Of a DNA stretch of 64,000 nucleotides, positions 1-64,000 are shown one piece after another; the stretch's first letter is position 1; every line of letters begins with the position of its first letter. Location: assembly GCF_032163395.1 (NCBI RefSeq), contig NZ_CP119968.1, positions 3,498,001 to 3,562,000 on the forward strand, read 5' to 3'. The translations under genes and the position numbers were made by a program. The notes beneath the pieces were generated by a model that was not told the origin of the DNA, made no database searches, and was given only the letters and a program-made list of their open reading frames with translations. The stretch is from Gloeocapsopsis dulcis (GTDB taxonomy: Bacteria > Cyanobacteriota > Cyanobacteriia > Cyanobacteriales > Chroococcidiopsidaceae).

Positions 1-1
1 T

Positions 2-925
2 GCCGATATCAACGTCGAGCGGGGACTAGATATTGCTAGCAAGTACCGAATCCGTTTTTTTGAAGACTACCGCGATTTGCTGCCTCATGTCGAAGCAGTT
101 TGTATTGCTGTTCCCACCCGCTTGCATCATGCTGTCGGGATGACCTGTCTCCAGGCGGGAATTCATGTTTTGATCGAGAAGCCAATTGCTGCTAGTATTG
201 CTGAAGCTGAATCTTTAGTAAATGCCGCAGCCCAATCACAGTGTATCTTACAAGTAGGTCATATTGAGCGCTTTAACCCAGCATTCCAAGAACTCAGCAA
301 AGTCCTGAAAACAGAAGAATTGCTGGCTTTAGAAGCACACCGCATGAGTCCTTATTCTCAGCGAGCAAACGATGTTTCGGTTGTGCTGGATTTAATGATT
401 CATGATATTGACTTGTTACTTGAGTTAGCTGGTGCACCGATTGTTAAGTTAACCGCTAGTGGTAGCCGTGCTGCTGGTTCTGGTTACTTAGATTATGTCA
501 CCGCGATTCTCGGCTTCGCTAATGGGATTGTTGCGACCCTCACTGCCAGCAAAGTGACTCATCGCAAAGTTCGGCGGATTGCGGCTCATTGTAAGAATTC
601 CCTGACAGAGGCAGATTTTCTGAATAACGAAATCTTGATTCACCGTCAAACAACCGCTAACTACATGACGGATTATGGTCAGGTCCTTTATCGTCAGGAT
701 GGTTTGATTGAGAAGGTTTACACAAGTAACATTGAACCTCTACACGCAGAATTAGAACACTTTGTGTCCTGTGTGCGGGGTGGCAATCAACCTTCTGTAG
801 GAGGCGAACAAGCACTTAAAGCTTTACGTCTAGCTAGTTCTATTGAACAAATGGCTTTAGACGGGAAAGCTTGGAAAGAAGAAGTAGAGCTTTATCAACG
901 GAATGGTTCTGCTGTTGTTATCTAA
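2..925 (+). CDS. Gfo/Idh/MocA-family NAD(P)-dependent oxidoreductase (5' end outside window)
   Basis: The reading frame is open from base 2, so the N-terminus (the dinucleotide-binding GxGxxG part) lies outside the window; 307 residues are visible. The EKP signature of the Gfo/Idh/MocA family occurs at about visible residue 58, in a stretch reading HVLIEKPIAA, followed by VGHIERFNPA, typical of the end of the Rossmann domain and the start of the C-terminal alpha/beta domain. The family oxidises or reduces sugars, sugar nucleotides or inositols, or acts as biliverdin-reductase-like enzymes; the substrate cannot be read here. A hairpin followed by a T-run lies just downstream. Family assignment firm, substrate unknown. 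Confidence 0.85.
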   Translation, partial: ADINVERGLDIASKYRIRFFEDYRDLLPHVEAVCIAVPTRLHHAVGMTCLQAGIHVLIEKPIAASIAEAESLVNAAAQSQCILQVGHIERFNPAFQELSKVLKTEELLALEAHRMSPYSQRANDVSVVLDLMIHDIDLLLELAGAPIVKLTASGSRAAGSGYLDYVTAILGFANGIVATLTASKVTHRKVRRIAAHCKNSLTEADFLNNEILIHRQTTANYMTDYGQVLYRQDGLIEKVYTSNIEPLHAELEHFVSCVRGGNQPSVGGEQALKALRLASSIEQMALDGKAWKEEVELYQRNGSAVVI

Positions 926-962
926 GCTTTTTTCAGAACATCACAAGTTAATTGGCAAGTTA

Positions 963-1000
963 AAGCCCAATTCTATGAAAAGATGAGGGCTGCTTTTTTT
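963..1000 (+). terminator. possible Rho-independent terminator after the oxidoreductase
   Basis: AGCCC (964-968) can pair with GGGCT (987-991), and seven T follow two bases later. The stem is short and the loop is about 18 nt, so this is a weak candidate. Confidence 0.4.
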
Positions 1001-1224
1001 GTTTTAGTCAGTTGTTTAACCAGATTAAGTATGAGAGGGGGGCAGGCAAGATGTCTACTTACCTATAAGTTTTATTAATCTATCTTTCTCTACATAGCTA
1101 AAAATTGCAGTCAGCCCCTAGCATAAGAAAGAATATTTTAATCATAAGTTTTACAAAATAACGCGTAAAGATACTAAAATCGAAACGGACAAAATCAACA
1201 CTCTGCTGTTGGAGGAGACCTCAT

Positions 1225-1362
1225 ATGTCTGATTTAGATCGTGGAATTATGAAGTTTAAGGGAGCCGATTCCCCAAAAGCAGTTGCAATTTCAACAATGC
1301 TGATATTGGGTTCAATTGCAGTCCTTATTTTATGGGCATTGCAGGTTGCTTATAGTCAATAG
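1225..1362 (+). CDS. 45-residue single-span membrane protein
   Basis: A short gene beginning ATG with a strong ribosome-binding site (GGAGGAG at 1211-1217). The product starts MSDLDRGIMKFKGADSPK and then has one hydrophobic segment, roughly residues 19-41, ending in VAYSQ. Size and layout (charged N-terminus, one helix) are like the small subunits of cyanobacterial photosystems or NDH-1, but I cannot name it with confidence. It stands alone, with about 300 bp of AT-rich DNA upstream that probably holds its promoter. Confidence 0.75.
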   Translation: MSDLDRGIMKFKGADSPKAVAISTMLILGSIAVLILWALQVAYSQ

Positions 1363-1579
1363 CTAGGTTGTAAGAACTAGAAATTTTGCGTAGCTTGCTT
1401 TCCGCAAAGGAGGGACGAGTTCGACTTACGCATAGTTATTAACTGTTAGACTTGAGCTTTGCAATATGTCTAGGTATTCCTTTAAAGTAGGAAAGAAGTA
1501 AATATTAGAAATAATCTTCGGTTGCGTTACTCCAGCCAACTGCAAGAAAAGTCCATAAACCCTAATTCCTAATTCTCAA

Positions 1580-4471
1580 ATGCTGCAAGTCTGGGGTGCG
1601 ATCGCTATTTTTTTGATCTGTCCCCTTATTGGCGGATTACCACTTATTGCTGGAATCGTATCAGCGCTGAGTGGGCGTAACTTAGGGAACTCAGGCACAG
1701 GTAATATTAGTGTGTCTGCAGCGTTTTATTATGGTGGTAAACTTGCAGGTATTCTTGCAGTTCTCTCGGAAGCCTTAAAAGGCATAGCTGCCGTTCTTTT
1801 AGCAAGGGCATTCTTTCCCCAAGACCCAGTATGGGAGTTAATTGCCTTAATTGCCTTAGTGATGGGACGTTATTGGATAGGTGGAGGCGCTGGGACAACA
1901 AATGTTGTTTGGGGTTTCATCGTTCACGATCCTGTTGTAGCAGGTTTAGTATTTCTCATTGGCGGAATTAGTTTCACCGTCTTACGCGAAAGGCAATTGG
2001 GAAAATTTGGCGTCTTGATTTTGTTTCCCTTGCTAACCGCACTGCTACGTCCTCATGATTCAGCTCGAATTGTCGCAGCGATCGCCCTAGCAATTTTACT
2101 AGGATGGATTTATCAAAAAATGCCTGACGATCTCGATTTAGCACCAGATGCAGGACACGCGGAGTCGCAAAAAGTGTTTCGCTTTTTTCGTGGTGATAAA
2201 GCTATAGTTTCCTTAAGTGATGAGTTGTCAGCGGCTCAAGTTGGACAAAAAGCAGCAACACTTTCACAATTAATTCGCTGGGGCTACCCTGTACCAAAAG
2301 GTTGGGTACTTCCTCCTGGTGACGACTCAGAACCTCTCGTTAACTATCTACCCTTAGAAAAGTCCCCCTTAGTTGTACGTTCCTCAGCCGTAGGTGAAGA
2401 CTCTCAGCAAGCTTCAGCAGCAGGGCAGTATAAAACGGTTCTAGGTGTAGCAAGTAAAGAGCAATTGCAGCAGGCGATCGCTACAGTTTTAGCTTCTTAC
2501 GACAACCCAGCGGCAATAGAATATCGCAAACAACGCGGTTTGCCAGAATCAGCAATGGCTGTTCTCATTCAACAACAAGTACAGGGCGTTTTTTCTGGAG
2601 TAGCATTTAGTCGCGATCCGATGACACAGCAAGGTGATACTGTTGTCATTGAAGCTTTACCAGGTGATGCCAGCAAAGTTGTGTCGGGACAAGTCACACC
2701 AGAACAATATCGCGTTATTGTGTCACATACTGACTTAGAACACAGCCAAAACTGGGTATTGCCGGAACATATAGCATTAAGTGTTGAGGGTGAAGGAGAC
2801 ATTCCACCTCGTTTGATTCAACAAGTTGCTTTCTTAGCGCGACACCTAGAAGCACGCTATCACGGCATTCCCCAAGATATCGAGTGGAGCTACGATGGTA
2901 AAACATTGTGGTTGTTACAATCGCGTCCAATTACAACGCTGCTACCAATTTGGACGCGCAAAATTGCTGCAGAAGTCATTCCAGGATTAATTCGTCCGCT
3001 GACTTGGTCGATCAATCGTCCTTTAACTTGTGGCGTTTGGGGAGAAATTTTTACAGTTGTATTGGGAAGTCGCGCTCGTGGTTTAGATTTTAATCAAACA
3101 GCAACACTGCATTATTCTCATGCTTATTTCAATGCTTCCCTGCTGGGACGGATATTTTTACGCATGGGTTTACCGCCAGAGAGTTTGGAGTTTTTAACGC
3201 GGGGTGCAAAGTTTAGTAAGCCCCCATTACGTTCCACTGTGCGCAATATTCCAGGATTGATGCGTTTGTTAAGTCGCGAGTTGAATTTAGCAAAAGATTT
3301 TCAAAAAGACGATCAACAGTACTTCCAGCCAGCATTAATTGAGTTGAACTCAAGCGATCGCGATCCAGTAAAACTACTATCACGCATAGATTTGATTCTA
3401 GAATTACTGAAAAAGGCAACGTACTATAGTATCTTGGCACCTCTGAGCGTGGCTTTGCGACAGGCGATGTTCAAGACAAAAGATGTAGAAATTGATTACA
3501 GCCTCACCCCAGAAGTGGCCTCAATGCGATCGCTTGTGCAACTTGCCGGTGATGCGCGTCGTGTCTTACCTGAGTCTCAAAATGTGTCTTCTGAAGAGGT
3601 GTTTACTCAGTTGGCTGAGACAAATCAAGGCAGGGAAATTATACAGCGATTTGATCAGTTGTTGGAGCGTTATGGCTATTTGAGTGAGGTGGGAACTGAT
3701 ATTGCCGTGCCTACTTGGAGAGAGGAACCGAAGTATGTACGGGAGTTGTTTGTGCAGTTTGTAGTGAGTGGGGATTTGGGAGAAAACGAACCACACAGAC
3801 GCAGAGGACGCCGAGGCAAGAGAGTAGTACAAGGGCGAGTTGATTTGAAGGGGAGGGTGACTGAGGTTTATAGTCAGTTGTTGGCGCATTTGCGTTGGTG
3901 TTTTGTGGCGTTAGAACGAGTGTGGTTAGAGTCGGGATTGCTGGTGTCTAAGGGGGATATTTTCTTTTTGGAGTTTGCGGAAGTGCGGCGGATTGTTGTG
4001 GATGGTGACTCTAAGTTGAGTTCTCAGTTAAAAGAACTTGTGGAACAGCGGCGATCGCAACTTGAACAAGATAGTAGCTTAGATGTACCTTTATTAGTCT
4101 ATGGCCATGCCCCCCCAACTCCCTCTGCTTTCTCTGCTTCCTCTGCTTCCCTACTACAGGGTATTGGTGCTAGTCCTGGTAAGGTAGAAGGGCGGGTGAA
4201 GGTACTACGAAATTTGCAAGCGACTTCTGAGATTGACCGAGAGACGATTCTTGTTGTGCCGTATACAGATTCTGGCTGGGCACCATTATTAGCAAGATCG
4301 GGCGGGCTGATTGCAGAAGCGGGAGGACGACTTTCTCATGGTGCAATTGTGGCGCGCGAGTATGGATTACCAGCAGTTATGGATATTCACAATGCCACCG
4401 TTATTTTACAGGATGGTCAACGAGTACAAATAGATGGTCAATTGGGAACAGTGCAAATTTTGGCAGATTAA
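1580..4471 (+). CDS. PlsY-like membrane domain fused to PEP-synthase/rifampicin-phosphotransferase-like domains
   Basis: A 963-residue fusion. Residues 1 to about 195 are a multi-span membrane domain like the glycerol-3-phosphate acyltransferase PlsY, with SGTGN near residue 39 in place of the usual GSGNPGATN motif and GGGAGTTN where PlsY has GGKG. From about 205 to 455 is a PPDK/PEP-synthase ATP-grasp domain (VRSSAVGEDS from about residue 265, ending in LLQSRPI). A helical middle region follows. The C-terminus is the phosphohistidine swivel domain with GGRLSHGAIVARE; the His is residue 920. The pyruvate-binding barrel is absent, as in rifampicin phosphotransferases. The changed PlsY loops make acyltransferase activity uncertain. 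Two repeat-like stretches lie inside the frame (listed separately). Confidence 0.8.
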   Translation: MLQVWGAIAIFLICPLIGGLPLIAGIVSALSGRNLGNSGTGNISVSAAFYYGGKLAGILAVLSEALKGIAAVLLARAFFPQDPVWELIALIALVMGRYWIGGGAGTTNVVWGFIVHDPVVAGLVFLIGGISFTVLRERQLGKFGVLILFPLLTALLRPHDSARIVAAIALAILLGWIYQKMPDDLDLAPDAGHAESQKVFRFFRGDKAIVSLSDELSAAQVGQKAATLSQLIRWGYPVPKGWVLPPGDDSEPLVNYLPLEKSPLVVRSSAVGEDSQQASAAGQYKTVLGVASKEQLQQAIATVLASYDNPAAIEYRKQRGLPESAMAVLIQQQVQGVFSGVAFSRDPMTQQGDTVVIEALPGDASKVVSGQVTPEQYRVIVSHTDLEHSQNWVLPEHIALSVEGEGDIPPRLIQQVAFLARHLEARYHGIPQDIEWSYDGKTLWLLQSRPITTLLPIWTRKIAAEVIPGLIRPLTWSINRPLTCGVWGEIFTVVLGSRARGLDFNQTATLHYSHAYFNASLLGRIFLRMGLPPESLEFLTRGAKFSKPPLRSTVRNIPGLMRLLSRELNLAKDFQKDDQQYFQPALIELNSSDRDPVKLLSRIDLILELLKKATYYSILAPLSVALRQAMFKTKDVEIDYSLTPEVASMRSLVQLAGDARRVLPESQNVSSEEVFTQLAETNQGREIIQRFDQLLERYGYLSEVGTDIAVPTWREEPKYVRELFVQFVVSGDLGENEPHRRRGRRGKRVVQGRVDLKGRVTEVYSQLLAHLRWCFVALERVWLESGLLVSKGDIFFLEFAEVRRIVVDGDSKLSSQLKELVEQRRSQLEQDSSLDVPLLVYGHAPPTPSAFSASSASLLQGIGASPGKVEGRVKVLRNLQATSEIDRETILVVPYTDSGWAPLLARSGGLIAEAGGRLSHGAIVAREYGLPAVMDIHNATVILQDGQRVQIDGQLGTVQILAD
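3788..3822 (+). repeat. intergenic-type repeat carried in frame inside the fusion gene
   Basis: The purine-rich stretch around 3788-3822 has the cyanobacterial dispersed-repeat style (CACAGACGCAGAGGACGC) normally seen between genes. Here it is read as an Arg/Gly-rich segment (HRRRGRRGKR) in the helical middle region. Confidence 0.45.
4121..4152 (+). repeat. CTCTGCTTC tandem repeat in frame in the domain linker
   Basis: Copies of CTCTGCTT(T/C) run in tandem and encode a Ser/Ala/Phe-rich linker directly before the swivel domain. This looks like a pyrimidine-strand version of the GCAGAG repeats used between genes in cyanobacteria. Confidence 0.5.
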
Positions 4472-4561
4472 AGTTATTCGTTTGTATTGGGGTTTGTTGA
4501 GTAAGGCTAAACATCCTGGCAAGCAAACTCAGATCAATTAAAAATCTAAAAACACAACGAT

Positions 4562-5425
4562 ATGACTCGTCGAGCATTGTTATTAATCAATCGTCACGCT
4601 CGTCAAGGACAAAATTCACAAGCGATCGCTCAACTGCAAAAGTTGGATTTGGAGTTGATACTAGAGAACATTGAAGATGTGCGGTTTCTACCGGAAATTA
4701 TTCAGAGTTACAAAGATAAGGTAGATTTAGTCATCGTTGGTGGTGGTGATGGGACTTTGAATGCTGCAGTTGACGGTTTAGTAAGTACTCAGCTACCTTT
4801 GGGCATCTTGCCTTTAGGAACAGCTAACGATTTAGCACGTACCTTAGGAATTCCTAATTCTCTATCTGAAGCTTGCAAAATCATCGCTAGCGGTAATGTT
4901 CAACACATTGACTTAGGCTGGGTTAATGGCAAGCACTTTTTCAATGTTGCCAGTCTTGGGCTGAGTGTTCAAATCACACAAAAACTCACGAAAAAAGCTA
5001 AACGGCGTTGGGGAGTTTTTGCTTATGCCATCACTGCAATAAAAGCTATGTGGCAAGTACGACCATTTCATGCAGAAATTCGTCTCAACGGACAAACAAT
5101 ACAGCTGAAAACTATTCAAATTGCAATCGGAAATGGTCGTTACTATGGAGGTGGAATGACAATCGTACACGATGCTAAGATCAACGATCAGAGGCTAGAT
5201 GTGTACAGTTTAGAGATACAGCACTGGTGGCAGATGTTAGCTTTGTTACCTGCTTTACGGCGGGGAAGGCACACCGCATCCTTGGGTGTTCGTACTTTTC
5301 ACGCTCAGGAAATAGAAGTTTATACTCGCAAACCCCGCCCAATTAATACTGATGGAGAAATTACAACCTACACACCTGCACATTTTCGCGTTATTCCTCG
5401 CGCTTTAGCTGTTTTGGTGCCATAG
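4562..5425 (+). CDS. diacylglycerol kinase family lipid kinase (YegS/DgkB-like)
   Basis: The 287-residue protein has the DAGK catalytic signature GGGDGT at residues 60-65, followed by LPLGTANDLAR, where the nucleotide-binding loop and lid lie. It should phosphorylate diacylglycerol or a related lipid, or be a YegS/BmrU-type soluble lipid kinase, at the inner membrane face. Length is normal for the family (about 300). It follows the PlsY-like fusion by 90 bp and precedes exoD by 30 bp on the same strand, suggesting a lipid/envelope transcription unit. Confidence 0.88.
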   Translation: MTRRALLLINRHARQGQNSQAIAQLQKLDLELILENIEDVRFLPEIIQSYKDKVDLVIVGGGDGTLNAAVDGLVSTQLPLGILPLGTANDLARTLGIPNSLSEACKIIASGNVQHIDLGWVNGKHFFNVASLGLSVQITQKLTKKAKRRWGVFAYAITAIKAMWQVRPFHAEIRLNGQTIQLKTIQIAIGNGRYYGGGMTIVHDAKINDQRLDVYSLEIQHWWQMLALLPALRRGRHTASLGVRTFHAQEIEVYTRKPRPINTDGEITTYTPAHFRVIPRALAVLVP

Positions 5426-5455
5426 CTATTTCAATGCGGAAATACCACACACCCG

Positions 5456-6055
5456 ATGCTGAGATTTTCTCAAGATATTAAATTGTTGCTAGAAAAGTTA
5501 GCCTCTCAGCCACTTACTATTGGCGATATTCTGGCAGAAACTTCGGAAAGAGGCTTTAGCTTAGTTATTGCATTGCTTGTCTTACCCTTTCTGTTTCCAA
5601 TGCCTCCAGGCTTTACAGGTCCTTTGGGTTCAGCCTGCTTATTACTTTCGCTACAAATGGTTATGGGGCGGCGATCGCCTTGGTTGCCTAGAAAAATTGC
5701 CCAATTTCGATTTCCTCGCCGATTTGTCTTACAAATTCTCCGAAACTTAAGGCGTATTACGCGAGTTATTGAAAAGATTGCACGTCCTCGATTAACAGCA
5801 TTTGCCCAAAGTCAAATTACCTGGCAGCTCAACGGACTTTGCATTTCTTGGCTGACAATACTTCTTATCTCGCCAATTCCATTTACAAACCCTATACCTA
5901 CAGTGGGAATTTTATTACTTGCAGTGGCTACTTTAGAAGCTGATGGTTTACTTATGTGTATCAGCTATGTACTGACTGCTCTTATTACCTTGATAGTTGT
6001 ATCAATTGGCTATACACTTTGGCAAGCTCCTCATGTTTTGCCGAGTTTATTTTAA
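5456..6055 (+). CDS. exoD: ExoD-family exopolysaccharide synthesis protein
   Basis: A 199-residue membrane protein of the ExoD family: hydrophobic segment LVIALLVLPFLFPMPPG, then a GRRSPWLPRKI loop and two further hydrophobic stretches. ExoD was found through its effect on exopolysaccharide production and alkali tolerance in rhizobia; its molecular activity is unknown. Start ATG 30 bp after the lipid kinase stop, same strand. Confidence 0.82.
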   Translation: MLRFSQDIKLLLEKLASQPLTIGDILAETSERGFSLVIALLVLPFLFPMPPGFTGPLGSACLLLSLQMVMGRRSPWLPRKIAQFRFPRRFVLQILRNLRRITRVIEKIARPRLTAFAQSQITWQLNGLCISWLTILLISPIPFTNPIPTVGILLLAVATLEADGLLMCISYVLTALITLIVVSIGYTLWQAPHVLPSLF

Positions 6056-6135
6056 AGCAAAAGCCCCAAGAAGGAAAGAGGAGATTATCCTCAATTCACA
6101 ACTCTTGGAGCTGACAATCTACAAGAAATTTGAAC

Positions 6136-6606
6136 TTAGCGAGTTTCCTTGCGTCGATCAACAACCTGAACTTCTGGCTGGTTAGTTGTACTGACTACAT
6201 TGCGCTCAGTAGTATCGCTAGCATAGCGCTGCGCTCTTGGCTCTACCTTAGTGTGAGTAGACATGGTGTTTGCGTAACTGTCGCTAGCTGGCATATCATA
6301 TACCTTCCACCCCTGAACACCTCGATTGCTTAGAACTGTGCTAGCGCGGTCAATATCTGCTGCAGTGCCTTCTATAAACACCAAGTAGTCACCATGAGAA
6401 ACACGATCGCTATATGCCTTGGCATCTTCTTCAGGAATCCCTAATCCTGTAAGGGCACCGACAATACCTCCTGCTGCTGCGCCAATACCTGCACCAGCTA
6501 AGGTAGTTGCAATTGTTCCACCTGCGAGAAATGGACCTACTCCAGGAATCAGCAATGCTTCTAAACCTACTAGTAAGCCACCAACGCCTCCTAGTACTGT
6601 ACCGAG
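6136..6606 (-). pseudogene. N-terminally truncated Gly-rich stress protein (YflT/GSP17M-like)
   Basis: The surviving frame holds the Gly/Ala-rich hydrophobic core (LIPGVGPFLAGG) and the terminal alpha/beta repeat (GDYLVFIEGTAADIDRA) of cyanobacterial general-stress-like proteins. It runs upstream to a stop at 6607-6609 without the usual N-terminal repeat, although residues before the first possible start (TTG, 6555) still look like the protein (VGGLLVGLEALLIPGVG). The break coincides with the start of the cas12k fragment on the other strand, so the 5' part was removed by a rearrangement. A full-length relative lies at 15480. Confidence 0.7.
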
Positions 6607-6828
6607 CTAAAGATAAACGGCACGTCGATCAGTTCAGCAGTAGCGATCACACAAACCTATAAAGCTGGCAGTATCGTTTTGCCTAAGCTAGGGGATATGC
6701 GGGAGATTGTCCAAAGTGAAATTCAAGCCATAGCCGAAGCAAAAGTTCCTGGCTACGTAGAAGCCCATGAAAAGGCAAAGGAATTAGCACTTTCTGCTTA
6801 CCATCTCCGCCTAGCTAGGCGAAGTTGA
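6604..6828 (+). pseudogene. cas12k: cas12k C-terminal fragment (type V-K CAST effector), internally deleted
   Basis: The open frame (no start, TGA at 6826-6828) reads TYKAGSIVLPKLGDMRE, then VQSEIQAIAE..VPGYVE, then KAKELALSAYHLRLARRS. From memory of the Cas12k of the Scytonema CAST, the first part matches its RuvC-like C-terminal region almost residue for residue and the last part matches its extreme C-terminus; the roughly 50 residues normally between PGY and the KAKELALSAY tail are missing, in frame. Cas12k is the nuclease-inactive, RNA-guided targeting protein of type V-K CRISPR-associated transposons. About 570 N-terminal residues are absent, so it is dead. It is followed, as in intact elements, by a tracrRNA/repeat/guide region. 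Confidence 0.88.
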
Positions 6829-6949
6829 CAAATATCTGAACCTTGACAATAAAATAATCAATAGCCAATTGAGGTGCTAATACCGTGTATTACTCTGAAG
6901 TGGCAACAACTCTCCAGGTATTGGGTGGGTTGTCATAATTTTTACTAAA
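6829..6949 (+). other. decayed tracrRNA region of the CAST
   Basis: In V-K elements the tracrRNA gene lies directly downstream of cas12k and spans about 200 nt. Here only about 120 bp separate the cas12k stop from the homing guide. An AT-rich start with ATAAAATAAT and AATAGC resembles what I recall of the Scytonema element, but the stem-loops cannot be reconstructed by eye. Probably internally deleted. Confidence 0.4.
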
Positions 6950-6961
6950 GAGGGTTGAAAG
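6904..6961 (+). CRISPR. degenerate V-K repeat plus truncated 3' repeat of the delocalised crRNA
   Basis: 6904-6932 (CAACAAC...GGGTGGGTTG) has the ends and spacing of a type V-K direct repeat, with several mismatches in the middle and loss of the terminal AAAG. After 17 bases, 6950-6961 reads GAGGGTTGAAAG, the conserved 3' end of V-K repeats, directly abutting the guide. This spacing matches the atypical, shortened repeat that carries the homing guide in V-K CASTs. There is no array of ordinary spacers. Confidence 0.65.
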
Positions 6962-6979
6962 AGAGCGCTACGTTGACAT
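6962..6979 (+). ncRNA. delocalised CAST homing guide matching tRNA-Val
   Basis: The 18 bases AGAGCGCTACGTTGACAT follow immediately after GTTGAAAG and are identical to 23350-23367 in the tRNA-Val gene of this window. The match stops after 18 nt (guide TATCGC versus tRNA CGTAGA), as expected for delocalised guides, which typically match only about 17-20 nt of a tRNA. The target has GGTT 5' of it, fitting the NGTN PAM of V-K systems. Confidence 0.85.
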
Positions 6980-7013
6980 TATCGCTATAGTCTCCGTGAA
7001 TAAATGACATTAA

Positions 7014-7905
7014 CAGGACTTACGCAAGAGTCATTTGAATGGACGGATGCTGGAGTTGTGCAATCAAATAATCTCAGAGCATCCCGTGCTTGATCTGGTA
7101 GATAGTCTTACTGCTGTGGTAGGCAATCGAATTGAGCCGAATCCAAACGAGTAAGGCACAAGCAAGATGATTGCGTTGAATGCGAGGTTTACGACATTGG
7201 CAAGCTGCGAGTGCGGTTAAGTGCTTCAACTCACGGTGAAACTCCTCAATCTGAAGAGCGGATGCCACAGGCATCTTGCACAGCATCAGTGTCAGCTTGG
7301 GCTAAGTCGTTGGTGGCGACAAATTCCGTCGTGTTGGTAGCAACAGTGACTCGCAACAGTTTCACCTTTTTAACTTTCGGGAAGCCTGGGATGTTGAGCA
7401 ACTTGCCTTGCTGCACATCGCTATCACTCCAGACCAGTTCATCCCCGCGCACGTACGGTGCACTGCCGCCACTATCATCGACGCGACGGTTGGTTTTGAG
7501 TGGGCAGTAATACACGCCGAATTGGTCGATTTGCCCCATCAACTTCGGCGTTGCGTACCAGCTATCCATCAAGACGGTACGAAACGATAACTGCTTGCTG
7601 TAGACTACTCCCTTCAGCATGTTGGCAACACGATCCAACTTACTTTGTCCATCCCCATCCAGGTCATCGACTCGATAGTCAATTGGGGATGGCTGTAGCA
7701 GCAGTTTAACGTTGTCCCACAGCAACCGAGGCGTTAGCCTCTCGCCCCGAAGATAGCGATTGATGCGGTCATGGCTAATGCCTTCTAGATGGTCAGCCAG
7801 ATGAGTGACGGTGTAGTTGATAGGACTGCTCAGCAAACTACTGCCAGTACTCCAGTTTGGTGAAGCTCGTTTCTCCCGTCTAAAACTACTTTTGCGTAAG
7901 TCCTG
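7014..7905 (-). mobile_element. IS copy A (IS701/IS4-like), 892 bp, internally deleted
   Basis: The ends are inverted repeats: CAGGACTTACGCAA at 7014 and its complement TTGCGTAAGTCCTG ending at 7905. No target duplication is evident (left flank ATTAA, right flank TTTCT). Inside, on the minus strand, are pieces of one DDE transposase. The first 693 bp are collinear with copy B at 23515-24207. The element adjoins a CAST remnant on its left. Confidence 0.85.
7074..7905 (-). pseudogene. IS transposase, internally deleted and frameshifted
   Basis: The minus frame reads ISHDRINRYLRGERLTP, then jumps from LLLQPSP to DGDGQSKLD, losing the segment that would carry the first catalytic Asp and about 55 following residues. 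It continues through MLKGVVYSKQLSFRTVLMDS and the TNRRVDD and WSDSDV parts. After GIRSSD a stop is met; the rest (QIEEFHRELKHL ... IYQIKHGML) is in another frame, where CTCTTCAGATT replaces the expected CTGGCAGATT. Both defects are shared with copy B, so neither copy encodes an active transposase. Confidence 0.8.
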
Positions 7906-8006
7906 TTTCTGTTTGCGAATAACTTGTGAGAATACGATTCTTGAATACAAGCTCCGAGATTGAAGTTTAGCTTTTCGAAGATAGCTTTCCTTTTTCGGCT
8001 CAAACA

Positions 8007-8303
8007 CTAAAGCTCTTTTTTGCTCACCGCAACTCCTGCCCCAAATCCACCGATCCCTGCAATTCCTGCAATTATTACCTTTTCTGCAAGTTCCTTGGCC
8101 TTTGTTAAACCTGCATATCCAAAGACCATCAGAACAAGGACAAGAATTGCTCCCATGCCCAATCTTTTTGTGTTTTCGCTGGATTGACTCTTCTTAAAGT
8201 TGCGTTCATTCTCTTTTTCGAGATTATCGAGAGTCTGAGTTATGTGTTCAGAAGTAACGCGCTTGGCTAGCGGTGAAGAACCAGACGATGATGTGCGTTC
8301 TAT
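8007..8303 (-). CDS. small two-span membrane ORF in frame after the TetR stop
   Basis: Directly behind the TAG of the TetR gene, in the same frame, 98 codons stay open to a TAG at 8007-8009. They encode a polar first half (KRVTSEHITQTLDNLEKENE) and a hydrophobic second half with two likely helices (MGAILVLVLMVFGYAGL and VIIAGIAGIGGFGAGVAV). No ATG/GTG/TTG occurs near the 5' side; TTG at 8162 or ATG at 8156 would give only about 50 residues. It may be a gene whose start was lost, or a former C-terminal extension of the regulator. Confidence 0.35.
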   Translation of the reverse strand: MERTSSSGSSPLAKRVTSEHITQTLDNLEKENERNFKKSQSSENTKRLGMGAILVLVLMVFGYAGLTKAKELAEKVIIAGIAGIGGFGAGVAVSKKEL

Positions 8304-8915
8304 CTATTGGTTCTCTTCAACAGTCGATTGAATTATTGATTCCAATGCTGCTTCAATTCGCCGCCAACCAGTGGATGAATCAAAATCTATTCCCATGAAT
8401 GAGTTGCTAACTTTAGTACGCAGTGTCAAATAGACAACTCCTGCAACTAAAACAGCACTAATTGCAGGAATATCCTTGTCTGGAGGAAATGAACCCTTTT
8501 GCTCAAGAAATTTCAGACTATCTAAAGCTAGTTGATCGCGGACATTCGCTAATTCACGGGTTAGTTCGTTCCCTTCTAGTAACTCCCATCTAAGAATTTC
8601 CTGTGTAATCGGACGCTCCTTTAAATCATGCAGAAATCCTAGCAACAGATAGGTCATCCAGTCTGCTAATGTCTCGGCGTCAACGCTAGATTCATCACCA
8701 ATTAGCTCTTTAGCTGAAATCCAATAGCCTCCCTCTTTCCCGAAAGACTGAAGTAGAGACGGTAGCCCATCAAAATATCGGTAAATCAAGACCTTATCAA
8801 CACCAGCTTCACGGGCGATCGCATTGACTCCCAATTGCTTAAACCCAGACTCGGCTAATAGTTTGCCGACTGCTGCCAAAATCCGAGCTTTGGTTTCCTC
8901 TTTATCACGAGCCAT
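8304..8915 (-). CDS. TetR/AcrR-family regulator of the thioesterase
   Basis: A 203-residue protein with an N-terminal TetR helix-turn-helix at about residues 9-50 (RILAAVGKLLAESGF ... VDKVLIYRYF). The C-terminal domain is the variable ligand part. It is divergent from the thioesterase at 9015, and two 16-bp inverted repeats lie between them, the arrangement of a self-regulating TetR repressor that also controls its neighbour. Start ATG at 8915. Confidence 0.85.
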   Translation of the reverse strand: MARDKEETKARILAAVGKLLAESGFKQLGVNAIAREAGVDKVLIYRYFDGLPSLLQSFGKEGGYWISAKELIGDESSVDAETLADWMTYLLLGFLHDLKERPITQEILRWELLEGNELTRELANVRDQLALDSLKFLEQKGSFPPDKDIPAISAVLVAGVVYLTLRTKVSNSFMGIDFDSSTGWRRIEAALESIIQSTVEENQ

Positions 8916-8934
8916 GAATCCTTCTCACCTGCTT

Positions 8935-8977
8935 GTCACTTACTGGTGACTATGATAGTGTGTCACTGAGCAGTGAC
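8935..8977. promoter_or_regulatory. two tandem TetR-type operators
   Basis: GTCACTTACTGGTGAC (8935-8950) and GTCACTGAGCAGTGAC (8962-8977) are inverted repeats of the same length and arms (GTCAC..GTGAC), 27 bp centre to centre, between divergent tetR and thioesterase genes. Confidence 0.7.
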
Positions 8978-9014
8978 TTATGAGATACCTGATTTTTGCT
9001 GATGAGAGTAGACT

Positions 9015-9437
9015 ATGCAGAAAATTTTCTTTGACTTAGATATTTACTCCTACCAAATTGACTTTATTGGTCACGTCAACAATGCTGTTTATATTCACTG
9101 GATGGAGATAGGACGGACTAAACTGCTTGAAGCGGTTGGAATGCCAACTCACGAGATTTTTAAGCAAGGATTTGCACCAGTTTTAGTTCAAACTAGCATT
9201 ACCTATAAATCACCGTTGCATTTAGGCGATCGCGTTCAAATAGAACTCTGGCTGTCTGAGTTGCGCAATGCTTCTGCTATTATGCAATTCCGTTTCTACA
9301 ACACTCAACAGACACTCGCGGCTGAGGGCGTTCAAAAAGGCTTGTTTGTTGACAAGCAAACTATGCGTCCACGGCGGCTTTCTCCAGAAGAAAGAGCTTG
9401 GTTTATCCCATATTTAGACTCAAGTATTAAAGTTTGA
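9015..9437 (+). CDS. acyl-CoA thioesterase, 4HBT hotdog fold
   Basis: A 140-residue protein, full length for the family. The hotdog signature is near the N-terminus: Asp16, His20, Asn22/Asn23 in IDFIGHVNNAVYIHWME, where the Asp is the usual catalytic residue. It should hydrolyse acyl-CoA or acyl-ACP thioesters, possibly aromatic ones. It is divergent from the TetR gene, and its 3' end overlaps that of the convergent Rieske gene by 18 bp. Confidence 0.88.
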   Translation: MQKIFFDLDIYSYQIDFIGHVNNAVYIHWMEIGRTKLLEAVGMPTHEIFKQGFAPVLVQTSITYKSPLHLGDRVQIELWLSELRNASAIMQFRFYNTQQTLAAEGVQKGLFVDKQTMRPRRLSPEERAWFIPYLDSSIKV

Positions 9438-10418
9438 AAGATTAGGCTCTGTAACATGAGGAAAGCTCTTAAAGTTACGCCGTACCCAGTCCATACCTAC
9501 TTCATTGTTGAGTTTAATTTTCTGTGGCGCATCTGAATAAATTTTTCCCAGAATATCGGCATCTTGATTTACAACGACATTACCAAACTGAAGATAAGTA
9601 TCGCCAAATAGCTTGAAGGCAGGGTGTTTTGCTTGACCAAATAGCAAAATGTAAGTTCGCGTTCGATTTTCGGCTTCTGGTACAAAAATGTGACACTGCG
9701 CAGCTTTACCCAGTGGCATTTCTCCATGAAAAATGACAAGGGATGGAAAGTAATTTTCTAAATGTGCTTTAATCGTGCTGGGCAGTAAGAATAAATCTGG
9801 TTTCTTGAGCTTTTCGATCAAGCTGTAAGGTGCTGTGGGCATAGCATAAAATGCATGGGAATGATGCCCGTGATCAATGAATTGATGAAATTCTACTTCG
9901 GTAATCCGAAACAAGTCGCGGTGAGTACCATTTTGATGATTGTAGTCATGCATGATCAGCAGCATAGTCAATAAATCTGTTTCGACACTTGTATCTGCTG
10001 TATATCCAACAAAGTAATAGGTCTTGGCAATCTCATTGAGTACAGTAGGAATTGGTACTTTTGGTTTGTGTTCTCCATAAGACCAAATAAAATCACCCTG
10101 AATTGTTAAAGGTAAGGGATTGAGTTGAGGTAACGTTTTTTTATTTGATCCAGGCAAAACAGTGCAGCCTTCTGCATCAAATTTCAAAGCATGAAAAGGA
10201 CACGCGACAACACTTGCGCCATCACTTTGTGCTTCGCACCATCCTTCTGATAACATCGCTCCCATGTGAGGACAAGCATTAGGTAGTGCATGGACATTTC
10301 CCACAGCATCCTTCCACATCACATAATCGCTACCATACAAGGACATTTTGCGGGGTTGCGCTGACAGCATCGACTTATGCGCCAACAACCAAGGTGCGCC
10401 AGGAAGCATTGACGACAT
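9420..10418 (-). CDS. Rieske non-haem iron oxygenase
   Basis: 332 residues. The Rieske [2Fe-2S] ligands are Cys49/His51 (CPHMGAML) and Cys73/His76 (CPFHALKF). The mononuclear iron site is DYNHQNGTH, with Asp158, His161 and His166, so both metal centres look intact. The protein belongs to the aromatic-ring-hydroxylating or demethylating oxygenase alpha-subunit group; the substrate is not readable and no dedicated reductase is beside it. It is divergent from a TetR gene (52 bp apart), which probably controls it. Confidence 0.87.
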   Translation of the reverse strand: MSSMLPGAPWLLAHKSMLSAQPRKMSLYGSDYVMWKDAVGNVHALPNACPHMGAMLSEGWCEAQSDGASVVACPFHALKFDAEGCTVLPGSNKKTLPQLNPLPLTIQGDFIWSYGEHKPKVPIPTVLNEIAKTYYFVGYTADTSVETDLLTMLLIMHDYNHQNGTHRDLFRITEVEFHQFIDHGHHSHAFYAMPTAPYSLIEKLKKPDLFLLPSTIKAHLENYFPSLVIFHGEMPLGKAAQCHIFVPEAENRTRTYILLFGQAKHPAFKLFGDTYLQFGNVVVNQDADILGKIYSDAPQKIKLNNEVGMDWVRRNFKSFPHVTEPNLSNFNT

Positions 10419-10470
10419 GATCTTCTCCGCTCGATATAAAATTGTGAGGAATTAGTCGTGTTTTTAGAAT

Positions 10471-11244
10471 ATGACAAAATATTCGCATTCGTCAAGAAGT
10501 TTGCGCCGTCAACCCAAACAGCAGCGTGGTAAGGAACGAGTTGAAAAAATCTTGGATGCAGCAGCAGCAGTGTTTGATAAAGTGGGCTATGCAGCGGCGA
10601 CAACTCACCTCATTGCGGCAAAAGCAGAAACGGCGATCGGCTCTGTCTATCAATTTTTTCCCGATAAAGCTGCCATTTTTAAAGCAATGGAGTTACGGCA
10701 TATTGAGCGAGTCAAAGCGATGTGGGCACAAGCCAACAAGCAGAAAATCACTCAGTTAACATTCCGCCAAATGATCCACGCGCTAGTAACTGCGGTAGTC
10801 GAACTGTTTGAGCAACCTGTGTCGCGGGTAGTATTTGTACAGTTTTTTAGCTCCCGCGAGATGTTTCAGTTGATTGATGAAAGTATGACTCAGGAAGCCA
10901 TTGATTTTGCTGCAAGTCTCTTCAAGCAAAGAAATCCAACGTTAGATGAGGCACAATCTAGTCTACTAGCAGAAGTTTGCGTTCACAGCAGTAACGCCGT
11001 TATTCTCGCTGCACTTCGCAACCCAGATGAACAGCATCGTCAACAGTTGGTGCAGCAAATTGAGGAGTTGTTTGTGTCATATCTAGAACCGTACATGGGT
11101 GACAATCGGTTAGACGATGTAATGAACATAATGAAATGCCCGCATTGTCGATCGCAGCAGTTATCTAAAAATGGTCATAGAAGAGGAAAGCAATGCTATC
11201 TCTGCAAAGAGTGCGGCAAGCAGTTTGTTGAATTAGCTGTTTAG
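10471..11244 (+). CDS. TetR-family regulator with a C-terminal IS1-type zinc ribbon
   Basis: 257 residues. Residues about 20-70 are a TetR DNA-binding domain (RVEKILDAAAAVFDKVGYAAATTHLIA ends there in two adjacent helices), followed by a ligand-type domain to about residue 215. The last 37 residues, starting at an internal Met221, are a zinc ribbon with Cys223/Cys226 and Cys245/Cys248, spaced as in the N-terminus of IS1-family InsA (GKQCYLCKECGKQF). The frame runs into this piece without a stop. The extension is most likely a captured IS fragment. Divergent from the Rieske oxygenase gene. Confidence 0.83.
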   Translation: MTKYSHSSRSLRRQPKQQRGKERVEKILDAAAAVFDKVGYAAATTHLIAAKAETAIGSVYQFFPDKAAIFKAMELRHIERVKAMWAQANKQKITQLTFRQMIHALVTAVVELFEQPVSRVVFVQFFSSREMFQLIDESMTQEAIDFAASLFKQRNPTLDEAQSSLLAEVCVHSSNAVILAALRNPDEQHRQQLVQQIEELFVSYLEPYMGDNRLDDVMNIMKCPHCRSQQLSKNGHRRGKQCYLCKECGKQFVELAV

Positions 11245-11274
11245 GTGAAATTCAAACAACCTCCCTACTTTACT

Positions 11275-12162
<888 letters not shown>

Positions 12163-12230
12163 CTACAGGTGCGATCGCCGTCGGAAAAAATTAGGATGGA
12201 GATGCAATTGTAAAAAATAACCACTGTTCT

Positions 12231-12548
12231 ATGGCAACTAAGCAACAGTTCAAAAACTTTGAAGAATTATTGGCTCAATCGCATGTTCCGGTATTAGTCG
12301 ATTTTTATGCAGACTGGTGTGGTCCTTGTCAGATGATGGCTGCAATTTTAGAGCGAGTCAACACTCAGTTCCAGCAACAACTGCGCGTTGTGAAAATTGA
12401 TACGGAGAAGTATCCTGAAGTCGCCAGTCAGCATCAAGTTCAAGCATTACCAACATTAGTGCTGTTTAAACACGGTCAAGCTGTAGAACGCATTGAGGGT
12501 GTCATGCCAGCAGATGCTTTAATTCAAAAGCTACAAACGTTGCTGTAG
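12231..12548 (+). CDS. thioredoxin
   Basis: 105 residues with active-site WCGPC (Cys30, Cys33) in VDFYADWCGPCQMM, and the cis-proline stretch QALPTLVLF. This is a classical single-domain cytoplasmic thioredoxin that reduces protein disulfides. It is monocistronic, divergent from fabG and convergent with prmA, 12 bp away. Confidence 0.93.
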   Translation: MATKQQFKNFEELLAQSHVPVLVDFYADWCGPCQMMAAILERVNTQFQQQLRVVKIDTEKYPEVASQHQVQALPTLVLFKHGQAVERIEGVMPADALIQKLQTLL

Positions 12549-12560
12549 TTTATTTGTACT

Positions 12561-13439
12561 TTAAGTGCGGCGAATATTGAGACAGCACCAGTCCTGTTTT
12601 TGCAATTGGCTAGTAACACGCCAGCCCTGCTGATTTAAAGTATCATTAACTGCCTGGGCTTGGCTGACAAGAATTCCGCTAAGAATGCCCCACGTTGATG
12701 CATGGGCGATCGCATTCCATTGGGGAATTAACTTGATAATGACTTCTGCCAAAATGTTACAAACAATGCCGTCTACTGGTGCTGATATTAAGGATACAAG
12801 CTGCTCAACACTGCCTTGTTCAACAATCAAACACTCTGGACTAATTGAATTAAGTTCGCGATTACTTGCAGTCGATTGTACTGCGAGGGGGTCAACATCA
12901 ACCGCATAAACCTTACTTGCACCTAAAAGTAATGCTGCAATTGACAAAATTCCAGAGCCACAGCCAATATCTGCAATAATAGCTTCACTGTTAATATGGT
13001 CTTCGAGTGCTTCGAGGCACAATTGCGTTGTCTGATGGTTGCCAGTACCAAAAGCGACACCAGGATCGAGACGCAGGATAATACGCTCAGTATCGGGTGT
13101 TGGTAGCCATGCGGGGTTAACTAAAAAGCGATCGCCAATTTCCTGCGGATGCCAATATTGCTTCCAACTATTTGCCCAATCTTCTTCATCAAGCGATCGC
13201 TGGTGCATCTCTGGTGCTGCTAAACCCATCGACGTGGCATTTTCACTTAATTTTTGCAATAATGCCGCTAAATCGACTGCTTGCACTTCCTGCGACGACA
13301 AATACGCTCGGATCAGGCAAACATCTCCTTTTTTCTCGCTTGCCATTCCCCGAAACCCAAATTGCTCTAATTGCCAGAAAACAGTTTCTTCTAGCACAGG
13401 ATTGCAAACAATCTGTAATTCACACCAAGTATTCGTCAT
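12561..13439 (-). CDS. prmA: ribosomal protein L11 methyltransferase
   Basis: 292 residues. The SAM-binding motif is [19 protein letters not shown], preceded by [15 protein letters not shown], the PrmA family signature, and followed by CNILAEVI. PrmA trimethylates ribosomal protein L11. The gene lies 80 bp downstream of serA on the same strand; this order is also found in other cyanobacteria (Synechocystis sll1908-sll1909, from memory). Confidence 0.93.
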
Positions 13440-13490
13440 AACTCAATCTAGTAAGCGCGAGGCAAAGTTCTAGAGAATATATTTTTCTTC

Positions 13491-13518
13491 CCTCGCCCCT
13501 CACCCCTCACTCCTCACC
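13491..13518. repeat. four-unit heptamer repeat (CCTCACC type)
   Basis: CCTCGCC, CCTCACC, CCTCACT, CCTCACC follow without gap between serA and prmA. Such short tandem heptamers are common between cyanobacterial genes; related G-rich tails follow pilT (36121) and thrC (55436). Confidence 0.7.
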
Positions 13519-13519
13519 C

Positions 13520-15100
13520 CTACAATGTCACCGTATAAGCATCTCGAATGCCTGAGACTTTGGTAATTTCATCTAAAATGCCATCGGGTAGAGGATCGTC
13601 AAGGCTCAAAACCATGACAGCATCACCCCGCACAATTTTGCGTCCAACTTGCATACTGGCAATATTTACATTAAAACTACCGAGTAGCGAACCAATTTTG
13701 CCAATAATCCCTGGCATATCGCGGTGCAGTGTAAATAACATATGTTTACTGGGAGGAACATTGACAGGAAATTCATCAATATCTGTAATGCGAATTTCAC
13801 TATCACCAAGTAAAGCACCTGTCACTGAATGTTCGCCTAAAGAACCTTTAGCTTCTAAGTGTAACGAACCTGCGTAATCTCTAACTGCTGCATCCCGCGT
13901 TTCAATTACCCGAATTCCGCGTTCTTTTGCTTCAATAGAAGCATTAACGTAATTTACTCGTTCTCGTAACGCCTGCGAAAGTAGACCTTTGAGTGCTGCG
14001 ACAACAATAGGCTGGCTTTTGTTTGTTGCGAGTTCTCCTTGTAATTTGACAACGAGTTGCTCTACTCTTCCGCCAGCTAACTGTCCTACCAAGTTACCCA
14101 AAGTTTCTGCTAGTTGCATATACGGGCGTAGTTCTTCTAAAACATCAGGACCAAGCCCAGGAATATTAACTGCCGATCGTGCGGGTAATCCGAGCAAAAC
14201 ATCGCGAATTTGTTCAGCGACATCGATTGCGACATTCACTTGTGCTTCAGTGGTAGATGCTCCTAAGTGGGGAGTGAGAATCACTTGTTTTTCTAGGGAC
14301 TTTAACGGTGAATCTCCTAACGGTTCTGTTTCATAAACATCAAGGGCTGCGCCCGCGATTTTTCTTTCTTTGAGTGCGTTATACAATGCGGCTTCGTCAA
14401 TGATTCCCCCACGCGAACAGTTAATGATACGGGCATTGGGTTTCATTTTAGCGATCGCATTTGCGTTGATTAAGTGGGTTGTTTCTGGTGTTTTGGGTAT
14501 GTGCAAAGTAATATAATCAGATTCTTGCAGCAATACATCCATTTCAACCAAGCGACAGCCCAACTGATCGGCTCTTTCTGTAGAAATAAACGGATCGTAC
14601 GCCAAAAGTTTCATGCCCATTGCTTTAGCAGCAGTGGCGACGTGCGAGCCAATTTTACCCAAACCAACGATGCCAAGAGTCTTTTTGTAAACTTCTGCAC
14701 CAATAAAACTTTTACGATCCCAATCACCACTTTTGACTGAAGCATTCGCATCGGGAATATACCGCGATAAAGCTAGCATCATGGCTAGCGCATGTTCTGC
14801 AGCTGCAATTGTGTTTCCTTCAGGGGAGTTGACGACAACAATTCCCTTGCGAGTGGCGGCGTCAACGTCTACGTTATCTACTCCGACGCCTGCTCTACCA
14901 ATAATTTTCAACTGCGTTCCCGCTTCAATAATTTCTTGGGTAACGCGGCTACCAGAGCGAATCATTAATGCGTCATATTCTGGTACAATCTGCACCAATT
15001 CTTCTGGTGATAGTCCAGTTTTTATATCAACAGTAGCAACTTGAGACAGGATATCGATTCCTGCCTGGTCGATTGGATCGGAGACGAGAACTTTAGCCAT
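13520..15100 (-). CDS. serA: D-3-phosphoglycerate dehydrogenase (long form with ACT domain)
   Basis: Start ATG at 15100 (MAKVLVSDPIDQAG) gives 526 residues, the long SerA form. Order: substrate-binding part with VGRAGVGVDNVD, NAD-binding domain with GIVGLGKIGS, catalytic His in LTPHLGAST, the intervening ASB domain, and a C-terminal ACT domain (HRDMPGIIGKIGSLLG) for serine feedback. First committed step of phosphoserine serine synthesis. Likely co-transcribed with prmA. Confidence 0.95.
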   Translation of the reverse strand: MAKVLVSDPIDQAGIDILSQVATVDIKTGLSPEELVQIVPEYDALMIRSGSRVTQEIIEAGTQLKIIGRAGVGVDNVDVDAATRKGIVVVNSPEGNTIAAAEHALAMMLALSRYIPDANASVKSGDWDRKSFIGAEVYKKTLGIVGLGKIGSHVATAAKAMGMKLLAYDPFISTERADQLGCRLVEMDVLLQESDYITLHIPKTPETTHLINANAIAKMKPNARIINCSRGGIIDEAALYNALKERKIAGAALDVYETEPLGDSPLKSLEKQVILTPHLGASTTEAQVNVAIDVAEQIRDVLLGLPARSAVNIPGLGPDVLEELRPYMQLAETLGNLVGQLAGGRVEQLVVKLQGELATNKSQPIVVAALKGLLSQALRERVNYVNASIEAKERGIRVIETRDAAVRDYAGSLHLEAKGSLGEHSVTGALLGDSEIRITDIDEFPVNVPPSKHMLFTLHRDMPGIIGKIGSLLGSFNVNIASMQVGRKIVRGDAVMVLSLDDPLPDGILDEITKVSGIRDAYTVTL

Positions 15101-15479
15101 AATTAGCAACAATTAGCAAGCAAGACTAGGTAGGGAAAACGCGATTGAGCAGCTATTGCGATCGTTGACGCAGTTGTGGGCGTGTAAGTTAGGCAAACTC
15201 CTGTGCCACAGCATAGTTGCTTCTGCCGTAGGTTATTTTAACTGTAAAGGCGTCCACCCCAGAACATTTAACCAAATAAATTCCGGATTCGGGCTACACC
15301 CTTATTAATATACCGATAAAAGACTACAGTGTTGAGCAAATCATAATTACGACAGACCCAACAGCGTGCTTGCCACTGGTACATTAAAAATTGAGATGCT
15401 TTGCATATGACTTGCTGCACGTAAGTCAGCTTAATTGCAAAATATCTACTAAAGCACACAGTTAATAAACTCGCTTAAA
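15101..15479. other. intergenic, nothing identified
   Basis: 379 bp between divergent serA and the gene at 15480. A 63-codon frame on the minus strand has no recognisable composition. Promoters for both genes are expected here; no RNA gene was recognised. Confidence 0.5.
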
Positions 15480-15995
15480 ATGAACTATCTTGTTGCTGTA
15501 TTACCAGATCGCATCCAAGCCGAAGCTGCTTACTTGGCGCTCGAAAAAGAAGGAATTCCAACAGATAAAGTTAGTATTCTAGGGAAAGGTTATAAAAGCG
15601 CTGATGAGTTTGGGTTAATCGATCCCCAAGAACAGGCTAGAAAGCAATCGCGAATAATGATGCTATGGCTTGTGCCGTTTGGCTTTGTTGCAGGAGTCGC
15701 GTTTAATTTGCTAACAGGTTTAAATACTTTTCCTTGGGCAGGAGAGATCGGTAATCAGTTAATTGGCGGTTTGTTAGGGGCTGCTGCTGGTTATATGGGA
15801 AGCTTTTTTGTTGGTGGTGCAGCTGGTGTAGCTTTTGGGAGTGGTGACGCTTTGCCTTATCGCAATCGTCTAGATGCGGGTAAATACTTGGTTGTCGTTC
15901 GCGGTTCAGAAACTTTAACTCGTCAAGCAACTCGCGTTCTCCGCCAGTTTGAACCGGAGAATTTGCAAGGATATGTCGATCCGGCTGGGGTGTGA
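15480..15995 (+). CDS. Gly-rich stress-type membrane-associated protein
   Basis: 171 residues. An N-terminal alpha/beta repeat (YLVAVLPDRIQAEAAYLALEKEGI), a central Gly/Ala-rich hydrophobic region with two likely helices, and a similar C-terminal repeat (GKYLVVVRGSETLTRQATRVL). It has the layout of the stress-protein pseudogene at 6136 and appears intact. Function unknown; it is 85 bp upstream of the PSII S4 gene on the same strand. Confidence 0.78.
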   Translation: MNYLVAVLPDRIQAEAAYLALEKEGIPTDKVSILGKGYKSADEFGLIDPQEQARKQSRIMMLWLVPFGFVAGVAFNLLTGLNTFPWAGEIGNQLIGGLLGAAAGYMGSFFVGGAAGVAFGSGDALPYRNRLDAGKYLVVVRGSETLTRQATRVLRQFEPENLQGYVDPAGV

Positions 15996-16080
15996 TCTAG
16001 CAATTTTGCGTTTTTACTAGGCGCAGAGGAAGAATAGATAATCACGAATTGGCGCAACACATCACATTAGTATATTCAAA

Positions 16081-16860
16081 ATGTTACCGAGAGAAGAACT
16101 TTTAAAGGGCGTTGAAAACCGCGATAGTATTGCACGGGTAATAGATCAAGCACAACAGGCAATTAAAACTTGGGAAGTTGTGTTAACTGATTTTTTATCG
16201 CCTCCAGAACTAGTTGAAATGCAACAAGTTTTTAGCCGTTTAACTGAAGTACAAACGATCGCATGGGGAGGGTATCCGCAAGCCGAAAGGCAAAGAGTTG
16301 CGATCGCCCGCGCTGAAATACCTCTAGATTTGTCGCACGTTATTGTCGCTGCGCTGGAGATTTCGGGTAATTTTCTGTTTGATACTGCAACTCACCGCGA
16401 TTTTTTGGGCGCAATGCTTGGTACTGGGATTGTTCGTGATAAAACCGGTGACATTATGGTTTTGGGCGAACGTGGTGCGCAGGCTATTGTTGCGCCGGAA
16501 CTTGTAGAGTTTTTGGAGATGAATCTCCAGCAGGTTCGTTCGGTTCCTGTGAAAACACAACGAATTGAATTAAGTGAACTGAAGATTCGCGAACCCAAGA
16601 AGAAAGAATTAACAACAGTTGAAGCTTCCTTGCGGTTAGATGCGATCGCCTCTGCCGGATTTGGGACTTCCCGTAGCAAAATGGCTGATATGATTGACTC
16701 TGGCGATGTGCGCGTTAACTGGAAAGAAGTTACTCAAGCAAGCACGCAGGTTAAATCGGGAGACTTAATTGCCATTCGCGGTAAAGGGCGCTTAGAAGTG
16801 GGAGAAGTTGCTGTCACTAAAAAAGAACGCTACCGCGTGCAGCTAACACGGTATGTATAA
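16081..16860 (+). CDS. photosystem II S4-domain protein (YlmH-like)
   Basis: 259 residues. The N-terminal two-thirds (VQTIAWGGYPQAERQRVAIAR, GAMLGTGIVRDKTGDI) is the YlmH-type domain, and residues about 183-245 form an S4 RNA-binding domain (RLDAIASAGFGTSRSKMADMI). The cyanobacterial/plastid member of this family is linked to photosystem II assembly or repair; its RNA target is not established. Confidence 0.88.
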   Translation: MLPREELLKGVENRDSIARVIDQAQQAIKTWEVVLTDFLSPPELVEMQQVFSRLTEVQTIAWGGYPQAERQRVAIARAEIPLDLSHVIVAALEISGNFLFDTATHRDFLGAMLGTGIVRDKTGDIMVLGERGAQAIVAPELVEFLEMNLQQVRSVPVKTQRIELSELKIREPKKKELTTVEASLRLDAIASAGFGTSRSKMADMIDSGDVRVNWKEVTQASTQVKSGDLIAIRGKGRLEVGEVAVTKKERYRVQLTRYV

Positions 16861-16950
16861 CAGTAGTTTTGGTAATGGGTAATAGGAAAGCAATTAGTAC
16901 TTAGCAATGAAACAAAAGCTAATCGCTACTAATGACCAATTATCAATATC

Positions 16951-17736
16951 CTACTTTCTACGCCCTAAAACTGTTTTCCAAAAAGTTGTAATGGCTTCTC
17001 TTGGTAAGAATCGCGGTACATTTGCTAAAATTTGGTTTCGCAAATCGCCAGGAACAACAACGGGATGCTCTTTTGCTAAAGCTGCTAAAGCTTCACGAAC
17101 AACGACTTCTGTTGAAGTATAGTTCTTTTCCGCAATATTGACTAAAATTGACGGGAATTCTGCATCTTTGAAAAAACTTGTGTCAGTTGGTCCTGGGCAA
17201 ACTGCGATAATCCGGACACCGTACTGACGATTTTCTGCCCATAAAGCTTCACTAAAACTCAGGATAAATGACTTTGTTGCAGCATAAACACTAAAGTAAG
17301 GCATTGATTGAAACGCAGCAACAGAGGACATATTGATAATATTTCCTGAACGGCGCTGCCGCATTCCTGGCAAGAATTGATGCGTTAAATCTACTAACGC
17401 CAGAATGTTTAGCTGAATCATATTCAACTGTCGTTCGCGATCTAGTTCAATAAAGTCACCGTATTCGCCAAAGCCTGCATTGTTGACGAGGAGATCAATT
17501 GCCATGCCTTTACTAGCCAAGGTATCGAACACAGCTTGCCCTGCTTGTGGCGCGGTTAAGTCTTGGGCAATCACCTCTACTGAAATTTGGTATTGCGTTT
17601 GTAGTTGTGTTGCTAGCTGTTGGAGTTTTTCAAGCGATCGCGCTACTAAAACTAGATTTGTCTTTCGAGTAGCTAGTTCTTGAGCAAAAGCAGCGCCAAT
17701 ACCCGTAGAGGCACCTGTGATTAATGCAGTTGTCAT
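16951..17736 (-). CDS. short-chain dehydrogenase/reductase
   Basis: 261 residues. TGASTGIG at residues 7-14, NNAGFGEYG, Ser in NMSSVAAF, and Tyr-x3-Lys in YAATKSF. These are the classical SDR elements, closest to the DltE/YqjQ-like group. NAD(P)-dependent; substrate unknown. Divergent from the alanine symporter. Confidence 0.85.
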   Translation of the reverse strand: MTTALITGASTGIGAAFAQELATRKTNLVLVARSLEKLQQLATQLQTQYQISVEVIAQDLTAPQAGQAVFDTLASKGMAIDLLVNNAGFGEYGDFIELDRERQLNMIQLNILALVDLTHQFLPGMRQRRSGNIINMSSVAAFQSMPYFSVYAATKSFILSFSEALWAENRQYGVRIIAVCPGPTDTSFFKDAEFPSILVNIAEKNYTSTEVVVREALAALAKEHPVVVPGDLRNQILANVPRFLPREAITTFWKTVLGRRK

Positions 17737-17944
17737 ACCCTTTACCCAATGGTTATTTGAAAAACTTAATATTACTTAACTCTAATTTTAGAGTTTATAA
17801 GGAGAGAGTTTTATACCAATGGGGAGAGACAACCAAGAAGCTTTCTGCCAAAACGCAACAAAATGTTTCCTGGTTAACAGTTTTATTATCAAATAAATTT
17901 ATAGTTTGTTTGACATTCTGTACCTAGGTTTGCATTAGTATCTG

Positions 17945-19468
17945 ATGAGACAATATTCGCTTTTACGGGTGCTGCGAAAATCCCCTATATTTTCAGTAGT
18001 GCTGCTATTGGCTGTGTCAGGAACAGCTTTAGCAGCAGAAGAGACCACAGTAGACAATGGATTTCTAGCTGGAATTGATGTTGTGTTTTCCGGTTTGGTA
18101 GATGCTTTGTCGCAGGTACTGTTTTTCAGTGTTGCAGGTTTACCATTTATCGTCCTGTGGTTAATTGTCGGTGCAGTTTTCTTTACACTGCGGATGGGCT
18201 TTATTAACTTTCGTGGTTTTGGTCACGCGATCTCTGTCGTTCAAGGTCATTACGATAATCCATCTGAGACAGGAGAGGTGACTCACTTTCAAGCTTTATC
18301 AGCAGCACTTTCAGCAACTGTTGGGTTAGGAAATATTGCTGGGGTGGCGATCGCAATTCAGCTAGGTGGACCAGGCGCGATGTTCTGGATGACAGTTGCT
18401 GGATTACTAGGAATGTCGAGTAAATTTGTTGAGTGTACGCTTGGTCAAAAATATCGCTTGGTGTCACCTGATGGTACAGTCTCTGGTGGTCCAATGCGCT
18501 ATCTATCGCGCGGTTTAGGAGAACTCGGACTACGACCTTTTGGCAGGCTGCTTGCTGGTTTATTTGCAGTTTTATGCATCGGTGGCTCCTTTGGCGGCGG
18601 TAATATGTTTCAGGCAAACCAGTCTTATGCAGCAATCGCTGGAGTTGTCCCTTTGTTTGAGGGACGCAGCTGGCTATATGGGCTAATTTTGGGAGCTATG
18701 GTTGCTTTGGTGATTATTGGTGGTATTCGTCGTATTGGTGGAGTTGCAGAAAGACTCGTCCCTGCAATGTGCTTAGTGTATGTTTTAGCCGCATTGTGGA
18801 TTATTCTAAGTAACTTACCGCAAGTTCCTGCTGCTTTTGGCACAATCGTGCAAGAAGCCTTTGTTCCTCAAGCAGTGACAGGAGGTTTTGTGGGAGTATT
18901 AGTGCAAGGGTTCCGGCGGGCTTCCTTCTCTAACGAAGCTGGTGTCGGTTCAGCGGCGATCGCCCATTCTGCAGCCCGTACAGAAGAACCGATTCGCGAA
19001 GGAATTGTTGCTTTATTAGAACCATTTATTGACACTGTAGTGATTTGTAACATGACGGCGCTAGTCGTTGTGATTACTGGTGTATACACTGAGCAAACCA
19101 ATAGCGGGGTACAGCTAACTAGTACTGCTTTTGCTTCGGTAATTACCTGGTTTCCAATTATTTTGTCACTCGCGGTGTTTCTATTTGCCTTCTCAACGAT
19201 GATTTCCTGGAGTTACTATGGTGAGCGTTGTTGGGCTTACTTGTTTGGCGATCGCTCTACGTTAGTTTACAAAGTAATTTTCGTTATCTTTGTCTTCATC
19301 GGATCTGTCGTCAACTTGGGTGCTGTTCTCGACTTCAGTGACATGATGATCTTGTCTATGGCTTTTCCTAACATCCTGGGTTGCTATCTATTGTCTGGAA
19401 AGGTAGCAGCAGATTTAGAAAGCTATATGAAACGCTTGAACACTGGGCAAATGCCAGTCTATAGATAA
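17945..19468 (+). CDS. alanine/glycine:cation symporter (AGCS family)
   Basis: 507 residues. A likely cleavable signal (residues 1-31, ending ALAA) precedes about ten membrane segments. AGCS features include the GNIAGVAIAIQLGGPGAMFW stretch and FRRASFSNEAGVGSA, the family signature for cation/substrate binding. It imports alanine or glycine with Na+ or H+. Length is slightly above the usual 450-490 because of the signal-like N-terminus. Confidence 0.92.
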   Translation: MRQYSLLRVLRKSPIFSVVLLLAVSGTALAAEETTVDNGFLAGIDVVFSGLVDALSQVLFFSVAGLPFIVLWLIVGAVFFTLRMGFINFRGFGHAISVVQGHYDNPSETGEVTHFQALSAALSATVGLGNIAGVAIAIQLGGPGAMFWMTVAGLLGMSSKFVECTLGQKYRLVSPDGTVSGGPMRYLSRGLGELGLRPFGRLLAGLFAVLCIGGSFGGGNMFQANQSYAAIAGVVPLFEGRSWLYGLILGAMVALVIIGGIRRIGGVAERLVPAMCLVYVLAALWIILSNLPQVPAAFGTIVQEAFVPQAVTGGFVGVLVQGFRRASFSNEAGVGSAAIAHSAARTEEPIREGIVALLEPFIDTVVICNMTALVVVITGVYTEQTNSGVQLTSTAFASVITWFPIILSLAVFLFAFSTMISWSYYGERCWAYLFGDRSTLVYKVIFVIFVFIGSVVNLGAVLDFSDMMILSMAFPNILGCYLLSGKVAADLESYMKRLNTGQMPVYR

Positions 19469-19489
19469 TTGCAAGCCGAGGGGCAGTAA

Positions 19490-19620
19490 AAGTTTTGAGT
19501 TTTGAGTTTTGAAACTGAGTTAACCGCATTACTAACTTAGTGTAGGAAATAATTTGTCATTAACTCCACACTCAACATTCATCACTCATAACTCCCTATT
19601 GTCCATTACTCGGCATGAAA
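19490..19620. repeat. GTTTTGAGTTTTGA / ACTCATAACTC intergenic repeat
   Basis: A run of GAGTTTTGAGTTTTGA followed by ACACTCAACATTCATCACTCATAACTCC. The two halves can pair imperfectly. Similar blocks occur at 28243-28342 and 30880-30968. Confidence 0.6.
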
Positions 19621-19649
19621 AGGTGTATCTTCTAAACAGGAAAAACATT

Positions 19650-20078
19650 ATGACCTGGCTACAGAAAAACCGTGTTTTAGTCCCAATTGACTTTTCTGAA
19701 GAATCGTTTGCTGCTCTTAACCCAGCACGAGAATTTGTGCAAGATTCCTCTCAGTTGTATGTGTTGCATGTTCTTTCTCATCTTCACCCTGCTGAACCAG
19801 GAGTTGTATGGAACACGATAGATGACGAGACACGTAAAAAACACGCGCAAGAAGCACTATACGAGCGCCTCAAAAACTCAGAATATCAGGGCGCTCATCT
19901 AGGTATTTTGGTTGGCGATCCTAGCTCCAAAATTATTGACTACGCTCAGGAAATCAACGCTGATTTGATAGTTATACCATCTCACGGACGTACTGGTCTT
20001 AGTCGTTTCTTTCTTGGTTCAGTAGCAGAACGAGTCATTCGATTTGCTCATTGCCCAGTTGTTGTTTTACGAAAATAA
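19650..20078 (+). CDS. universal stress protein
   Basis: Start ATG 19650 (MTWLQKNRVLVPIDFSEESF) gives 142 residues, the normal single-domain UspA length; the upstream in-frame extension is repeat DNA. The C-terminal nucleotide-binding motif is SHGRTGLSRFFLGSVAERV, ending in HCPVVVLR. Likely ATP-binding stress protein. Confidence 0.9.
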   Translation: MTWLQKNRVLVPIDFSEESFAALNPAREFVQDSSQLYVLHVLSHLHPAEPGVVWNTIDDETRKKHAQEALYERLKNSEYQGAHLGILVGDPSSKIIDYAQEINADLIVIPSHGRTGLSRFFLGSVAERVIRFAHCPVVVLRK

Positions 20079-20231
20079 ATTTACTAATTTAGAAAGACTA
20101 CAAACAAGTCATAACCTTTCTGGTAGTTAAATAATTCAACTACGCTTAAGTATGTGCGATCGCAAAAGTATTTATTAATTTACAGCCTGAATACACTCTT
20201 ATTTTCAATTTTATTGAAATTAAAACTAGTA

Positions 20232-21092
20232 TCATTTACTAGTAAAAGTCTTAAATTTCCGCATAACAGAGCGATAAAGAGGATATATATTACCATACTG
20301 CTGATTCATTAATTTGAAAGCTGTAAGTTCTCTTTCAAAGTTACCTGAATACTGAGAAATCTGCTGTTTAAGTTGATGTTGTGCATATTGGTAAAGCTGA
20401 ATATCTAACTGGTTGTAGCGTTGAATAATCTCTAAAGTTTCCTGTGGTATATTTTCTTTAGGCTGCCGATTTTTAGTTACATTCTCTCTAACATAAAACG
20501 GTGTTTTCCAGTCAAAAATTTTCTTTAGTAAGATAAGTGTTTCATCAAACTTTTCTGTAATTCCTATAACAGAAAAATGTGTTTCTAAGTTTTGCTTAGC
20601 TTTTTCTAAAGCTTTCCCAGTAATTTCATCAAAGCCTACCTTTGATTTATTTACTGCTGCCAGTATTCTAGTTTGACTATTATTAACCTCAGTAGTGATG
20701 CCATTACTTACATATTCTTGTAAAGTTATTTTGTTATCTTTTACTTGTTTATGTAATCTGTGCTGAGGGTTACGAATTACATAGTAGTAGTGAGAAATGA
20801 CTCTGTCTACTGGATCTCGTAGCATTGTAATATAAGTAGAGGGCTGCGGTAGATACTCATGCAAACCAAAACTCATATGCCCTTTCAAGACTTTGATTCT
20901 TTGTCTCTGTTCTTCAGGTAAATTTTTAAACTTATTCGTTGAATCTATAACGTTTAAACCATCAATAGAATAAATAACTTTAGACGAATACTGTCGTTCG
21001 ATTATATTATGTAGCGTACTACCAGAAGCTTTGGGAATATGTAGAAAGATTATTGACTTTTCTTGATTAGAGTCTTGATTTAAGCTTGCCAT
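20232..21092 (-). CDS. sulfotransferase family protein
   Basis: 286 residues. The 5'-phosphosulfate loop is FLHIPKASGSTLHN near residues 16-29, and the 3'-phosphate motif is LRDPVDRVISHYYY. This is the membrane-type (heparan-sulfate/Stf0-like) sulfotransferase family that uses PAPS to sulfate carbohydrates. No predicted glycan genes are adjacent; base composition is more AT-rich than the housekeeping genes around it, and it borders a mobile element, consistent with transfer. Confidence 0.85.
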   Translation of the reverse strand: MASLNQDSNQEKSIIFLHIPKASGSTLHNIIERQYSSKVIYSIDGLNVIDSTNKFKNLPEEQRQRIKVLKGHMSFGLHEYLPQPSTYITMLRDPVDRVISHYYYVIRNPQHRLHKQVKDNKITLQEYVSNGITTEVNNSQTRILAAVNKSKVGFDEITGKALEKAKQNLETHFSVIGITEKFDETLILLKKIFDWKTPFYVRENVTKNRQPKENIPQETLEIIQRYNQLDIQLYQYAQHQLKQQISQYSGNFERELTAFKLMNQQYGNIYPLYRSVMRKFKTFTSK

Positions 21093-21154
21093 CAGAAGCT
21101 ATTCTATGTGGTAATTTGATGTGGTAACTATAATATATTCTATTGATGTTTCTA

Positions 21155-22036
21155 TTATGTTAAGAGCAGCAGGCTACAATGATTACTTTTGACTTCTCCT
21201 CCGCATAAATGACGGGGGATTCTAAACGGATACTGCGTGGTAGGTTGAAACCGTATCACTTTGCGTCTGTTTAGCTGACCAGTGATATCTGCTAGTTTTT
21301 TAGACCAGAAACCTTGTGGCTTATTCTCTTTGAGTGTAGATTGCTTGTTGTACCAACGATTTAGGGACTTAACGTACTTGCCGTCAACAATAAAGCTTAG
21401 TCCTGTATTAGAAAGGCAAGTTAGCCAGTTATTTAAACCTGGATCGATACCTAGCACTTTGTCTTTATCTAGAGAGACATTAACCTGTTCTAACTTATAG
21501 ATAAACTCAGCATAAAAACAGCCATTTCTAGGTAGGATTCGCAATTCCTTGATGTCTGCAAACTTTAAGTTAGATGGCATGGGAATAACAAAGCTATCTA
21601 AGCCAAACCAGCACTTAACTTGTTTGCCTAAAGGGATACGGATCTGGTTATCTTTCAGTTTTACAGCTTGTTTAGGATAAGTTACCAGCGCTAAACCCCC
21701 AGATTTTCTATACTTTGGAGGTTTTGGTTTATTTGTCAATTCTCCTCGATTAAAAGCCTGTTTTAGCTTCTTGAATGACTCAAATGACTCAGCAACAGTT
21801 CTAAGTATTTGTTGTGCCGCTTGCGAGTACAAAGCTTTAAAGTGCTTATTGGTTTTGTACTCTGCGCTGTCTTTGTCGTACTTGCCAATTAGTTTATCTG
21901 CCTTAAAATATAACTGTCTGGCAGAATAGATACCGCAATTAATTAAACTATTTGCTTGTTGGCAAATAAATTCTAAGACTGATTTTAATTTGATATTTGG
22001 GTGCAGCAACATCTGTTGATAACCGTACAAATACAT
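21155..22036 (-). pseudogene. tnpB: TnpB (IS200/IS605), C-terminally replaced
   Basis: 293 residues; TnpB-like up to about residue 258 (KLADITGQLNRR). RuvC-I Asp198 is present in LGIDPGLNNW, but the RuvC-II Glu, the zinc finger and the RuvC-III Asp are all missing. The last about 35 codons are translated right-end DNA of the element. An internal deletion has joined the gene to its own right end, so no nuclease can be made. Confidence 0.82.
21189..21262 (-). ncRNA. 3' end of the TnpB omega-RNA (reRNA) scaffold
   Basis: In TnpB elements the guide RNA overlaps the tnpB 3' end and the right end, with the guide just outside. The minus-strand sequence runs GGTTTCAACC..., then GTTTAGAATCCCCCGTC, then the hairpin and TCAA. 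The terminal scaffold is retained; the first part was lost in the deletion. Confidence 0.5.
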
Positions 22037-22165
22037 TGCCTCCTAGTTAAATAATATACAATATCATAACTTGATTAAATATTAAGATATAATGCAAGAC
22101 TGGCAGAGCTTCAGTATGCCTTTTCTCGTTTTTATCCCCCGCATGAATGACGGGGGCTTTCAACC
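21189..22165 (-). mobile_element. IS605-type element with both terminal hairpins, deleted tnpB
   Basis: On the minus strand the right end carries the hairpin around 21199-21218 (CCCCCGTCATTTATGCGGAG) and ends AGTCAA at 21189. The left end carries CCCCCG (22136-22141) paired with CGGGGG (22151-22156). No tnpA is present, so it could only move with help from elsewhere. Confidence 0.72.
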
Positions 22166-22566
22166 GAAGTGCATGGTAAATCTGTTCTGTCATCGTTGCA
22201 AATCGAAACTTCTACGGTGAATAGGTGATTTTCGATACTTGTGACTATTGCCGTAGCATTCTCGCCTTTGTCCATGATGAAAGTGGCATCCGTGCCGATA
22301 CAGCTACCGATTGTCTCTGCTTCCTCCCTTAAAAAGTAACGAACGGTTTACCGTTATGAAGAAATAAGAAATTACTGGTTACTTTCTGATAGTCCTGAAG
22401 CAGAGGAATCTCTTGATATCCTCCATAGTTGGCATCCCATGCTGAGTATGTTTAACAATCCAGTGCCAAAACTACCACCAATTCAAAAGGATGCAGCTTA
22501 AATTTTCAGTAACACCGCAGCTTGTTGAATTACGGTGTTTTATTTGGACAAAGTAGGTATGCTACG
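22166..22566. other. region with gene remnants only
   Basis: Two short fragments without starts are visible: a minus frame about 22131-22350 (GSCIGTDATFIMDKGENATAIV) running into the IS605 left end, and a plus frame ending TAA at 22499-22501 (DSPEAEESLDILHSWHPML). Neither could be assigned to a family. Confidence 0.4.
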
Positions 22567-22824
22567 ATGCAAGAAATCTTTATCCTCACTGAACACGCAC
22601 AAGAGAGGTTACAGAAAAGAAAAATAAAGCAGGAATGGATACTTCGAGCTATACAAGAACCAGATTTAACACGACCTCATGAGAATCTTCCTGACCGTGA
22701 ACACGTATTCAAGAAAATTGAGGAGTATGAAGGTAGGGTTCTTAAGGTTGTTAAATCTAAAGAAGGACTACCATTCACTATCTATACGGTTCACGTTGAT
22801 AGAGGTATGAAGGGTAAGGTTTGA
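22567..22824 (+). CDS. DUF4258 protein, toxin-like partner
   Basis: From ATG 22567, 85 residues (MQEIFILTEHAQERLQKRKI); upstream in-frame codons are not protein-like. The H-x6-R..R arrangement (LTEHAQERLQKR) is the DUF4258 signature, a small RelE/ParE-like fold group found with DUF2283. One base separates its stop from the next start. Probably the toxin half of a toxin-antitoxin-like pair; activity unproven. Confidence 0.78.
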   Translation: MQEIFILTEHAQERLQKRKIKQEWILRAIQEPDLTRPHENLPDREHVFKKIEEYEGRVLKVVKSKEGLPFTIYTVHVDRGMKGKV

Positions 22825-22825
22825 T

Positions 22826-23086
22826 ATGAAAATTGATTATAGTACCGATGCGGTTTACATTGAATTTAACACCAAGCCAGCAGTAGATTCTATTGAAATA
22901 GTAGACGGTGTTATTTTTGACCTGGATGAAGATGATGAGGTTACTGGTGTTGAAATACTTGATTTGAAGTACAAGACACCAGAACAGATTAAGAAGATTC
23001 ATCAATACACTGAATACCCTATCAAGCCTGAGTATCTGCAACAGTTAAAAGATTTATTTGGCAGTGCTATTCCGTGTGGTGTGTAG
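22826..23086 (+). CDS. DUF2283 protein, antitoxin-like partner
   Basis: 86 residues starting MKIDYSTDAVYIEF, followed by VDGVIFDLDEDDEVTGVEILD, the DUF2283 consensus. Acidic and short, coupled to the DUF4258 gene with a 1-bp gap. Such pairs are frequent in cyanobacteria next to mobile DNA. The last about 15 residues (LFGSAIPCGV) fall outside the conserved part. Confidence 0.78.
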   Translation: MKIDYSTDAVYIEFNTKPAVDSIEIVDGVIFDLDEDDEVTGVEILDLKYKTPEQIKKIHQYTEYPIKPEYLQQLKDLFGSAIPCGV

Positions 23087-23328
23087 ATAAAGGAATAGTC
23101 CTAGCTCGATTTGTTTTCGTTGATTTTATCTAGCAACTCTTAAAATCAATAGCTTCCATTGGAATACTTCCTCTTTTACTTCTCGTTTTCATTTGTTGAG
23201 TATTCCTTGAGTATTCAGAGGAAGGAATATTAGGTTTTAAGACTCTCGAACCAGTGATGCTGACGAACGCAAGGTTCGGCTGCGTCGTTGACCGATACGA
23301 TGTTTGAGTGCTATGATGTTTTTTCTAT

Positions 23329-23402
23329 GGACGTATAGCTCAGTTGGTTAGAGCGCTACGTTGACATCGTAGAGGTCCCCCGTTCGAGCCGGGGTACGTC
23401 CA
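23329..23402 (+). tRNA. trnV: tRNA-Val (anticodon GAC)
   Basis: 74 nt that fold as a cloverleaf: acceptor GGACGTA/TACGTCC, D-stem GCTC/GAGC, anticodon stem CTACG/CGTAG with loop TTGACAT (anticodon GAC), T-stem CCCCG/CGGGG with loop TTCGAGC, discriminator A, CCA not encoded. It is the target of the CAST homing guide at 6962. Confidence 0.96.
23346..23367 (+). other. CAST PAM and protospacer inside tRNA-Val
   Basis: GGTT at 23346-23349 fits the NGTN PAM of Cas12k; the 18 bases that follow (23350-23367) are identical to the guide at 6962-6979. The transposon end begins 57 bp after the PAM. Confidence 0.8.
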
Positions 23403-23406
23403 TTCT

Positions 23407-23514
23407 TGTAAAGTACCAAATTATATGTCATCGGTGACACGCTTGTGTCATCGTGACTAATTGTTTGTCGTTGTGACTAATTAGATATTGCTTAAGTGCT
23501 AGTGACAAATTAAT
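23407..23514 (+). mobile_element. target-proximal end of a type V-K CAST (TnsB-binding repeats), truncated
   Basis: Starts TGTAAAGTACCAAATTAT, then carries the TnsB-type motif several times: TGTCATCGGTGACA, TGTCATCGTGACTAATT, TGTCGTTGTGACTAATT and GTGACAAATTAAT. Spacing and sequence closely resemble the left end of the Scytonema CAST as I remember it. It begins 5 bp after the tRNA-Val 3' end, where a tRNA-homing V-K element should insert. Cut off after 108 bp by IS copy B; no tnsB, tnsC or tniQ follows. Confidence 0.83.
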
Positions 23515-24207
23515 CAGGACTTACGCAAGAGTCATTTGAATGGACGGATGCTGGAGTTGTGCAATCAAATAATCTCAGAGCATCCCGTGCTTGATCTGGT
23601 AGATAGTCTTACTGCTGTGGTAGGCAATCGAATTGAGCCGAATCCAAACGAGTAAGGCACAAGCAAGATGATTGCGTTGAATGCGAGGTTTACGACATTG
23701 GCAAGCTGCGAGTGCGGTTAAGTGCTTCAACTCACGGTGAAACTCCTCAATCTGAAGAGCGGATGCCACAGGCATCTTGCACAGCATCAGTGTCAGCTTG
23801 GGCTAAGTCGTTGGTGGCGACAAATTCCGTCGTGTTGGTAGCAACAGTGACTCGCAACAGTTTCACCTTTTTAACTTTCGGGAAGCCTGGGATGTTGAGC
23901 AACTTGCCTTGCTGCACATCGCTATCACTCCAGACCAGTTCATCCCCGCGCACGTACGGCGCACTGCCGCCACTATCATCGACGCGACGGTTGGTTTTGA
24001 GTGGGCAGTAATACACGCCGAATTGGTCGATTTGCCCCATCAACTTCGGTGTTGCGTACCAGCTATCCATCAAGACGGTACGAAACGATAACTGCTTGCT
24101 GTAGACTACTCCCTTCAGCATGTCGGCAACATCATCCAACTTACTTTGTCCATCCCCATCCGGGTCATCGACTATCGAGTCGATTGGGGATGGCTGTAGC
24201 AGCAGTT
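23515..24207 (-). mobile_element. IS copy B, right end missing
   Basis: Collinear and nearly identical with the first 693 bp of copy A (offset 16501), with the same internal deletion and the same frameshift in the transposase. It ends after CAGCAGTT, where copy A continues with another 199 bp to its terminal repeat. The right border falls inside the penicillin-acylase remnant. Confidence 0.85.
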
Positions 24208-24873
24208 GTTGCTCCATAAATATCAACACCAGGAGCTTGCAACTGTGCTTCGTACCACAAAAACCGATCTGACCACAACAAATGTGGATTGGCGAGTAAC
24301 ATAGCATGACCATTCGCTGAACGAGAAGGTGCGATCGCCCAAGCATTAGATCCTGCCGAGTATTTTTCCTCCACTCCTGCAACTTACGCCGGATTCACAA
24401 CAAACGTGAAATACAGTAACCGCTGCAAATGCGCTAACACATCTTCTGGATTTACTGGTAACACAACTTCAACTTCATCATCAATCAAGTCACCATGTTC
24501 CTGTGCATACGCATTAATTCCCGCAGCAAAAGCTTCAAGATAACTTTGAAAAGCTGGACTTTGTAAATGATACCAACGACGTGCCCGCTCAGGCACACCC
24601 ATCGTCAACACCCAGCGATCTGAATTTAGATAATTCTCCCTGTCCATAAAGCCGCAACAAGAGATCTCCATGACTCTGCATCTGCGCCCAACCAAAAACC
24701 TGAAAAGCACCACGCGCATCCTTGCCAATCACATGAGGAACACCATACGTATCCCAAAGAATCTCCGTCGTTGTCGGCAAAATTGCCCTACCATACCCCC
24801 CAACCAGCAACACAACAATCAACCCTAAAATCACCAATCCAAATTGCAAAAACCTCCTTTTTACTCCACACAA
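24208..24873 (-). pseudogene. penicillin/acyl-homoserine-lactone acylase, decayed
   Basis: The minus strand encodes the start of a penicillin-amidase-family protein: a membrane/signal helix ([14 protein letters not shown]), [22 protein letters not shown], then a frame change with apparent loss of about 10 residues after LYGQ, then [17 protein letters not shown] interrupts it between NPA and [11 protein letters not shown]. The catalytic N-terminal Ser of the beta chain is still visible in GSNAWAI. About 45 residues later IS copy B cuts it. Three independent lesions; not functional. Intact relatives include cyanobacterial AHL acylases. Confidence 0.82.
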
Positions 24874-24930
24874 ACGACAAAACCTCCCCTACATCTTCTC
24901 TCTGCGTACTCTGCACCTAGTAAGGTTTGT

Positions 24931-25752
24931 TCAAGCGATCGCACCTTTCACCTTCCGACTCAAAGGAATACACATCGGCGTTCCCGCAACTGGATCAGCA
25001 ATAATCCGAGAATCCAATCTAAATACCTCACGCACCATCTCCTCCGTCATCACCTCTTGAGGAGTTCCGTGTGCATAAATCCCGCCCTGCTTCAGCGCGA
25101 CTACATAATCTACATACCGACAAGCTTGATTTAAATCATGCAACACCATCACCAAAGTTCTACCTTGTGCGTGATTCAACTCCTGCAACAAATCCAACAC
25201 CTCAATTTGATGCGCCAAGTCCAAAAAAGTCGTTGGTTCATCCAACAGCAAAATTTCCGTATCCTGTGCTAGCGCCATTGCAATCCAAGCGCGTTGTCGT
25301 TGTCCACCAGATAGTGTATCAAGTTCGCGTTCAGCAAACTCTGTCATTGCTGTAATTTTTAACGCTAACTCTACCAACTGCTCATCTTCTGGCGACCATT
25401 GCTGCAGCCAACTTTGATAAGGATATCGTCCGCAAGCGACTAAATCTCTAACTGTCAAACCTTCTGGAGCAACAGGTGATTGCCCAAGAATACCCAATTG
25501 CTTAGCAACTTGTTTAGTCGATAATTTAAACACATCTTTTGCATCTAGGTACACAGCCCCCGATCGCGGTTTGAGTAATCTTGCCAACCCTCGTAATAGA
25601 GTTGATTTACCGCAGCCATTTGCACCCACTAAAGCGGTCATTTTCCCTTTGGGAATTGCCAGATCCAAGTTTTTGATAATTGCTGCTTTGTCGTAAGCAA
25701 GCGTAAGACGGTGAGTTGATAGTCGGTTTGGCGAGGAAGCTTTCAAAGTCAT
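24931..25752 (-). CDS. iron-siderophore ABC transporter ATP-binding protein (FecE/FepC-like)
   Basis: 273 residues: Walker [10 protein letters not shown] (43-51), signature [12 protein letters not shown], Walker [13 protein letters not shown], and the FecE-type [11 protein letters not shown]. It would power uptake of ferric siderophore or cobalamin. No permease or binding-protein gene is next to it on either side within the window, so it is an orphan or its partners lie elsewhere. Confidence 0.9.
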
Positions 25753-26100
25753 CTTTTGTAATTGGACACCAATAAAGCGTTGTGGTAGTACAAATTACCA
25801 AACTTGCAAGTTAGTTCGTCACATTGTCACGACACTCAACTTTCAAGAAGTCCTTAGAGATCAATGCGAAAACGACACAGAGTTTGTGTTTGATTCTCCG
25901 TGTTGCCATTGTGTGCGAGAAATAACACTAAGGATTACTTTATACTTATTGCGACTAATTATCAAGTTTTTGAGTAGCGATCGCGCTCAATTTATCACAT
26001 CTGCGATTGGTGGCTTCACTAAATTTTCAAATCTTCAGTACTATAAGTAACGCATCCAGGCAAAATATTAAGAATGCTGTGAGTTCAAGAGCGTAGTTCT
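25753..26100. other. divergent promoter region, nothing further identified
   Basis: 348 bp between the divergent ABC gene and the mannosyltransferase. One HIP1-like site; no convincing Fur box or hairpin was recognised. Confidence 0.45.
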
Positions 26101-27594
26101 ATGTACTTTGCAAAAAAATCTCTCCAGCGATCACGTGGAACGCAGCGCCAAGGGCGATCGCCGTGGTTTTGGCTAGGAATGTTAGCAGTATTCCTGGTGT
26201 CTCTTAGTCTACGGTTTTGGCAACTGAGTCGGTTTAACACCTTAGTATTTGATGAAGTTTACTACGCTATTTTTGCCAATAACTATCTCACTCGCACTCA
26301 GTTTTTTGATGGGCATCCACCTTTAAGCAAATACATTCTTGCTGTAGGAATGTGGATTGGTAGTCATCTTCCCTTTGGACAAGATGTCGTTAACAGTCTG
26401 ACAGGTTCTTTACGATCTCCATGGAGTTATCGTTGGTTAAACGCGCTAACTGGATCTTTGATTCCCTTAGTCATTGCCGGAATTGCGTACCAAATAAGTT
26501 ACAGCCGTACTTATGCTTTTATTGCGGCTTTATTTGCGGCTGCTGATGGCTTGTTTTTAGTGGAGTCGCGCTATGCGTTGAACAACGTTTACTTAGTGAT
26601 TTTTGGACTACTAGGACAATTGTGTTTTTTACTAGCTTTGCAGCATAAAAAACGACGCCATGTATGGCTAATGCTTGCTGGAATTGCTTTTGGTGCAACT
26701 GTGTCAGTGAAGTGGAATGGCTTATGGTTTTTATTGGGAACTTATAGTATATGGATAGCTGGATGGCTGAGTTGGTTACTTCCCCAACGCTACAGTAGTT
26801 ATCAAAGTCAGTTTATTCAAGTTTCCTCGTCTTTAGTCAATCTCAGACAAACTAAGCTTTGGCATATTGTCTTTTATTTAGGCATTGTTCCAGTCGCCTT
26901 TTACAGCATTCAGTGGATTCCTCACTTATTACTGAATCCATCTCCAAACTTTTGGGAAGTACAGCAAAAAATTCTGTCTTACCATCAAAACATTGGCAGC
27001 GGTGCTGATGTCCATCCTTACTGTTCTTCTTGGCTCAGTTGGCTTTTTATGGTTAGACCTGTAGCTTACTTTTACTACATAGCTCAGTCTACAACAGCGC
27101 CAATATCAATTGTGGGACCACCGCTGCCTGCAAGCTATGCTCGCGTGATTTATGATGTTCATGCTATAGGGAATCCTATCTTGTGGTGGCTGTCAACGGT
27201 AGGAATTGTCACTTTGCTGTGGAGACTAGTAAGACGCTTCGTCACCGTTTGGGTCACTCATACTAAACGCTTGTCTGATCGCACATCACCTACAGATACT
27301 TGGGTTGCCTTGTACTTAGTCATAAACTGGTTAACCAATCTACTACCCTGGGTAAGAGTAACGCGGTGTACGTTTATTTATCACTACATGGGCGCTTCAG
27401 TGTTTGCAGGACTTGCGATCGCCTGGCTAGTCGCTCGCTGGATACAAAGTTACTCTTTACTATCGCGGGCAGTTGCAATTACAATCATTTTCCTCATCCT
27501 GGCAGCCTTTGTCTTTTGGATGCCAATTTATCTTGGTTTACCATTAACCCCAGAAAGTTATCGATTACGGATGTTATCGCCTACGTGGATTTAG
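26101..27594 (+). CDS. dolichyl-phosphate-mannose-protein mannosyltransferase family (GT39)
   Basis: 497 residues with about ten membrane segments. The first luminal loop has the PMT acidic motif (LVFDEVYYAIFANNYL) and FFDGHPPLSKYILA, matching the FDVHPPLGK motif of protein mannosyltransferases. It likely uses a polyprenyl-phosphate sugar to glycosylate proteins outside the membrane. The 3' end overlaps convergent trmB by 4 bp. Confidence 0.88.
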   Translation: MYFAKKSLQRSRGTQRQGRSPWFWLGMLAVFLVSLSLRFWQLSRFNTLVFDEVYYAIFANNYLTRTQFFDGHPPLSKYILAVGMWIGSHLPFGQDVVNSLTGSLRSPWSYRWLNALTGSLIPLVIAGIAYQISYSRTYAFIAALFAAADGLFLVESRYALNNVYLVIFGLLGQLCFLLALQHKKRRHVWLMLAGIAFGATVSVKWNGLWFLLGTYSIWIAGWLSWLLPQRYSSYQSQFIQVSSSLVNLRQTKLWHIVFYLGIVPVAFYSIQWIPHLLLNPSPNFWEVQQKILSYHQNIGSGADVHPYCSSWLSWLFMVRPVAYFYYIAQSTTAPISIVGPPLPASYARVIYDVHAIGNPILWWLSTVGIVTLLWRLVRRFVTVWVTHTKRLSDRTSPTDTWVALYLVINWLTNLLPWVRVTRCTFIYHYMGASVFAGLAIAWLVARWIQSYSLLSRAVAITIIFLILAAFVFWMPIYLGLPLTPESYRLRMLSPTWI

Positions 27595-28223
27595 CTGCGC
27601 ACAAACACCGCCCGATATACGGGTTTTCCTCGCGATAATGTTGATTTTTCTCTTTCAGTCTGAATTGGTAAAGGATTTTCGGCTAACCATTGCATTGCTT
27701 GGCGATGAAAAGCAGGATGTACTGTAAAGCGATCGCACATTTCTGCGGCGATTGCTTCAATATCCGATTGCAGGAAAACAATACCACCAGATGCTAGATG
27801 TGTTGCCAATTCTGTCACTAGTTCTGGTTGCACGACGCGCCGTTTGGCATGGCGATTTTTAAACCAAGGATCGGGAAATTGAATAGTAACTTGCTGTAAT
27901 GTGTTGGCAGGCAAATGACTCAAAAGCGGTGTTAGGGAATTATTCACATTACAAAACAAGTAATGCAAATTTGGTAGTGCAAGTTTATCGCGTAAAGCAT
28001 TTGCTTCTTGGACAAGCGGTTCGCGAATTTCTAATCCTAAGAAATTCCAGTTTGGCTGCTTTATTGCCATCTCAAGTAAAAATCTCCCCTTACCGCAGCC
28101 AATATCTAGGTGTAGGGGCTGAGTAAAATTAGCATAGACTTTCTCCCAATCTAAAGGATGAACTGGTGTTTGATACTTCTGCGATAATGGATTGACGTGT
28201 TGACGTACTCGGACAGGTGCCAA
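27591..28223 (-). CDS. trmB: tRNA (guanine-N7)-methyltransferase
   Basis: 210 residues from TTG 28223, supported by AGGAGGG just upstream. SAM motif LDIGCGKGRFLLEMA and the TrmB signature FPDPWFKNRHAKRR. It forms m7G46 in tRNA variable loops. Normal length. Convergent with the mannosyltransferase. Confidence 0.94.
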   Translation of the reverse strand: MAPVRVRQHVNPLSQKYQTPVHPLDWEKVYANFTQPLHLDIGCGKGRFLLEMAIKQPNWNFLGLEIREPLVQEANALRDKLALPNLHYLFCNVNNSLTPLLSHLPANTLQQVTIQFPDPWFKNRHAKRRVVQPELVTELATHLASGGIVFLQSDIEAIAAEMCDRFTVHPAFHRQAMQWLAENPLPIQTEREKSTLSRGKPVYRAVFVRS

Positions 28224-28242
28224 TGTTTGCCCTCCTGAACAA

Positions 28243-28342
28243 TTGAGTTTTGAGTCTTAAAGAGTTTTGAGTGTTGAATTTTGAGTTTTAAATAGAAGAA
28301 TTTTCTCAACTCTCTTAAACTCATAACTCATAACTCATATTA
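28243..28342. repeat. GTTTTGAG / ACTCATAACTCAT intergenic repeat
   Basis: Same repeat style as at 19490: several GAGTTTTGAGT units followed by AACTCATAACTCATAACTCAT, able to form a long imperfect hairpin between divergent trmB and the phosphoesterase. Confidence 0.6.
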
Positions 28343-28371
28343 ATCAACGGCTGTAACCAATTTTTTCGGTC

Positions 28372-29472
28372 ATGACTTTAAATTTTCGCTTTGCCGTAGT
28401 TAGCGACTTACACATTGCCCTCCCTCACACCGTTTGGAGTCATCCAAGTCGATTTCACATGGTGGAAGTCAGCATTCCCGCTTTAGAAATTGTCTTTGAG
28501 CATTTAGAACAACAGCAACTTGATTTTCTGCTACTTCCTGGAGATTTAACTCAAGATGGAGAACCAGATAATCATGCTTGGCTACAACAGCGTTTAGCTC
28601 AATTACCTTTTCCAGTGTATGTGATTCCTGGTAATCATGATTTTGAGACGAGCATTCCAGGCAAACAATCGATTACAGCAACCGATTTTCCTCAATATTA
28701 TCGCAAGTTCGGTTATGAAACTGCGCAAGAACTTTACTATACTCAGCAAGTGCTACCTGGGTTAAGACTGATCAGCTTAAATTCCAATCATTTCAATGCG
28801 CAAGGAAAACTTGTCGGGCGATTGGATAACGATCAACTGAAATGGTTACACCAGATTCTTGACCAAGCAGAAGAAGATGTCGTGTTTGTCATGGTGCATC
28901 ATAATGTGATTGAACATATACCGCATCAATCACGCCATCAACTCGGTCAGCGGTATATGCTGGAAAATGCGCCAGAGTTATTGCAACTCCTCCAAGATTT
29001 TGGCGTACAGTTAGTCTTTACAGGGCATTTACACGTTCAAGATGTTGCGCAGTGGCAGAATATTTATGAAATTACGACAGGTTCGCTTGTCAGTTACCCT
29101 CACCCTTACCGCATTATTCAGTTTCATCAAGATGACTCTGGACAAAATTGGTTAAAAATTGAGTCGCATCGCGTAGAAGCAGTTCCTGATGTACCGCAAC
29201 TGCAACAAATGTCACGTCAGTGGATTGGCGATCGCAGTTTTCCTTTCATGCTTCATCTATTGACGCAACCGCCTTTGAACCTACCGCAAATTGAAGCAGA
29301 AAAACTTGCTCCTCATCTCCGCTATTTCTGGGCAGACATTGCGGCTGGAGATGCTTTATTTGAATTTCCTGACCTTCCTGTGTCTGCACAACGTTATTTT
29401 GCCAAATTTGGTGCGATCGCATCTGATGGCAAACCACTATTAATTGACAACAACACGACACTAAGACTGTAA
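28372..29472 (+). CDS. calcineurin-like metallophosphoesterase
   Basis: 366 residues with all family metal motifs: SDLH near residue 11, GDLTQDG, GNHDFE, the His of VMVHHNV and GHLH. The closest layout is the class III cyclic-nucleotide phosphodiesterase/CpdA-like group; the C-terminal about 100 residues are a cyanobacterial extension of unknown role. Substrate not determined. Confidence 0.87.
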   Translation: MTLNFRFAVVSDLHIALPHTVWSHPSRFHMVEVSIPALEIVFEHLEQQQLDFLLLPGDLTQDGEPDNHAWLQQRLAQLPFPVYVIPGNHDFETSIPGKQSITATDFPQYYRKFGYETAQELYYTQQVLPGLRLISLNSNHFNAQGKLVGRLDNDQLKWLHQILDQAEEDVVFVMVHHNVIEHIPHQSRHQLGQRYMLENAPELLQLLQDFGVQLVFTGHLHVQDVAQWQNIYEITTGSLVSYPHPYRIIQFHQDDSGQNWLKIESHRVEAVPDVPQLQQMSRQWIGDRSFPFMLHLLTQPPLNLPQIEAEKLAPHLRYFWADIAAGDALFEFPDLPVSAQRYFAKFGAIASDGKPLLIDNNTTLRL

Positions 29473-29555
29473 GCTACAAAATGACAGCATTAGTGCTAGT
29501 GAGTGCCTAGTCACTAGTCACCACTTTAATCATCATTAACTAACCAAATTTATAA

Positions 29556-30764
29556 TTACGGTTGGCGACAAATCGCAAATACTGAGGTGTAGCCATGTAG
29601 AAAAGTACTACCACTCACAGGACCGATTTCTCCACTACAGAAAAAACCTCCCATTGAAACATCTGGCATATAGCTGCTAAATAGCTGAGAATCAAAGTTA
29701 GGTTTACCGTAGAGCATTTCTCCCCGTCCCATACAAGAAAACATTAATGCCCCAGCAGGTGATGAATCAGGATGCGTTTGCAGGTAACGTTGTAGCAACC
29801 ATTCCAAATCATCAGCAGAAGTTTCTGCATCACGCAAGTGAAATTGAATTCGTTGTCCTGGGCGGATTAAATCAGCTACAGCGATCGCCCCAACTTTAGG
29901 ATCGACTCCTAGGAGATTCCGAATTAAAAAGTCTCCTTGCTCTAAATTCTGCTTAAACTCATCGCGCACGACACCAATAAACAACGAGTGTTCAGCTAAT
30001 TGCCGATCTGAATCATTTAAACTCGAAATTAAATCGCGCAGGACTTCTAACGGTGGTTGTTCTTCTAAAGCCAGTAAAATATTGCGTTCAGAGGCGCTGA
30101 CGCGGTAAGGTTCGCCAATTGGTCGGCATCCTTGTGCCACAATTGTGTCTAAAACAATGTTGCCGCTTAACGCAACACCCACTGTTCCTGAACGATATAA
30201 AGTGTCATTGCACAATAAGCCAATTCGACCAGGAATTTGACTACCACTTGCTAGTCCGCCTACTGTAATCGAACCAGGATAAGCATAATCTATACCCTGC
30301 AATAAATCGCTAACTCCTGAAGAAAAAGGATCGGATAGTAAAATAAACTGGGGTTGCTCAGTAGGCGAGACACCTAAGAGATCAACCCATGCTGTAGGAG
30401 GACTATCAAGATCGGGAAATTGCTCTGCTAGAACGTGAAAAGGTTTTATTTCAACGCCTGGTAAATGCGCCAAAGTCAGGCTGAGTGCTGGTACGCCCTC
30501 AAACTCCTGCACTGTTCCTTGTTGGTTCGCTCCAACAATACCACCGCCACCACAACCAATAAGAACTTTAACGTCGGGTAGTTTTTCTTGTAATAAATGA
30601 GGCAGGCGGGGATACTCACTAGTAAAGGCAGCAGAAATAAAAATTAACCCAAGATCTGCAGGTAACTGTAACAGTGTAGAAGCCTTTTCTACAACTTCTG
30701 CAACAGCTGCTTCTAAGGAAGCACGAGTTGATACGGCGTTTGCCCACTGCATTAGGTCTGCCAT
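29556..30764 (-). CDS. FIST N/C-domain sensory protein
   Basis: 402 residues. The FIST_N part (FISAAFTSEYPRLPHLLQ, IGCGGGGIVG) is followed by FIST_C, ending with MFSCMGRGEMLYG and GGFFCSGEIGP. FIST domains are proposed small-ligand sensors, often tied to signalling proteins; here it stands alone. Start ATG 30764. Confidence 0.9.
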   Translation of the reverse strand: MADLMQWANAVSTRASLEAAVAEVVEKASTLLQLPADLGLIFISAAFTSEYPRLPHLLQEKLPDVKVLIGCGGGGIVGANQQGTVQEFEGVPALSLTLAHLPGVEIKPFHVLAEQFPDLDSPPTAWVDLLGVSPTEQPQFILLSDPFSSGVSDLLQGIDYAYPGSITVGGLASGSQIPGRIGLLCNDTLYRSGTVGVALSGNIVLDTIVAQGCRPIGEPYRVSASERNILLALEEQPPLEVLRDLISSLNDSDRQLAEHSLFIGVVRDEFKQNLEQGDFLIRNLLGVDPKVGAIAVADLIRPGQRIQFHLRDAETSADDLEWLLQRYLQTHPDSSPAGALMFSCMGRGEMLYGKPNFDSQLFSSYMPDVSMGGFFCSGEIGPVSGSTFLHGYTSVFAICRQP

Positions 30765-30879
30765 AAGTTATACCATCACTCCTCTTCTAGGCTGAGGTCT
30801 TTTCTATTTTCGATGTTAATAGGACTAAAAGCATCTAACTGAAGTTAATTTAGCTAACGATTTGGGTTAAGGGTGAATT

Positions 30880-30968
30880 CTAAAGAGTTTTGAATTTTAA
30901 GTTTTGAGTTTTGAATTAAATTTTCTTAAACTCAACACTCAAAACTGAGAACTCATAACTCATAACTC
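30880..30968. repeat. GTTTTGAG / ACTCATAACTC intergenic repeat
   Basis: Third block of the same repeat: TAAGTTTTGAGTTTTGAATT followed by AACTCAACACTCAAAACTG and ACTCATAACTCATAACTCC; the two halves are complementary. Confidence 0.6.
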
Positions 30969-30999
30969 CCCGTTTCCCAACGCTAGACAACCCCAATCT

Positions 31000-32103
31000 T
31001 TAGGCAAAATAGTCTGTTACGATTTGTAAGATTCGTTCAGCTGCGTGACCGTCACCAAATGGGTTGATTGCGGTTGCCATCGCTTGATAAGCTTCAGCAT
31101 TACTTAATAGTACGCTGGCTGTAGTAAAAATTTGTCCTGGATCAGTGCCAACGAGTTTAGCAGTACCTGCTGCGATCGCTTCTGGTCTTTCGGTTGTTTC
31201 GCGTAAGACTAACACTGGTTTCCCTAAAGAAGGTGCTTCTTCTTGCAATCCGCCTGAATCAGTCAGCAGTAAGTGCGATCGCCCAATTGCACTAACCAAC
31301 TCCGCATAATCTAATGGTTCTGTGAGAAATACACGAGGGTGGTGCTGCAACGCCGCTTGTAACGGTTCTCTCACAATCGGATTACGATGCAGGGGTAAAA
31401 GCAAAGCTGTATCAGGGAACTGATCTAAAATCTGTAAAAATCCTTCAGCAATCTTGAGGAGGGGTTCTCCCCAATTTTCGCGTCGATGCACTGTTGCCAA
31501 CAAAACACGGTATTTTTCCCACTCTAAACCGGGTACATCACACGCAGGCTGGCGCTGAGCAACTGATAGCAAAGCATCAATAACTGTATTACCTGTTTGA
31601 TGAATTTTTCCTAAAACTCCTGAACGTTGCAAATTTTGAACAGCAAGCGTTGTGGGAGCAAAATGCAACTGTGTTAGCTGTGATATTAAACGACGATTGG
31701 CTTCTTCAGGATAAGGATTCAAAACATCATCTGTCCGCAATCCAGCTTCTACATGACCTACAGAAATTTTTTGATAAAATGCTGCTAATGCAGCAGCAAA
31801 AGCAGTTGTCGTGTCTCCCTGAACTAAAACTAGCTGAGGTTGGAGTTGCTTAAACAAGTTTTCTAATCCCTGTAAGCTACGACAAGTAATATCTGTGAGT
31901 GTTTGCTTTGGTTGCATGATTGCTAGATTTTGGTTCGCTTCCAAGTCAAATAGCTGCATGACTTGTGCAACCATCTCAATATGTTGACCTGTTAAAATCA
32001 CTTGCGTGTCAAACAGCGGCGATCGTTGGAAGACTTGAATCACCGGAGCCATTTTAATTGCTTCTGGTCGCGTACCTAAAATAATGCAGACTTGCTTTGC
32101 CAT
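31000..32103 (-). CDS. wecB: UDP-N-acetylglucosamine 2-epimerase (non-hydrolysing)
   Basis: 367 residues. ILGTRPEAIKMAPVI at the N-terminus, VQGDTTTAFAAALAAFY, HVEAGLRTDD and TDSGGLQEEAPSLGKPVLVLRETTERPEA contained in two successive stretches are classical WecB motifs. It makes UDP-ManNAc for surface polysaccharide. The IS605-type element lies immediately upstream (RE at 32167), so its promoter may have been altered. Confidence 0.94.
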   Translation of the reverse strand: MAKQVCIILGTRPEAIKMAPVIQVFQRSPLFDTQVILTGQHIEMVAQVMQLFDLEANQNLAIMQPKQTLTDITCRSLQGLENLFKQLQPQLVLVQGDTTTAFAAALAAFYQKISVGHVEAGLRTDDVLNPYPEEANRRLISQLTQLHFAPTTLAVQNLQRSGVLGKIHQTGNTVIDALLSVAQRQPACDVPGLEWEKYRVLLATVHRRENWGEPLLKIAEGFLQILDQFPDTALLLPLHRNPIVREPLQAALQHHPRVFLTEPLDYAELVSAIGRSHLLLTDSGGLQEEAPSLGKPVLVLRETTERPEAIAAGTAKLVGTDPGQIFTTASVLLSNAEAYQAMATAINPFGDGHAAERILQIVTDYFA

Positions 32104-32166
32104 GTGCTCAGGACTTATGACTGGAGTTGGAGAAAAATTTCTCCTGATATATGTTCTCCTATCTTC

Positions 32167-32245
32167 TTTGACACTCGCCGCGATAAATCAACAGCGATTC
32201 TAGTAGTTGTCTATGCAGGGGATAAATCCACCTGCATAGACGCTT
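32167..32245 (-). ncRNA. omega-RNA scaffold 3' end of the full-length tnpB
   Basis: Minus-strand sequence after the tnpB stop contains a strong hairpin (CTATGCAGG...CCTGCATAG around 32212-32237), then the terminal hairpin and TCAA at 32167. In characterised TnpB systems the guide is the 16-20 nt just beyond, here about 32150-32166. Exact ends are not determinable by eye. Confidence 0.5.
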
Positions 32246-33389
32246 CACCAGATAGCGGACTGTCATTGACCGCACCCTCTACATCGACCACAGCCATTGC
32301 AGCTACAGCCTTCTGAAGATCCAGAGGGCATGAAAAACCGGACCATTGACCAATTACTTGACTTGCGTTCCAGTCAGCATTGCAGCGATACCCGTCATAC
32401 CCCCTAAACCAATCACCATTTCGTACACCTATCACACCGTTTCGGTGGTCAGACTTGCTAGTATATGGTGCTGGTACAGACTCAACTGGTATGCCTGCAC
32501 GGATAGCTTTATACCGTGTCATCGTTTCAAGCTGATAGAATGCCCATGTATCGCGGTTATTGGCAGCGTCAGATTTTGTTTTCTTCTTCTGCCTCATGGT
32601 CTGACGACAGCCAGACAAATTCTCAAACCGCAGCCCCATCCCAAAGTCCTTGGCAAACTGTACCAATTCTTTTGAAATAACATGGTTGATCTGAGTCATG
32701 ATCCGTCTTTCACGTTGCTCTAGTCGCTTGACTTCCTTTAGTTGTTTGGCTTGCTGAAGTTTACCTCGAGTGCGCTGGAATTGTCGTCTCAATCCTTTTA
32801 GGCGCCCACCTTTCCAAAACTTACCAAAACCCAACGGGAGTGAAGCAACGGCAATGTTATTTTGACCTCTATCTACTCCAATCCAACCTTTAACTTCTCC
32901 TGCATCCGCAACTTGCATAGATACAGAAACAAGTGCATACCAAATACCTTTTTTGGATTTACACAACTTCAAGGAACCCAGTTTAGCCTCCTTTGAAATC
33001 ACTTGATCCAAAACACTAGTGTGCGAGGCTTGATGAATAGAAAGAGGGATGCGTCCTTTTCTACCTCGATAAAGGCTGAAAGAAACTGTGTACAGATCGC
33101 CCGACTTAATAATCTCAAATCCTTGGTTATTTACTTCCAGCCACATCCGCTTGAAATGCTTAACCTTAGTTTTTGCATTAGTATTGCGAATCGTTTGATT
33201 GATCCACATCGAGCCAATCTCAATATGGCGAAACGCCGCACTAGTCAACTTCTTGCGTTCATCTTTATTAACTTGTAACAAGTTGTTTGCCACTTGAGTA
33301 TTGACAGCAGTTAGCTGCTCAAATTCAAGTGCTTTAACTCGATTGAGTCGATAAAATGGAAGCTTCAGTGTCAGTGCGAGTTCTGCCAT
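32211..33389 (-). CDS. tnpB: TnpB-family RNA-guided endonuclease
   Basis: 392 residues, full length. RuvC catalytic residues are all present: Asp173 (IGVDRGQ), Glu256 (RFENLSG), Asp339 (NADWNAS). The region of the usual four-Cys zinc finger (about 310-337) reads TSKSDHRNGVIG...YDGYRCN and has only Cys336, so the finger is not the standard one; this may be a subfamily trait. TnpB cuts DNA next to a short TAM using the omega-RNA from its own right end. Confidence 0.9.
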   Translation of the reverse strand: MAELALTLKLPFYRLNRVKALEFEQLTAVNTQVANNLLQVNKDERKKLTSAAFRHIEIGSMWINQTIRNTNAKTKVKHFKRMWLEVNNQGFEIIKSGDLYTVSFSLYRGRKGRIPLSIHQASHTSVLDQVISKEAKLGSLKLCKSKKGIWYALVSVSMQVADAGEVKGWIGVDRGQNNIAVASLPLGFGKFWKGGRLKGLRRQFQRTRGKLQQAKQLKEVKRLEQRERRIMTQINHVISKELVQFAKDFGMGLRFENLSGCRQTMRQKKKTKSDAANNRDTWAFYQLETMTRYKAIRAGIPVESVPAPYTSKSDHRNGVIGVRNGDWFRGYDGYRCNADWNASQVIGQWSGFSCPLDLQKAVAAMAVVDVEGAVNDSPLSGEASMQVDLSPA

Positions 33390-33599
33390 AGTTTCATTTT
33401 TACATATCCTACAGAACCTGTAGTATACTGGCAGAATAAATTCTGCGGCTGCGTTTCATCCTCGGCTTAAAAGACTGGGGCTATGATCGCTAGTTTCTTG
33501 TAGCTAGGATTTCTACCTACGCCAGTTTCAGGCTTTAAGTTACGTTTGTAGCCTCGTTAGCAGTAGCAACAAATTTAACCTATTAAAATTTTTAGCATG

Positions 33600-33622
33600 A
33601 AAAAACCCGGCTTTTACCGGGC
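33600..33622 (-). terminator. Rho-independent terminator of the 33690 gene
   Basis: On the minus strand GCCCGG-TAAAAG-CCGGG followed by six T; 68 bp downstream of the stop of the small membrane protein. Confidence 0.8.
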
Positions 33623-33689
33623 AGATCTATTGCTAGGGCGGATAGTTACTATAAAACTACTTGGCAAGTATCCGCTGTGCCAGCGTTCC

Positions 33690-34064
33690 TTATTGCTTCA
33701 GTTCACAAGTTAACGGACAAGCCGCGTAAATTGAAGTATGTAGGGTGTCTGCCTCACCGTGTAGCCAGTTTAGCCAACTAACTTCTTTTGGATGAATTCC
33801 TTTAAGCGTCAGTATGCCGGCACCAACCACCACTGCTAATACATTTATAGTAATGATGCTACCAACGACTAATAAAACTGCACTAACTGGTATCACTGAT
33901 TGCAGCACAATTGATAGTAGCGAACCGACTGTTGCCATTAAAACAACAAGGGGAAACCCTACGACTAGTAAGCACACTGCCAGTGTAAAAGTCCAGATTA
34001 AAAAGCTTTTGAGCGTAAAGAAATAATAAGTCTTTTTTAGACTGGAGCTTTGAGCTAGAGTCAT
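33690..34064 (-). CDS. small membrane protein of unknown function
   Basis: 124 residues with two or three hydrophobic segments (FLIWTFTLAVCLLVVGFPLVV; VIPVSAVLLVVGSIITINVL). The C-terminus is polar with a Cys pair (AACPLTCELKQ). Excellent ribosome-binding site (GGAGGAG) before ATG 34064 and a clear terminator, so a genuine monocistronic gene. No family recognised. Confidence 0.72.
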   Translation of the reverse strand: MTLAQSSSLKKTYYFFTLKSFLIWTFTLAVCLLVVGFPLVVLMATVGSLLSIVLQSVIPVSAVLLVVGSIITINVLAVVVGAGILTLKGIHPKEVSWLNWLHGEADTLHTSIYAACPLTCELKQ

Positions 34065-34875
34065 GATTTCTCCTCCATAGAGAATTAAAGAAAAGTGAAT
34101 TAAGTTAAATGCTTGTTAACTAGATTTTTCTATTGAAATTTAGTATATAAAAACCAATGGAGAAAATGATCTTTTAGTTATTAAACTTTACAGTTGGGCA
34201 ATTGTAATTATGAATACTCAATTAAAGTTATTGCATTTTAGCTATTCATCATTGGTATTTATTTTGGCATCTATCAATAGATAGAAAAGCTATAAGACCT
34301 TCTGTTTCGCGATCCCAACCTCATATTACTTAATATATTATTGCTAATGCTGCGTTGTTCAAATAATAAACTGCTTAAACCCCTAGCTAAGACTTAACAT
34401 TTCTTATAAATAAGAGCATTTTTTCTCATAATTCTTTCAGTTCAAGTTTAAGCAAATTGGTACTGAAAGGCAGTAATTTGCTAGAGAGATTAAAGTAAGT
34501 TTTGCAACACAGTCAATTCTATTTATGAGCGTATCATTGCGATCGCCTCTGGCACTGCGCTACGCGCAATTGCAACTCGATAAAAATCAACAAGTTGTAC
34601 TAGAACAAATGTACAAGAGTAGAAATACTTACTATTAGAAAGCAACAAATTATTAGGCTTTCATTTTTTAGAGAGTCTGTAACAAACCCATTACAAAGTA
34701 GCAACGTACAAAAAAACGATACCTATCCAGTTATCCAAGTACGCCTGATACAAAGTCTGGCACTGCGGGAAAACTATAAGCGGAAGTCCTTGAAGCCATC
34801 TGGCAGAGTTACACTGCTAGCTTGCAATGTCTCATTTGATGTTTAACCAAGTAGTCACAAATTAATAGCTAATAC
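34065..34875. other. 811-bp AT-rich intergenic region
   Basis: Holds the promoters of two divergent genes. One palindrome-rich unit (GCGATCGCCTCTGGCACTGC then GCTACGCGCAA) at about 34540-34571 has the style of HIP1-associated dispersed repeats. No protein frame or RNA gene recognised. Confidence 0.45.
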
Positions 34876-36120
34876 ATGACAGAATCACAGCGCCCACAAA
34901 TTACTGCCCCAGCACTTCCCCGCGTGCCACCGATGCCACTACCAAAATCTAGAGTGGTGAATCCAGCAACAAATAAAACTGAGCTGCAATCACAGACTAT
35001 TCTGCCATTAAACACTCATACTCATTATTCTGAGCCAAGTACTGCAGCAACGAGTGCAACCCCAACCTTAGAGCAACTAGTGCGGGAAGCTTACGACAAA
35101 GGCATTTCAGACTTACACTTGGGAGTTGGAGAAGTTCCTCGTTTCCGCGAACGTGGTGAAATTATTGTGACCGATCATCCAAAAATAGATGAAGCTACGT
35201 TTGCTAGCTGGCTGAGAGAAATTCTCACCGAACAACAAATTGCACAATTTCACGAGCATTTAGAATACGACGGTGCTACGCAGTACGAAGGGGTAGCACG
35301 AGTGCGAATTAACGTATTTATTTCGCTCAATGGTCCAGCAATGGTACTGCGATTAATTCCCTTAAAAATTCTGACGTTAGAGCAACTCAGCCTACCACCC
35401 ATTTTTCGAGATTTGTGTCACCACCACAAGGGTTTAATTCTAGTCACAGGACCAACCGGTTCAGGTAAGTCTACTACGCTTGCAGCAATGGTGGATTATA
35501 TCAATCAAGAAATGCCTAAGCACATTATCTCGATTGAAGATCCTGTAGAATTTGTGCATCAAAGTAAAAAGTCGCTGATCAAGCAGCGGGAAGTGGGCAT
35601 TCATACGTTGAAATTTGATAATGCTTTAAAAGCCTCGTTGCGAGAAGATCCAGATATTATTCTCATTGGGGAAATGCGCGATCGCGAAACTATTAATACT
35701 GCTTTAAAAGCTGCCCAAACTGGACACCTCGTCTTTGGAACTTTGCATACAAATAGTGCAGTAAAAACAATTGAAAGAATTCTTAATCTTTACAATCCTG
35801 ACGAGCAAGCCCCAATGCGAATTCAGGTGGCAGAATCTTTAGTTGCAGTTATTGCGCAGAACCTTGTGAGGACAACTGACAACAAACGAGCCGCAATTCA
35901 CGAAATTCTGATTAATACAGATGCTATTAAAGATTACATTATGCGCAACGAAGTTGAAGAAATCGAGGCAATCATTTCACGCTGTAACTTCGAGGGAATG
36001 TGTACGATGAATCAATCAATTTATAAACTATACGAAGAAGGAAGGCTGACGGAAGAAACTGCTTTAGAGGCATCACCCAAGCCAAACGAGATGGCGATGA
36101 TTTTACGCGGTAGAGTTTAG
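34876..36120 (+). CDS. pilT: PilT-type twitching-motility ATPase
   Basis: 414 residues. A Pro-rich variable N-terminus (1-60) precedes the PAS-like N domain (GISDLHLGVGEVPRFRERG). Walker A GPTGSGKST at 192-200, Asp box ISIEDPVE, Walker B DIILIGEMRDRET, His box FGTLHTNSAVKT. A retraction-type type IV pilus ATPase; cyanobacteria have several (PilT1, PilT2), and this has the extended N-terminus of the second type. Followed 72 bp later by the KaiB-like gene. Confidence 0.9.
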   Translation: MTESQRPQITAPALPRVPPMPLPKSRVVNPATNKTELQSQTILPLNTHTHYSEPSTAATSATPTLEQLVREAYDKGISDLHLGVGEVPRFRERGEIIVTDHPKIDEATFASWLREILTEQQIAQFHEHLEYDGATQYEGVARVRINVFISLNGPAMVLRLIPLKILTLEQLSLPPIFRDLCHHHKGLILVTGPTGSGKSTTLAAMVDYINQEMPKHIISIEDPVEFVHQSKKSLIKQREVGIHTLKFDNALKASLREDPDIILIGEMRDRETINTALKAAQTGHLVFGTLHTNSAVKTIERILNLYNPDEQAPMRIQVAESLVAVIAQNLVRTTDNKRAAIHEILINTDAIKDYIMRNEVEEIEAIISRCNFEGMCTMNQSIYKLYEEGRLTEETALEASPKPNEMAMILRGRV

Positions 36121-36192
36121 AGGGGTGAGGAGAGTGGTCAATCTATCTCTCCAGTTTGCCTAACCCTAAAAATCTCTAATTTACTTAAACAA

Positions 36193-36951
36193 TTGAATCA
36201 AGCTCAGTCACAAGATATAGAAACATTCAAAGGTATTGCGCTGTTCACCCCTGGAGGCGATTTAATTTACTGCATTGATCCTAAAAAACAAGGGCGTTGG
36301 CATTTACATTTGTGTGCAGGTTTACAAGAAATACTCAATCTTCCTGAACCACCTCATTTTTTAGTACCTTGCTATACTGCAACAATTGATCGTTGGTTAG
36401 ATCCACAAACACAACAGATACAGACATACGCAGAAGCATATCCTCTTGTGCTACGATACCAACCTCTGTTAAATGCCATATTTCAAACTGATGTGGTTTG
36501 GCAAGCTGCTCCTGTTACAGAGGGATTGTGCGATCCGATATTGCTAGCGACGTATCGCGCCTCGTTTCCACAACTGTGGGAAGAACACGAGCTTGTTGTG
36601 CGCTTTGAGCGATCGCTTACGAGTTCTAATTTAACTGAGCCAGTGTTACCTCAGCCATCGACAAAGCCTAATCTGCAACCACTAGGTTATACTCTACACT
36701 TATTTATTGCGGGGCATAATCCAGCAACAGAGAGGATTTTACAAAGCCTACGCCAAGTTCTTGAGCAATTTAACTATCCATACACACTAAAAGTCATTGA
36801 TGTACTTAAGCATCCAGAGCAAGCAGAAATTTATCAAGTTACAGCAACACCAACACTTGTAAAAGTCTCTCCTAAGCCAACACGACGCTTAGTTGGCAAT
36901 TTAGACAATGCCGAAAAACTGTTAGAACTGTTAACTTTTCCTGAAATTTAG
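36193..36951 (+). CDS. KaiB-domain protein with an N-terminal extension
   Basis: 252 residues from TTG 36193 (a stop lies just upstream, no ATG is available). Residues about 167-252 are a KaiB/SasA-sensor-like thioredoxin fold: YTLHLFIAGHNPATERILQ, TLKVIDVLKHPEQAE, TATPTLVKVSP. The first about 150 residues are unassigned. KaiB-like domains bind KaiC-type ATPases; the pairing with a PilT gene suggests a link to pilus control, which is inference. Not canonical KaiB (about 100 residues). Confidence 0.82.
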   Translation: MNQAQSQDIETFKGIALFTPGGDLIYCIDPKKQGRWHLHLCAGLQEILNLPEPPHFLVPCYTATIDRWLDPQTQQIQTYAEAYPLVLRYQPLLNAIFQTDVVWQAAPVTEGLCDPILLATYRASFPQLWEEHELVVRFERSLTSSNLTEPVLPQPSTKPNLQPLGYTLHLFIAGHNPATERILQSLRQVLEQFNYPYTLKVIDVLKHPEQAEIYQVTATPTLVKVSPKPTRRLVGNLDNAEKLLELLTFPEI

Positions 36952-37095
36952 AGCCAGGTAAAGCAGGAAAGTGACTAGTAGAGACTAACTCATATCCAAT
37001 TACTAGTCACTAATTCCCTCGCTTTTCACTCCTAAACGCCAGTTGTCTCAACGGAGGACACCTCCGCACGACACTGGCTCCCCCTAGGTCCTCTT

Positions 37096-38577
37096 CTAGG
37101 CGTTGCTCGTTGCCGGATCAGCCTCCAAAGGTTCGGGTGTAGAGGTTTGTAAAGATGCTTCATCAATTTTTGTCCATTCAGTATGGAAGAAGCCTTCTTT
37201 ATCCAATCGCTCGTAGGTATGCGCTCCAAAGTAGTCACGCTGGGCTTGAGTGAGATTTTGTGGCAAGCGATCGCGGCGGTAGCTGTCGAAGTAATCTAAT
37301 GAAGCACTGAATGCAGGTACTGGAATTCCCAATTTAGCTGCTGCTGCTACCACTTCTCGCCAAGCGTTCTGCCGATCCAAAATTGTTTGCTTAAATTCTG
37401 GTGCTAGTAGTAAATTCAGTAGATTGGGATCTTCTTGGTAGGCATGTTGAATCTTACCTAAGAATCCTGCGCGAATAATACAACCACCCTTCCAAATCCG
37501 AGCCATTTCGCTCAAATTTAGATTATAAGAATACACTTTTGATGCAGCAGCTAACTGTGCCATACCCTGGGCGTATGAGCAGATTTTTGAGCAATAGAGC
37601 GCATCGCGAATCATATTGATAAAAGCTTCAGCATCACCTTCGTACTTACCTGTAGGACCTGTAAGTACTTGCGAAGCAGCAACACGTTCCTGTTTAAATG
37701 AAGACATAACGCGTGCGTTTACTGCTGCCGTAATTGTTGGAATAGCAATACCTAATTCCAATGCACTCTGTACAGTCCAACGTCCAGTTCCTTTCTGTCC
37801 GGCAGCATCAAGAATCATATCAACCAACGGCTGATTTGTGTCGGGATCGATGTACCTGAAAATATCTGCAGTAATTTCAATGAGAAACGAATTGAGTTCT
37901 TCGGTGGTATTCCATTTGGTAAAAATCTCGTGCAGTCGATTGTGGTCAAGATTTAATGTACTTCTGAGTAAATCGTAAGCTTCCGCAATCAGCTGCATAT
38001 CACCGTACTCAATGCCATTGTGTACCATCTTGACGTAGTGTCCAGCACCACCAGGACCAACATAGGTGACACAAGGTCCATCTTCTACCTGAGCGGCAAT
38101 TTTTGTCAAAATTGGCTCTAAGTATTCGTAAGAGCTTTTTGTGCCTCCTGGCATTAAACTTGGACCATTCAGCGCTCCTTCTTCACCACCACTAACTCCC
38201 ATGCCGATAAATCTAAAACCAGCTGGTTCTAAAGCACGGGTGCGTCGCGCCGTATCGTCATACAAGGAGTTTCCCCCATCAATAATGATGTCCCCTTCAT
38301 TCAAGAAGGGTTTAAGCTGGTCAATTACAGCATCAACAGGTGCTCCAGCTTTTACCATGATTAAGATTTTTCGGGGTCGTTCCAGCAAGTTAACGAATTC
38401 TTCAAGCGAGTAGGCAGCCTTAGCATTCTTACCCTGTGCTCGCGTGTGCATGAAGGCATCTGTTTTTTCGGGGGTACGATTATAGACTGCGATTGGAAAA
38501 CCATTGCGCTCGACGTTAAGAGCTAGGTTCTCGCCCATAACGGCTAAGCCAATTACACCAAAGCTTTGCTGTGTCAT
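37096..38577 (-). CDS. gnd: 6-phosphogluconate dehydrogenase, decarboxylating
   Basis: 493 residues. N-terminal NADP-binding [15 protein letters not shown], the GGNSLYDDT motif, [12 protein letters not shown] with the catalytic Lys in VKMVHNG, and a C-terminal ending [13 protein letters not shown]. Oxidative pentose-phosphate enzyme producing ribulose-5-phosphate and NADPH. Length normal; the last about 20 residues are a variable tail. Confidence 0.96.
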
Positions 38578-38963
38578 AAGTTTGCTTTACTAACTCCGCT
38601 ATTGAGATGATTCCCCTTCAGGGTAGCTCGAACTCTCAGATTTCTTCTGTAAAAAAGAGATTAAAAGTGTTAGCTAAATCAGGCAAAAGTACATCTAAAA
38701 TACAGATTCTCTGACTAAATAAATCAAAAGATAGATTTCTCACATTAACTTTCAGTCGAATCACAAGCTAGATGATACATTGAGGATGCATAATTCCGTG
38801 TATTAAAAAGCAAAAACATCGATCTCAAGTGCAACTTGATTTCTCTTGCCAACAAGTATCCAAGAGTAGTTCAGCAAATTAACTAAGATTTGTATCCAAT
38901 TGAACAATAAAAGCGCAAAATTAAAATATGTAGTCTGATGACACAGTAAGGAGTAACCCACAA
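38578..38963. other. divergent promoter region, nothing further identified
   Basis: 386 bp AT-rich DNA between divergent gnd and ycf66. GGAGTAA at 38950-38956 serves as ribosome-binding site of ycf66. Confidence 0.45.
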
Positions 38964-39818
38964 ATGCTGGCATACATCCTGGCGTTGGCGGTAGGTTTTT
39001 TTAGCCTCGCTATCTACATGACAGCTTTCTTTTTTCCTGAGGTACACCGCAAAGGGGACTTTATTTGGAGCGGGGTAGGACTATTCTACGCCTTAGTCTT
39101 ATGGGTGTGTTCTGGACGCATCACAGGGGGTGTACTACTCGGTCAAGTAGCTGGCGTTGCTTTATTAGGTTGGTCAGTCACCCAAACGCTGTTACTACGA
39201 CGACAACTCACTCCACACCTTTTGCAAACCGCAGCACCCAGCGCGGAGGAAGTAAAAAACACAGTACAGGAAAAAGTTTCCAAATCGTCGTTCTTTTCTA
39301 AACTTTCGCAATTGACTAAGCGCGGTAGTAATAGTGCGGCTACTGCAAAAGATCGGTTGCAACAATTAAGTGAACAAACACAAGTTCCAGAAACAGGTTC
39401 CTCAGCGACAACTGCTACAAGCACTGTACCCACGACTAGCATCGATAACTCAATTCAAGTTATTGACAATCGTACGTTTACACCAGAGCAATTAGAAGGT
39501 GCTGCAATACCACAAGAAACTTCCACAGAGTCAGTAAATGAGAGTATTTCAGAAGTAGTTTCGCCAGATTCCACCGCAGCAGATGAAGTCGTCCAAGCTG
39601 CTAGAGAATCGACAGCAGAAACTGTTCAGCCTGATGAGTCCACTGAGTTAGATTTATCTGAGGAAACAGCAACAGAAGCAACATCTGAATCATCTGATGT
39701 GTTGCGTCCTAATCCGCCTGACCCTGAACTAGTGGAAGCTGCTCTCAAGGATGCGGAGGAAAAACATCAAGACGCTGCACCACCGGAACCCGAAGCCCCT
39801 GATAAGCAAGATTCGTAA
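38964..39818 (+). CDS. ycf66: Ycf66 family protein
   Basis: 284 residues. Three hydrophobic segments in the first 80 residues (LAYILALAVGFFSLAIYM; GVGLFYALVLWVCSG; LLGQVAGVALLGW) form the Ycf66 domain known from cyanobacteria and plastids, of unknown function. The rest is a long acidic Ser/Thr/Glu-rich tail that is low-complexity and probably disordered. Confidence 0.87.
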   Translation: MLAYILALAVGFFSLAIYMTAFFFPEVHRKGDFIWSGVGLFYALVLWVCSGRITGGVLLGQVAGVALLGWSVTQTLLLRRQLTPHLLQTAAPSAEEVKNTVQEKVSKSSFFSKLSQLTKRGSNSAATAKDRLQQLSEQTQVPETGSSATTATSTVPTTSIDNSIQVIDNRTFTPEQLEGAAIPQETSTESVNESISEVVSPDSTAADEVVQAARESTAETVQPDESTELDLSEETATEATSESSDVLRPNPPDPELVEAALKDAEEKHQDAAPPEPEAPDKQDS

Positions 39819-39845
39819 TTAGTAGTTACCCTATCGCTGAAAACC

Positions 39846-40195
39846 CAAATCCAGTTGCTCTGGAGCGTATTACCCAATGGAGCCAACCGCTCACCTGATG
39901 CAGCCTGGTTAACCCTGGAGCGCTGGAACACACTCACGCCTGAACAGCAAGAGAAGTTTATCCCACTTTGTCCTGATTTTGTGGTGGAGTTGCTGTCTCC
40001 CTTTCAACAGCACAAGCCAAGATGCAGGAGTACATCGACAATGGTGCGCGTTTGGGCTGGCTGTTGAACCGTGAGGCGAAGCAAGTCGAAGTTTATCGTC
40101 CGAGGCAGGCAATCAAAGTTTTGCAAGCGCCTGAGACTCTTTCAGGGGAAGTTGTTCTTCCTGGCTTCACCTTGAATTTGGCTCAAATTTGGTAG
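39846..40195 (+). pseudogene. Uma2-family (DUF820) nuclease-like, frameshifted fragment
   Basis: PDAAWLTLERWNTLTPEQQEKF and CPDFVVELLSP (first frame) continue after a shift near 40000 as MQEYIDNGARLGWLLNREAK and LPGFTLNLAQIW to TAG at 40193-40195. The parts fit the C-terminal half of Uma2 proteins; the N-terminal half is missing. Confidence 0.78.
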
Positions 40196-40405
40196 CGCAA
40201 GCGTTTGCAGGTGAGTTTTCTGAGTCGAGTCAAGAAAGGAGCGTCGCGTGTGGGAAGAGGGGTGATTCTCTACGAGATGGCAAAGCCGAACAGAGTTCTT
40301 TGCGAGGGCGATCGCATAATCGAATTCTCGTTAGCTTCCAACCTAAGCACCCTAGTCCCTCGTATAATAGTTGCAAAAGACTTCATCATCTTTCGGCATT
40401 AAACT

Positions 40406-43400
40406 GTGACAGAACCAGGAAGCTACAAAGATACCGTTAATCTGCCTAAAACCAATTTTGATATGCGGGCAAACGCCACAAAGCGCGAGCCAGAAATTCA
40501 ACAGTTTTGGGCGGAAAACCAAATTTACGATCGCCTGTCGCAGAACAACCCTGGCGAGTTATTTGTTTTGCACGACGGTCCCCCTTATGCTAACGGCGCA
40601 CTGCATCTCGGTCATGCGCTCAACAAAATTCTTAAGGACATTATTAACCGATTTCAGTTGTTGCAAGGACGTAAAGTGCGCTACGTTCCTGGCTGGGATT
40701 GTCACGGTTTGCCGATTGAACTTAAAGTGTTACAAAACATGAAGTCTGCTGAACGGCAAAACCTCACACCTTTAGAATTGCGACGCAAAGCGAAAGACTT
40801 TGCCTTAGCTGCTGTTGAGGAACAAAGCAAAAGTTTCCAACGCTACGGTGTTTGGGGTGATTTTGACAATCCTTATTTGACGCTGAAACCCGAATACGAG
40901 GCAGCACAAATTGGCGTATTTGGGCAAATGGTTTTAAAAGGCTATATCTATCGCGGTCTGAAACCTGTCCATTGGAGTCCTAGCTCAAAAACTGCTTTGG
41001 CAGAAGCCGAATTAGAATATCCAGAAGGTCATACCTCGCGTAGTCTTTATGCTGCCTTTCCTGTCACTCATCTTGCTGAGGCTGTCTCTGCACTAGGTGA
41101 ATTTTTACCGCATTTGAGTGTAGCGATCTGGACAACTACACCCTGGACAATTCCAGCTAACTTAGCGGTGGCGGTAAACCCAGAACTTACCTACGCAGTT
41201 GTGGAAGTCTCTACCGATGAGCAGCCTAAATACTTAATTGTGGCAACTGACTTAGTGGAACGTTTATCACAAATTCTCGCGAGCAATCTCACAATTAAAG
41301 CTAAAGTCAGTGGTAAGGATTTAGAGCATTCGACCTACCGCCATCCACTTTACGATCGCGAAAGTCCAGTCGTGATTGGTGGTGATTATGTCACGACCGA
41401 GTCAGGGACAGGCTTAGTCCACACCGCACCAGGTCACGGACAAGACGACTACATTGTTGGTCAGCGTTACGGTTTACCGATTTTGGCACCAGTTGATGCT
41501 GATGGCTTCTTTACAGAAGAAGCAGGACAATTTGCGGGGTTGAATGTCCTCGGTGATGGCAATTCCTCAGTCATTGATGCCCTATCTGCTGCGGGGGCGT
41601 TACTCAAGGAAGAACCTTATGTTCATAAATATCCCTACGATTGGCGAACAAAAAAACCAACAATTTTCCGTGCCACAGAACAGTGGTTTGCCTCAGTAGC
41701 AGGATTCCGCGATGAAGCACTCCAAGCAATTTCCGGAGTGAAGTGGATTCCCGCAATTGGCGAAAACCGGATTACCGCAATGGTGTCCGAACGCTCAGAT
41801 TGGTGTATTTCTCGACAACGCAGCTGGGGCGTACCTATCCCTGTGTTCTACGATGAAGAAACTGGGGAAGCGCTACTCAACGAGGAAACGATCGCCCACG
41901 TCCAAGCGATCGTCGCAGAACAAGGTACAGATGCATGGTGGGAATTATCAACTCTTGAGTTATTGCCAGAAAGTTACCGTAATAATGGTCGGTCTTACCG
42001 CAAAGGTACAGATACGATGGATGTCTGGTTCGATTCGGGTTCCTCGTGGGCAGCAGTAGTAAAACAGCGTCCGGAATTACGCTACCCTGCTGATATGTAT
42101 TTGGAAGGTTCTGACCAACACCGAGGTTGGTTTCAGTCGAGTTTACTCACAAGCATAGCAGTTAACGGCTATGCGCCTTACAAAACAGTCTTGACTCACG
42201 GTTTTACAATCGATGAGCAAGGTCGCAAAATGAGTAAATCGCTGGGTAATGGCATCGAACCAGAGATTGTGATTAACGGTGGTAAAAATCAAAAAGAGGA
42301 ACCAGCGTATGGCGCTGATGTTTTACGGTTGTGGGTATCATCAGTTGATTACACCTCAGATGCGCCGCTGAGTAAAAATATTCTCAAGCAATTGTCAGAG
42401 GCGTATCGCAAGATTCGCAATACAGCACGATTCTTGTTGGGTAATTTACACGATTTTGACCCCAGTCAGCACTCTGTACCTTACGAACAGCTGCCCGAAC
42501 TTGACCAGTATATGCTGCACCGGATGACGGAAGTCTTCAAAGACGTGACTGAGGCTATGACGAGTTACCAATTCTTCCGGTTTTTCCAAACAGTGCAGAA
42601 TTTTTGTGTGGTGGATTTATCTAACTTCTACTTAGATACTGCTAAAGATCGATTGTACATTAGCGCTCCAGATGCGTTTCGGCGTCGAAGTTGTCAAACT
42701 GTGTTGAGTGTAGCACTCGAAAACTTAGCACGGGCGATCGCTCCTGTACTCTGTCACATGGCAGAAGATATTTGGCAACAACTACCTTATTCCACACCCT
42801 ATAAATCAGTCTTTGAAGCTGGTTGGGTGAAGTTAGAAGAACAATGGCACAAACCTGAACTCGCCGATTCTTGGCAAAAGCTGCGACAAATTCGTGGAGA
42901 AGTGAACAAAGTTCTCGAACAAGCACGAGTCGAAAAAATGATTGGTTCTTCTCTGGAAGCTAAGGTGTTGCTTTATGTGCCTGATGCTGCACTCAAAGCA
43001 CAATTACAAGAGTTACATCCTAGTAGCGCTGCACAGATCGCACCTGCTGTAGTTACGCCTGCGTCTGTAGAAACTAAAACCTCTGCAACAGAAACCCCAA
43101 AAACCTGGCAAGAGTACTTAGCTGAGATTTTACAGCCATTTACGCGATCGCCTGCCTACTTGCGAGATGTATTGAAGGTATACCGCGAACTCTGGGTTAT
43201 CGCTGTCGTTCTTGCGGTGTTTCCCTTGGTTATCTTACCAATCGGCTTATTGAAAGCCGTGATTGTTGGAATCAATGAAATTCCTTTGCTACCGCGTGTG
43301 TTTCAACTCATTGGAATTTACGCAACACTGCGCTACTTGTTATTCGCATTTATGCGACTTATGTTATCGCAGAAATCAAAACCACAAGCTACTGAAAAAT

Positions 43401-43690
43401 CCATTGCAGATGCATCAGCACAACCAGAAGAACAGTTGTCACCTCAAGCTAATGGCGTTGATGAACTACGCTATTTATTCATTGCTTCACAGGTAGAACT
43501 CGTCAATTCACCAGAAGCCGTGCAACAAGCGAAGTACAACTTACAAACTGAGGAACTCGGAATTGGTGTTGTTCATGCAGATGGGAAAAAGTGCGATCGC
43601 TGCTGGAACTACTCAGTTCACGTTGGCGAATTTACAGAACATCCGCTGATCTGCGAACGATGTGTTTCTGCGTTAGCCGGAGACTTCTAA
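40406..43690 (+). CDS. ileS: isoleucyl-tRNA synthetase with membrane-anchoring CAAD insert
   Basis: 1094 residues from GTG 40406, about 130 more than a usual bacterial IleRS. HLGH at 67-70 and KMSKS at 608-612 are the class I signatures, with the CP1 editing domain between ([11 protein letters not shown]). The extra piece, about 890-1010, has two hydrophobic helices (about 929-988) and matches the CAAD domain that tethers some cyanobacterial aminoacyl-tRNA synthetases to thylakoids. It sits before the C-terminal zinc part (CDRCWNY...CERC). Strong terminator follows. Confidence 0.93.
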
Positions 43691-43696
43691 AGATGG

Positions 43697-43717
43697 GGTG
43701 GGCATTGCCCACCTTTT
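43697..43717 (+). terminator. Rho-independent terminator of ileS
   Basis: GGTGGGCA / TGCCCACC perfect inverted repeat followed by four T, 7 bp after the ileS stop; being symmetrical it may also serve the convergent parA gene. Confidence 0.8.
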
Positions 43718-43719
43718 GC

Positions 43720-44649
43720 TTAACTGATATTGACTAATTGTGTTTGCTGTTGATTTATCCCTGTTGCTTGCAGCTTCTGTAAAAACTCTTGCGTAATTTG
43801 CGTAAACGCTTTAGCCCCTGCTGATTGTGGATTTGTTAATACAACAGGCATAAAACTATCAACTGCCTTAGCAACATTGACGTCAGTTGGTATTTGTGTT
43901 TTGAAGATTTGTGCTGAATCAAAATCTTCATTAATTCGCTGCATTACTTGTTTGTAGTATCTTCCCGTAATTAGATTACCCGACATTGTAAATACAATAC
44001 CCAACAAGTTAATATTTAAATCTACTTCAGATGCATGGCTTTCTTTAAGCTGAGCAATACGTCTTTCTAATAACTGAATACCTACTATGGATAGCGGCTC
44101 TGATTTTGCAGGTAAAATATAAAAACTACTCGCAGCAAGCGCGCTTCGAGTCATTAAATTATACCCAGGTGCGCAATCGAGAATAATAAAATCGTAGTTT
44201 TCAATAACTGGCTCTAAAATCTGTTTCACTAATCTTCGCTCAAAGCGATTCCAGACAGTTTCAAAATCTAATCGATCTACCTCAAAAGCTTCTTCATGAA
44301 GCATTTCAGAAACGACAAATTCATCGTATAGCTCGATGTCTCCTGGTAATAAATCTAAGTTAGAAAGCTTACATGCATTGTGATGAATTGCTTCTTTGAC
44401 ACTGATTTTTGATCGCGTCTCTGGCTGAATAGCTTGATTAATTAGGTATTTTAAAGTTCGCTTTGTTTTGCGATATTTGGCAAAATCTGTCGGAGACATC
44501 ATACTCAAGGTAGCGCTAATTTGAGTGTCTAAATCGAAAACAAGAACTTTTTTCCCATGATCTTTAGCTAGCGCAGTCGCTAAGTTCACACTTAGTGTTG
44601 TTTTCCCAACACCGCCTTTCATGTTTGCTGTTGCAATGATATAAGCCAT
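43720..44649 (-). CDS. ParA-family ATPase
   Basis: 309 residues. Deviant Walker A KGGVGKTT at 11-18 (MAYIIATANMKGGVGKTT), Walker A' VFDLDTQISAT, Walker B FIILDCAPGYNLMT. Usually segregates DNA or positions protein complexes with a ParB-like partner; no parB is adjacent, so an orphan ParA/MinD-type role is possible. Confidence 0.87.
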   Translation of the reverse strand: MAYIIATANMKGGVGKTTLSVNLATALAKDHGKKVLVFDLDTQISATLSMMSPTDFAKYRKTKRTLKYLINQAIQPETRSKISVKEAIHHNACKLSNLDLLPGDIELYDEFVVSEMLHEEAFEVDRLDFETVWNRFERRLVKQILEPVIENYDFIILDCAPGYNLMTRSALAASSFYILPAKSEPLSIVGIQLLERRIAQLKESHASEVDLNINLLGIVFTMSGNLITGRYYKQVMQRINEDFDSAQIFKTQIPTDVNVAKAVDSFMPVVLTNPQSAGAKAFTQITQEFLQKLQATGINQQQTQLVNIS

Positions 44650-44791
44650 TAGTAAAATCCTGGAATTAAGTTAATGCTTGATTACATTGGTTTTGTGATT
44701 TAGCTGTCTTGAGAGAGACAGACACAAGAGTAGATTAATGCTAAATTTACTCAGTTGATACTGTTAAATTATATTGAGGAACCATTGTTTT

Positions 44792-45412
44792 ATGGCGCAT
44801 ATTCTGCATATTGATTCTAGTCCCCGTGGTGAACGCTCTTTCTCTCGTAAACTTTCTTATGAGTTTGTTACAGCTTGGAAAAATGCTCATCCAGAGGATA
44901 CACTGACTTACCGCGATTTGGGAAAAAACCCTGTACCTCATGTGGATGAGGGATGGATTGCTGCTGCGTTTACACCACCAGAAGCGCGTACTACTGAACT
45001 CAATGAAGCAATTAAACTCTCCGATGAATTGGTAGATGAATTTCTCGCAGCTGATCGCTATGTTTTCGGTATCCCAATGTACAACTTTAGCGTACCTTCG
45101 ACTTTTAAAGCCTATATTGACCAAATTGTTCGTGTTAATCGCACTTTTGCTGTCACTGAACAAGGATATGAAGGTTTAGTGTACGGAAAGAAAATGCTAG
45201 TTGTCACTGCTAGCGGTGGTAGCTACAAACCAGGAACTCCAGCAGAGCAGTATGATTACCAAAAGCCTTTCTTGCAGGCTGTATTTGGCTTGGTTGGCAT
45301 TACTGATATTATATTTATAGAAGCTGATAACCTCAGCAGCAGTGACGACGCGCGTCAGGAATCTTTGGACGAAGCCCGCGCCATGATTGAGGAGTTAGTT
45401 GCGAACTGGTGA
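44792..45412 (+). CDS. azoR: FMN-dependent NADH-azoreductase / quinone reductase
   Basis: 206 residues from ATG 44792, chosen because MAHILHIDSSPRGERSFSR is the AzoR N-terminus and GAGGA lies upstream. FMN-binding motifs SSPRG, MYNFSVPSTFKAYIDQ and TASGGSY are present. Flavodoxin-like enzyme that reduces quinones and azo compounds. Convergent with the FtsK-fusion operon; two HIP1 sites lie in the 46-bp gap. Confidence 0.9.
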   Translation: MAHILHIDSSPRGERSFSRKLSYEFVTAWKNAHPEDTLTYRDLGKNPVPHVDEGWIAAAFTPPEARTTELNEAIKLSDELVDEFLAADRYVFGIPMYNFSVPSTFKAYIDQIVRVNRTFAVTEQGYEGLVYGKKMLVVTASGGSYKPGTPAEQYDYQKPFLQAVFGLVGITDIIFIEADNLSSSDDARQESLDEARAMIEELVANW

Positions 45413-45458
45413 TGAGAAGGGCGATCGCATTAAAAAGTATCTAGCGATCGCTTACAAC

Positions 45459-48068
45459 TTACGATAGCTGGATCGCTTTTGCAAATAAACTTTGTAATCG
45501 ATATAGCTGTGCGCCGACTTGGTAGAGTAAATCGCCTTTACCGAGTAGATAAGCCGCTGAAGTTTGTTTTCCCCCTAAAATAATCGCCGAATCAGCTTCA
45601 CTTGCAGTCCGCAGCGCAACTCTTCCTGGTAGATTAGAGCGAATAATCGGAGTGACTACTTTGGCTTCCGGACGTTGCGTAGCAATGATAAGATGGATGC
45701 CTGCGGCGCGTGCCATAGCACCCAATCGCTTGATGCTTTGTTCGAGTGCATTACGACTTTCTTTTTCTGCCATAAAATCGGCATATTCATCAAAAATACA
45801 GACAATACGGGGAATTGCCGATCGCATTTTCTGATTGTAGCTACTCAAATCAGCACATCCTGCTGATTCAAACCGTTGATAGCGCTGTTCCATTTCTCCT
45901 ACAAGTTGATCCATTAATTCAATTGCCTGTTCGGTATCCTTAACTATAGGTGAATAGAGCGATCGCATCTGTTCAAATTCTGGAAACGTGACTCGTTTAG
46001 GATCGACAAGCGCAATTTTGAGATGATCTGGAGAATAACGGACAATCAGGCTAAGAAGAAGCGATCGCAAAAACTCACTTTTACCACTACCAGTTGTACC
46101 ACCAACCAAAAAGTGACAAGTATTCGGATCAGATAAATCAGCTTCTACAAGTTGTCCATCCAAATTTACCCCAATAGCAATTTTTATCTGAGCATCAGCA
46201 GGTAATACTTGTGATTGAACATACTCTTCAAAGCCAGCAACTTGCCGATCCTGACGTGGTAAATCAATACTGATATATCCTGCTTGTGGTGCAATGAAAG
46301 GCAGATTCGCTAAACCTAGCTGTACTTGTAAATCATTTGATAAGCGCAAAATTGAGATAACTTTCACTCCCGCATGAGGTTTGAGTTTCACGCGGATAAA
46401 AGCGGGTCCAATTGCAGCACCTTGGTACTCAACACCAATGCCAAAAGATTGTAATGTATCGACTAGCTCTTGTGCAGTGCGATCGGCGTTAGGAGTCGCG
46501 GCTTTGTGTTGTTCTGAATCAAGATTGTTTGAGGTGGTAATCTGCTCGAATGACACTGCTGATAGGTTATCAGTAGCGATCGCTTCACTTTCGTTAAAAA
46601 AGGTTTGACATTTCTTTCGCTGCGGACAAATATAACATAAATCAGGCTGACTCGTAGGCGGCGGTGGGTTAGGTTGCGGTGGTTCCCAGGTTAACCATTG
46701 GCGCATCTGTTGGAGTTTTTGGGGAACAAGTTGATGTACTGTTTTCTCCAGTTGTTCCCACGTAAAAGTGAGTTCCTGCAAATCGGGTAGTACGCTATAA
46801 ACTGCAGAATTAATCTTGACGCCAATCGTTTTGCGCAGCATATAACTGTAAAGCGCGACTTGCGCTAACTGTGCTGATTTATCTACAGACTGATACGATT
46901 TATATTCAACTACACACAAGCGCTGCTCAGCAAAATCGTAGACAATACTGTCGCACCTACCTTTAATTAACTGCTGCGTTCCATTGAGAAGCGTAAAGTA
47001 ATGTTGAATCTTCAGTTCTTGCGCTAGAAACGTTTTAGGAATAACTTCTTGTGCCGTACAATAGCGGCGATTACTAATTAGTAATTGTGCCCAACGGCGA
47101 ATCAATCCAATAAGTCCCTGCCAAAGTTGAAGTAGTGCGGGTGCTTTGCTTGGTTCTTTCTGAATCGATGCTTGTAGGTATGGAAAGAATACTCCTTCAT
47201 AGAATAACTGTTGCAGTGCAGAGGCGATCGCTTCTACTTCCAGTTTCTCAACCGCTGGCTCAAATAAAGCCAAAAAACGCGAGTCTTGCTTTGCTACATT
47301 GACAAATTGATTTGACAATTCATGAAATGCTGTTCCAATTCCAATTGCAGTATCCGCAGGTAAGAACAGCGTCATTCCTCCAAAGTGATACCCTAAGTAA
47401 AATAATCGCGGACACTCAAAGGCTACTCTGACATTAGTAACACTTAAGGAATGTTCAGTTTTAGCTCCTAGCATATTATCTGTAGGCTCAGAGTTACTTT
47501 TTGCAATCTCAATTAAACGGCGATGCACGTGAGCTAGATACACTGTGTCCATCTTGGCATACTGTAACTGTTTTTGTGATAATGGTCGCCGTCCCCAATC
47601 GCTTCCCTGTTCTGTTTGATCTACGTTGACAAAGTGACAAAGTTCTGACGCTAAGGTTTTTAATTTTAAATTCGTAACAGATAGAGAATTTTTAGCTAAC
47701 TTTTTTGCGATCGCCCAAGTACAACTAACATTTTTCGCGTGTTCTTTTCCTAAAAATCTGAGATCGTAGTTAGCATTGTGAAATACTTTTTCAATTTTGG
47801 TATTTGCCATGATTTTATGAACAAAATACGTCACTAAATCAGGCTTATCTAATACATCCAAGATTACCGTAGAGTTGCCAGTACAATCCTCAGAATTACT
47901 TAAAACCTGAACTAGAGATAATCTAGGATGAGCAGTCATATAATCAGCAACCTCAGTATCTAACCAAAGGACATTTTTGCTAGCTATCCGATCAATAAAT
48001 GCTCGAATATCATTACCCTTGGAAAGATAAGGTGATTGTATTAAGTTAATATTAGAAACTTGGTTCAT
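45459..48068 (-). CDS. DEDDy exonuclease + Cas4-like Fe-S nuclease + FtsK translocase fusion
   Basis: 869 residues, three enzyme modules. 1) About 20-195: RNase D/WRN-like 3'-5' exonuclease with Asp37/Glu39 (WLDTEV), Asp102 (NANYDLRF), Tyr170/Asp174 (YAKMD). 2) About 205-492: PD-(D/E)XK nuclease of the Cas4/RecB type with His249, Asp373, Glu388-x-Lys390 (VVEYKS), and Fe-S cysteines Cys219 and C478-x2-C481-x5-C487. 3) About 525-869: FtsK alpha domain and motor, Walker A GGTTGSGKS (656-664), Walker B with Asp760/Glu761. All active-site residues look intact. It overlaps the upstream ATPase gene by 4 bp. Presumably a DNA-pumping nuclease; function not known. Confidence 0.88.
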   Translation of the reverse strand: MNQVSNINLIQSPYLSKGNDIRAFIDRIASKNVLWLDTEVADYMTAHPRLSLVQVLSNSEDCTGNSTVILDVLDKPDLVTYFVHKIMANTKIEKVFHNANYDLRFLGKEHAKNVSCTWAIAKKLAKNSLSVTNLKLKTLASELCHFVNVDQTEQGSDWGRRPLSQKQLQYAKMDTVYLAHVHRRLIEIAKSNSEPTDNMLGAKTEHSLSVTNVRVAFECPRLFYLGYHFGGMTLFLPADTAIGIGTAFHELSNQFVNVAKQDSRFLALFEPAVEKLEVEAIASALQQLFYEGVFFPYLQASIQKEPSKAPALLQLWQGLIGLIRRWAQLLISNRRYCTAQEVIPKTFLAQELKIQHYFTLLNGTQQLIKGRCDSIVYDFAEQRLCVVEYKSYQSVDKSAQLAQVALYSYMLRKTIGVKINSAVYSVLPDLQELTFTWEQLEKTVHQLVPQKLQQMRQWLTWEPPQPNPPPPTSQPDLCYICPQRKKCQTFFNESEAIATDNLSAVSFEQITTSNNLDSEQHKAATPNADRTAQELVDTLQSFGIGVEYQGAAIGPAFIRVKLKPHAGVKVISILRLSNDLQVQLGLANLPFIAPQAGYISIDLPRQDRQVAGFEEYVQSQVLPADAQIKIAIGVNLDGQLVEADLSDPNTCHFLVGGTTGSGKSEFLRSLLLSLIVRYSPDHLKIALVDPKRVTFPEFEQMRSLYSPIVKDTEQAIELMDQLVGEMEQRYQRFESAGCADLSSYNQKMRSAIPRIVCIFDEYADFMAEKESRNALEQSIKRLGAMARAAGIHLIIATQRPEAKVVTPIIRSNLPGRVALRTASEADSAIILGGKQTSAAYLLGKGDLLYQVGAQLYRLQSLFAKAIQLS

Positions 48069-50107
48069 TTTGAATTAGGCACCAAACAAATAAGTTGGGC
48101 TTCGGGCTTAGCATTAGGATCAAGAATTTGCACTTTATTTTCTTGACAAAGTTTGTGCATCAATTGTTCAATTTGTATTTCATCTACAGGCAGTGAAGAA
48201 AAGCGATCAAGCGCATTTTGAACTAACGTATTTCGTCCTAAAAATTGCTGTGTTGTAACCAAGTTCATTATAAATTCTGTCACAGGTTCAAAATCTAGTT
48301 CAGGATTAGGAGTCGAAAGTTGTTTTGCAAGAATTCCTAAAACCTGTAACAAGGTACAATTTTTTAGTACCTGGGAGTCCCGCACAAAGGCTTGCAATTC
48401 ATTCAAGTCAGGAATTTTATCTCGAATAACCAATTCTCTAGAACTTACTGCATTAACTAAGCTGTGATAAGTTGCCAAGTAGTGAACTGAAGTCAGATCT
48501 GGCACAATATGGCAGTGTGGTGAGCCTACAAAAATTTGTTTATAAGTTTGATAACCTTGAGTTTTTTTACTACCTAACTTTTCTGCTCGAATCAAGAACA
48601 TAGTTTGACAAAGCTTTCTCTCCACAGCTTTATGACAGCCGTTCATCACATGGAAAAAACTAGTCATATTTGGATCTTCTATCCAAATAATTCCAGATTT
48701 TTTTTGCTGTGGTGACAGGTAACTTAGCGAATAACTTGTGTAAGTGGGACTAGGTAAAAATCGGGGCTGAGTTTTTAATTCTAAGGCTTCTAACGCCTCA
48801 TGTAACATTTGCATTAACTCAGGTGAGGATAGCTGACGAATGCGCGTAATTTTTTGCTCAATTTTTTGTAATTCCTTACTCCAAACAAGTTGAAAAGCAG
48901 CTAATAGATCTTGGATGGTATCTAAGGTAGTAATAACTTGCTTTTCAGGCATTACAGGATTCGACACTGAAGGTTGCTTTTTAGATTCTGTAATAATTAA
49001 CTTCGATTTATATAATTGAAATAATTGCCTTCCTAGAATTAGCGTATTTCGAGGATAAGTTTTACTACCAAGAAACTTTTCATCTAAATCTTCTCGCTTC
49101 AGTGGATAAATTGGAGAGATAGGCACTGGCTCAGCTTGTTGATGTAGAGGAAAAAGTCTAGATCTCCAAATTGCTTCTGCTTGATCTAGGTTAATTGTTT
49201 TTAATTTAATTGAACTATCTATTCTAGCTATATCTGCTGGTTGAACAGCATCCTTATTCCGTACCCAATTGCTGGTAACTATGCTAATAAGCACTAAAAA
49301 GTTTGGTATACGCTCATTATGAAGCATTGAGTTAACATTGAACAAGGCTTGTAGATCTAGTAAACCGTCTGATAAAGAAGGAATACTTTCTAAATTGTCA
49401 GAGCATAGGAAAATTGGTTGAGTTTGAGATGAAATTTTGCCAAAATTAAATAATATATTTCGTGCTGCATCTTCAGAGTAGATTGCATTTTTAACTTTCA
49501 ATGCTTTTAATACGTCTTCATCTAAGTTGTCTCCTCGCAACCAATCACAGGCAAGAATACTTAGTTCTGGATTCAATAAGTCATGTAGTACACCAAAAAA
49601 CTCATTAGCATTGTAAATATCAGTAGGAAAATTTCCTCGCAGTTTATGTATAAAAGCTTGACGATCGCCTAGCAATTTATCTATAATACCCCGTTGTTTA
49701 AACAGCGATAAACTCTTTAGCCACAGCATCAACTGCGATTCTTGTTGTCCTTCTGGTACTTTAAGCAAACTATCAACTGTTTGACGTAAAATGTGTCGCC
49801 AAATAAAATGACTATCAGCCCAAGGACCAATGTAAACAAAAAAGGCTTTAGGGTTAAGTGTTTGTTTAAGCCTACCCAAAAGATGACTTTTACCTGAACC
49901 AGAATCACCAGCAAGCATTATGGTGCGCGTCCGATGATCTTTTGCCACTTGAGCTAAAATATCCTCGATTGTCGCGATCGCCTCTTTGTGAATTGAATTA
50001 ATATTTAGCGCTGGATCTTGTTGTTCTTGCCAAAAGTTACCTGGCTTGAAAGTTGTTGTATCAAATGGGTTAACTTCGCGTTGGATAATCTGATCGATAG
50101 ATGCCAT
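48065..50107 (-). CDS. P-loop ATPase of the FtsK-nuclease operon
   Basis: 680 residues. Walker A GDSGSGKSH at 67-75 preceded by HRTRTIMLA; a probable Walker B near FLCSDNLESI. The start INPFDTTTF-like stretch (residues 12-20) and the ORC/Cdc6-like layout recall ATPases of BREX and similar phage-defence loci, but no named family was recognised. The C-terminal half has no motif I can name. Stop codon overlaps the start of the nuclease fusion (ATGA), so they are translationally coupled. Confidence 0.78.
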   Translation of the reverse strand: MASIDQIIQREVNPFDTTTFKPGNFWQEQQDPALNINSIHKEAIATIEDILAQVAKDHRTRTIMLAGDSGSGKSHLLGRLKQTLNPKAFFVYIGPWADSHFIWRHILRQTVDSLLKVPEGQQESQLMLWLKSLSLFKQRGIIDKLLGDRQAFIHKLRGNFPTDIYNANEFFGVLHDLLNPELSILACDWLRGDNLDEDVLKALKVKNAIYSEDAARNILFNFGKISSQTQPIFLCSDNLESIPSLSDGLLDLQALFNVNSMLHNERIPNFLVLISIVTSNWVRNKDAVQPADIARIDSSIKLKTINLDQAEAIWRSRLFPLHQQAEPVPISPIYPLKREDLDEKFLGSKTYPRNTLILGRQLFQLYKSKLIITESKKQPSVSNPVMPEKQVITTLDTIQDLLAAFQLVWSKELQKIEQKITRIRQLSSPELMQMLHEALEALELKTQPRFLPSPTYTSYSLSYLSPQQKKSGIIWIEDPNMTSFFHVMNGCHKAVERKLCQTMFLIRAEKLGSKKTQGYQTYKQIFVGSPHCHIVPDLTSVHYLATYHSLVNAVSSRELVIRDKIPDLNELQAFVRDSQVLKNCTLLQVLGILAKQLSTPNPELDFEPVTEFIMNLVTTQQFLGRNTLVQNALDRFSSLPVDEIQIEQLMHKLCQENKVQILDPNAKPEAQLICLVPNSK

Positions 50108-50157
50108 CCTGCCACCTTTGTAAAAAACTAAATATTACTAATGATTCAAGAACAACT

Positions 50158-50997
50158 CTAATTCACAGCAATAAAAAACAAGGGTCCGCCAATATCTTGA
50201 GGAATTCCCGCATCAATTTGTTCTGGAGTGTACGCAGTAACCTCTTGTAAGGAACTCAACTCAATTTGGTCATTACGTTGTAAGCGATACAGTACTTGAT
50301 CTAGTTGGTTGCGTGAGAGGACAGTTTCTAACTTTTGGCGCAGATGAAAAATTGGTAAATAGTTTTCTGTGCCCAGTTCTTGATCTAAACTTTGAATTGT
50401 TTGGAGAACCTCTAAATCACCAAGTTCCTTCGTTGGTAGTGCTGACACTCCATTTGATGAAGAATGATTATCCAAATTTGTGTTAGAAAATTTACGCATA
50501 AAGCGTATGTAATTATTGAATAGATCTAGGCTGAGTACGGGTAGAACTCCTTTCTTAGGAACATAGTCATCGCGTAAATACGCTTTACCTTGTTCTGATA
50601 GCCAGACATCTTTAACTTTATTCTCTACCTCAATTAAACCTCGATCAGCTAATCCTTGAATTACTGCTTGTCTTTCTGCAGTTGGAATTTTAGCCTCTCC
50701 TGGAGAAATCTTTTTGTTTTCACTCGCTTTCAGAACTTTTAATTCATTGTCAGTAACTGGCACACTAGTTGGTAGCTTCAGTAGTGCTTTTCCTGGAGGT
50801 GCTATCTTAAGTTTTGTGACTTCGTAGGAACATTCAACTAAGCCGCGATCGCATAGTTGCCGGCAGATTTTGTTTCTTTCTAATACTTTGGTATTATTGC
50901 CCAATTTTATTTCAGTTAAAGTTGTCCGGTAGTCAGTAAAGCCCAGCAACCTCAAAAGGAACTTGAGTTCAATCGTCTCCATAGGTTCACTCTTCAC
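50158..50997 (-). CDS. winged-helix-repeat protein opening the operon
   Basis: 279 residues with three repeated small-domain segments, each of the form (N)xICRQLCDRGLVE, AVIQGLADRGLIEVE, QVLYRLQRNDQIELS, i.e. winged-helix units ending in a hydrophobic strand. No catalytic motif. Start ATG at 50997; Met6 is an alternative. It lies 50 bp upstream of the ATPase gene on the same strand; probably a DNA-binding or regulatory component. Confidence 0.72.
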   Translation of the reverse strand: MKSEPMETIELKFLLRLLGFTDYRTTLTEIKLGNNTKVLERNKICRQLCDRGLVECSYEVTKLKIAPPGKALLKLPTSVPVTDNELKVLKASENKKISPGEAKIPTAERQAVIQGLADRGLIEVENKVKDVWLSEQGKAYLRDDYVPKKGVLPVLSLDLFNNYIRFMRKFSNTNLDNHSSSNGVSALPTKELGDLEVLQTIQSLDQELGTENYLPIFHLRQKLETVLSRNQLDQVLYRLQRNDQIELSSLQEVTAYTPEQIDAGIPQDIGGPLFFIAVN

Positions 50998-51536
50998 TCG
51001 GTAATTAATTGCTGTTACATTGAACTGTTGAAAGTACGTGTTTAATTGATCGTATTTTTATAAGTAGCATCTATGCGATCGCCAGTTCTTTTACTAGCGA
51101 ACAAAATATTGATAATTCAAGAAGACTTTAAGCTTAAATAAGCGATCTACATAAAAACTTTATAAAACCTGTAAACTGTTTCAATGAAATGGTTATTTCT
51201 ACTTAAGTCAGTAATTAGAAATCTACAAAACAGCCCAATGAAGCTATTTTTACCAAGCCAAGCGCAATTCTACGGAGAGTCTATAAAAGTTTGTTAAAAA
51301 CAATAAACTTACCAGCGTAAATACACTTAATATTAGAAAGTAAAATTATGCTTTAGGTTTATTTGTCACTGTTCCTATATAATTTATCTCAAATAACTGT
51401 ATAAGTTAACTTTTCTGCTTATATGGTTATGTAAAAACCTCACAGAAACCAAGTATACTTAAAATATATTTGTAAAAAATGATGCATAATTTTATTATTT
51501 TACTGACTACTTATTAGTAATGATGCTTCATCGCAA
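50998..51536. other. 539-bp AT-rich divergent promoter region
   Basis: Between the operon and the 767-residue protein. Contains one HIP1-like site (51076) and long A/T tracts. No RNA, repeat array or extra frame was recognised. Confidence 0.45.
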
Positions 51537-53840
51537 ATGTCAGAACACGAGCATAAGTCAACACATACTACCCAGATCTCTGATGCATCCTTCTCACAAC
51601 GCCAATTAAGCCATCAGGGAAAAAAAGATTGGATGGCAATATTAGGACTTGCTTTGTTGTTGAGTGCTACGGGTCTGGTTGTAAGTGGCGCGTGGTTGAG
51701 TTATAGTTTGTTCTTTAATCCAAGTGCGATCGCATCCTTAAATCAATTCTTACCGCAGTGGGCGCAAGTACCGTTAAATCAAGAACCAGCCCAAACGCTG
51801 ACACAAATTGCAGCCGAGTTAAGCCAACAGGGAAAAATTGCCGGAGAACCGCTACCGTTAGAAGTCAATCCCGCTAATTCACAACCAACATCTGTCATCT
51901 TACCCGTGCGATCGCAAAATCAGATTGTTGAATTGCGCGTGTATCATATTGTGGATGCAGGAAATCTTCTAAATCGATCGAGTGAAATTCACTATCAATT
52001 TATCACTCAAACTGATGTAACCGGGCCTGAAGAGTCATTTGTTGTCGCGCCCCTTATCGATTCAGAAACTGCAGATACAAGTTCAAATCGTCCGCTACCA
52101 GTAACTGAACTACGTCGATTTGACAATACCACACCAACCCAAGGGATTTGGTTATATCTTTGGGGACAACGACAACGAGGACAAGCGATCGCCTACGGTC
52201 GAATTATCCACTACAACCCCGATCGCTCCTATCTCAGTCTTATGTTGCCCTGGACAAGCCCGACAAGTCTACCGCAATGGCAACAAGCGATCGCCGGAGG
52301 TTCTCCAGAGTTAGTTATCGATCAAACTGTTGATTTAGAACCGCGATTGCAAGTTTATCAAGTTAAACCTGCAAACTTTATCTTCGATCCACTGCAATTA
52401 GAACCCGTTTCCATCGCAGAACCAGCCTTAGATAGCCCTGATTATCAAAATGCGTTACTTATTGCCCGCAGTGGATTGTGGACACCCGCCGAGAAGTGGT
52501 TGCAGTTTATTAAACAACGTCAACATCAAGCATGGTCAAGCGCGGCACAAGCACAACTAGATTTTATTCGATTACACGCCGAAAAAAGCCACCAGCAAGC
52601 AAATCAAATTTGGGCAAGTCCTAGTCAACAAGCACTCACTTTATTAATTGATGGGCGTTGGGGAGAAGCGTTAAAAGTGTTTCAAGCTTCACCAACAAAT
52701 ACGCAAGAAATCGCCACACTCCTAGAAACCGATAACGGACGATTGGGAAATCGCGTTGAAGTTGCGTTACGAGTTAACCCTAAACGATCTGAAGTCAAAG
52801 CTTGGGGTGCGCTACTTAAAGGTGCAAAAGAAGGTAGAAAAAGTGCGATCGCCTGGCTAAAACAGCAACCACAGACAACTTCTACTGATATTGTTTATAT
52901 TCAAAAACTCCTCAAACGCTTAGAAGGCGATTTTTCATCGCATAAAGTTGCAACTTCTCATTCCAGCCGTTTTGTTGGGACTGCACAACAAATTACGCAA
53001 ATTAATCCTACACAATGGTTGCAAATCGAGCAAACACCCTTAGAAATTACACAGCAGCAAACGTGGTATCAAATTCAACTCACTGCCTATCACGATGGTA
53101 ATAACTGGCAACAAGCACCGTTTAAAGCGACAGTACCACAAACTGCGGCACAATATTGGCAGCAATTAGGCTTAGATTCAGATGCTGAAGTTCAAATCGT
53201 TTCTTGGTTACCAGGCGGATATCAGCAAATCGATCTTGCTATTGTCAAAGCTGTGCAGTTACAAGGTAGCACGTTGAAACTGTTAGCCGTGTCTGAGGCA
53301 TTTTCATCAGTAGATTCAGCTTCACGACCACTAGTACTTACCAAAGCAACACTACAGTGGCTACAACCCGAAACAATCACTTTATCGAATTTAACGCAAC
53401 AACTACAACCCGTCGAAGTTACAGAAATTTTGCCAAGACTGTGGCAGGAATTGCAACTTTGCAACCCAAACTCTCAAAAACCTCCTGTCCCAAATGTCGA
53501 GAAAATGCTACAGCAACTCGGAGAATTACCTGTACAGTTAATTGATTTAACAGGTGATGGTACAGCAGAAGTGATGATGACTATCCCTCCACAAGAGATT
53601 GCTGCTATCTACAACTCTGATTCTATTGAGCTTCTGCCACTAGATGATAACTCGCGATCGCGAACACTAATTTTTACGCACACAGGACGCTTACTCTATA
53701 GTGAGTTTGGCGATGCTACTGGGCAGGTCGTGATTGCGATCGCCGATCTTGAAGACGAACAACCCCCAGCATTACTAGTTTCTTCTGGCAAGAATTATAT
53801 ATTCAAGCGCTGGTTTTCTCAACACCAACACTTCAATTAA
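51537..53840 (+). CDS. large membrane-anchored protein, cyanobacterial, unknown function
   Basis: 767 residues. A polar, His-rich first 30 residues precede a single membrane helix (about 33-55, LGLALLLSATGLVVSGAWL); the rest should be extracytoplasmic. A Pro/Gln-rich linker follows, then a helical middle (TPAEKWLQFIKQRQHQAW) with repeat-like character, and a C-terminal part containing DLTGDGTAEV, a calcium-binding-type DxDG-like loop. No known enzyme motif. Confidence 0.75.
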   Translation: MSEHEHKSTHTTQISDASFSQRQLSHQGKKDWMAILGLALLLSATGLVVSGAWLSYSLFFNPSAIASLNQFLPQWAQVPLNQEPAQTLTQIAAELSQQGKIAGEPLPLEVNPANSQPTSVILPVRSQNQIVELRVYHIVDAGNLLNRSSEIHYQFITQTDVTGPEESFVVAPLIDSETADTSSNRPLPVTELRRFDNTTPTQGIWLYLWGQRQRGQAIAYGRIIHYNPDRSYLSLMLPWTSPTSLPQWQQAIAGGSPELVIDQTVDLEPRLQVYQVKPANFIFDPLQLEPVSIAEPALDSPDYQNALLIARSGLWTPAEKWLQFIKQRQHQAWSSAAQAQLDFIRLHAEKSHQQANQIWASPSQQALTLLIDGRWGEALKVFQASPTNTQEIATLLETDNGRLGNRVEVALRVNPKRSEVKAWGALLKGAKEGRKSAIAWLKQQPQTTSTDIVYIQKLLKRLEGDFSSHKVATSHSSRFVGTAQQITQINPTQWLQIEQTPLEITQQQTWYQIQLTAYHDGNNWQQAPFKATVPQTAAQYWQQLGLDSDAEVQIVSWLPGGYQQIDLAIVKAVQLQGSTLKLLAVSEAFSSVDSASRPLVLTKATLQWLQPETITLSNLTQQLQPVEVTEILPRLWQELQLCNPNSQKPPVPNVEKMLQQLGELPVQLIDLTGDGTAEVMMTIPPQEIAAIYNSDSIELLPLDDNSRSRTLIFTHTGRLLYSEFGDATGQVVIAIADLEDEQPPALLVSSGKNYIFKRWFSQHQHFN

Positions 53841-53875
53841 AGTTAGCAACGAAGATTAGCTTACTACTAACTACT

Positions 53876-54121
53876 TCATTTGACTAATACTTCTTCAGCA
53901 TCCGTATTGCGTTGTTTTTTAATCGCTTGTAACTGCTGCAGCAGTGATTCTACCTCAGCTTCTAAATGTAGAAATTTAACTTGTACACCAGCGGCGTATA
54001 AAGATTTTTGTGAATTGTTCCAAGGCAATCGCGCTGTAGATGTTCCAGAAACGGTAGTTGCTGGTTTGTTATTATCCGCCAACGTGGAGGAAGGAGACAT
54101 AGTAGCTGAACAAATTCCCAT
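53876..54121 (-). CDS. small coiled-coil protein
   Basis: 81 residues. A Ser/Thr-rich start and then a strongly helical stretch (EAEVESLLQQLQAIKKQR) with heptad-like hydrophobics. Tail-to-tail with the 767-residue protein. No family name recognised. Confidence 0.55.
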   Translation of the reverse strand: MGICSATMSPSSTLADNNKPATTVSGTSTARLPWNNSQKSLYAAGVQVKFLHLEAEVESLLQQLQAIKKQRNTDAEEVLVK

Positions 54122-54343
54122 TGTTGATTAAATAGTTATTTTTGCCTACTCACACCAAAATGTTATTGTAGCTCTATCTGGGAGCATAGTTGTATCAAGT
54201 GTGTCGATTTTATAACTGGCTATGTGCTGTACCCCATGACGGTTCACTCGTCAGAGTAAACTAAATAATACAAACGTAAGATCTGTTGATGTCGCTTTTA
54301 AACTCAAACAGATCTCTATCTAAATAAAGTTGCTGCAAATACC

Positions 54344-55435
54344 GTGACTCTGATTGCTAACAAATCTACTAACCGCGAAGTTTGGTCTGGATTAATCAAA
54401 ACTTACCAGCAATACTTACCTGTAACTGAGAATACACCAGTAGTAACACTGTTAGAGGGTAATACTCCGTTGATTCCGGTTCCCTCAATAGCCCAGCTAA
54501 TCGGTAGACAAGTACAGGTTTTCGCTAAGTACGACGGGCTAAACCCCACAGGTAGCTTCAAAGATCGAGGAATGACAATGGCAATTTCCAAGGCAAAAGA
54601 AGCTGGGGCACGGGCAGTGATTTGTGCAAGTACGGGTAATACTTCCGCAGCAGCAGCAGCCTATGCAAAACGTGCGGGGATGAAAGCCTTTGTGCTGATT
54701 CCTGAAGGATATGTTGCCTTGGGTAAGTTGGCACAAGCACTGCTTTATGGTGCTGAAGTGTTGTCAATTAAAGGAAACTTCGATCAAGCACTGAAAATAG
54801 TCCGCGAGATGGCAAACAGTTATCCAGTTACTTTGGTAAATTCAGTCAATCCTTATCGCTTGGAAGGGCAAAAAACCGCAGCATTTGAAGTTGTTGATGC
54901 TTTAGGTGATGCACCTGATTGGTTGTGTATTCCAGTAGGTAATGCCGGAAACATTACTGCGTACTGGATGGGATTTTGTCAGTATCATCAATCCGGTAAA
55001 TGCGATCGCTTACCACGCATGATGGGCTTTCAAGCTGCTGGGGCTGCACCTTTGATTACTGGACAACCTGTAACGCATCCTGATACCGTAGCGACAGCAA
55101 TTCGGATCGGTAATCCGGCAAATTGGGAAAAGGCGATCGCGGTACAATCTGCAAGTAACGGAGAATTTCACGCTGTTACTGATGAGGAAATTCTCGCAGC
55201 ATACCGTTTATTAGCCTCTGAAGAAGGCATCTTCTGCGAACCGGCAAGCGCAGCTTCAGTTGCGGGAATGTTAAAAGTTAAAGACCAAATTCCCACAGGT
55301 GCAACTGTCGTGTGCGTCCTCACTGGAAATGGACTTAAAGACCCCAACACAGCAATTGATAACAATCAAAACGCATTCAAACCAGGAATAGAGCCTACAC
55401 TTGAAGCTGTAGCGCAGGCGATGGGAGTTATCTAG
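54344..55435 (+). CDS. thrC: threonine synthase
   Basis: 363 residues from GTG 54344. PLP Lys73 in [11 protein letters not shown], the [15 protein letters not shown] phosphate-binding motif and the glycine loop VGNAGNI. It converts O-phosphohomoserine to threonine. Length is that of the short bacterial/cyanobacterial form. Confidence 0.94.
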
Positions 55436-55543
55436 GAGTGAGGGACGAGGGGCGTGGAGCGAGTAAATTATTGTAATAGTTTCTCCTCCAGCTTACCTGC
55501 TTTATAATTTTTCCTAGCCTGTGACCCCTGACCTCTCTCGCGC

Positions 55544-56464
55544 ATGTTTAAAACCCGCTTTGTCCGGTTTTTTCGCCATATCACTTGGGATATCTTAAGA
55601 AAAACCTTTGTACGTGTAGGTGAACGAAGACTTTTAGGTTTGTCAGCCGAAATTGCTTACAATTCGATGCTGTCGTTGTTTCCAGCAATTCTTGCTGTGC
55701 TGACGGCGATTAGTTTATTTCAAGAGTCTCTGCAATTTACGTTTAGACAGCTAGCGTTGCGGCTGAGTACAGTTGCACCAGATGAAGCACTCTTTTTGAT
55801 TCGTAATTTTGCTCAAGAAATTACTCAAAATCGAAATCGAGGGTTATTTTCGATCAGCTTTGTTGCAGCAATTTGGATTGCATCTGGAGCATTAAATACG
55901 ATAATGACAGCTCTCGATCAAATTCATCAAATTCCTCCACAACAAACACGCCCTTTTTGGAAAGCAAAATTGATTTCAATTGGTCTTACTATTGGCTCAA
56001 TTATACTACTAGTAGTTGCCTCTTTTCTAGTATTTATTAGCGATCTAATCTTAGCTTTTTTTGTCCGCGAAAGTGGTCTGTATTTCTTGTTGTTCATCTG
56101 GCAAATACTGATTTGGCCTTTATCTTTAGGTGTTATGTCTTCTGCTTTCGCTTTTATTTATCGCTACGGACCAAGCCGTTGGGATGCTGGTACGCCAATG
56201 ATGCCTGGGGCAATTTTAGCAGCTATCTCGTGGGCAATTTTATCTGCTTTGTTTCGGATGTATGTAGCAAATTTTGGGAACTACAATCAAGCTTATGGCG
56301 CGGTTGGCACAGTCATTGTTTTAATGTTGTGGTTGTACATGAGTGCAGCAGTTCTTTTAGTCGGCGATCAGCTAAATGTTTCTGTGGGTGAAGCGATGCG
56401 ATCGCACTCTAAAACTGTGATAGAAATTGGCGATCCTACAAACTCTAAAGTCAAAAATTCATAA
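55544..56464 (+). CDS. YihY/BrkB-family membrane protein
   Basis: 306 residues with six or more hydrophobic segments. LSAEIAYNSMLSLFPAILAVL and IWIASGALNTIMTALDQIH are BrkB/YihY family features. Once called RNase BN, which is incorrect for this family; role unknown, possibly transport. Confidence 0.88.
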   Translation: MFKTRFVRFFRHITWDILRKTFVRVGERRLLGLSAEIAYNSMLSLFPAILAVLTAISLFQESLQFTFRQLALRLSTVAPDEALFLIRNFAQEITQNRNRGLFSISFVAAIWIASGALNTIMTALDQIHQIPPQQTRPFWKAKLISIGLTIGSIILLVVASFLVFISDLILAFFVRESGLYFLLFIWQILIWPLSLGVMSSAFAFIYRYGPSRWDAGTPMMPGAILAAISWAILSALFRMYVANFGNYNQAYGAVGTVIVLMLWLYMSAAVLLVGDQLNVSVGEAMRSHSKTVIEIGDPTNSKVKNS

Positions 56465-56612
56465 ACTTACTCATTCTTTAGATTTATTTCTTTAGAAATC
56501 CGTTCAGAAAAACTCTTCCTTTGCACTACACACAAATATCGCTATAGGTACACCACAAGCAATGTTGCGGAATGTTTAAATTATATTAGAAATTAACAGT
56601 TGCGTTTCATCT

Positions 56613-57005
56613 ATGACCCAATCTGCTGCTCAGTTTGCCAATGTTGCGGCTCACCCTAAACTTACCTCGGTACAGCGTTTGCGTAGGTTTAGCCGTTTGC
56701 TTGATAATGCTATTGGCATCCCAGGAACAAAATTTCGGATTGGGATCGATCCAATTATTGGGTTAATTCCTGGTGCTGGAGATATTGTTGGAACAGCACT
56801 GTCTGCTTATATCGTCGTTGAAGCAGCACGCCTAGGTATCCCCAAAGCTATATTAGGACGGATGGTGAGGAATATTGTCATAGAGAGTGTATTTGGCTCG
56901 GTTCCAATAATAGGTGATATGTTTGACTTTGCTTGGAAAGCTAACATGAAGAATGTCGATCTGCTGGAAGAATATCTTAAGAACGCTCAGAACAGTGCCA
57001 AATAA
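56613..57005 (+). CDS. DUF4112 protein
   Basis: 130 residues: LRRFSRLLDNAIGIPGTKFR, then GLIPGAGDIVGTALSAYIV and FGSVPIIGDMFDFAWKAN, the DUF4112 pattern with one or two membrane stretches. Function unknown. Follows the BrkB gene on the same strand by about 150 bp. Confidence 0.85.
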   Translation: MTQSAAQFANVAAHPKLTSVQRLRRFSRLLDNAIGIPGTKFRIGIDPIIGLIPGAGDIVGTALSAYIVVEAARLGIPKAILGRMVRNIVIESVFGSVPIIGDMFDFAWKANMKNVDLLEEYLKNAQNSAK

Positions 57006-57049
57006 GATTTGCTACTCTTGTCACGCTTAAACTCTTACAAGGAATAACG

Positions 57050-57433
57050 AGAAGGTAGAAAGCCCACCAGTTTTAAGGGTGGGATGAAAACCGAACGGCA
57101 CTAATAACAGTGCCACTAAATGTGATATAATTGACATGGCAATGCGGTAATACGCCTAGATAGCTAAGATTGGGTACTCCCCAACCACAATGCTCAGCTA
57201 GCCTTCGGCAACGCGAAGCGCGTACATGCGACATAGTGTGGGAAAGAGATAATGGTAATCAAATAAACCGTTCGGCTGAGCGCTCACGGCGAAGCCTTTT
57301 CAAACGCGGTCGGGCAATCCGTGTGCGCTTGTGGACGTATCCAAACGGGGGTATTTTGAATGCTTGCATTTGAGTGCCTAGAGAGGACGGATGAAGCAAG
57401 AATTCCATCGGCTTTTAACCGTGGGAGTGTCAA
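57050..57433 (+). mobile_element. IS605-like non-autonomous element carrying an omega-RNA-like segment
   Basis: Left hairpin CCCACC/GGTGGG (57063-57083); right hairpin CCATCGG/CCGTGG (57405-57424) followed by GAGTGTCAA (57425-57433). Before the right hairpin lies TAGAGAGGACGGATGAAGCA, which I recognise as a common end of cyanobacterial TnpB guide scaffolds. No tnpA or tnpB frame. The terminus is the same as that of the 32167 element. Confidence 0.65.
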
Positions 57434-57527
57434 TACAATAGATAGGTTGAATAACTTTCAGCCTATTTTTTAATTAATATAGGTGGTCAATGATCTCAGC
57501 AAGAGATGCTGCTCATATTTAAAGCTA

Positions 57528-58475
57528 ATGCAAGACTGGTGGAGAGAAACTTTTCCTAAAGGAAAGCAAAATTTAACGATCGCCGATGCCAATGGTCATC
57601 CTGTTTCAATTGCCTATGGAGAAAAAGGTACAGGAAAACCGCTAATCTTGGTTCATGGTATTGGTAGTTGGTCTTACAGTTGGCGTCATTGTATTGAACC
57701 ACTGTCAAAACACTTTCGCGTGATTTGCTTCGATGCTAAGGGGTACGGTTTTTCTGAGAAATCAGCACATCCAGAACAACCAGGGCATCAACTGCTAGAA
57801 TTAGAGCGGATTATTCGTGCTTTATGTAATGAACCTGCGATAGTAGTAGCGATATCTTTGGGTGCATTGGCGAGTCTTGCAGTTGTTCAAGAGCATCCAG
57901 AGTTATTTGCAGGCTTAGTCTTGATTAATGTTCCGATTTTTCCTGAAGGATTACCTAATCGGTGGATGCGATCGCTTTCTGATTTACCAATCGAATTATT
58001 AAAAATCGTTGATTGGCTGCGGTTAACGTTCTTTTTCTCAACGCTAGTACGTGCGATCGTGCGAGTCGAACGCCGTGAAGTTTTGGTAGATTGGTCAGCA
58101 GTCACACCCGAAGAAGTCTACTGGATTACCTATCCTTATATTTATATTCCTGGAACGCTGGCGAAAGTAACTGAAGAATTACAAATTGCCGCGCAGGAAA
58201 TCAAGCGCTTACAGCAAAAGCAACCTAATTTAATTAGTAAAATTCAATCACGTTTGGGTGAAATTACTTGTCCGACACTCATTGTCTGGGGCGATCAAGA
58301 TCGCTGGTTTCCCGCAACAGATGCTGAAAAACTGCGATCGCGCCTTCCCCATGCGCAAGTAAAAATTATCCAAGAATGCGGTCATGATGCACCTGCAAAC
58401 TCTCCTGATGAACTCAACGCCGCAATTTTAGAGTTTCTCATTAGTCTCGAGGACTTTGAGTGCCCATTGAGGTAG
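57528..58475 (+). CDS. alpha/beta hydrolase
   Basis: From ATG 57528, 315 residues; a GTG at 57483 would add 15. LVHGIGSWSYSWR forms the oxyanion loop, the nucleophile Ser sits in AISLGALAS (the first Gly of GxSxG replaced by Ala), Asp in WGDQDRWF and His in ECGHDAPA. Esterase or dehalogenase-like; substrate unknown. The 3' end overlaps the convergent TetR gene by 48 bp. Confidence 0.86.
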   Translation: MQDWWRETFPKGKQNLTIADANGHPVSIAYGEKGTGKPLILVHGIGSWSYSWRHCIEPLSKHFRVICFDAKGYGFSEKSAHPEQPGHQLLELERIIRALCNEPAIVVAISLGALASLAVVQEHPELFAGLVLINVPIFPEGLPNRWMRSLSDLPIELLKIVDWLRLTFFFSTLVRAIVRVERREVLVDWSAVTPEEVYWITYPYIYIPGTLAKVTEELQIAAQEIKRLQQKQPNLISKIQSRLGEITCPTLIVWGDQDRWFPATDAEKLRSRLPHAQVKIIQECGHDAPANSPDELNAAILEFLISLEDFECPLR

Positions 58476-59030
58476 TTCCTCTGCAAACTGCCGATCAAGC
58501 GGTAAGTGTCCAACCAAAAGCCGAAAGTAGATAGGTCCATAAAGAATGTCGATCGCCAGTTCTGGATCAAGACTTGGATCAAATTCACCCCTCTCAATAC
58601 CCTGCTGAAGAATGGCTTTAGCCGCAGTCCGACGGGGATAAAGGAAACGATCGCGATACCGTTCCAGGGTTTCGGGGCAAGCTTGTCCTTCCGCAATAAT
58701 TTGTGCCACGATTCGCCCATAATCCCCACAGAAGGCTTTGATGAGCGCCATCATCTGCTGAGTGATGGTTTCCGTTGCTGATAGACCTTGCGGGAACTGA
58801 ATTTCAGGCGAGAGTTTTTCTAAAACCGCATCCATGGCGACTGCTGCTTTGTTGGACCACCAGCGGTAAATTGTGGTTTTGCCGACTCCAGATTCGCGGG
58901 CGATCGCCTCTATCGACAAGTCTCTCATTGTGGTTGTTTTGAGCAACTCCCAGGTTGCATCTAAGATCGCCGCCTTTGATTCTTCAGAACGAGGTCGTCC
59001 AATCCGTTTATTAACAGAGGCTTGAGGCAT
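58428..59030 (-). CDS. TetR-family regulator
   Basis: 200 residues; helix-turn-helix at about 18-62 (AAILDATWELLKTTT, GVGKTTIYRWWSNK). TetR_C-type second domain. Divergent from an SDR gene at 59212, with an inverted repeat in the gap that fits an operator. Confidence 0.87.
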   Translation of the reverse strand: MPQASVNKRIGRPRSEESKAAILDATWELLKTTTMRDLSIEAIARESGVGKTTIYRWWSNKAAVAMDAVLEKLSPEIQFPQGLSATETITQQMMALIKAFCGDYGRIVAQIIAEGQACPETLERYRDRFLYPRRTAAKAILQQGIERGEFDPSLDPELAIDILYGPIYFRLLVGHLPLDRQFAEELPQWALKVLETNEKL

Positions 59031-59075
59031 TTTTGAAATGAGTGCTTGACATCTAAGTTTTATTCTAATACGATA

Positions 59076-59102
59076 CGTTTCATAAATAAAAAATACGAAA
59101 CG
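59076..59102. promoter_or_regulatory. possible TetR operator
   Basis: CGTTTC (59076-59081) and GAAACG (59097-59102) form an inverted repeat between the divergent TetR and SDR genes; ATACG occurs next to both arms. Confidence 0.5.
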
Positions 59103-59211
59103 AAGCGAAATTGAAAGTTAGGAGGTTATGCAAGGCACCTATTCTGACAAGCTTGACTGAAATCACGCAGAAATGTTGGACAAACCGCACCGCTACAAAA
59201 GGAGATTCATC

Positions 59212-60066
59212 ATGAGTGCGCAAGATGTAAAGGTTTGGTTGATTACAGGTAGTTCCACTGGATTTGGACGAACGCTAGCTGAAACCGTTTTGAAAGAGGG
59301 TGATCGCGTCATTGCCACAGCACGTAAACCAGAGCAATTAGCAGGTTTAGTCGAACAGTTTTCTGAAAGCGTCAAGGTGATCGCCCTGGATGTTACGCAA
59401 CCTGAACAGATTCAAACCGCATTAGAGCAAGCACTGGCTACCTTTGGACAAATTGATGTGCTAGTGAATAATGCCGGATACGGTTTGATCGGGGCATTGG
59501 AGGAGGTAAGCCAAGAACAAATTCGGCGTAATTTTGAAACGAACCTGTTTGGTGCCATTAATATGATGCGGGCAATTTTGCCAATTATGCGACAACAGGG
59601 TAGGGGACATATCGTGAATATGTCCGCGATCGCAGGGTTTACTAATGAGTTGGGGTTTTCCATCTATGGAAAAGCTAAGTTTGCCCTAGAGGGTATGTCT
59701 GAAGCGCTGCGGGGCGAGGTAGCACCCTTTGGGATTAAAGTCACGATTGTTGAACCAGGACCCTTCCGTACCGATTTTATTGGGCGATCGCTCGTTCGGA
59801 CTGCCCATCCCATGCCAGAGTATGAAACCACAGTGGGTAAGTTTCTCAACTTCCTCAACACGATCGAAGGTAAACAACCTGGCGATCCAGAAAAAGCCGC
59901 CAACGCAATTATTCAAGTCGTGAAATCAGAGAATCCACCCTTGCGGCTAGTGCTGGGCAAGTACGCTTATGCTAAGTTTCGCGAAAAGATTGAATCGCTT
60001 ACCCAAGAGTTAGATGCCTGGGCAGAAGTGGGCATGAACACCGACTTTGAAACAACTCAAGTATAA
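59212..60066 (+). CDS. short-chain dehydrogenase/reductase
   Basis: 284 residues from ATG 59212 (AAGGAG just upstream; the frame also opens at 59173 but less plausibly). TGSSTGFG cofactor motif, NNAGYG, Ser in NMSAIAG, Tyr-x3-Lys in YGKAK. Likely the target of the divergent TetR regulator. Confidence 0.87.
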   Translation: MSAQDVKVWLITGSSTGFGRTLAETVLKEGDRVIATARKPEQLAGLVEQFSESVKVIALDVTQPEQIQTALEQALATFGQIDVLVNNAGYGLIGALEEVSQEQIRRNFETNLFGAINMMRAILPIMRQQGRGHIVNMSAIAGFTNELGFSIYGKAKFALEGMSEALRGEVAPFGIKVTIVEPGPFRTDFIGRSLVRTAHPMPEYETTVGKFLNFLNTIEGKQPGDPEKAANAIIQVVKSENPPLRLVLGKYAYAKFREKIESLTQELDAWAEVGMNTDFETTQV

Positions 60067-60129
60067 GAAGGTGCTGGCGCTGATGGGTTGACCTTTTTGA
60101 GCCAGCACAACCAAGGAGGTAAGACGAGC

Positions 60130-60240
60130 GTAAATCCTCAGTCCACCATCCTGGTTCTTGGTACCACGGGCAAAGCCGGCGCAAAAACTGCACAAATTCT
60201 CGCTGAATCTGGTGATGTCAAAGTCGTTGCAGAATTTTTT
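60130..60240 (+). pseudogene. NmrA-like Rossmann fragment
   Basis: STILVLGTTGKAGAKTAQIL followed by AESGDVKVVAE is the first beta-alpha-beta unit of an NmrA/NAD(P)-binding protein; the rest of such a gene is missing and the frame runs into unrelated sequence before the next SDR. Confidence 0.6.
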
Positions 60241-60332
60241 ACTGCAACTCATAATCATTATGACTATGATAAAAGAACAAGCTACCCATCTGTAATCTTG
60301 TCAGGTGGATTGAGGGAGATAGGAGTTAACCA

Positions 60333-61091
60333 ATGAGTAGACTACAAGGAAAATACGCATTAATTACGGGTGCTTCACAAGGATTGGGGTTACAGCTTGC
60401 GCTCCAGTTTGCCCAAGAGGGAGCAGCAGGTATTGCCATTGTTGCTCGTGGGGCTGAGTTACTTGAAGAAGCTCGTCATCTCATTCAAAACGCTGCACCG
60501 GAAATGAAGGTGTTGGCAGTAACTGCCGATGTCAGCCAACCTCAAGACATTGAGCGCATCGTTGCCACAACGCTGAACGAGTTTCAGGGACGATTGGATA
60601 TTTTAATCAACAATGCATCTACGATCGGTTCCTCGCCCATGCCTTTCTTACTCGATTATCCACTGGAAGACTTCCGCAACGTTCTGAATACTAACCTGAT
60701 TGCGCCGTTTCTGCTGATCAAAAAGGTGTTGCCTGCCATGATTGAAAATGGTGGTTCAATTATCAACGTCACCAGTGATGCAGGGGTCACAGGATATCCA
60801 GGTTGGGGTGCCTATGGCATCTCAAAGTTTGGGCTAGAAGGACTGTCTCAAACCTGGGCAGCAGAGCTAGAGGAGAGCAATGTGCGTGTGAATTGGGTTG
60901 ATCCAGGCAACATGAACACTGCTATGCATCGTGCAGCTGAACCCGATGAAGATCCAACGCAGTGGGCTGATCCTCAAGAAGTCACAGACATCTTTATCTA
61001 TTTAGCATCGGACGAGTCCAAAGATTTTCATGGACAACGATTTGAGGCACAAGAGGACGACTTTGAGAAAGCGACTCATGAAGCGGCTTGA
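60333..61091 (+). CDS. short-chain dehydrogenase/reductase
   Basis: 252 residues. TGASQGLG cofactor motif, NNASTIG, Ser in NVTSDAG and Tyr-x3-Lys in YGISK. GGAG-type ribosome-binding region before ATG 60333. Same strand as the SDR at 59212 and the queA-like gene; substrate unknown. Confidence 0.86.
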   Translation: MSRLQGKYALITGASQGLGLQLALQFAQEGAAGIAIVARGAELLEEARHLIQNAAPEMKVLAVTADVSQPQDIERIVATTLNEFQGRLDILINNASTIGSSPMPFLLDYPLEDFRNVLNTNLIAPFLLIKKVLPAMIENGGSIINVTSDAGVTGYPGWGAYGISKFGLEGLSQTWAAELEESNVRVNWVDPGNMNTAMHRAAEPDEDPTQWADPQEVTDIFIYLASDESKDFHGQRFEAQEDDFEKATHEAA

Positions 61092-61129
61092 ATGCCGACG
61101 CATCTTTACTAGTAAAAAAGGAATGATTC

Positions 61130-62179
61130 ATGTCTGCCCCTTTTTCCTTCACACTTCCACCTGAGCTGTTTGCGAAAGAGCCACCAGAGCGGAGAGGCAT
61201 TGCTCGCGATCGCGTTCGGTTGATGGTCATTAATCGCCAAACATTTCAAGTACAGCATAGCCGCTTTGATCGATTGGGAGACTTTCTGCGTCCGCAGGAT
61301 TTGCTTGTATTCAATTCTAGTCGCACCCTTCCCGCCTTGCTTGAGGGGTGTGAAGCTGCAGGAGGAACCTGTATGCAAGTTCGTTTAGCCGAACGTCTTC
61401 CCGATGATACTTGGCTAGCATTGCTATTATGCCAGCAGGGTGAGCCTTTTGCTTGTGGGTTGCGCAGCGGGATGCAGATTCATTTCAGCCCGCAGTTAAG
61501 CGCGATTGTACGATCGCGCGATCGCGTAATCCCCCGACTTTGGAAACTGCAGTTCTCTCAATCAGGCACCGCATTAATCAACTCGCTTTACCGCTTGGGA
61601 GAGCCGATCCGCTATGAGTACGTGTCTGCTCCTTGGGATTTGGACTACTATCAAACCGTCTACGCTAAAGAACCTGGTTCTGCTGAAATGCCGTCTGCAG
61701 GTCGCGCCTTCACTTGGAAACTATTGTTCGACCTGCAGCGACAAGGTATCGAAGTTGCCCATATCGTCCTGCATACGGGACTTTCCTCTTACATAGATGA
61801 CGATCTTGATGCCCTACACCTTGCCTCTGAGGAGGAGTACTTTATCAGCGAGGCGACAGCTAAAAAAATTAACCAAACGCATCAAGCAGGCAGACGGGTG
61901 ATTGCAGTGGGTACTACCGTAGTACGAGCGTTAGAGTCAGTGGTTGACGCAGCAGGGAAGGTGCGCGCAGGGCACAGCTATACCCGACTGCGGATTACAG
62001 AGAACCACAGGCTTAAAGCCGTAGAGGGGCTGCTAACCGGATTGCATGAGCCAGAAGCAAGCCATCTCGATTTGCTCACTGCTTTCTTACCGCCAGCAAT
62101 GATTCGAGAAGCGTACCAAGAAGCGGTTCGCGATCGCTATCTTTGGCATGAGTTTGGCGATTTGAATTTGATTATTTAA
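61130..62179 (+). CDS. QueA-like S-adenosylmethionine:tRNA ribosyltransferase-isomerase
   Basis: 349 residues. DRVRLMVINR and FLRPQDLLVFNSSRTLPALL at the N-terminus, AGRAFTW..LLF, VLHTGLSSY, VGTTVVRALES and a C-terminal AFLPPAMIREAYQEAVRDRY match QueA. It would transfer and isomerise ribose from SAM to 7-aminomethyl-7-deazaguanine in tRNA. Some positions differ from housekeeping QueA (for example HTGL and FNSSRT), so this could be a paralogue rather than the main gene. Confidence 0.8.
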   Translation: MSAPFSFTLPPELFAKEPPERRGIARDRVRLMVINRQTFQVQHSRFDRLGDFLRPQDLLVFNSSRTLPALLEGCEAAGGTCMQVRLAERLPDDTWLALLLCQQGEPFACGLRSGMQIHFSPQLSAIVRSRDRVIPRLWKLQFSQSGTALINSLYRLGEPIRYEYVSAPWDLDYYQTVYAKEPGSAEMPSAGRAFTWKLLFDLQRQGIEVAHIVLHTGLSSYIDDDLDALHLASEEEYFISEATAKKINQTHQAGRRVIAVGTTVVRALESVVDAAGKVRAGHSYTRLRITENHRLKAVEGLLTGLHEPEASHLDLLTAFLPPAMIREAYQEAVRDRYLWHEFGDLNLII

Positions 62180-62229
62180 CGATGCTCTCAGAAAGGTAGC
62201 ATAGCTAGAAGTAGACCAGGAGAGATGGT

Positions 62230-62652
62230 ATGGCTGCTCAAGCAATCTACGTAACAGATCTCCAGCATATCGATTGGCAAGAAATGAAATCGACATTAGC
62301 AGCTGATGCCTTTGATAATGGACGAACTCCTGAACAACTGCAAGCATCGTTTGAGAATAGTTACGCTACGGTCATTGCCTATATTAATGCTCAAATTGTC
62401 GGGACTGCTCGCGTGCTTTCTGACGGGGTCTGCAATGCTTACATTGTCGATGTTTGGACGCTCACTCAGTATCGTAGACGGGGAATTGCAACCGCAATGA
62501 TGCAGCTGCTCTTAGCCAAACTTGAAGGACAGCACGTTTATCTGTTTACAGATGACGCAATTGAGTTTTATGAAAAGCTTGGCTTTGAAGCTCAACCGAC
62601 TGGACTTGGAACAGTAGTCGGGCAATGGTTAGGCAACAACAGTGACAGATAG
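62230..62652 (+). CDS. GNAT N-acetyltransferase
   Basis: 140 residues with the acetyl-CoA loop QYRRRGIATAMM and the terminal FYEKLGFEAQ of GNAT enzymes. The acceptor is unknown. 50 bp downstream of the queA-like gene. Confidence 0.85.
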   Translation: MAAQAIYVTDLQHIDWQEMKSTLAADAFDNGRTPEQLQASFENSYATVIAYINAQIVGTARVLSDGVCNAYIVDVWTLTQYRRRGIATAMMQLLLAKLEGQHVYLFTDDAIEFYEKLGFEAQPTGLGTVVGQWLGNNSDR

Positions 62653-62841
62653 GTTTTGATCAAATCTCGCATCACCTGATCAACAAAATATGAAATTATC
62701 TTTGACAATGCCTAATTCCTTTTGTATAGAAATGGTAGTAAGTATCCATATTAGTTGATCGAGGTTTTCCCGTTCAGTTCCAATTTCTAGCTTCACAAGC
62801 CTGACTGATCGCAGCTTTAGGATAGGAAATTTCTATTTTTT

Positions 62842-64000
62842 ATGGCAAAACCTATTATTCTTACCGTGGACGACGATCCGGAAGTTTTACAAGCAGTGGC
62901 GCGAGACTTACGGCAACAATATGGTTCTCGCTTTCGCATTGTTCGGGCAGATTCTGGACAAAGCGCGATCGAGGCAACTCAACAACTGAAACTCCGCAAT
63001 GAAGCTGTTGCGTTATTTCTAGTCGATCAACGAATGCCACGTATGAGTGGAGTCGAGTTTCTAGAGCAAGCGTTACCAATTTTTCCGACAGCCAAGCGCG
63101 CCTTGCTCACGGCTTATGCAGATACGGATGCAGCAATTCGTGCCATTAACAGTACGCAAATTGATTATTACTTACTCAAACCGTGGGACCCGCCTGAAGA
63201 GCGCTTGTATCCAGTTCTCGATGATTTACTTGAAGATTGGCTAGCATCGTTTCGCCCGCCGTTTGAGGGAATTCGGGTTGTGGGTAATCGTTGGTCGCCG
63301 CAGTCTCATCAGGTAAAAGACTTTTTAGCACGCAATCAAATTCCGTATCAGTGGCTAGATATTGAATTAGAACCCGAAGCCAGTAAGCTGGTTGAATATG
63401 CTGAGACGAATGATCAACAACAATTACCACTCGTCCTGTTTCCTGATGGCTCGCGCTTGATTCGACCGTCTAAGCTTGAAATCGCAGAACGGATTGGGTT
63501 GAAAACTCAGGCAGAACGTCCGTTTTATGATTTGGTAATCGTGGGCGGAGGTCCGGCGGGGCTGGCAGCTGCCGTGTATGGTGCGTCAGAAGGACTAACT
63601 ACAGTAATGATCGAGCGTGAAGCACCAGGCGGACAAGCGGGATCGAGTTCGCGGATTGAGAACTATCTCGGTTTTCCCGTCGGCTTAAGTGGGGGAGATC
63701 TAGCCCGCCGTGCCGTGACCCAAGCGCGGCGATTTGGGGTCGAGATTCTCAGCCCGCAAGAAGTGACCCGCGTGCGCGTTGAAGATCCGTATCGGATTGT
63801 CACTTTGACGGATGGTAGTGATATTAGCTGTCATGTATTGCTGGTAGCAACGGGAGTCTCTTACCGTCGGTTGATGGTGCCAGGGATGGAGCAGCTTTCT
63901 GGGGCAGGAGTATATTATGGCGCAGCGCAGACAGAAGCGATCGCATGTGCTGGTGAAGATATTTACGTCATCGGTGGAGCTAATTCTGCTGGACAAGCGG
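62842..64000 (+). CDS. response regulator - glutaredoxin-like - thioredoxin-reductase-like fusion (3' end outside window)
   Basis: From ATG 62842, 386 residues visible. 1-120: receiver domain with Asp62 as phosphoacceptor, acidic Asp10-12, Thr90 and Lys113 (LLKPW). 140-220: glutaredoxin/thioredoxin-like fold in which the usual CxxC position reads WSPQSH. 228-386: FAD/NAD oxidoreductase of the thioredoxin-reductase group, GGGPAG at 235-240, GGQAGSSS, VATGVSYR and VIGGANSAG. The redox CxxC of thioredoxin reductase is replaced by YYGAAQTEA, so this is not a classical disulfide reductase. Confidence 0.87.
   Translation, partial: MAKPIILTVDDDPEVLQAVARDLRQQYGSRFRIVRADSGQSAIEATQQLKLRNEAVALFLVDQRMPRMSGVEFLEQALPIFPTAKRALLTAYADTDAAIRAINSTQIDYYLLKPWDPPEERLYPVLDDLLEDWLASFRPPFEGIRVVGNRWSPQSHQVKDFLARNQIPYQWLDIELEPEASKLVEYAETNDQQQLPLVLFPDGSRLIRPSKLEIAERIGLKTQAERPFYDLVIVGGGPAGLAAAVYGASEGLTTVMIEREAPGGQAGSSSRIENYLGFPVGLSGGDLARRAVTQARRFGVEILSPQEVTRVRVEDPYRIVTLTDGSDISCHVLLVATGVSYRRLMVPGMEQLSGAGVYYGAAQTEAIACAGEDIYVIGGANSAGQA

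Follow-up and report, generated by a model that had tools for sequence, protein, structure and literature searches.

A stretch of 64,000 nucleotides from Gloeocapsopsis dulcis (contig NZ_CP119968.1; hereafter, the window) very probably preserves a fossilized type V-K CRISPR-associated transposon (CAST) that homed to a tRNA-Val gene and was afterwards reduced by decay, split by insertion sequences (IS) and rearranged by an inversion. The guide, its target and the joined left end are directly present in the sequence. From these, we infer a homing event in which a crRNA combining a truncated repeat with an 18-nt guide would have led Cas12k to GGTT and AGAGCGCTACGTTGACAT within the tRNA gene, and the transposase would have inserted the element with its left end on the downstream side, 57 nt from the PAM and immediately beyond the tRNA. 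Decay would then have cost the element its right end, tnsB, tnsC, the tracrRNA region, most of cas12k and almost all of the array. IS701-type copies would have cut through the left end at ATTAA, and an inversion of what lies between these copies (from somewhere in the 7.9-to-9.0-kb range to 23.5 kb) would have moved the tRNA, together with the outer left end, 16.4 kb away from the guide. A preliminary description of the window had already proposed a delocalized V-K homing guide, and its elements (truncated repeat, 18-nt guide, GTN PAM, tRNA target and cas12k context) all hold, with the same unit recurring in cyanobacteria. Beyond that description lie the death of the element, the position of the left end at 23407, right after the tRNA, and the recognition of the 16.4-kb spacing as inversion-like, with one IS701-type copy per breakpoint interval.

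Guide, tRNA target and what is left of the element

The truncated repeat (R*; GAGGGTTGAAAG, 12 nt, aligned with its homologues) occupies positions 6950 to 6961 of the plus strand and is followed directly by the anchor spacer, i.e., the delocalized homing guide, at 6962 to 6979 of the same strand (AGAGCGCTACGTTGACAT, 18 nt). As the preliminary description had it, these bases are identical (18/18) to 23350 to 23367, the plus-strand protospacer within a tRNA-Val(GAC) gene (23328 to 23403, plus strand; found by ARAGORN, Rfam tRNA score of 66.5 bits), with the PAM, GGTT, immediately 5' of it at 23346 to 23349 (plus strand), in agreement with a GTN motif. Guide and target are 16.4 kb apart on one strand. 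A scan of the plus strand of the window found AGAGCGCTACGTTGACAT at these two places only, and a fixed 18-mer is expected 1.9e-6 times per window and 1.6e-4 times per genome, counting both strands and assuming equal base use. The next six bases are TATCGC at the guide and CGTAGA in the tRNA; the identity thus ends after 18 nt and is not part of a longer tRNA duplication. At gathering thresholds, Rfam returned only tRNA in the window.

The neighboring cas12k fragment, recognized before from the letters alone, is real. It spans 6610 to 6828 on the plus strand (72 codons and a stop) and consists of a C-terminal part with an internal in-frame deletion, the rest upstream being gone; its stop codon at 6826 to 6828 gives the 121-bp distance to 6950 that had been reported. 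Its translation (P0001) matched the NCBIfam model V_Cas12k with an E value of 3.5e-16 and 58.7 bits, below the cut-off of 150 bits, as well as five distinct sequences of Cas12k chains in the PDB (best E value of 5.4e-25). Because P0001 aligns to chain 7n3o_A in two separate segments (residues 530 to 584 and 607 to 639), an internal stretch of Cas12k must be absent. Among the 30 cas12k loci compared, the DNA of L024, a V-K CAST locus of G197, a genome of the same family, scored highest. Two parts of its cas12k were 85% and 84% identical to the remnant, and 149 nt of it (L024 3195 to 3343) face 11 nt here. Judged by these alignments, 6610 to 6828 is derived from cas12k.

Little else of the element survives. 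In the whole 5.6-Mb genome, the 72-codon remnant was the single cas12k match (55.3 bits against the 150-bit cut-off), and the intact cas12k gene of a type V-K CAST is missing; the same model also gave weak matches in 2 of 14 control genomes, none above the cut-off. TnsB and TnsC of G197 (L039), used as queries, had no match in the genome of the window but did match in each of the five other genomes used as controls (in G045 weakly, at ca. 30% identity). Downstream of the cas12k stop, 37 nt (6829 to 6865, plus strand) form the end of an alignment to L024 3344 to 3445 and finish approximately at the expected tracrRNA start, which in Anabaena is 35 nt after the cas12k stop according to excerpts of the CvkR paper (PMC9938897). 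The alignment to L024 resumes only at a single degenerate CRISPR repeat (6900 to 6932, plus strand), which is 83 to 86% identical to the L024 array repeats over 28 to 35 nt and aligns with the last repeat of Nostoc-type loci, as R* does with theirs; this break indicates that the tracrRNA region and the array have been lost from the locus. Neither a tracrRNA nor a CRISPR array was found after cas12k, this one degenerate repeat being what remains. There is no right end beside the cas12k remnant, which starts at 6610, and with the loss of this end and of the element's own target duplication the insertion is not demonstrable from both ends. A plasmid collection contained no match to the relic (distant mode) or to the IS (near mode). 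The element is almost certainly inactive, and without Cas12k it is very unlikely that this genome can make any use of the guide.

The anchor spacer of V-K elements, or delocalized crRNA, was reportedly described in 2021 by Saito and by Hsieh and Peters. In the excerpts available of the CvkR paper (PMC9938897), it consists of an R* of ca. 12 nt and a spacer usually of 17 nt, with a GTN PAM, a target usually located in a tRNA and the left end downstream of that tRNA, 46 to 82 nt from the PAM with one exception of 147. The locus described here agrees in all of these features, including the PAM-to-end distance, except that its spacer measures 18 nt (matching the tRNA at 18/18). It also differs from the published V-K CASTs, as far as those excerpts go, in that cas12k is a remnant, tnsB and tnsC were not found and an inversion separates guide and tRNA, and in the position of R*, which comes straight after the last repeat where the published layout sets it clearly apart from the array. 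Excerpts of PMC11406308 describe V-K attachment sites as mostly diverse tRNA genes and the homing guide as truncated and apart from the other crRNAs in nearly all cases. The literature searched yielded neither this tRNA-Val anchor nor this relic, both of which may be in print. The find is a well-preserved fossil of an already known kind, the type V-K homing element.

The split left end and the inverted segment

The left end of the transposon lies in two pieces, each bordered by an IS701-type copy. The inner piece (6980 to 7013, plus strand) follows the guide and is cut after ATTAA by copy 1 (7014 to 7906; 893 bp, with its transposase encoded on the minus strand). The outer piece (23407 to 23514, plus strand) starts with TGT beside the tRNA-Val, 57 nt from the PAM and so inside the 46-to-82-nt range, and adjoins copy 2, which is truncated (23515 to 24207, minus strand). 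Both IS copies have the same orientation, are 98% identical over 693 to 699 nt and turn the same IS end toward the left-end pieces. Compared with L053, a Nostoc-type locus with an identical guide, the guide plus inner piece (6962 to 7013) was identical at 50 of 52 positions and ended at position 52 counted from the guide start, and the outer piece was identical at 80 of 108, from position 48 on. Of the 12 homologues with a guide (the 11 contigs and also L024), 8 entered the left-end alignments (all but L045, L048, L058 and L060), and six of these gave the same division, 1 to 52 and from 48, L047 and L055 giving 1 to 50 and from 46. All 16 alignment scores were above the best of 200 query shuffles, and the outer piece aligned only partially in L059 (62 of 108 nt) and L024 (96 of 108 nt). 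The coordinates of the pieces are complementary with a 5-bp overlap, ATTAA, so that both fit one left end. Reading this overlap as a target duplication is unconfirmed by the IS family, since among other IS701 copies the diverged L100 shows a 4-bp duplication (TTAT) and none was seen at L095, L096 and L099. Another reading of the end after the tRNA, as belonging to a standard element that extends away from this gene, offers no explanation for the guide; it was dropped because the Nostoc loci and the excerpts of PMC9938897 place the guide end beside the tRNA.

Comparison with both other genomes of the genus included in the analysis (G119 and G017) revealed the rearrangement. Window positions 1 to 6603 and 24207 to 39.8 kb are collinear with them, and between these blocks the segment 8980 to 20089 and the tRNA are reversed. 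Positions 6604 to 8979, ca. 20090 to 23328 and 23404 to 24206 have no counterpart in the compared pieces, nor, in G017, has ca. 9427 to 11271. One IS701-type copy is found in each breakpoint interval (6603 to 8980 and 23403 to 24207). The left breakpoint can be placed only within its interval because 7907 to 8979 lacks a counterpart. The place at which the left end is cut suggests the IS borders themselves as the probable breakpoints. We took the order in the window as the derived one because both intervals hold IS copies next to the split transposon end. The gene found at 6136 in the window has the tRNA as its neighbor in G119 and G017, where the tRNA faces it. If the segment is turned back, the tRNA would come to lie just right of this gene and would face the cas12k-guide piece, as in the Nostoc loci. 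The same-strand spacing of 16.4 kb appears non-native and fits an inversion, which would account for both the distance and the shared strand. The stretch is not purely vertical, since the T-arm of the tRNA-Val (23377 to 23394) differs from that of both same-genus genomes and resembles that of G045, and the G119 piece has nothing that corresponds to ca. 3.2 kb left of the tRNA. The history of the tRNA may be mosaic.

As to how the segment was turned, inversions between inverted IS copies are common, and homologous recombination of two inverted IS701 copies, in place of transposition from the inside ends of an IS pair, would be an ordinary explanation of this last step. It is an unlikely one, if still a serious contender, because the two left-end pieces would then be expected to face opposite IS ends, and the IS copies to be oppositely oriented, whereas the same IS end faces both pieces, the copies share one orientation and ATTAA is present on both; the simple recombination model was set aside for the first of these reasons. 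Such a pattern is one that needs an event less usual than plain recombination. Two inverted IS copies whose inside ends jointly attacked the left end would fit it, and in Tn10 the inside ends of an IS pair are known to act together.

The distance of 16.4 kb and the non-native orientation could also suggest two separate CASTs, one of which left an end at the tRNA-Val and the other the cas12k-guide piece at 6610 to 7013. This is very improbable, as the two left-end pieces are complementary at one site with their 5-nt overlap, neither the relic nor the outer piece has a second match in the genome beyond the IS ends (for 23404 to 23516, the sole match is itself) and the position of the tRNA by the gene at 6136 in G119 and G017 implies that the pieces were together before the inversion.

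The guide in other cyanobacteria

The search for the same tRNA-Val guide in related cyanobacteria, suggested in the preliminary description, was successful. A degenerate R*-guide pattern, run against public genome contigs, matched 18 stretches, 11 cyanobacterial and 7 from other organisms. Nine of the 11 cyanobacterial contigs carry the identical 18-mer after GAAAG and two (L058 and L060) carry variants; GGGTTGAAAG is kept across the homologues retrieved with this pattern. Guide and tRNA-Val target agree in all 10 contigs with a tRNA in view; in L060, the variant lies near the contig end and the search expression found no tRNA. Since most letters were set in advance in both search expressions, and GGTT was required by the second, the informative point is L058, in which A replaces G at the sixth base in guide and tRNA alike. 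In 9 of the 10, the guide is 157 to 255 nt from its target, on the opposite strand and with a transposon end between them, and in 8 of these 9 the PAM-to-end distance is 57 to 61 nt (57 in the window; L056 was unscored by the end motif). The tenth, L048 (Nostoc sp. XA010), has guide and target on one strand, 3,547 nt apart, and the transposon end after its tRNA, also 57 nt from the PAM, is of a different appearance (L048 4360 to 4760 and 7914). Leaders were alike in 8 of the 10 contigs aligned and unlike in L045 and L058 (L060 was left out). The seven noncyanobacterial stretches (L044, L046, L049 to L052 and L061) were dropped on the look of their 40-nt flanks, L044 (Mesorhizobium) being tRNA-like beyond the 18 nt and the other six being taken as chance.

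Seven Nostoc-type V-K elements at tRNA-Val (L047, L053 to L057 and L059) share with the window an identical guide, a similar leader and an alignable left end. They differ in having guide and target 157 to 197 nt apart on opposite strands, compared with 16.4 kb on one strand here. The V-K CAST of G197 (L024 and L039) likewise has an alignable left end and a guide-like sequence at the same place, but its cas12k is open, its array is present and its guide-like sequence differs from the tRNA-Val target at 2 of 18 sites. No tRNA was found in the 33 kb fetched for L024, and this element, with its two differences in the guide-like sequence (L024 4583 to 4634), has possibly moved from its home site.

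A set assembled independently of this guide comprised 30 cas12k loci (L009 to L038), 20 of which had a tRNA in the fetched flank. A match of 13 to 19 nt to that tRNA followed a repeat-like GAAAG or GAAA in 14 of the 20 (in three of them, the last G of GAAAG falls within the tRNA match); L009, L011 and L016, which are among the 14, target another part of tRNA-Val. The remaining six showed no such guide at 13 exact nt. Across the order, Cas12k matches of any strength were present in 81 of 243 genomes, in 60 of them above the cut-off.

Some further observations concern layout. In L047, L048, L053 to L057 and L059, as at 6900 to 6961 of the window, R* directly follows a last array repeat without its 3' end, and the linker between the two is conserved (TATCATAATTTTTATTAG-like), a layout that differs from the published "usually clearly separated" one. 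L055 carries, ca. 270 to 325 bp before the guide, a short near-palindrome of two facing transposon-end sequences among the CRISPR repeats. In L063, from G045, a genome without a cas12k match in the survey of 243, the sequence right after the tRNA-Val resembles by eye a decayed CAST left end (blocks GACTAATTAGT and GACAAATTAATG) and is perhaps a second fossil of the same homing.

That the guide is intact at 18/18 while cas12k is ruined might be ascribed to selection, either for use in trans by a visiting Cas12k or as a re-insertion marker. We consider this very improbable. The flanks differ from those of L053, the one homologue compared, at 6 of 65 sites, a rate at which 18 unchanged sites have a P value of 0.17, so selection is not needed to account for the intact guide; a further argument against it is that the alignment to L024 ends at about the expected tracrRNA start. 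Least credible of all is a chance match or tRNA-fragment duplication unrelated to a CAST, the latter (without a conserved repeat-like flank) having been named in advance as fatal to the homing guide: tRNA fragments do occur beside mobile elements, and L044 (1 of the 18 pattern matches) stays tRNA-like past 18 nt, but only 1.6e-4 exact matches are expected genome-wide, the identity here stops at 18 nt, other genomes share the repeat-like flank and the left end, and the variant base of L058 is shared by guide and tRNA.

A probable record of homing and of the death of an element

An orphan guide could conceivably outlive its transposon as a usable address, one that an incoming V-K element bringing an active Cas12k and a tracrRNA might use in trans. 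We regard this as a long shot; if true, dead elements would keep steering new ones to the same tRNA. As the fossil of a homed V-K element, the locus unites guide, PAM, target and joined end in one window and would thus be a natural record of guide-directed homing. It also displays how such an element may die, through a large deletion, disappearance of the array, damage to the transposon end by IS copies and inversion. Because an inversion can separate guide and tRNA, searches for these elements should include guide relics far from any tRNA.
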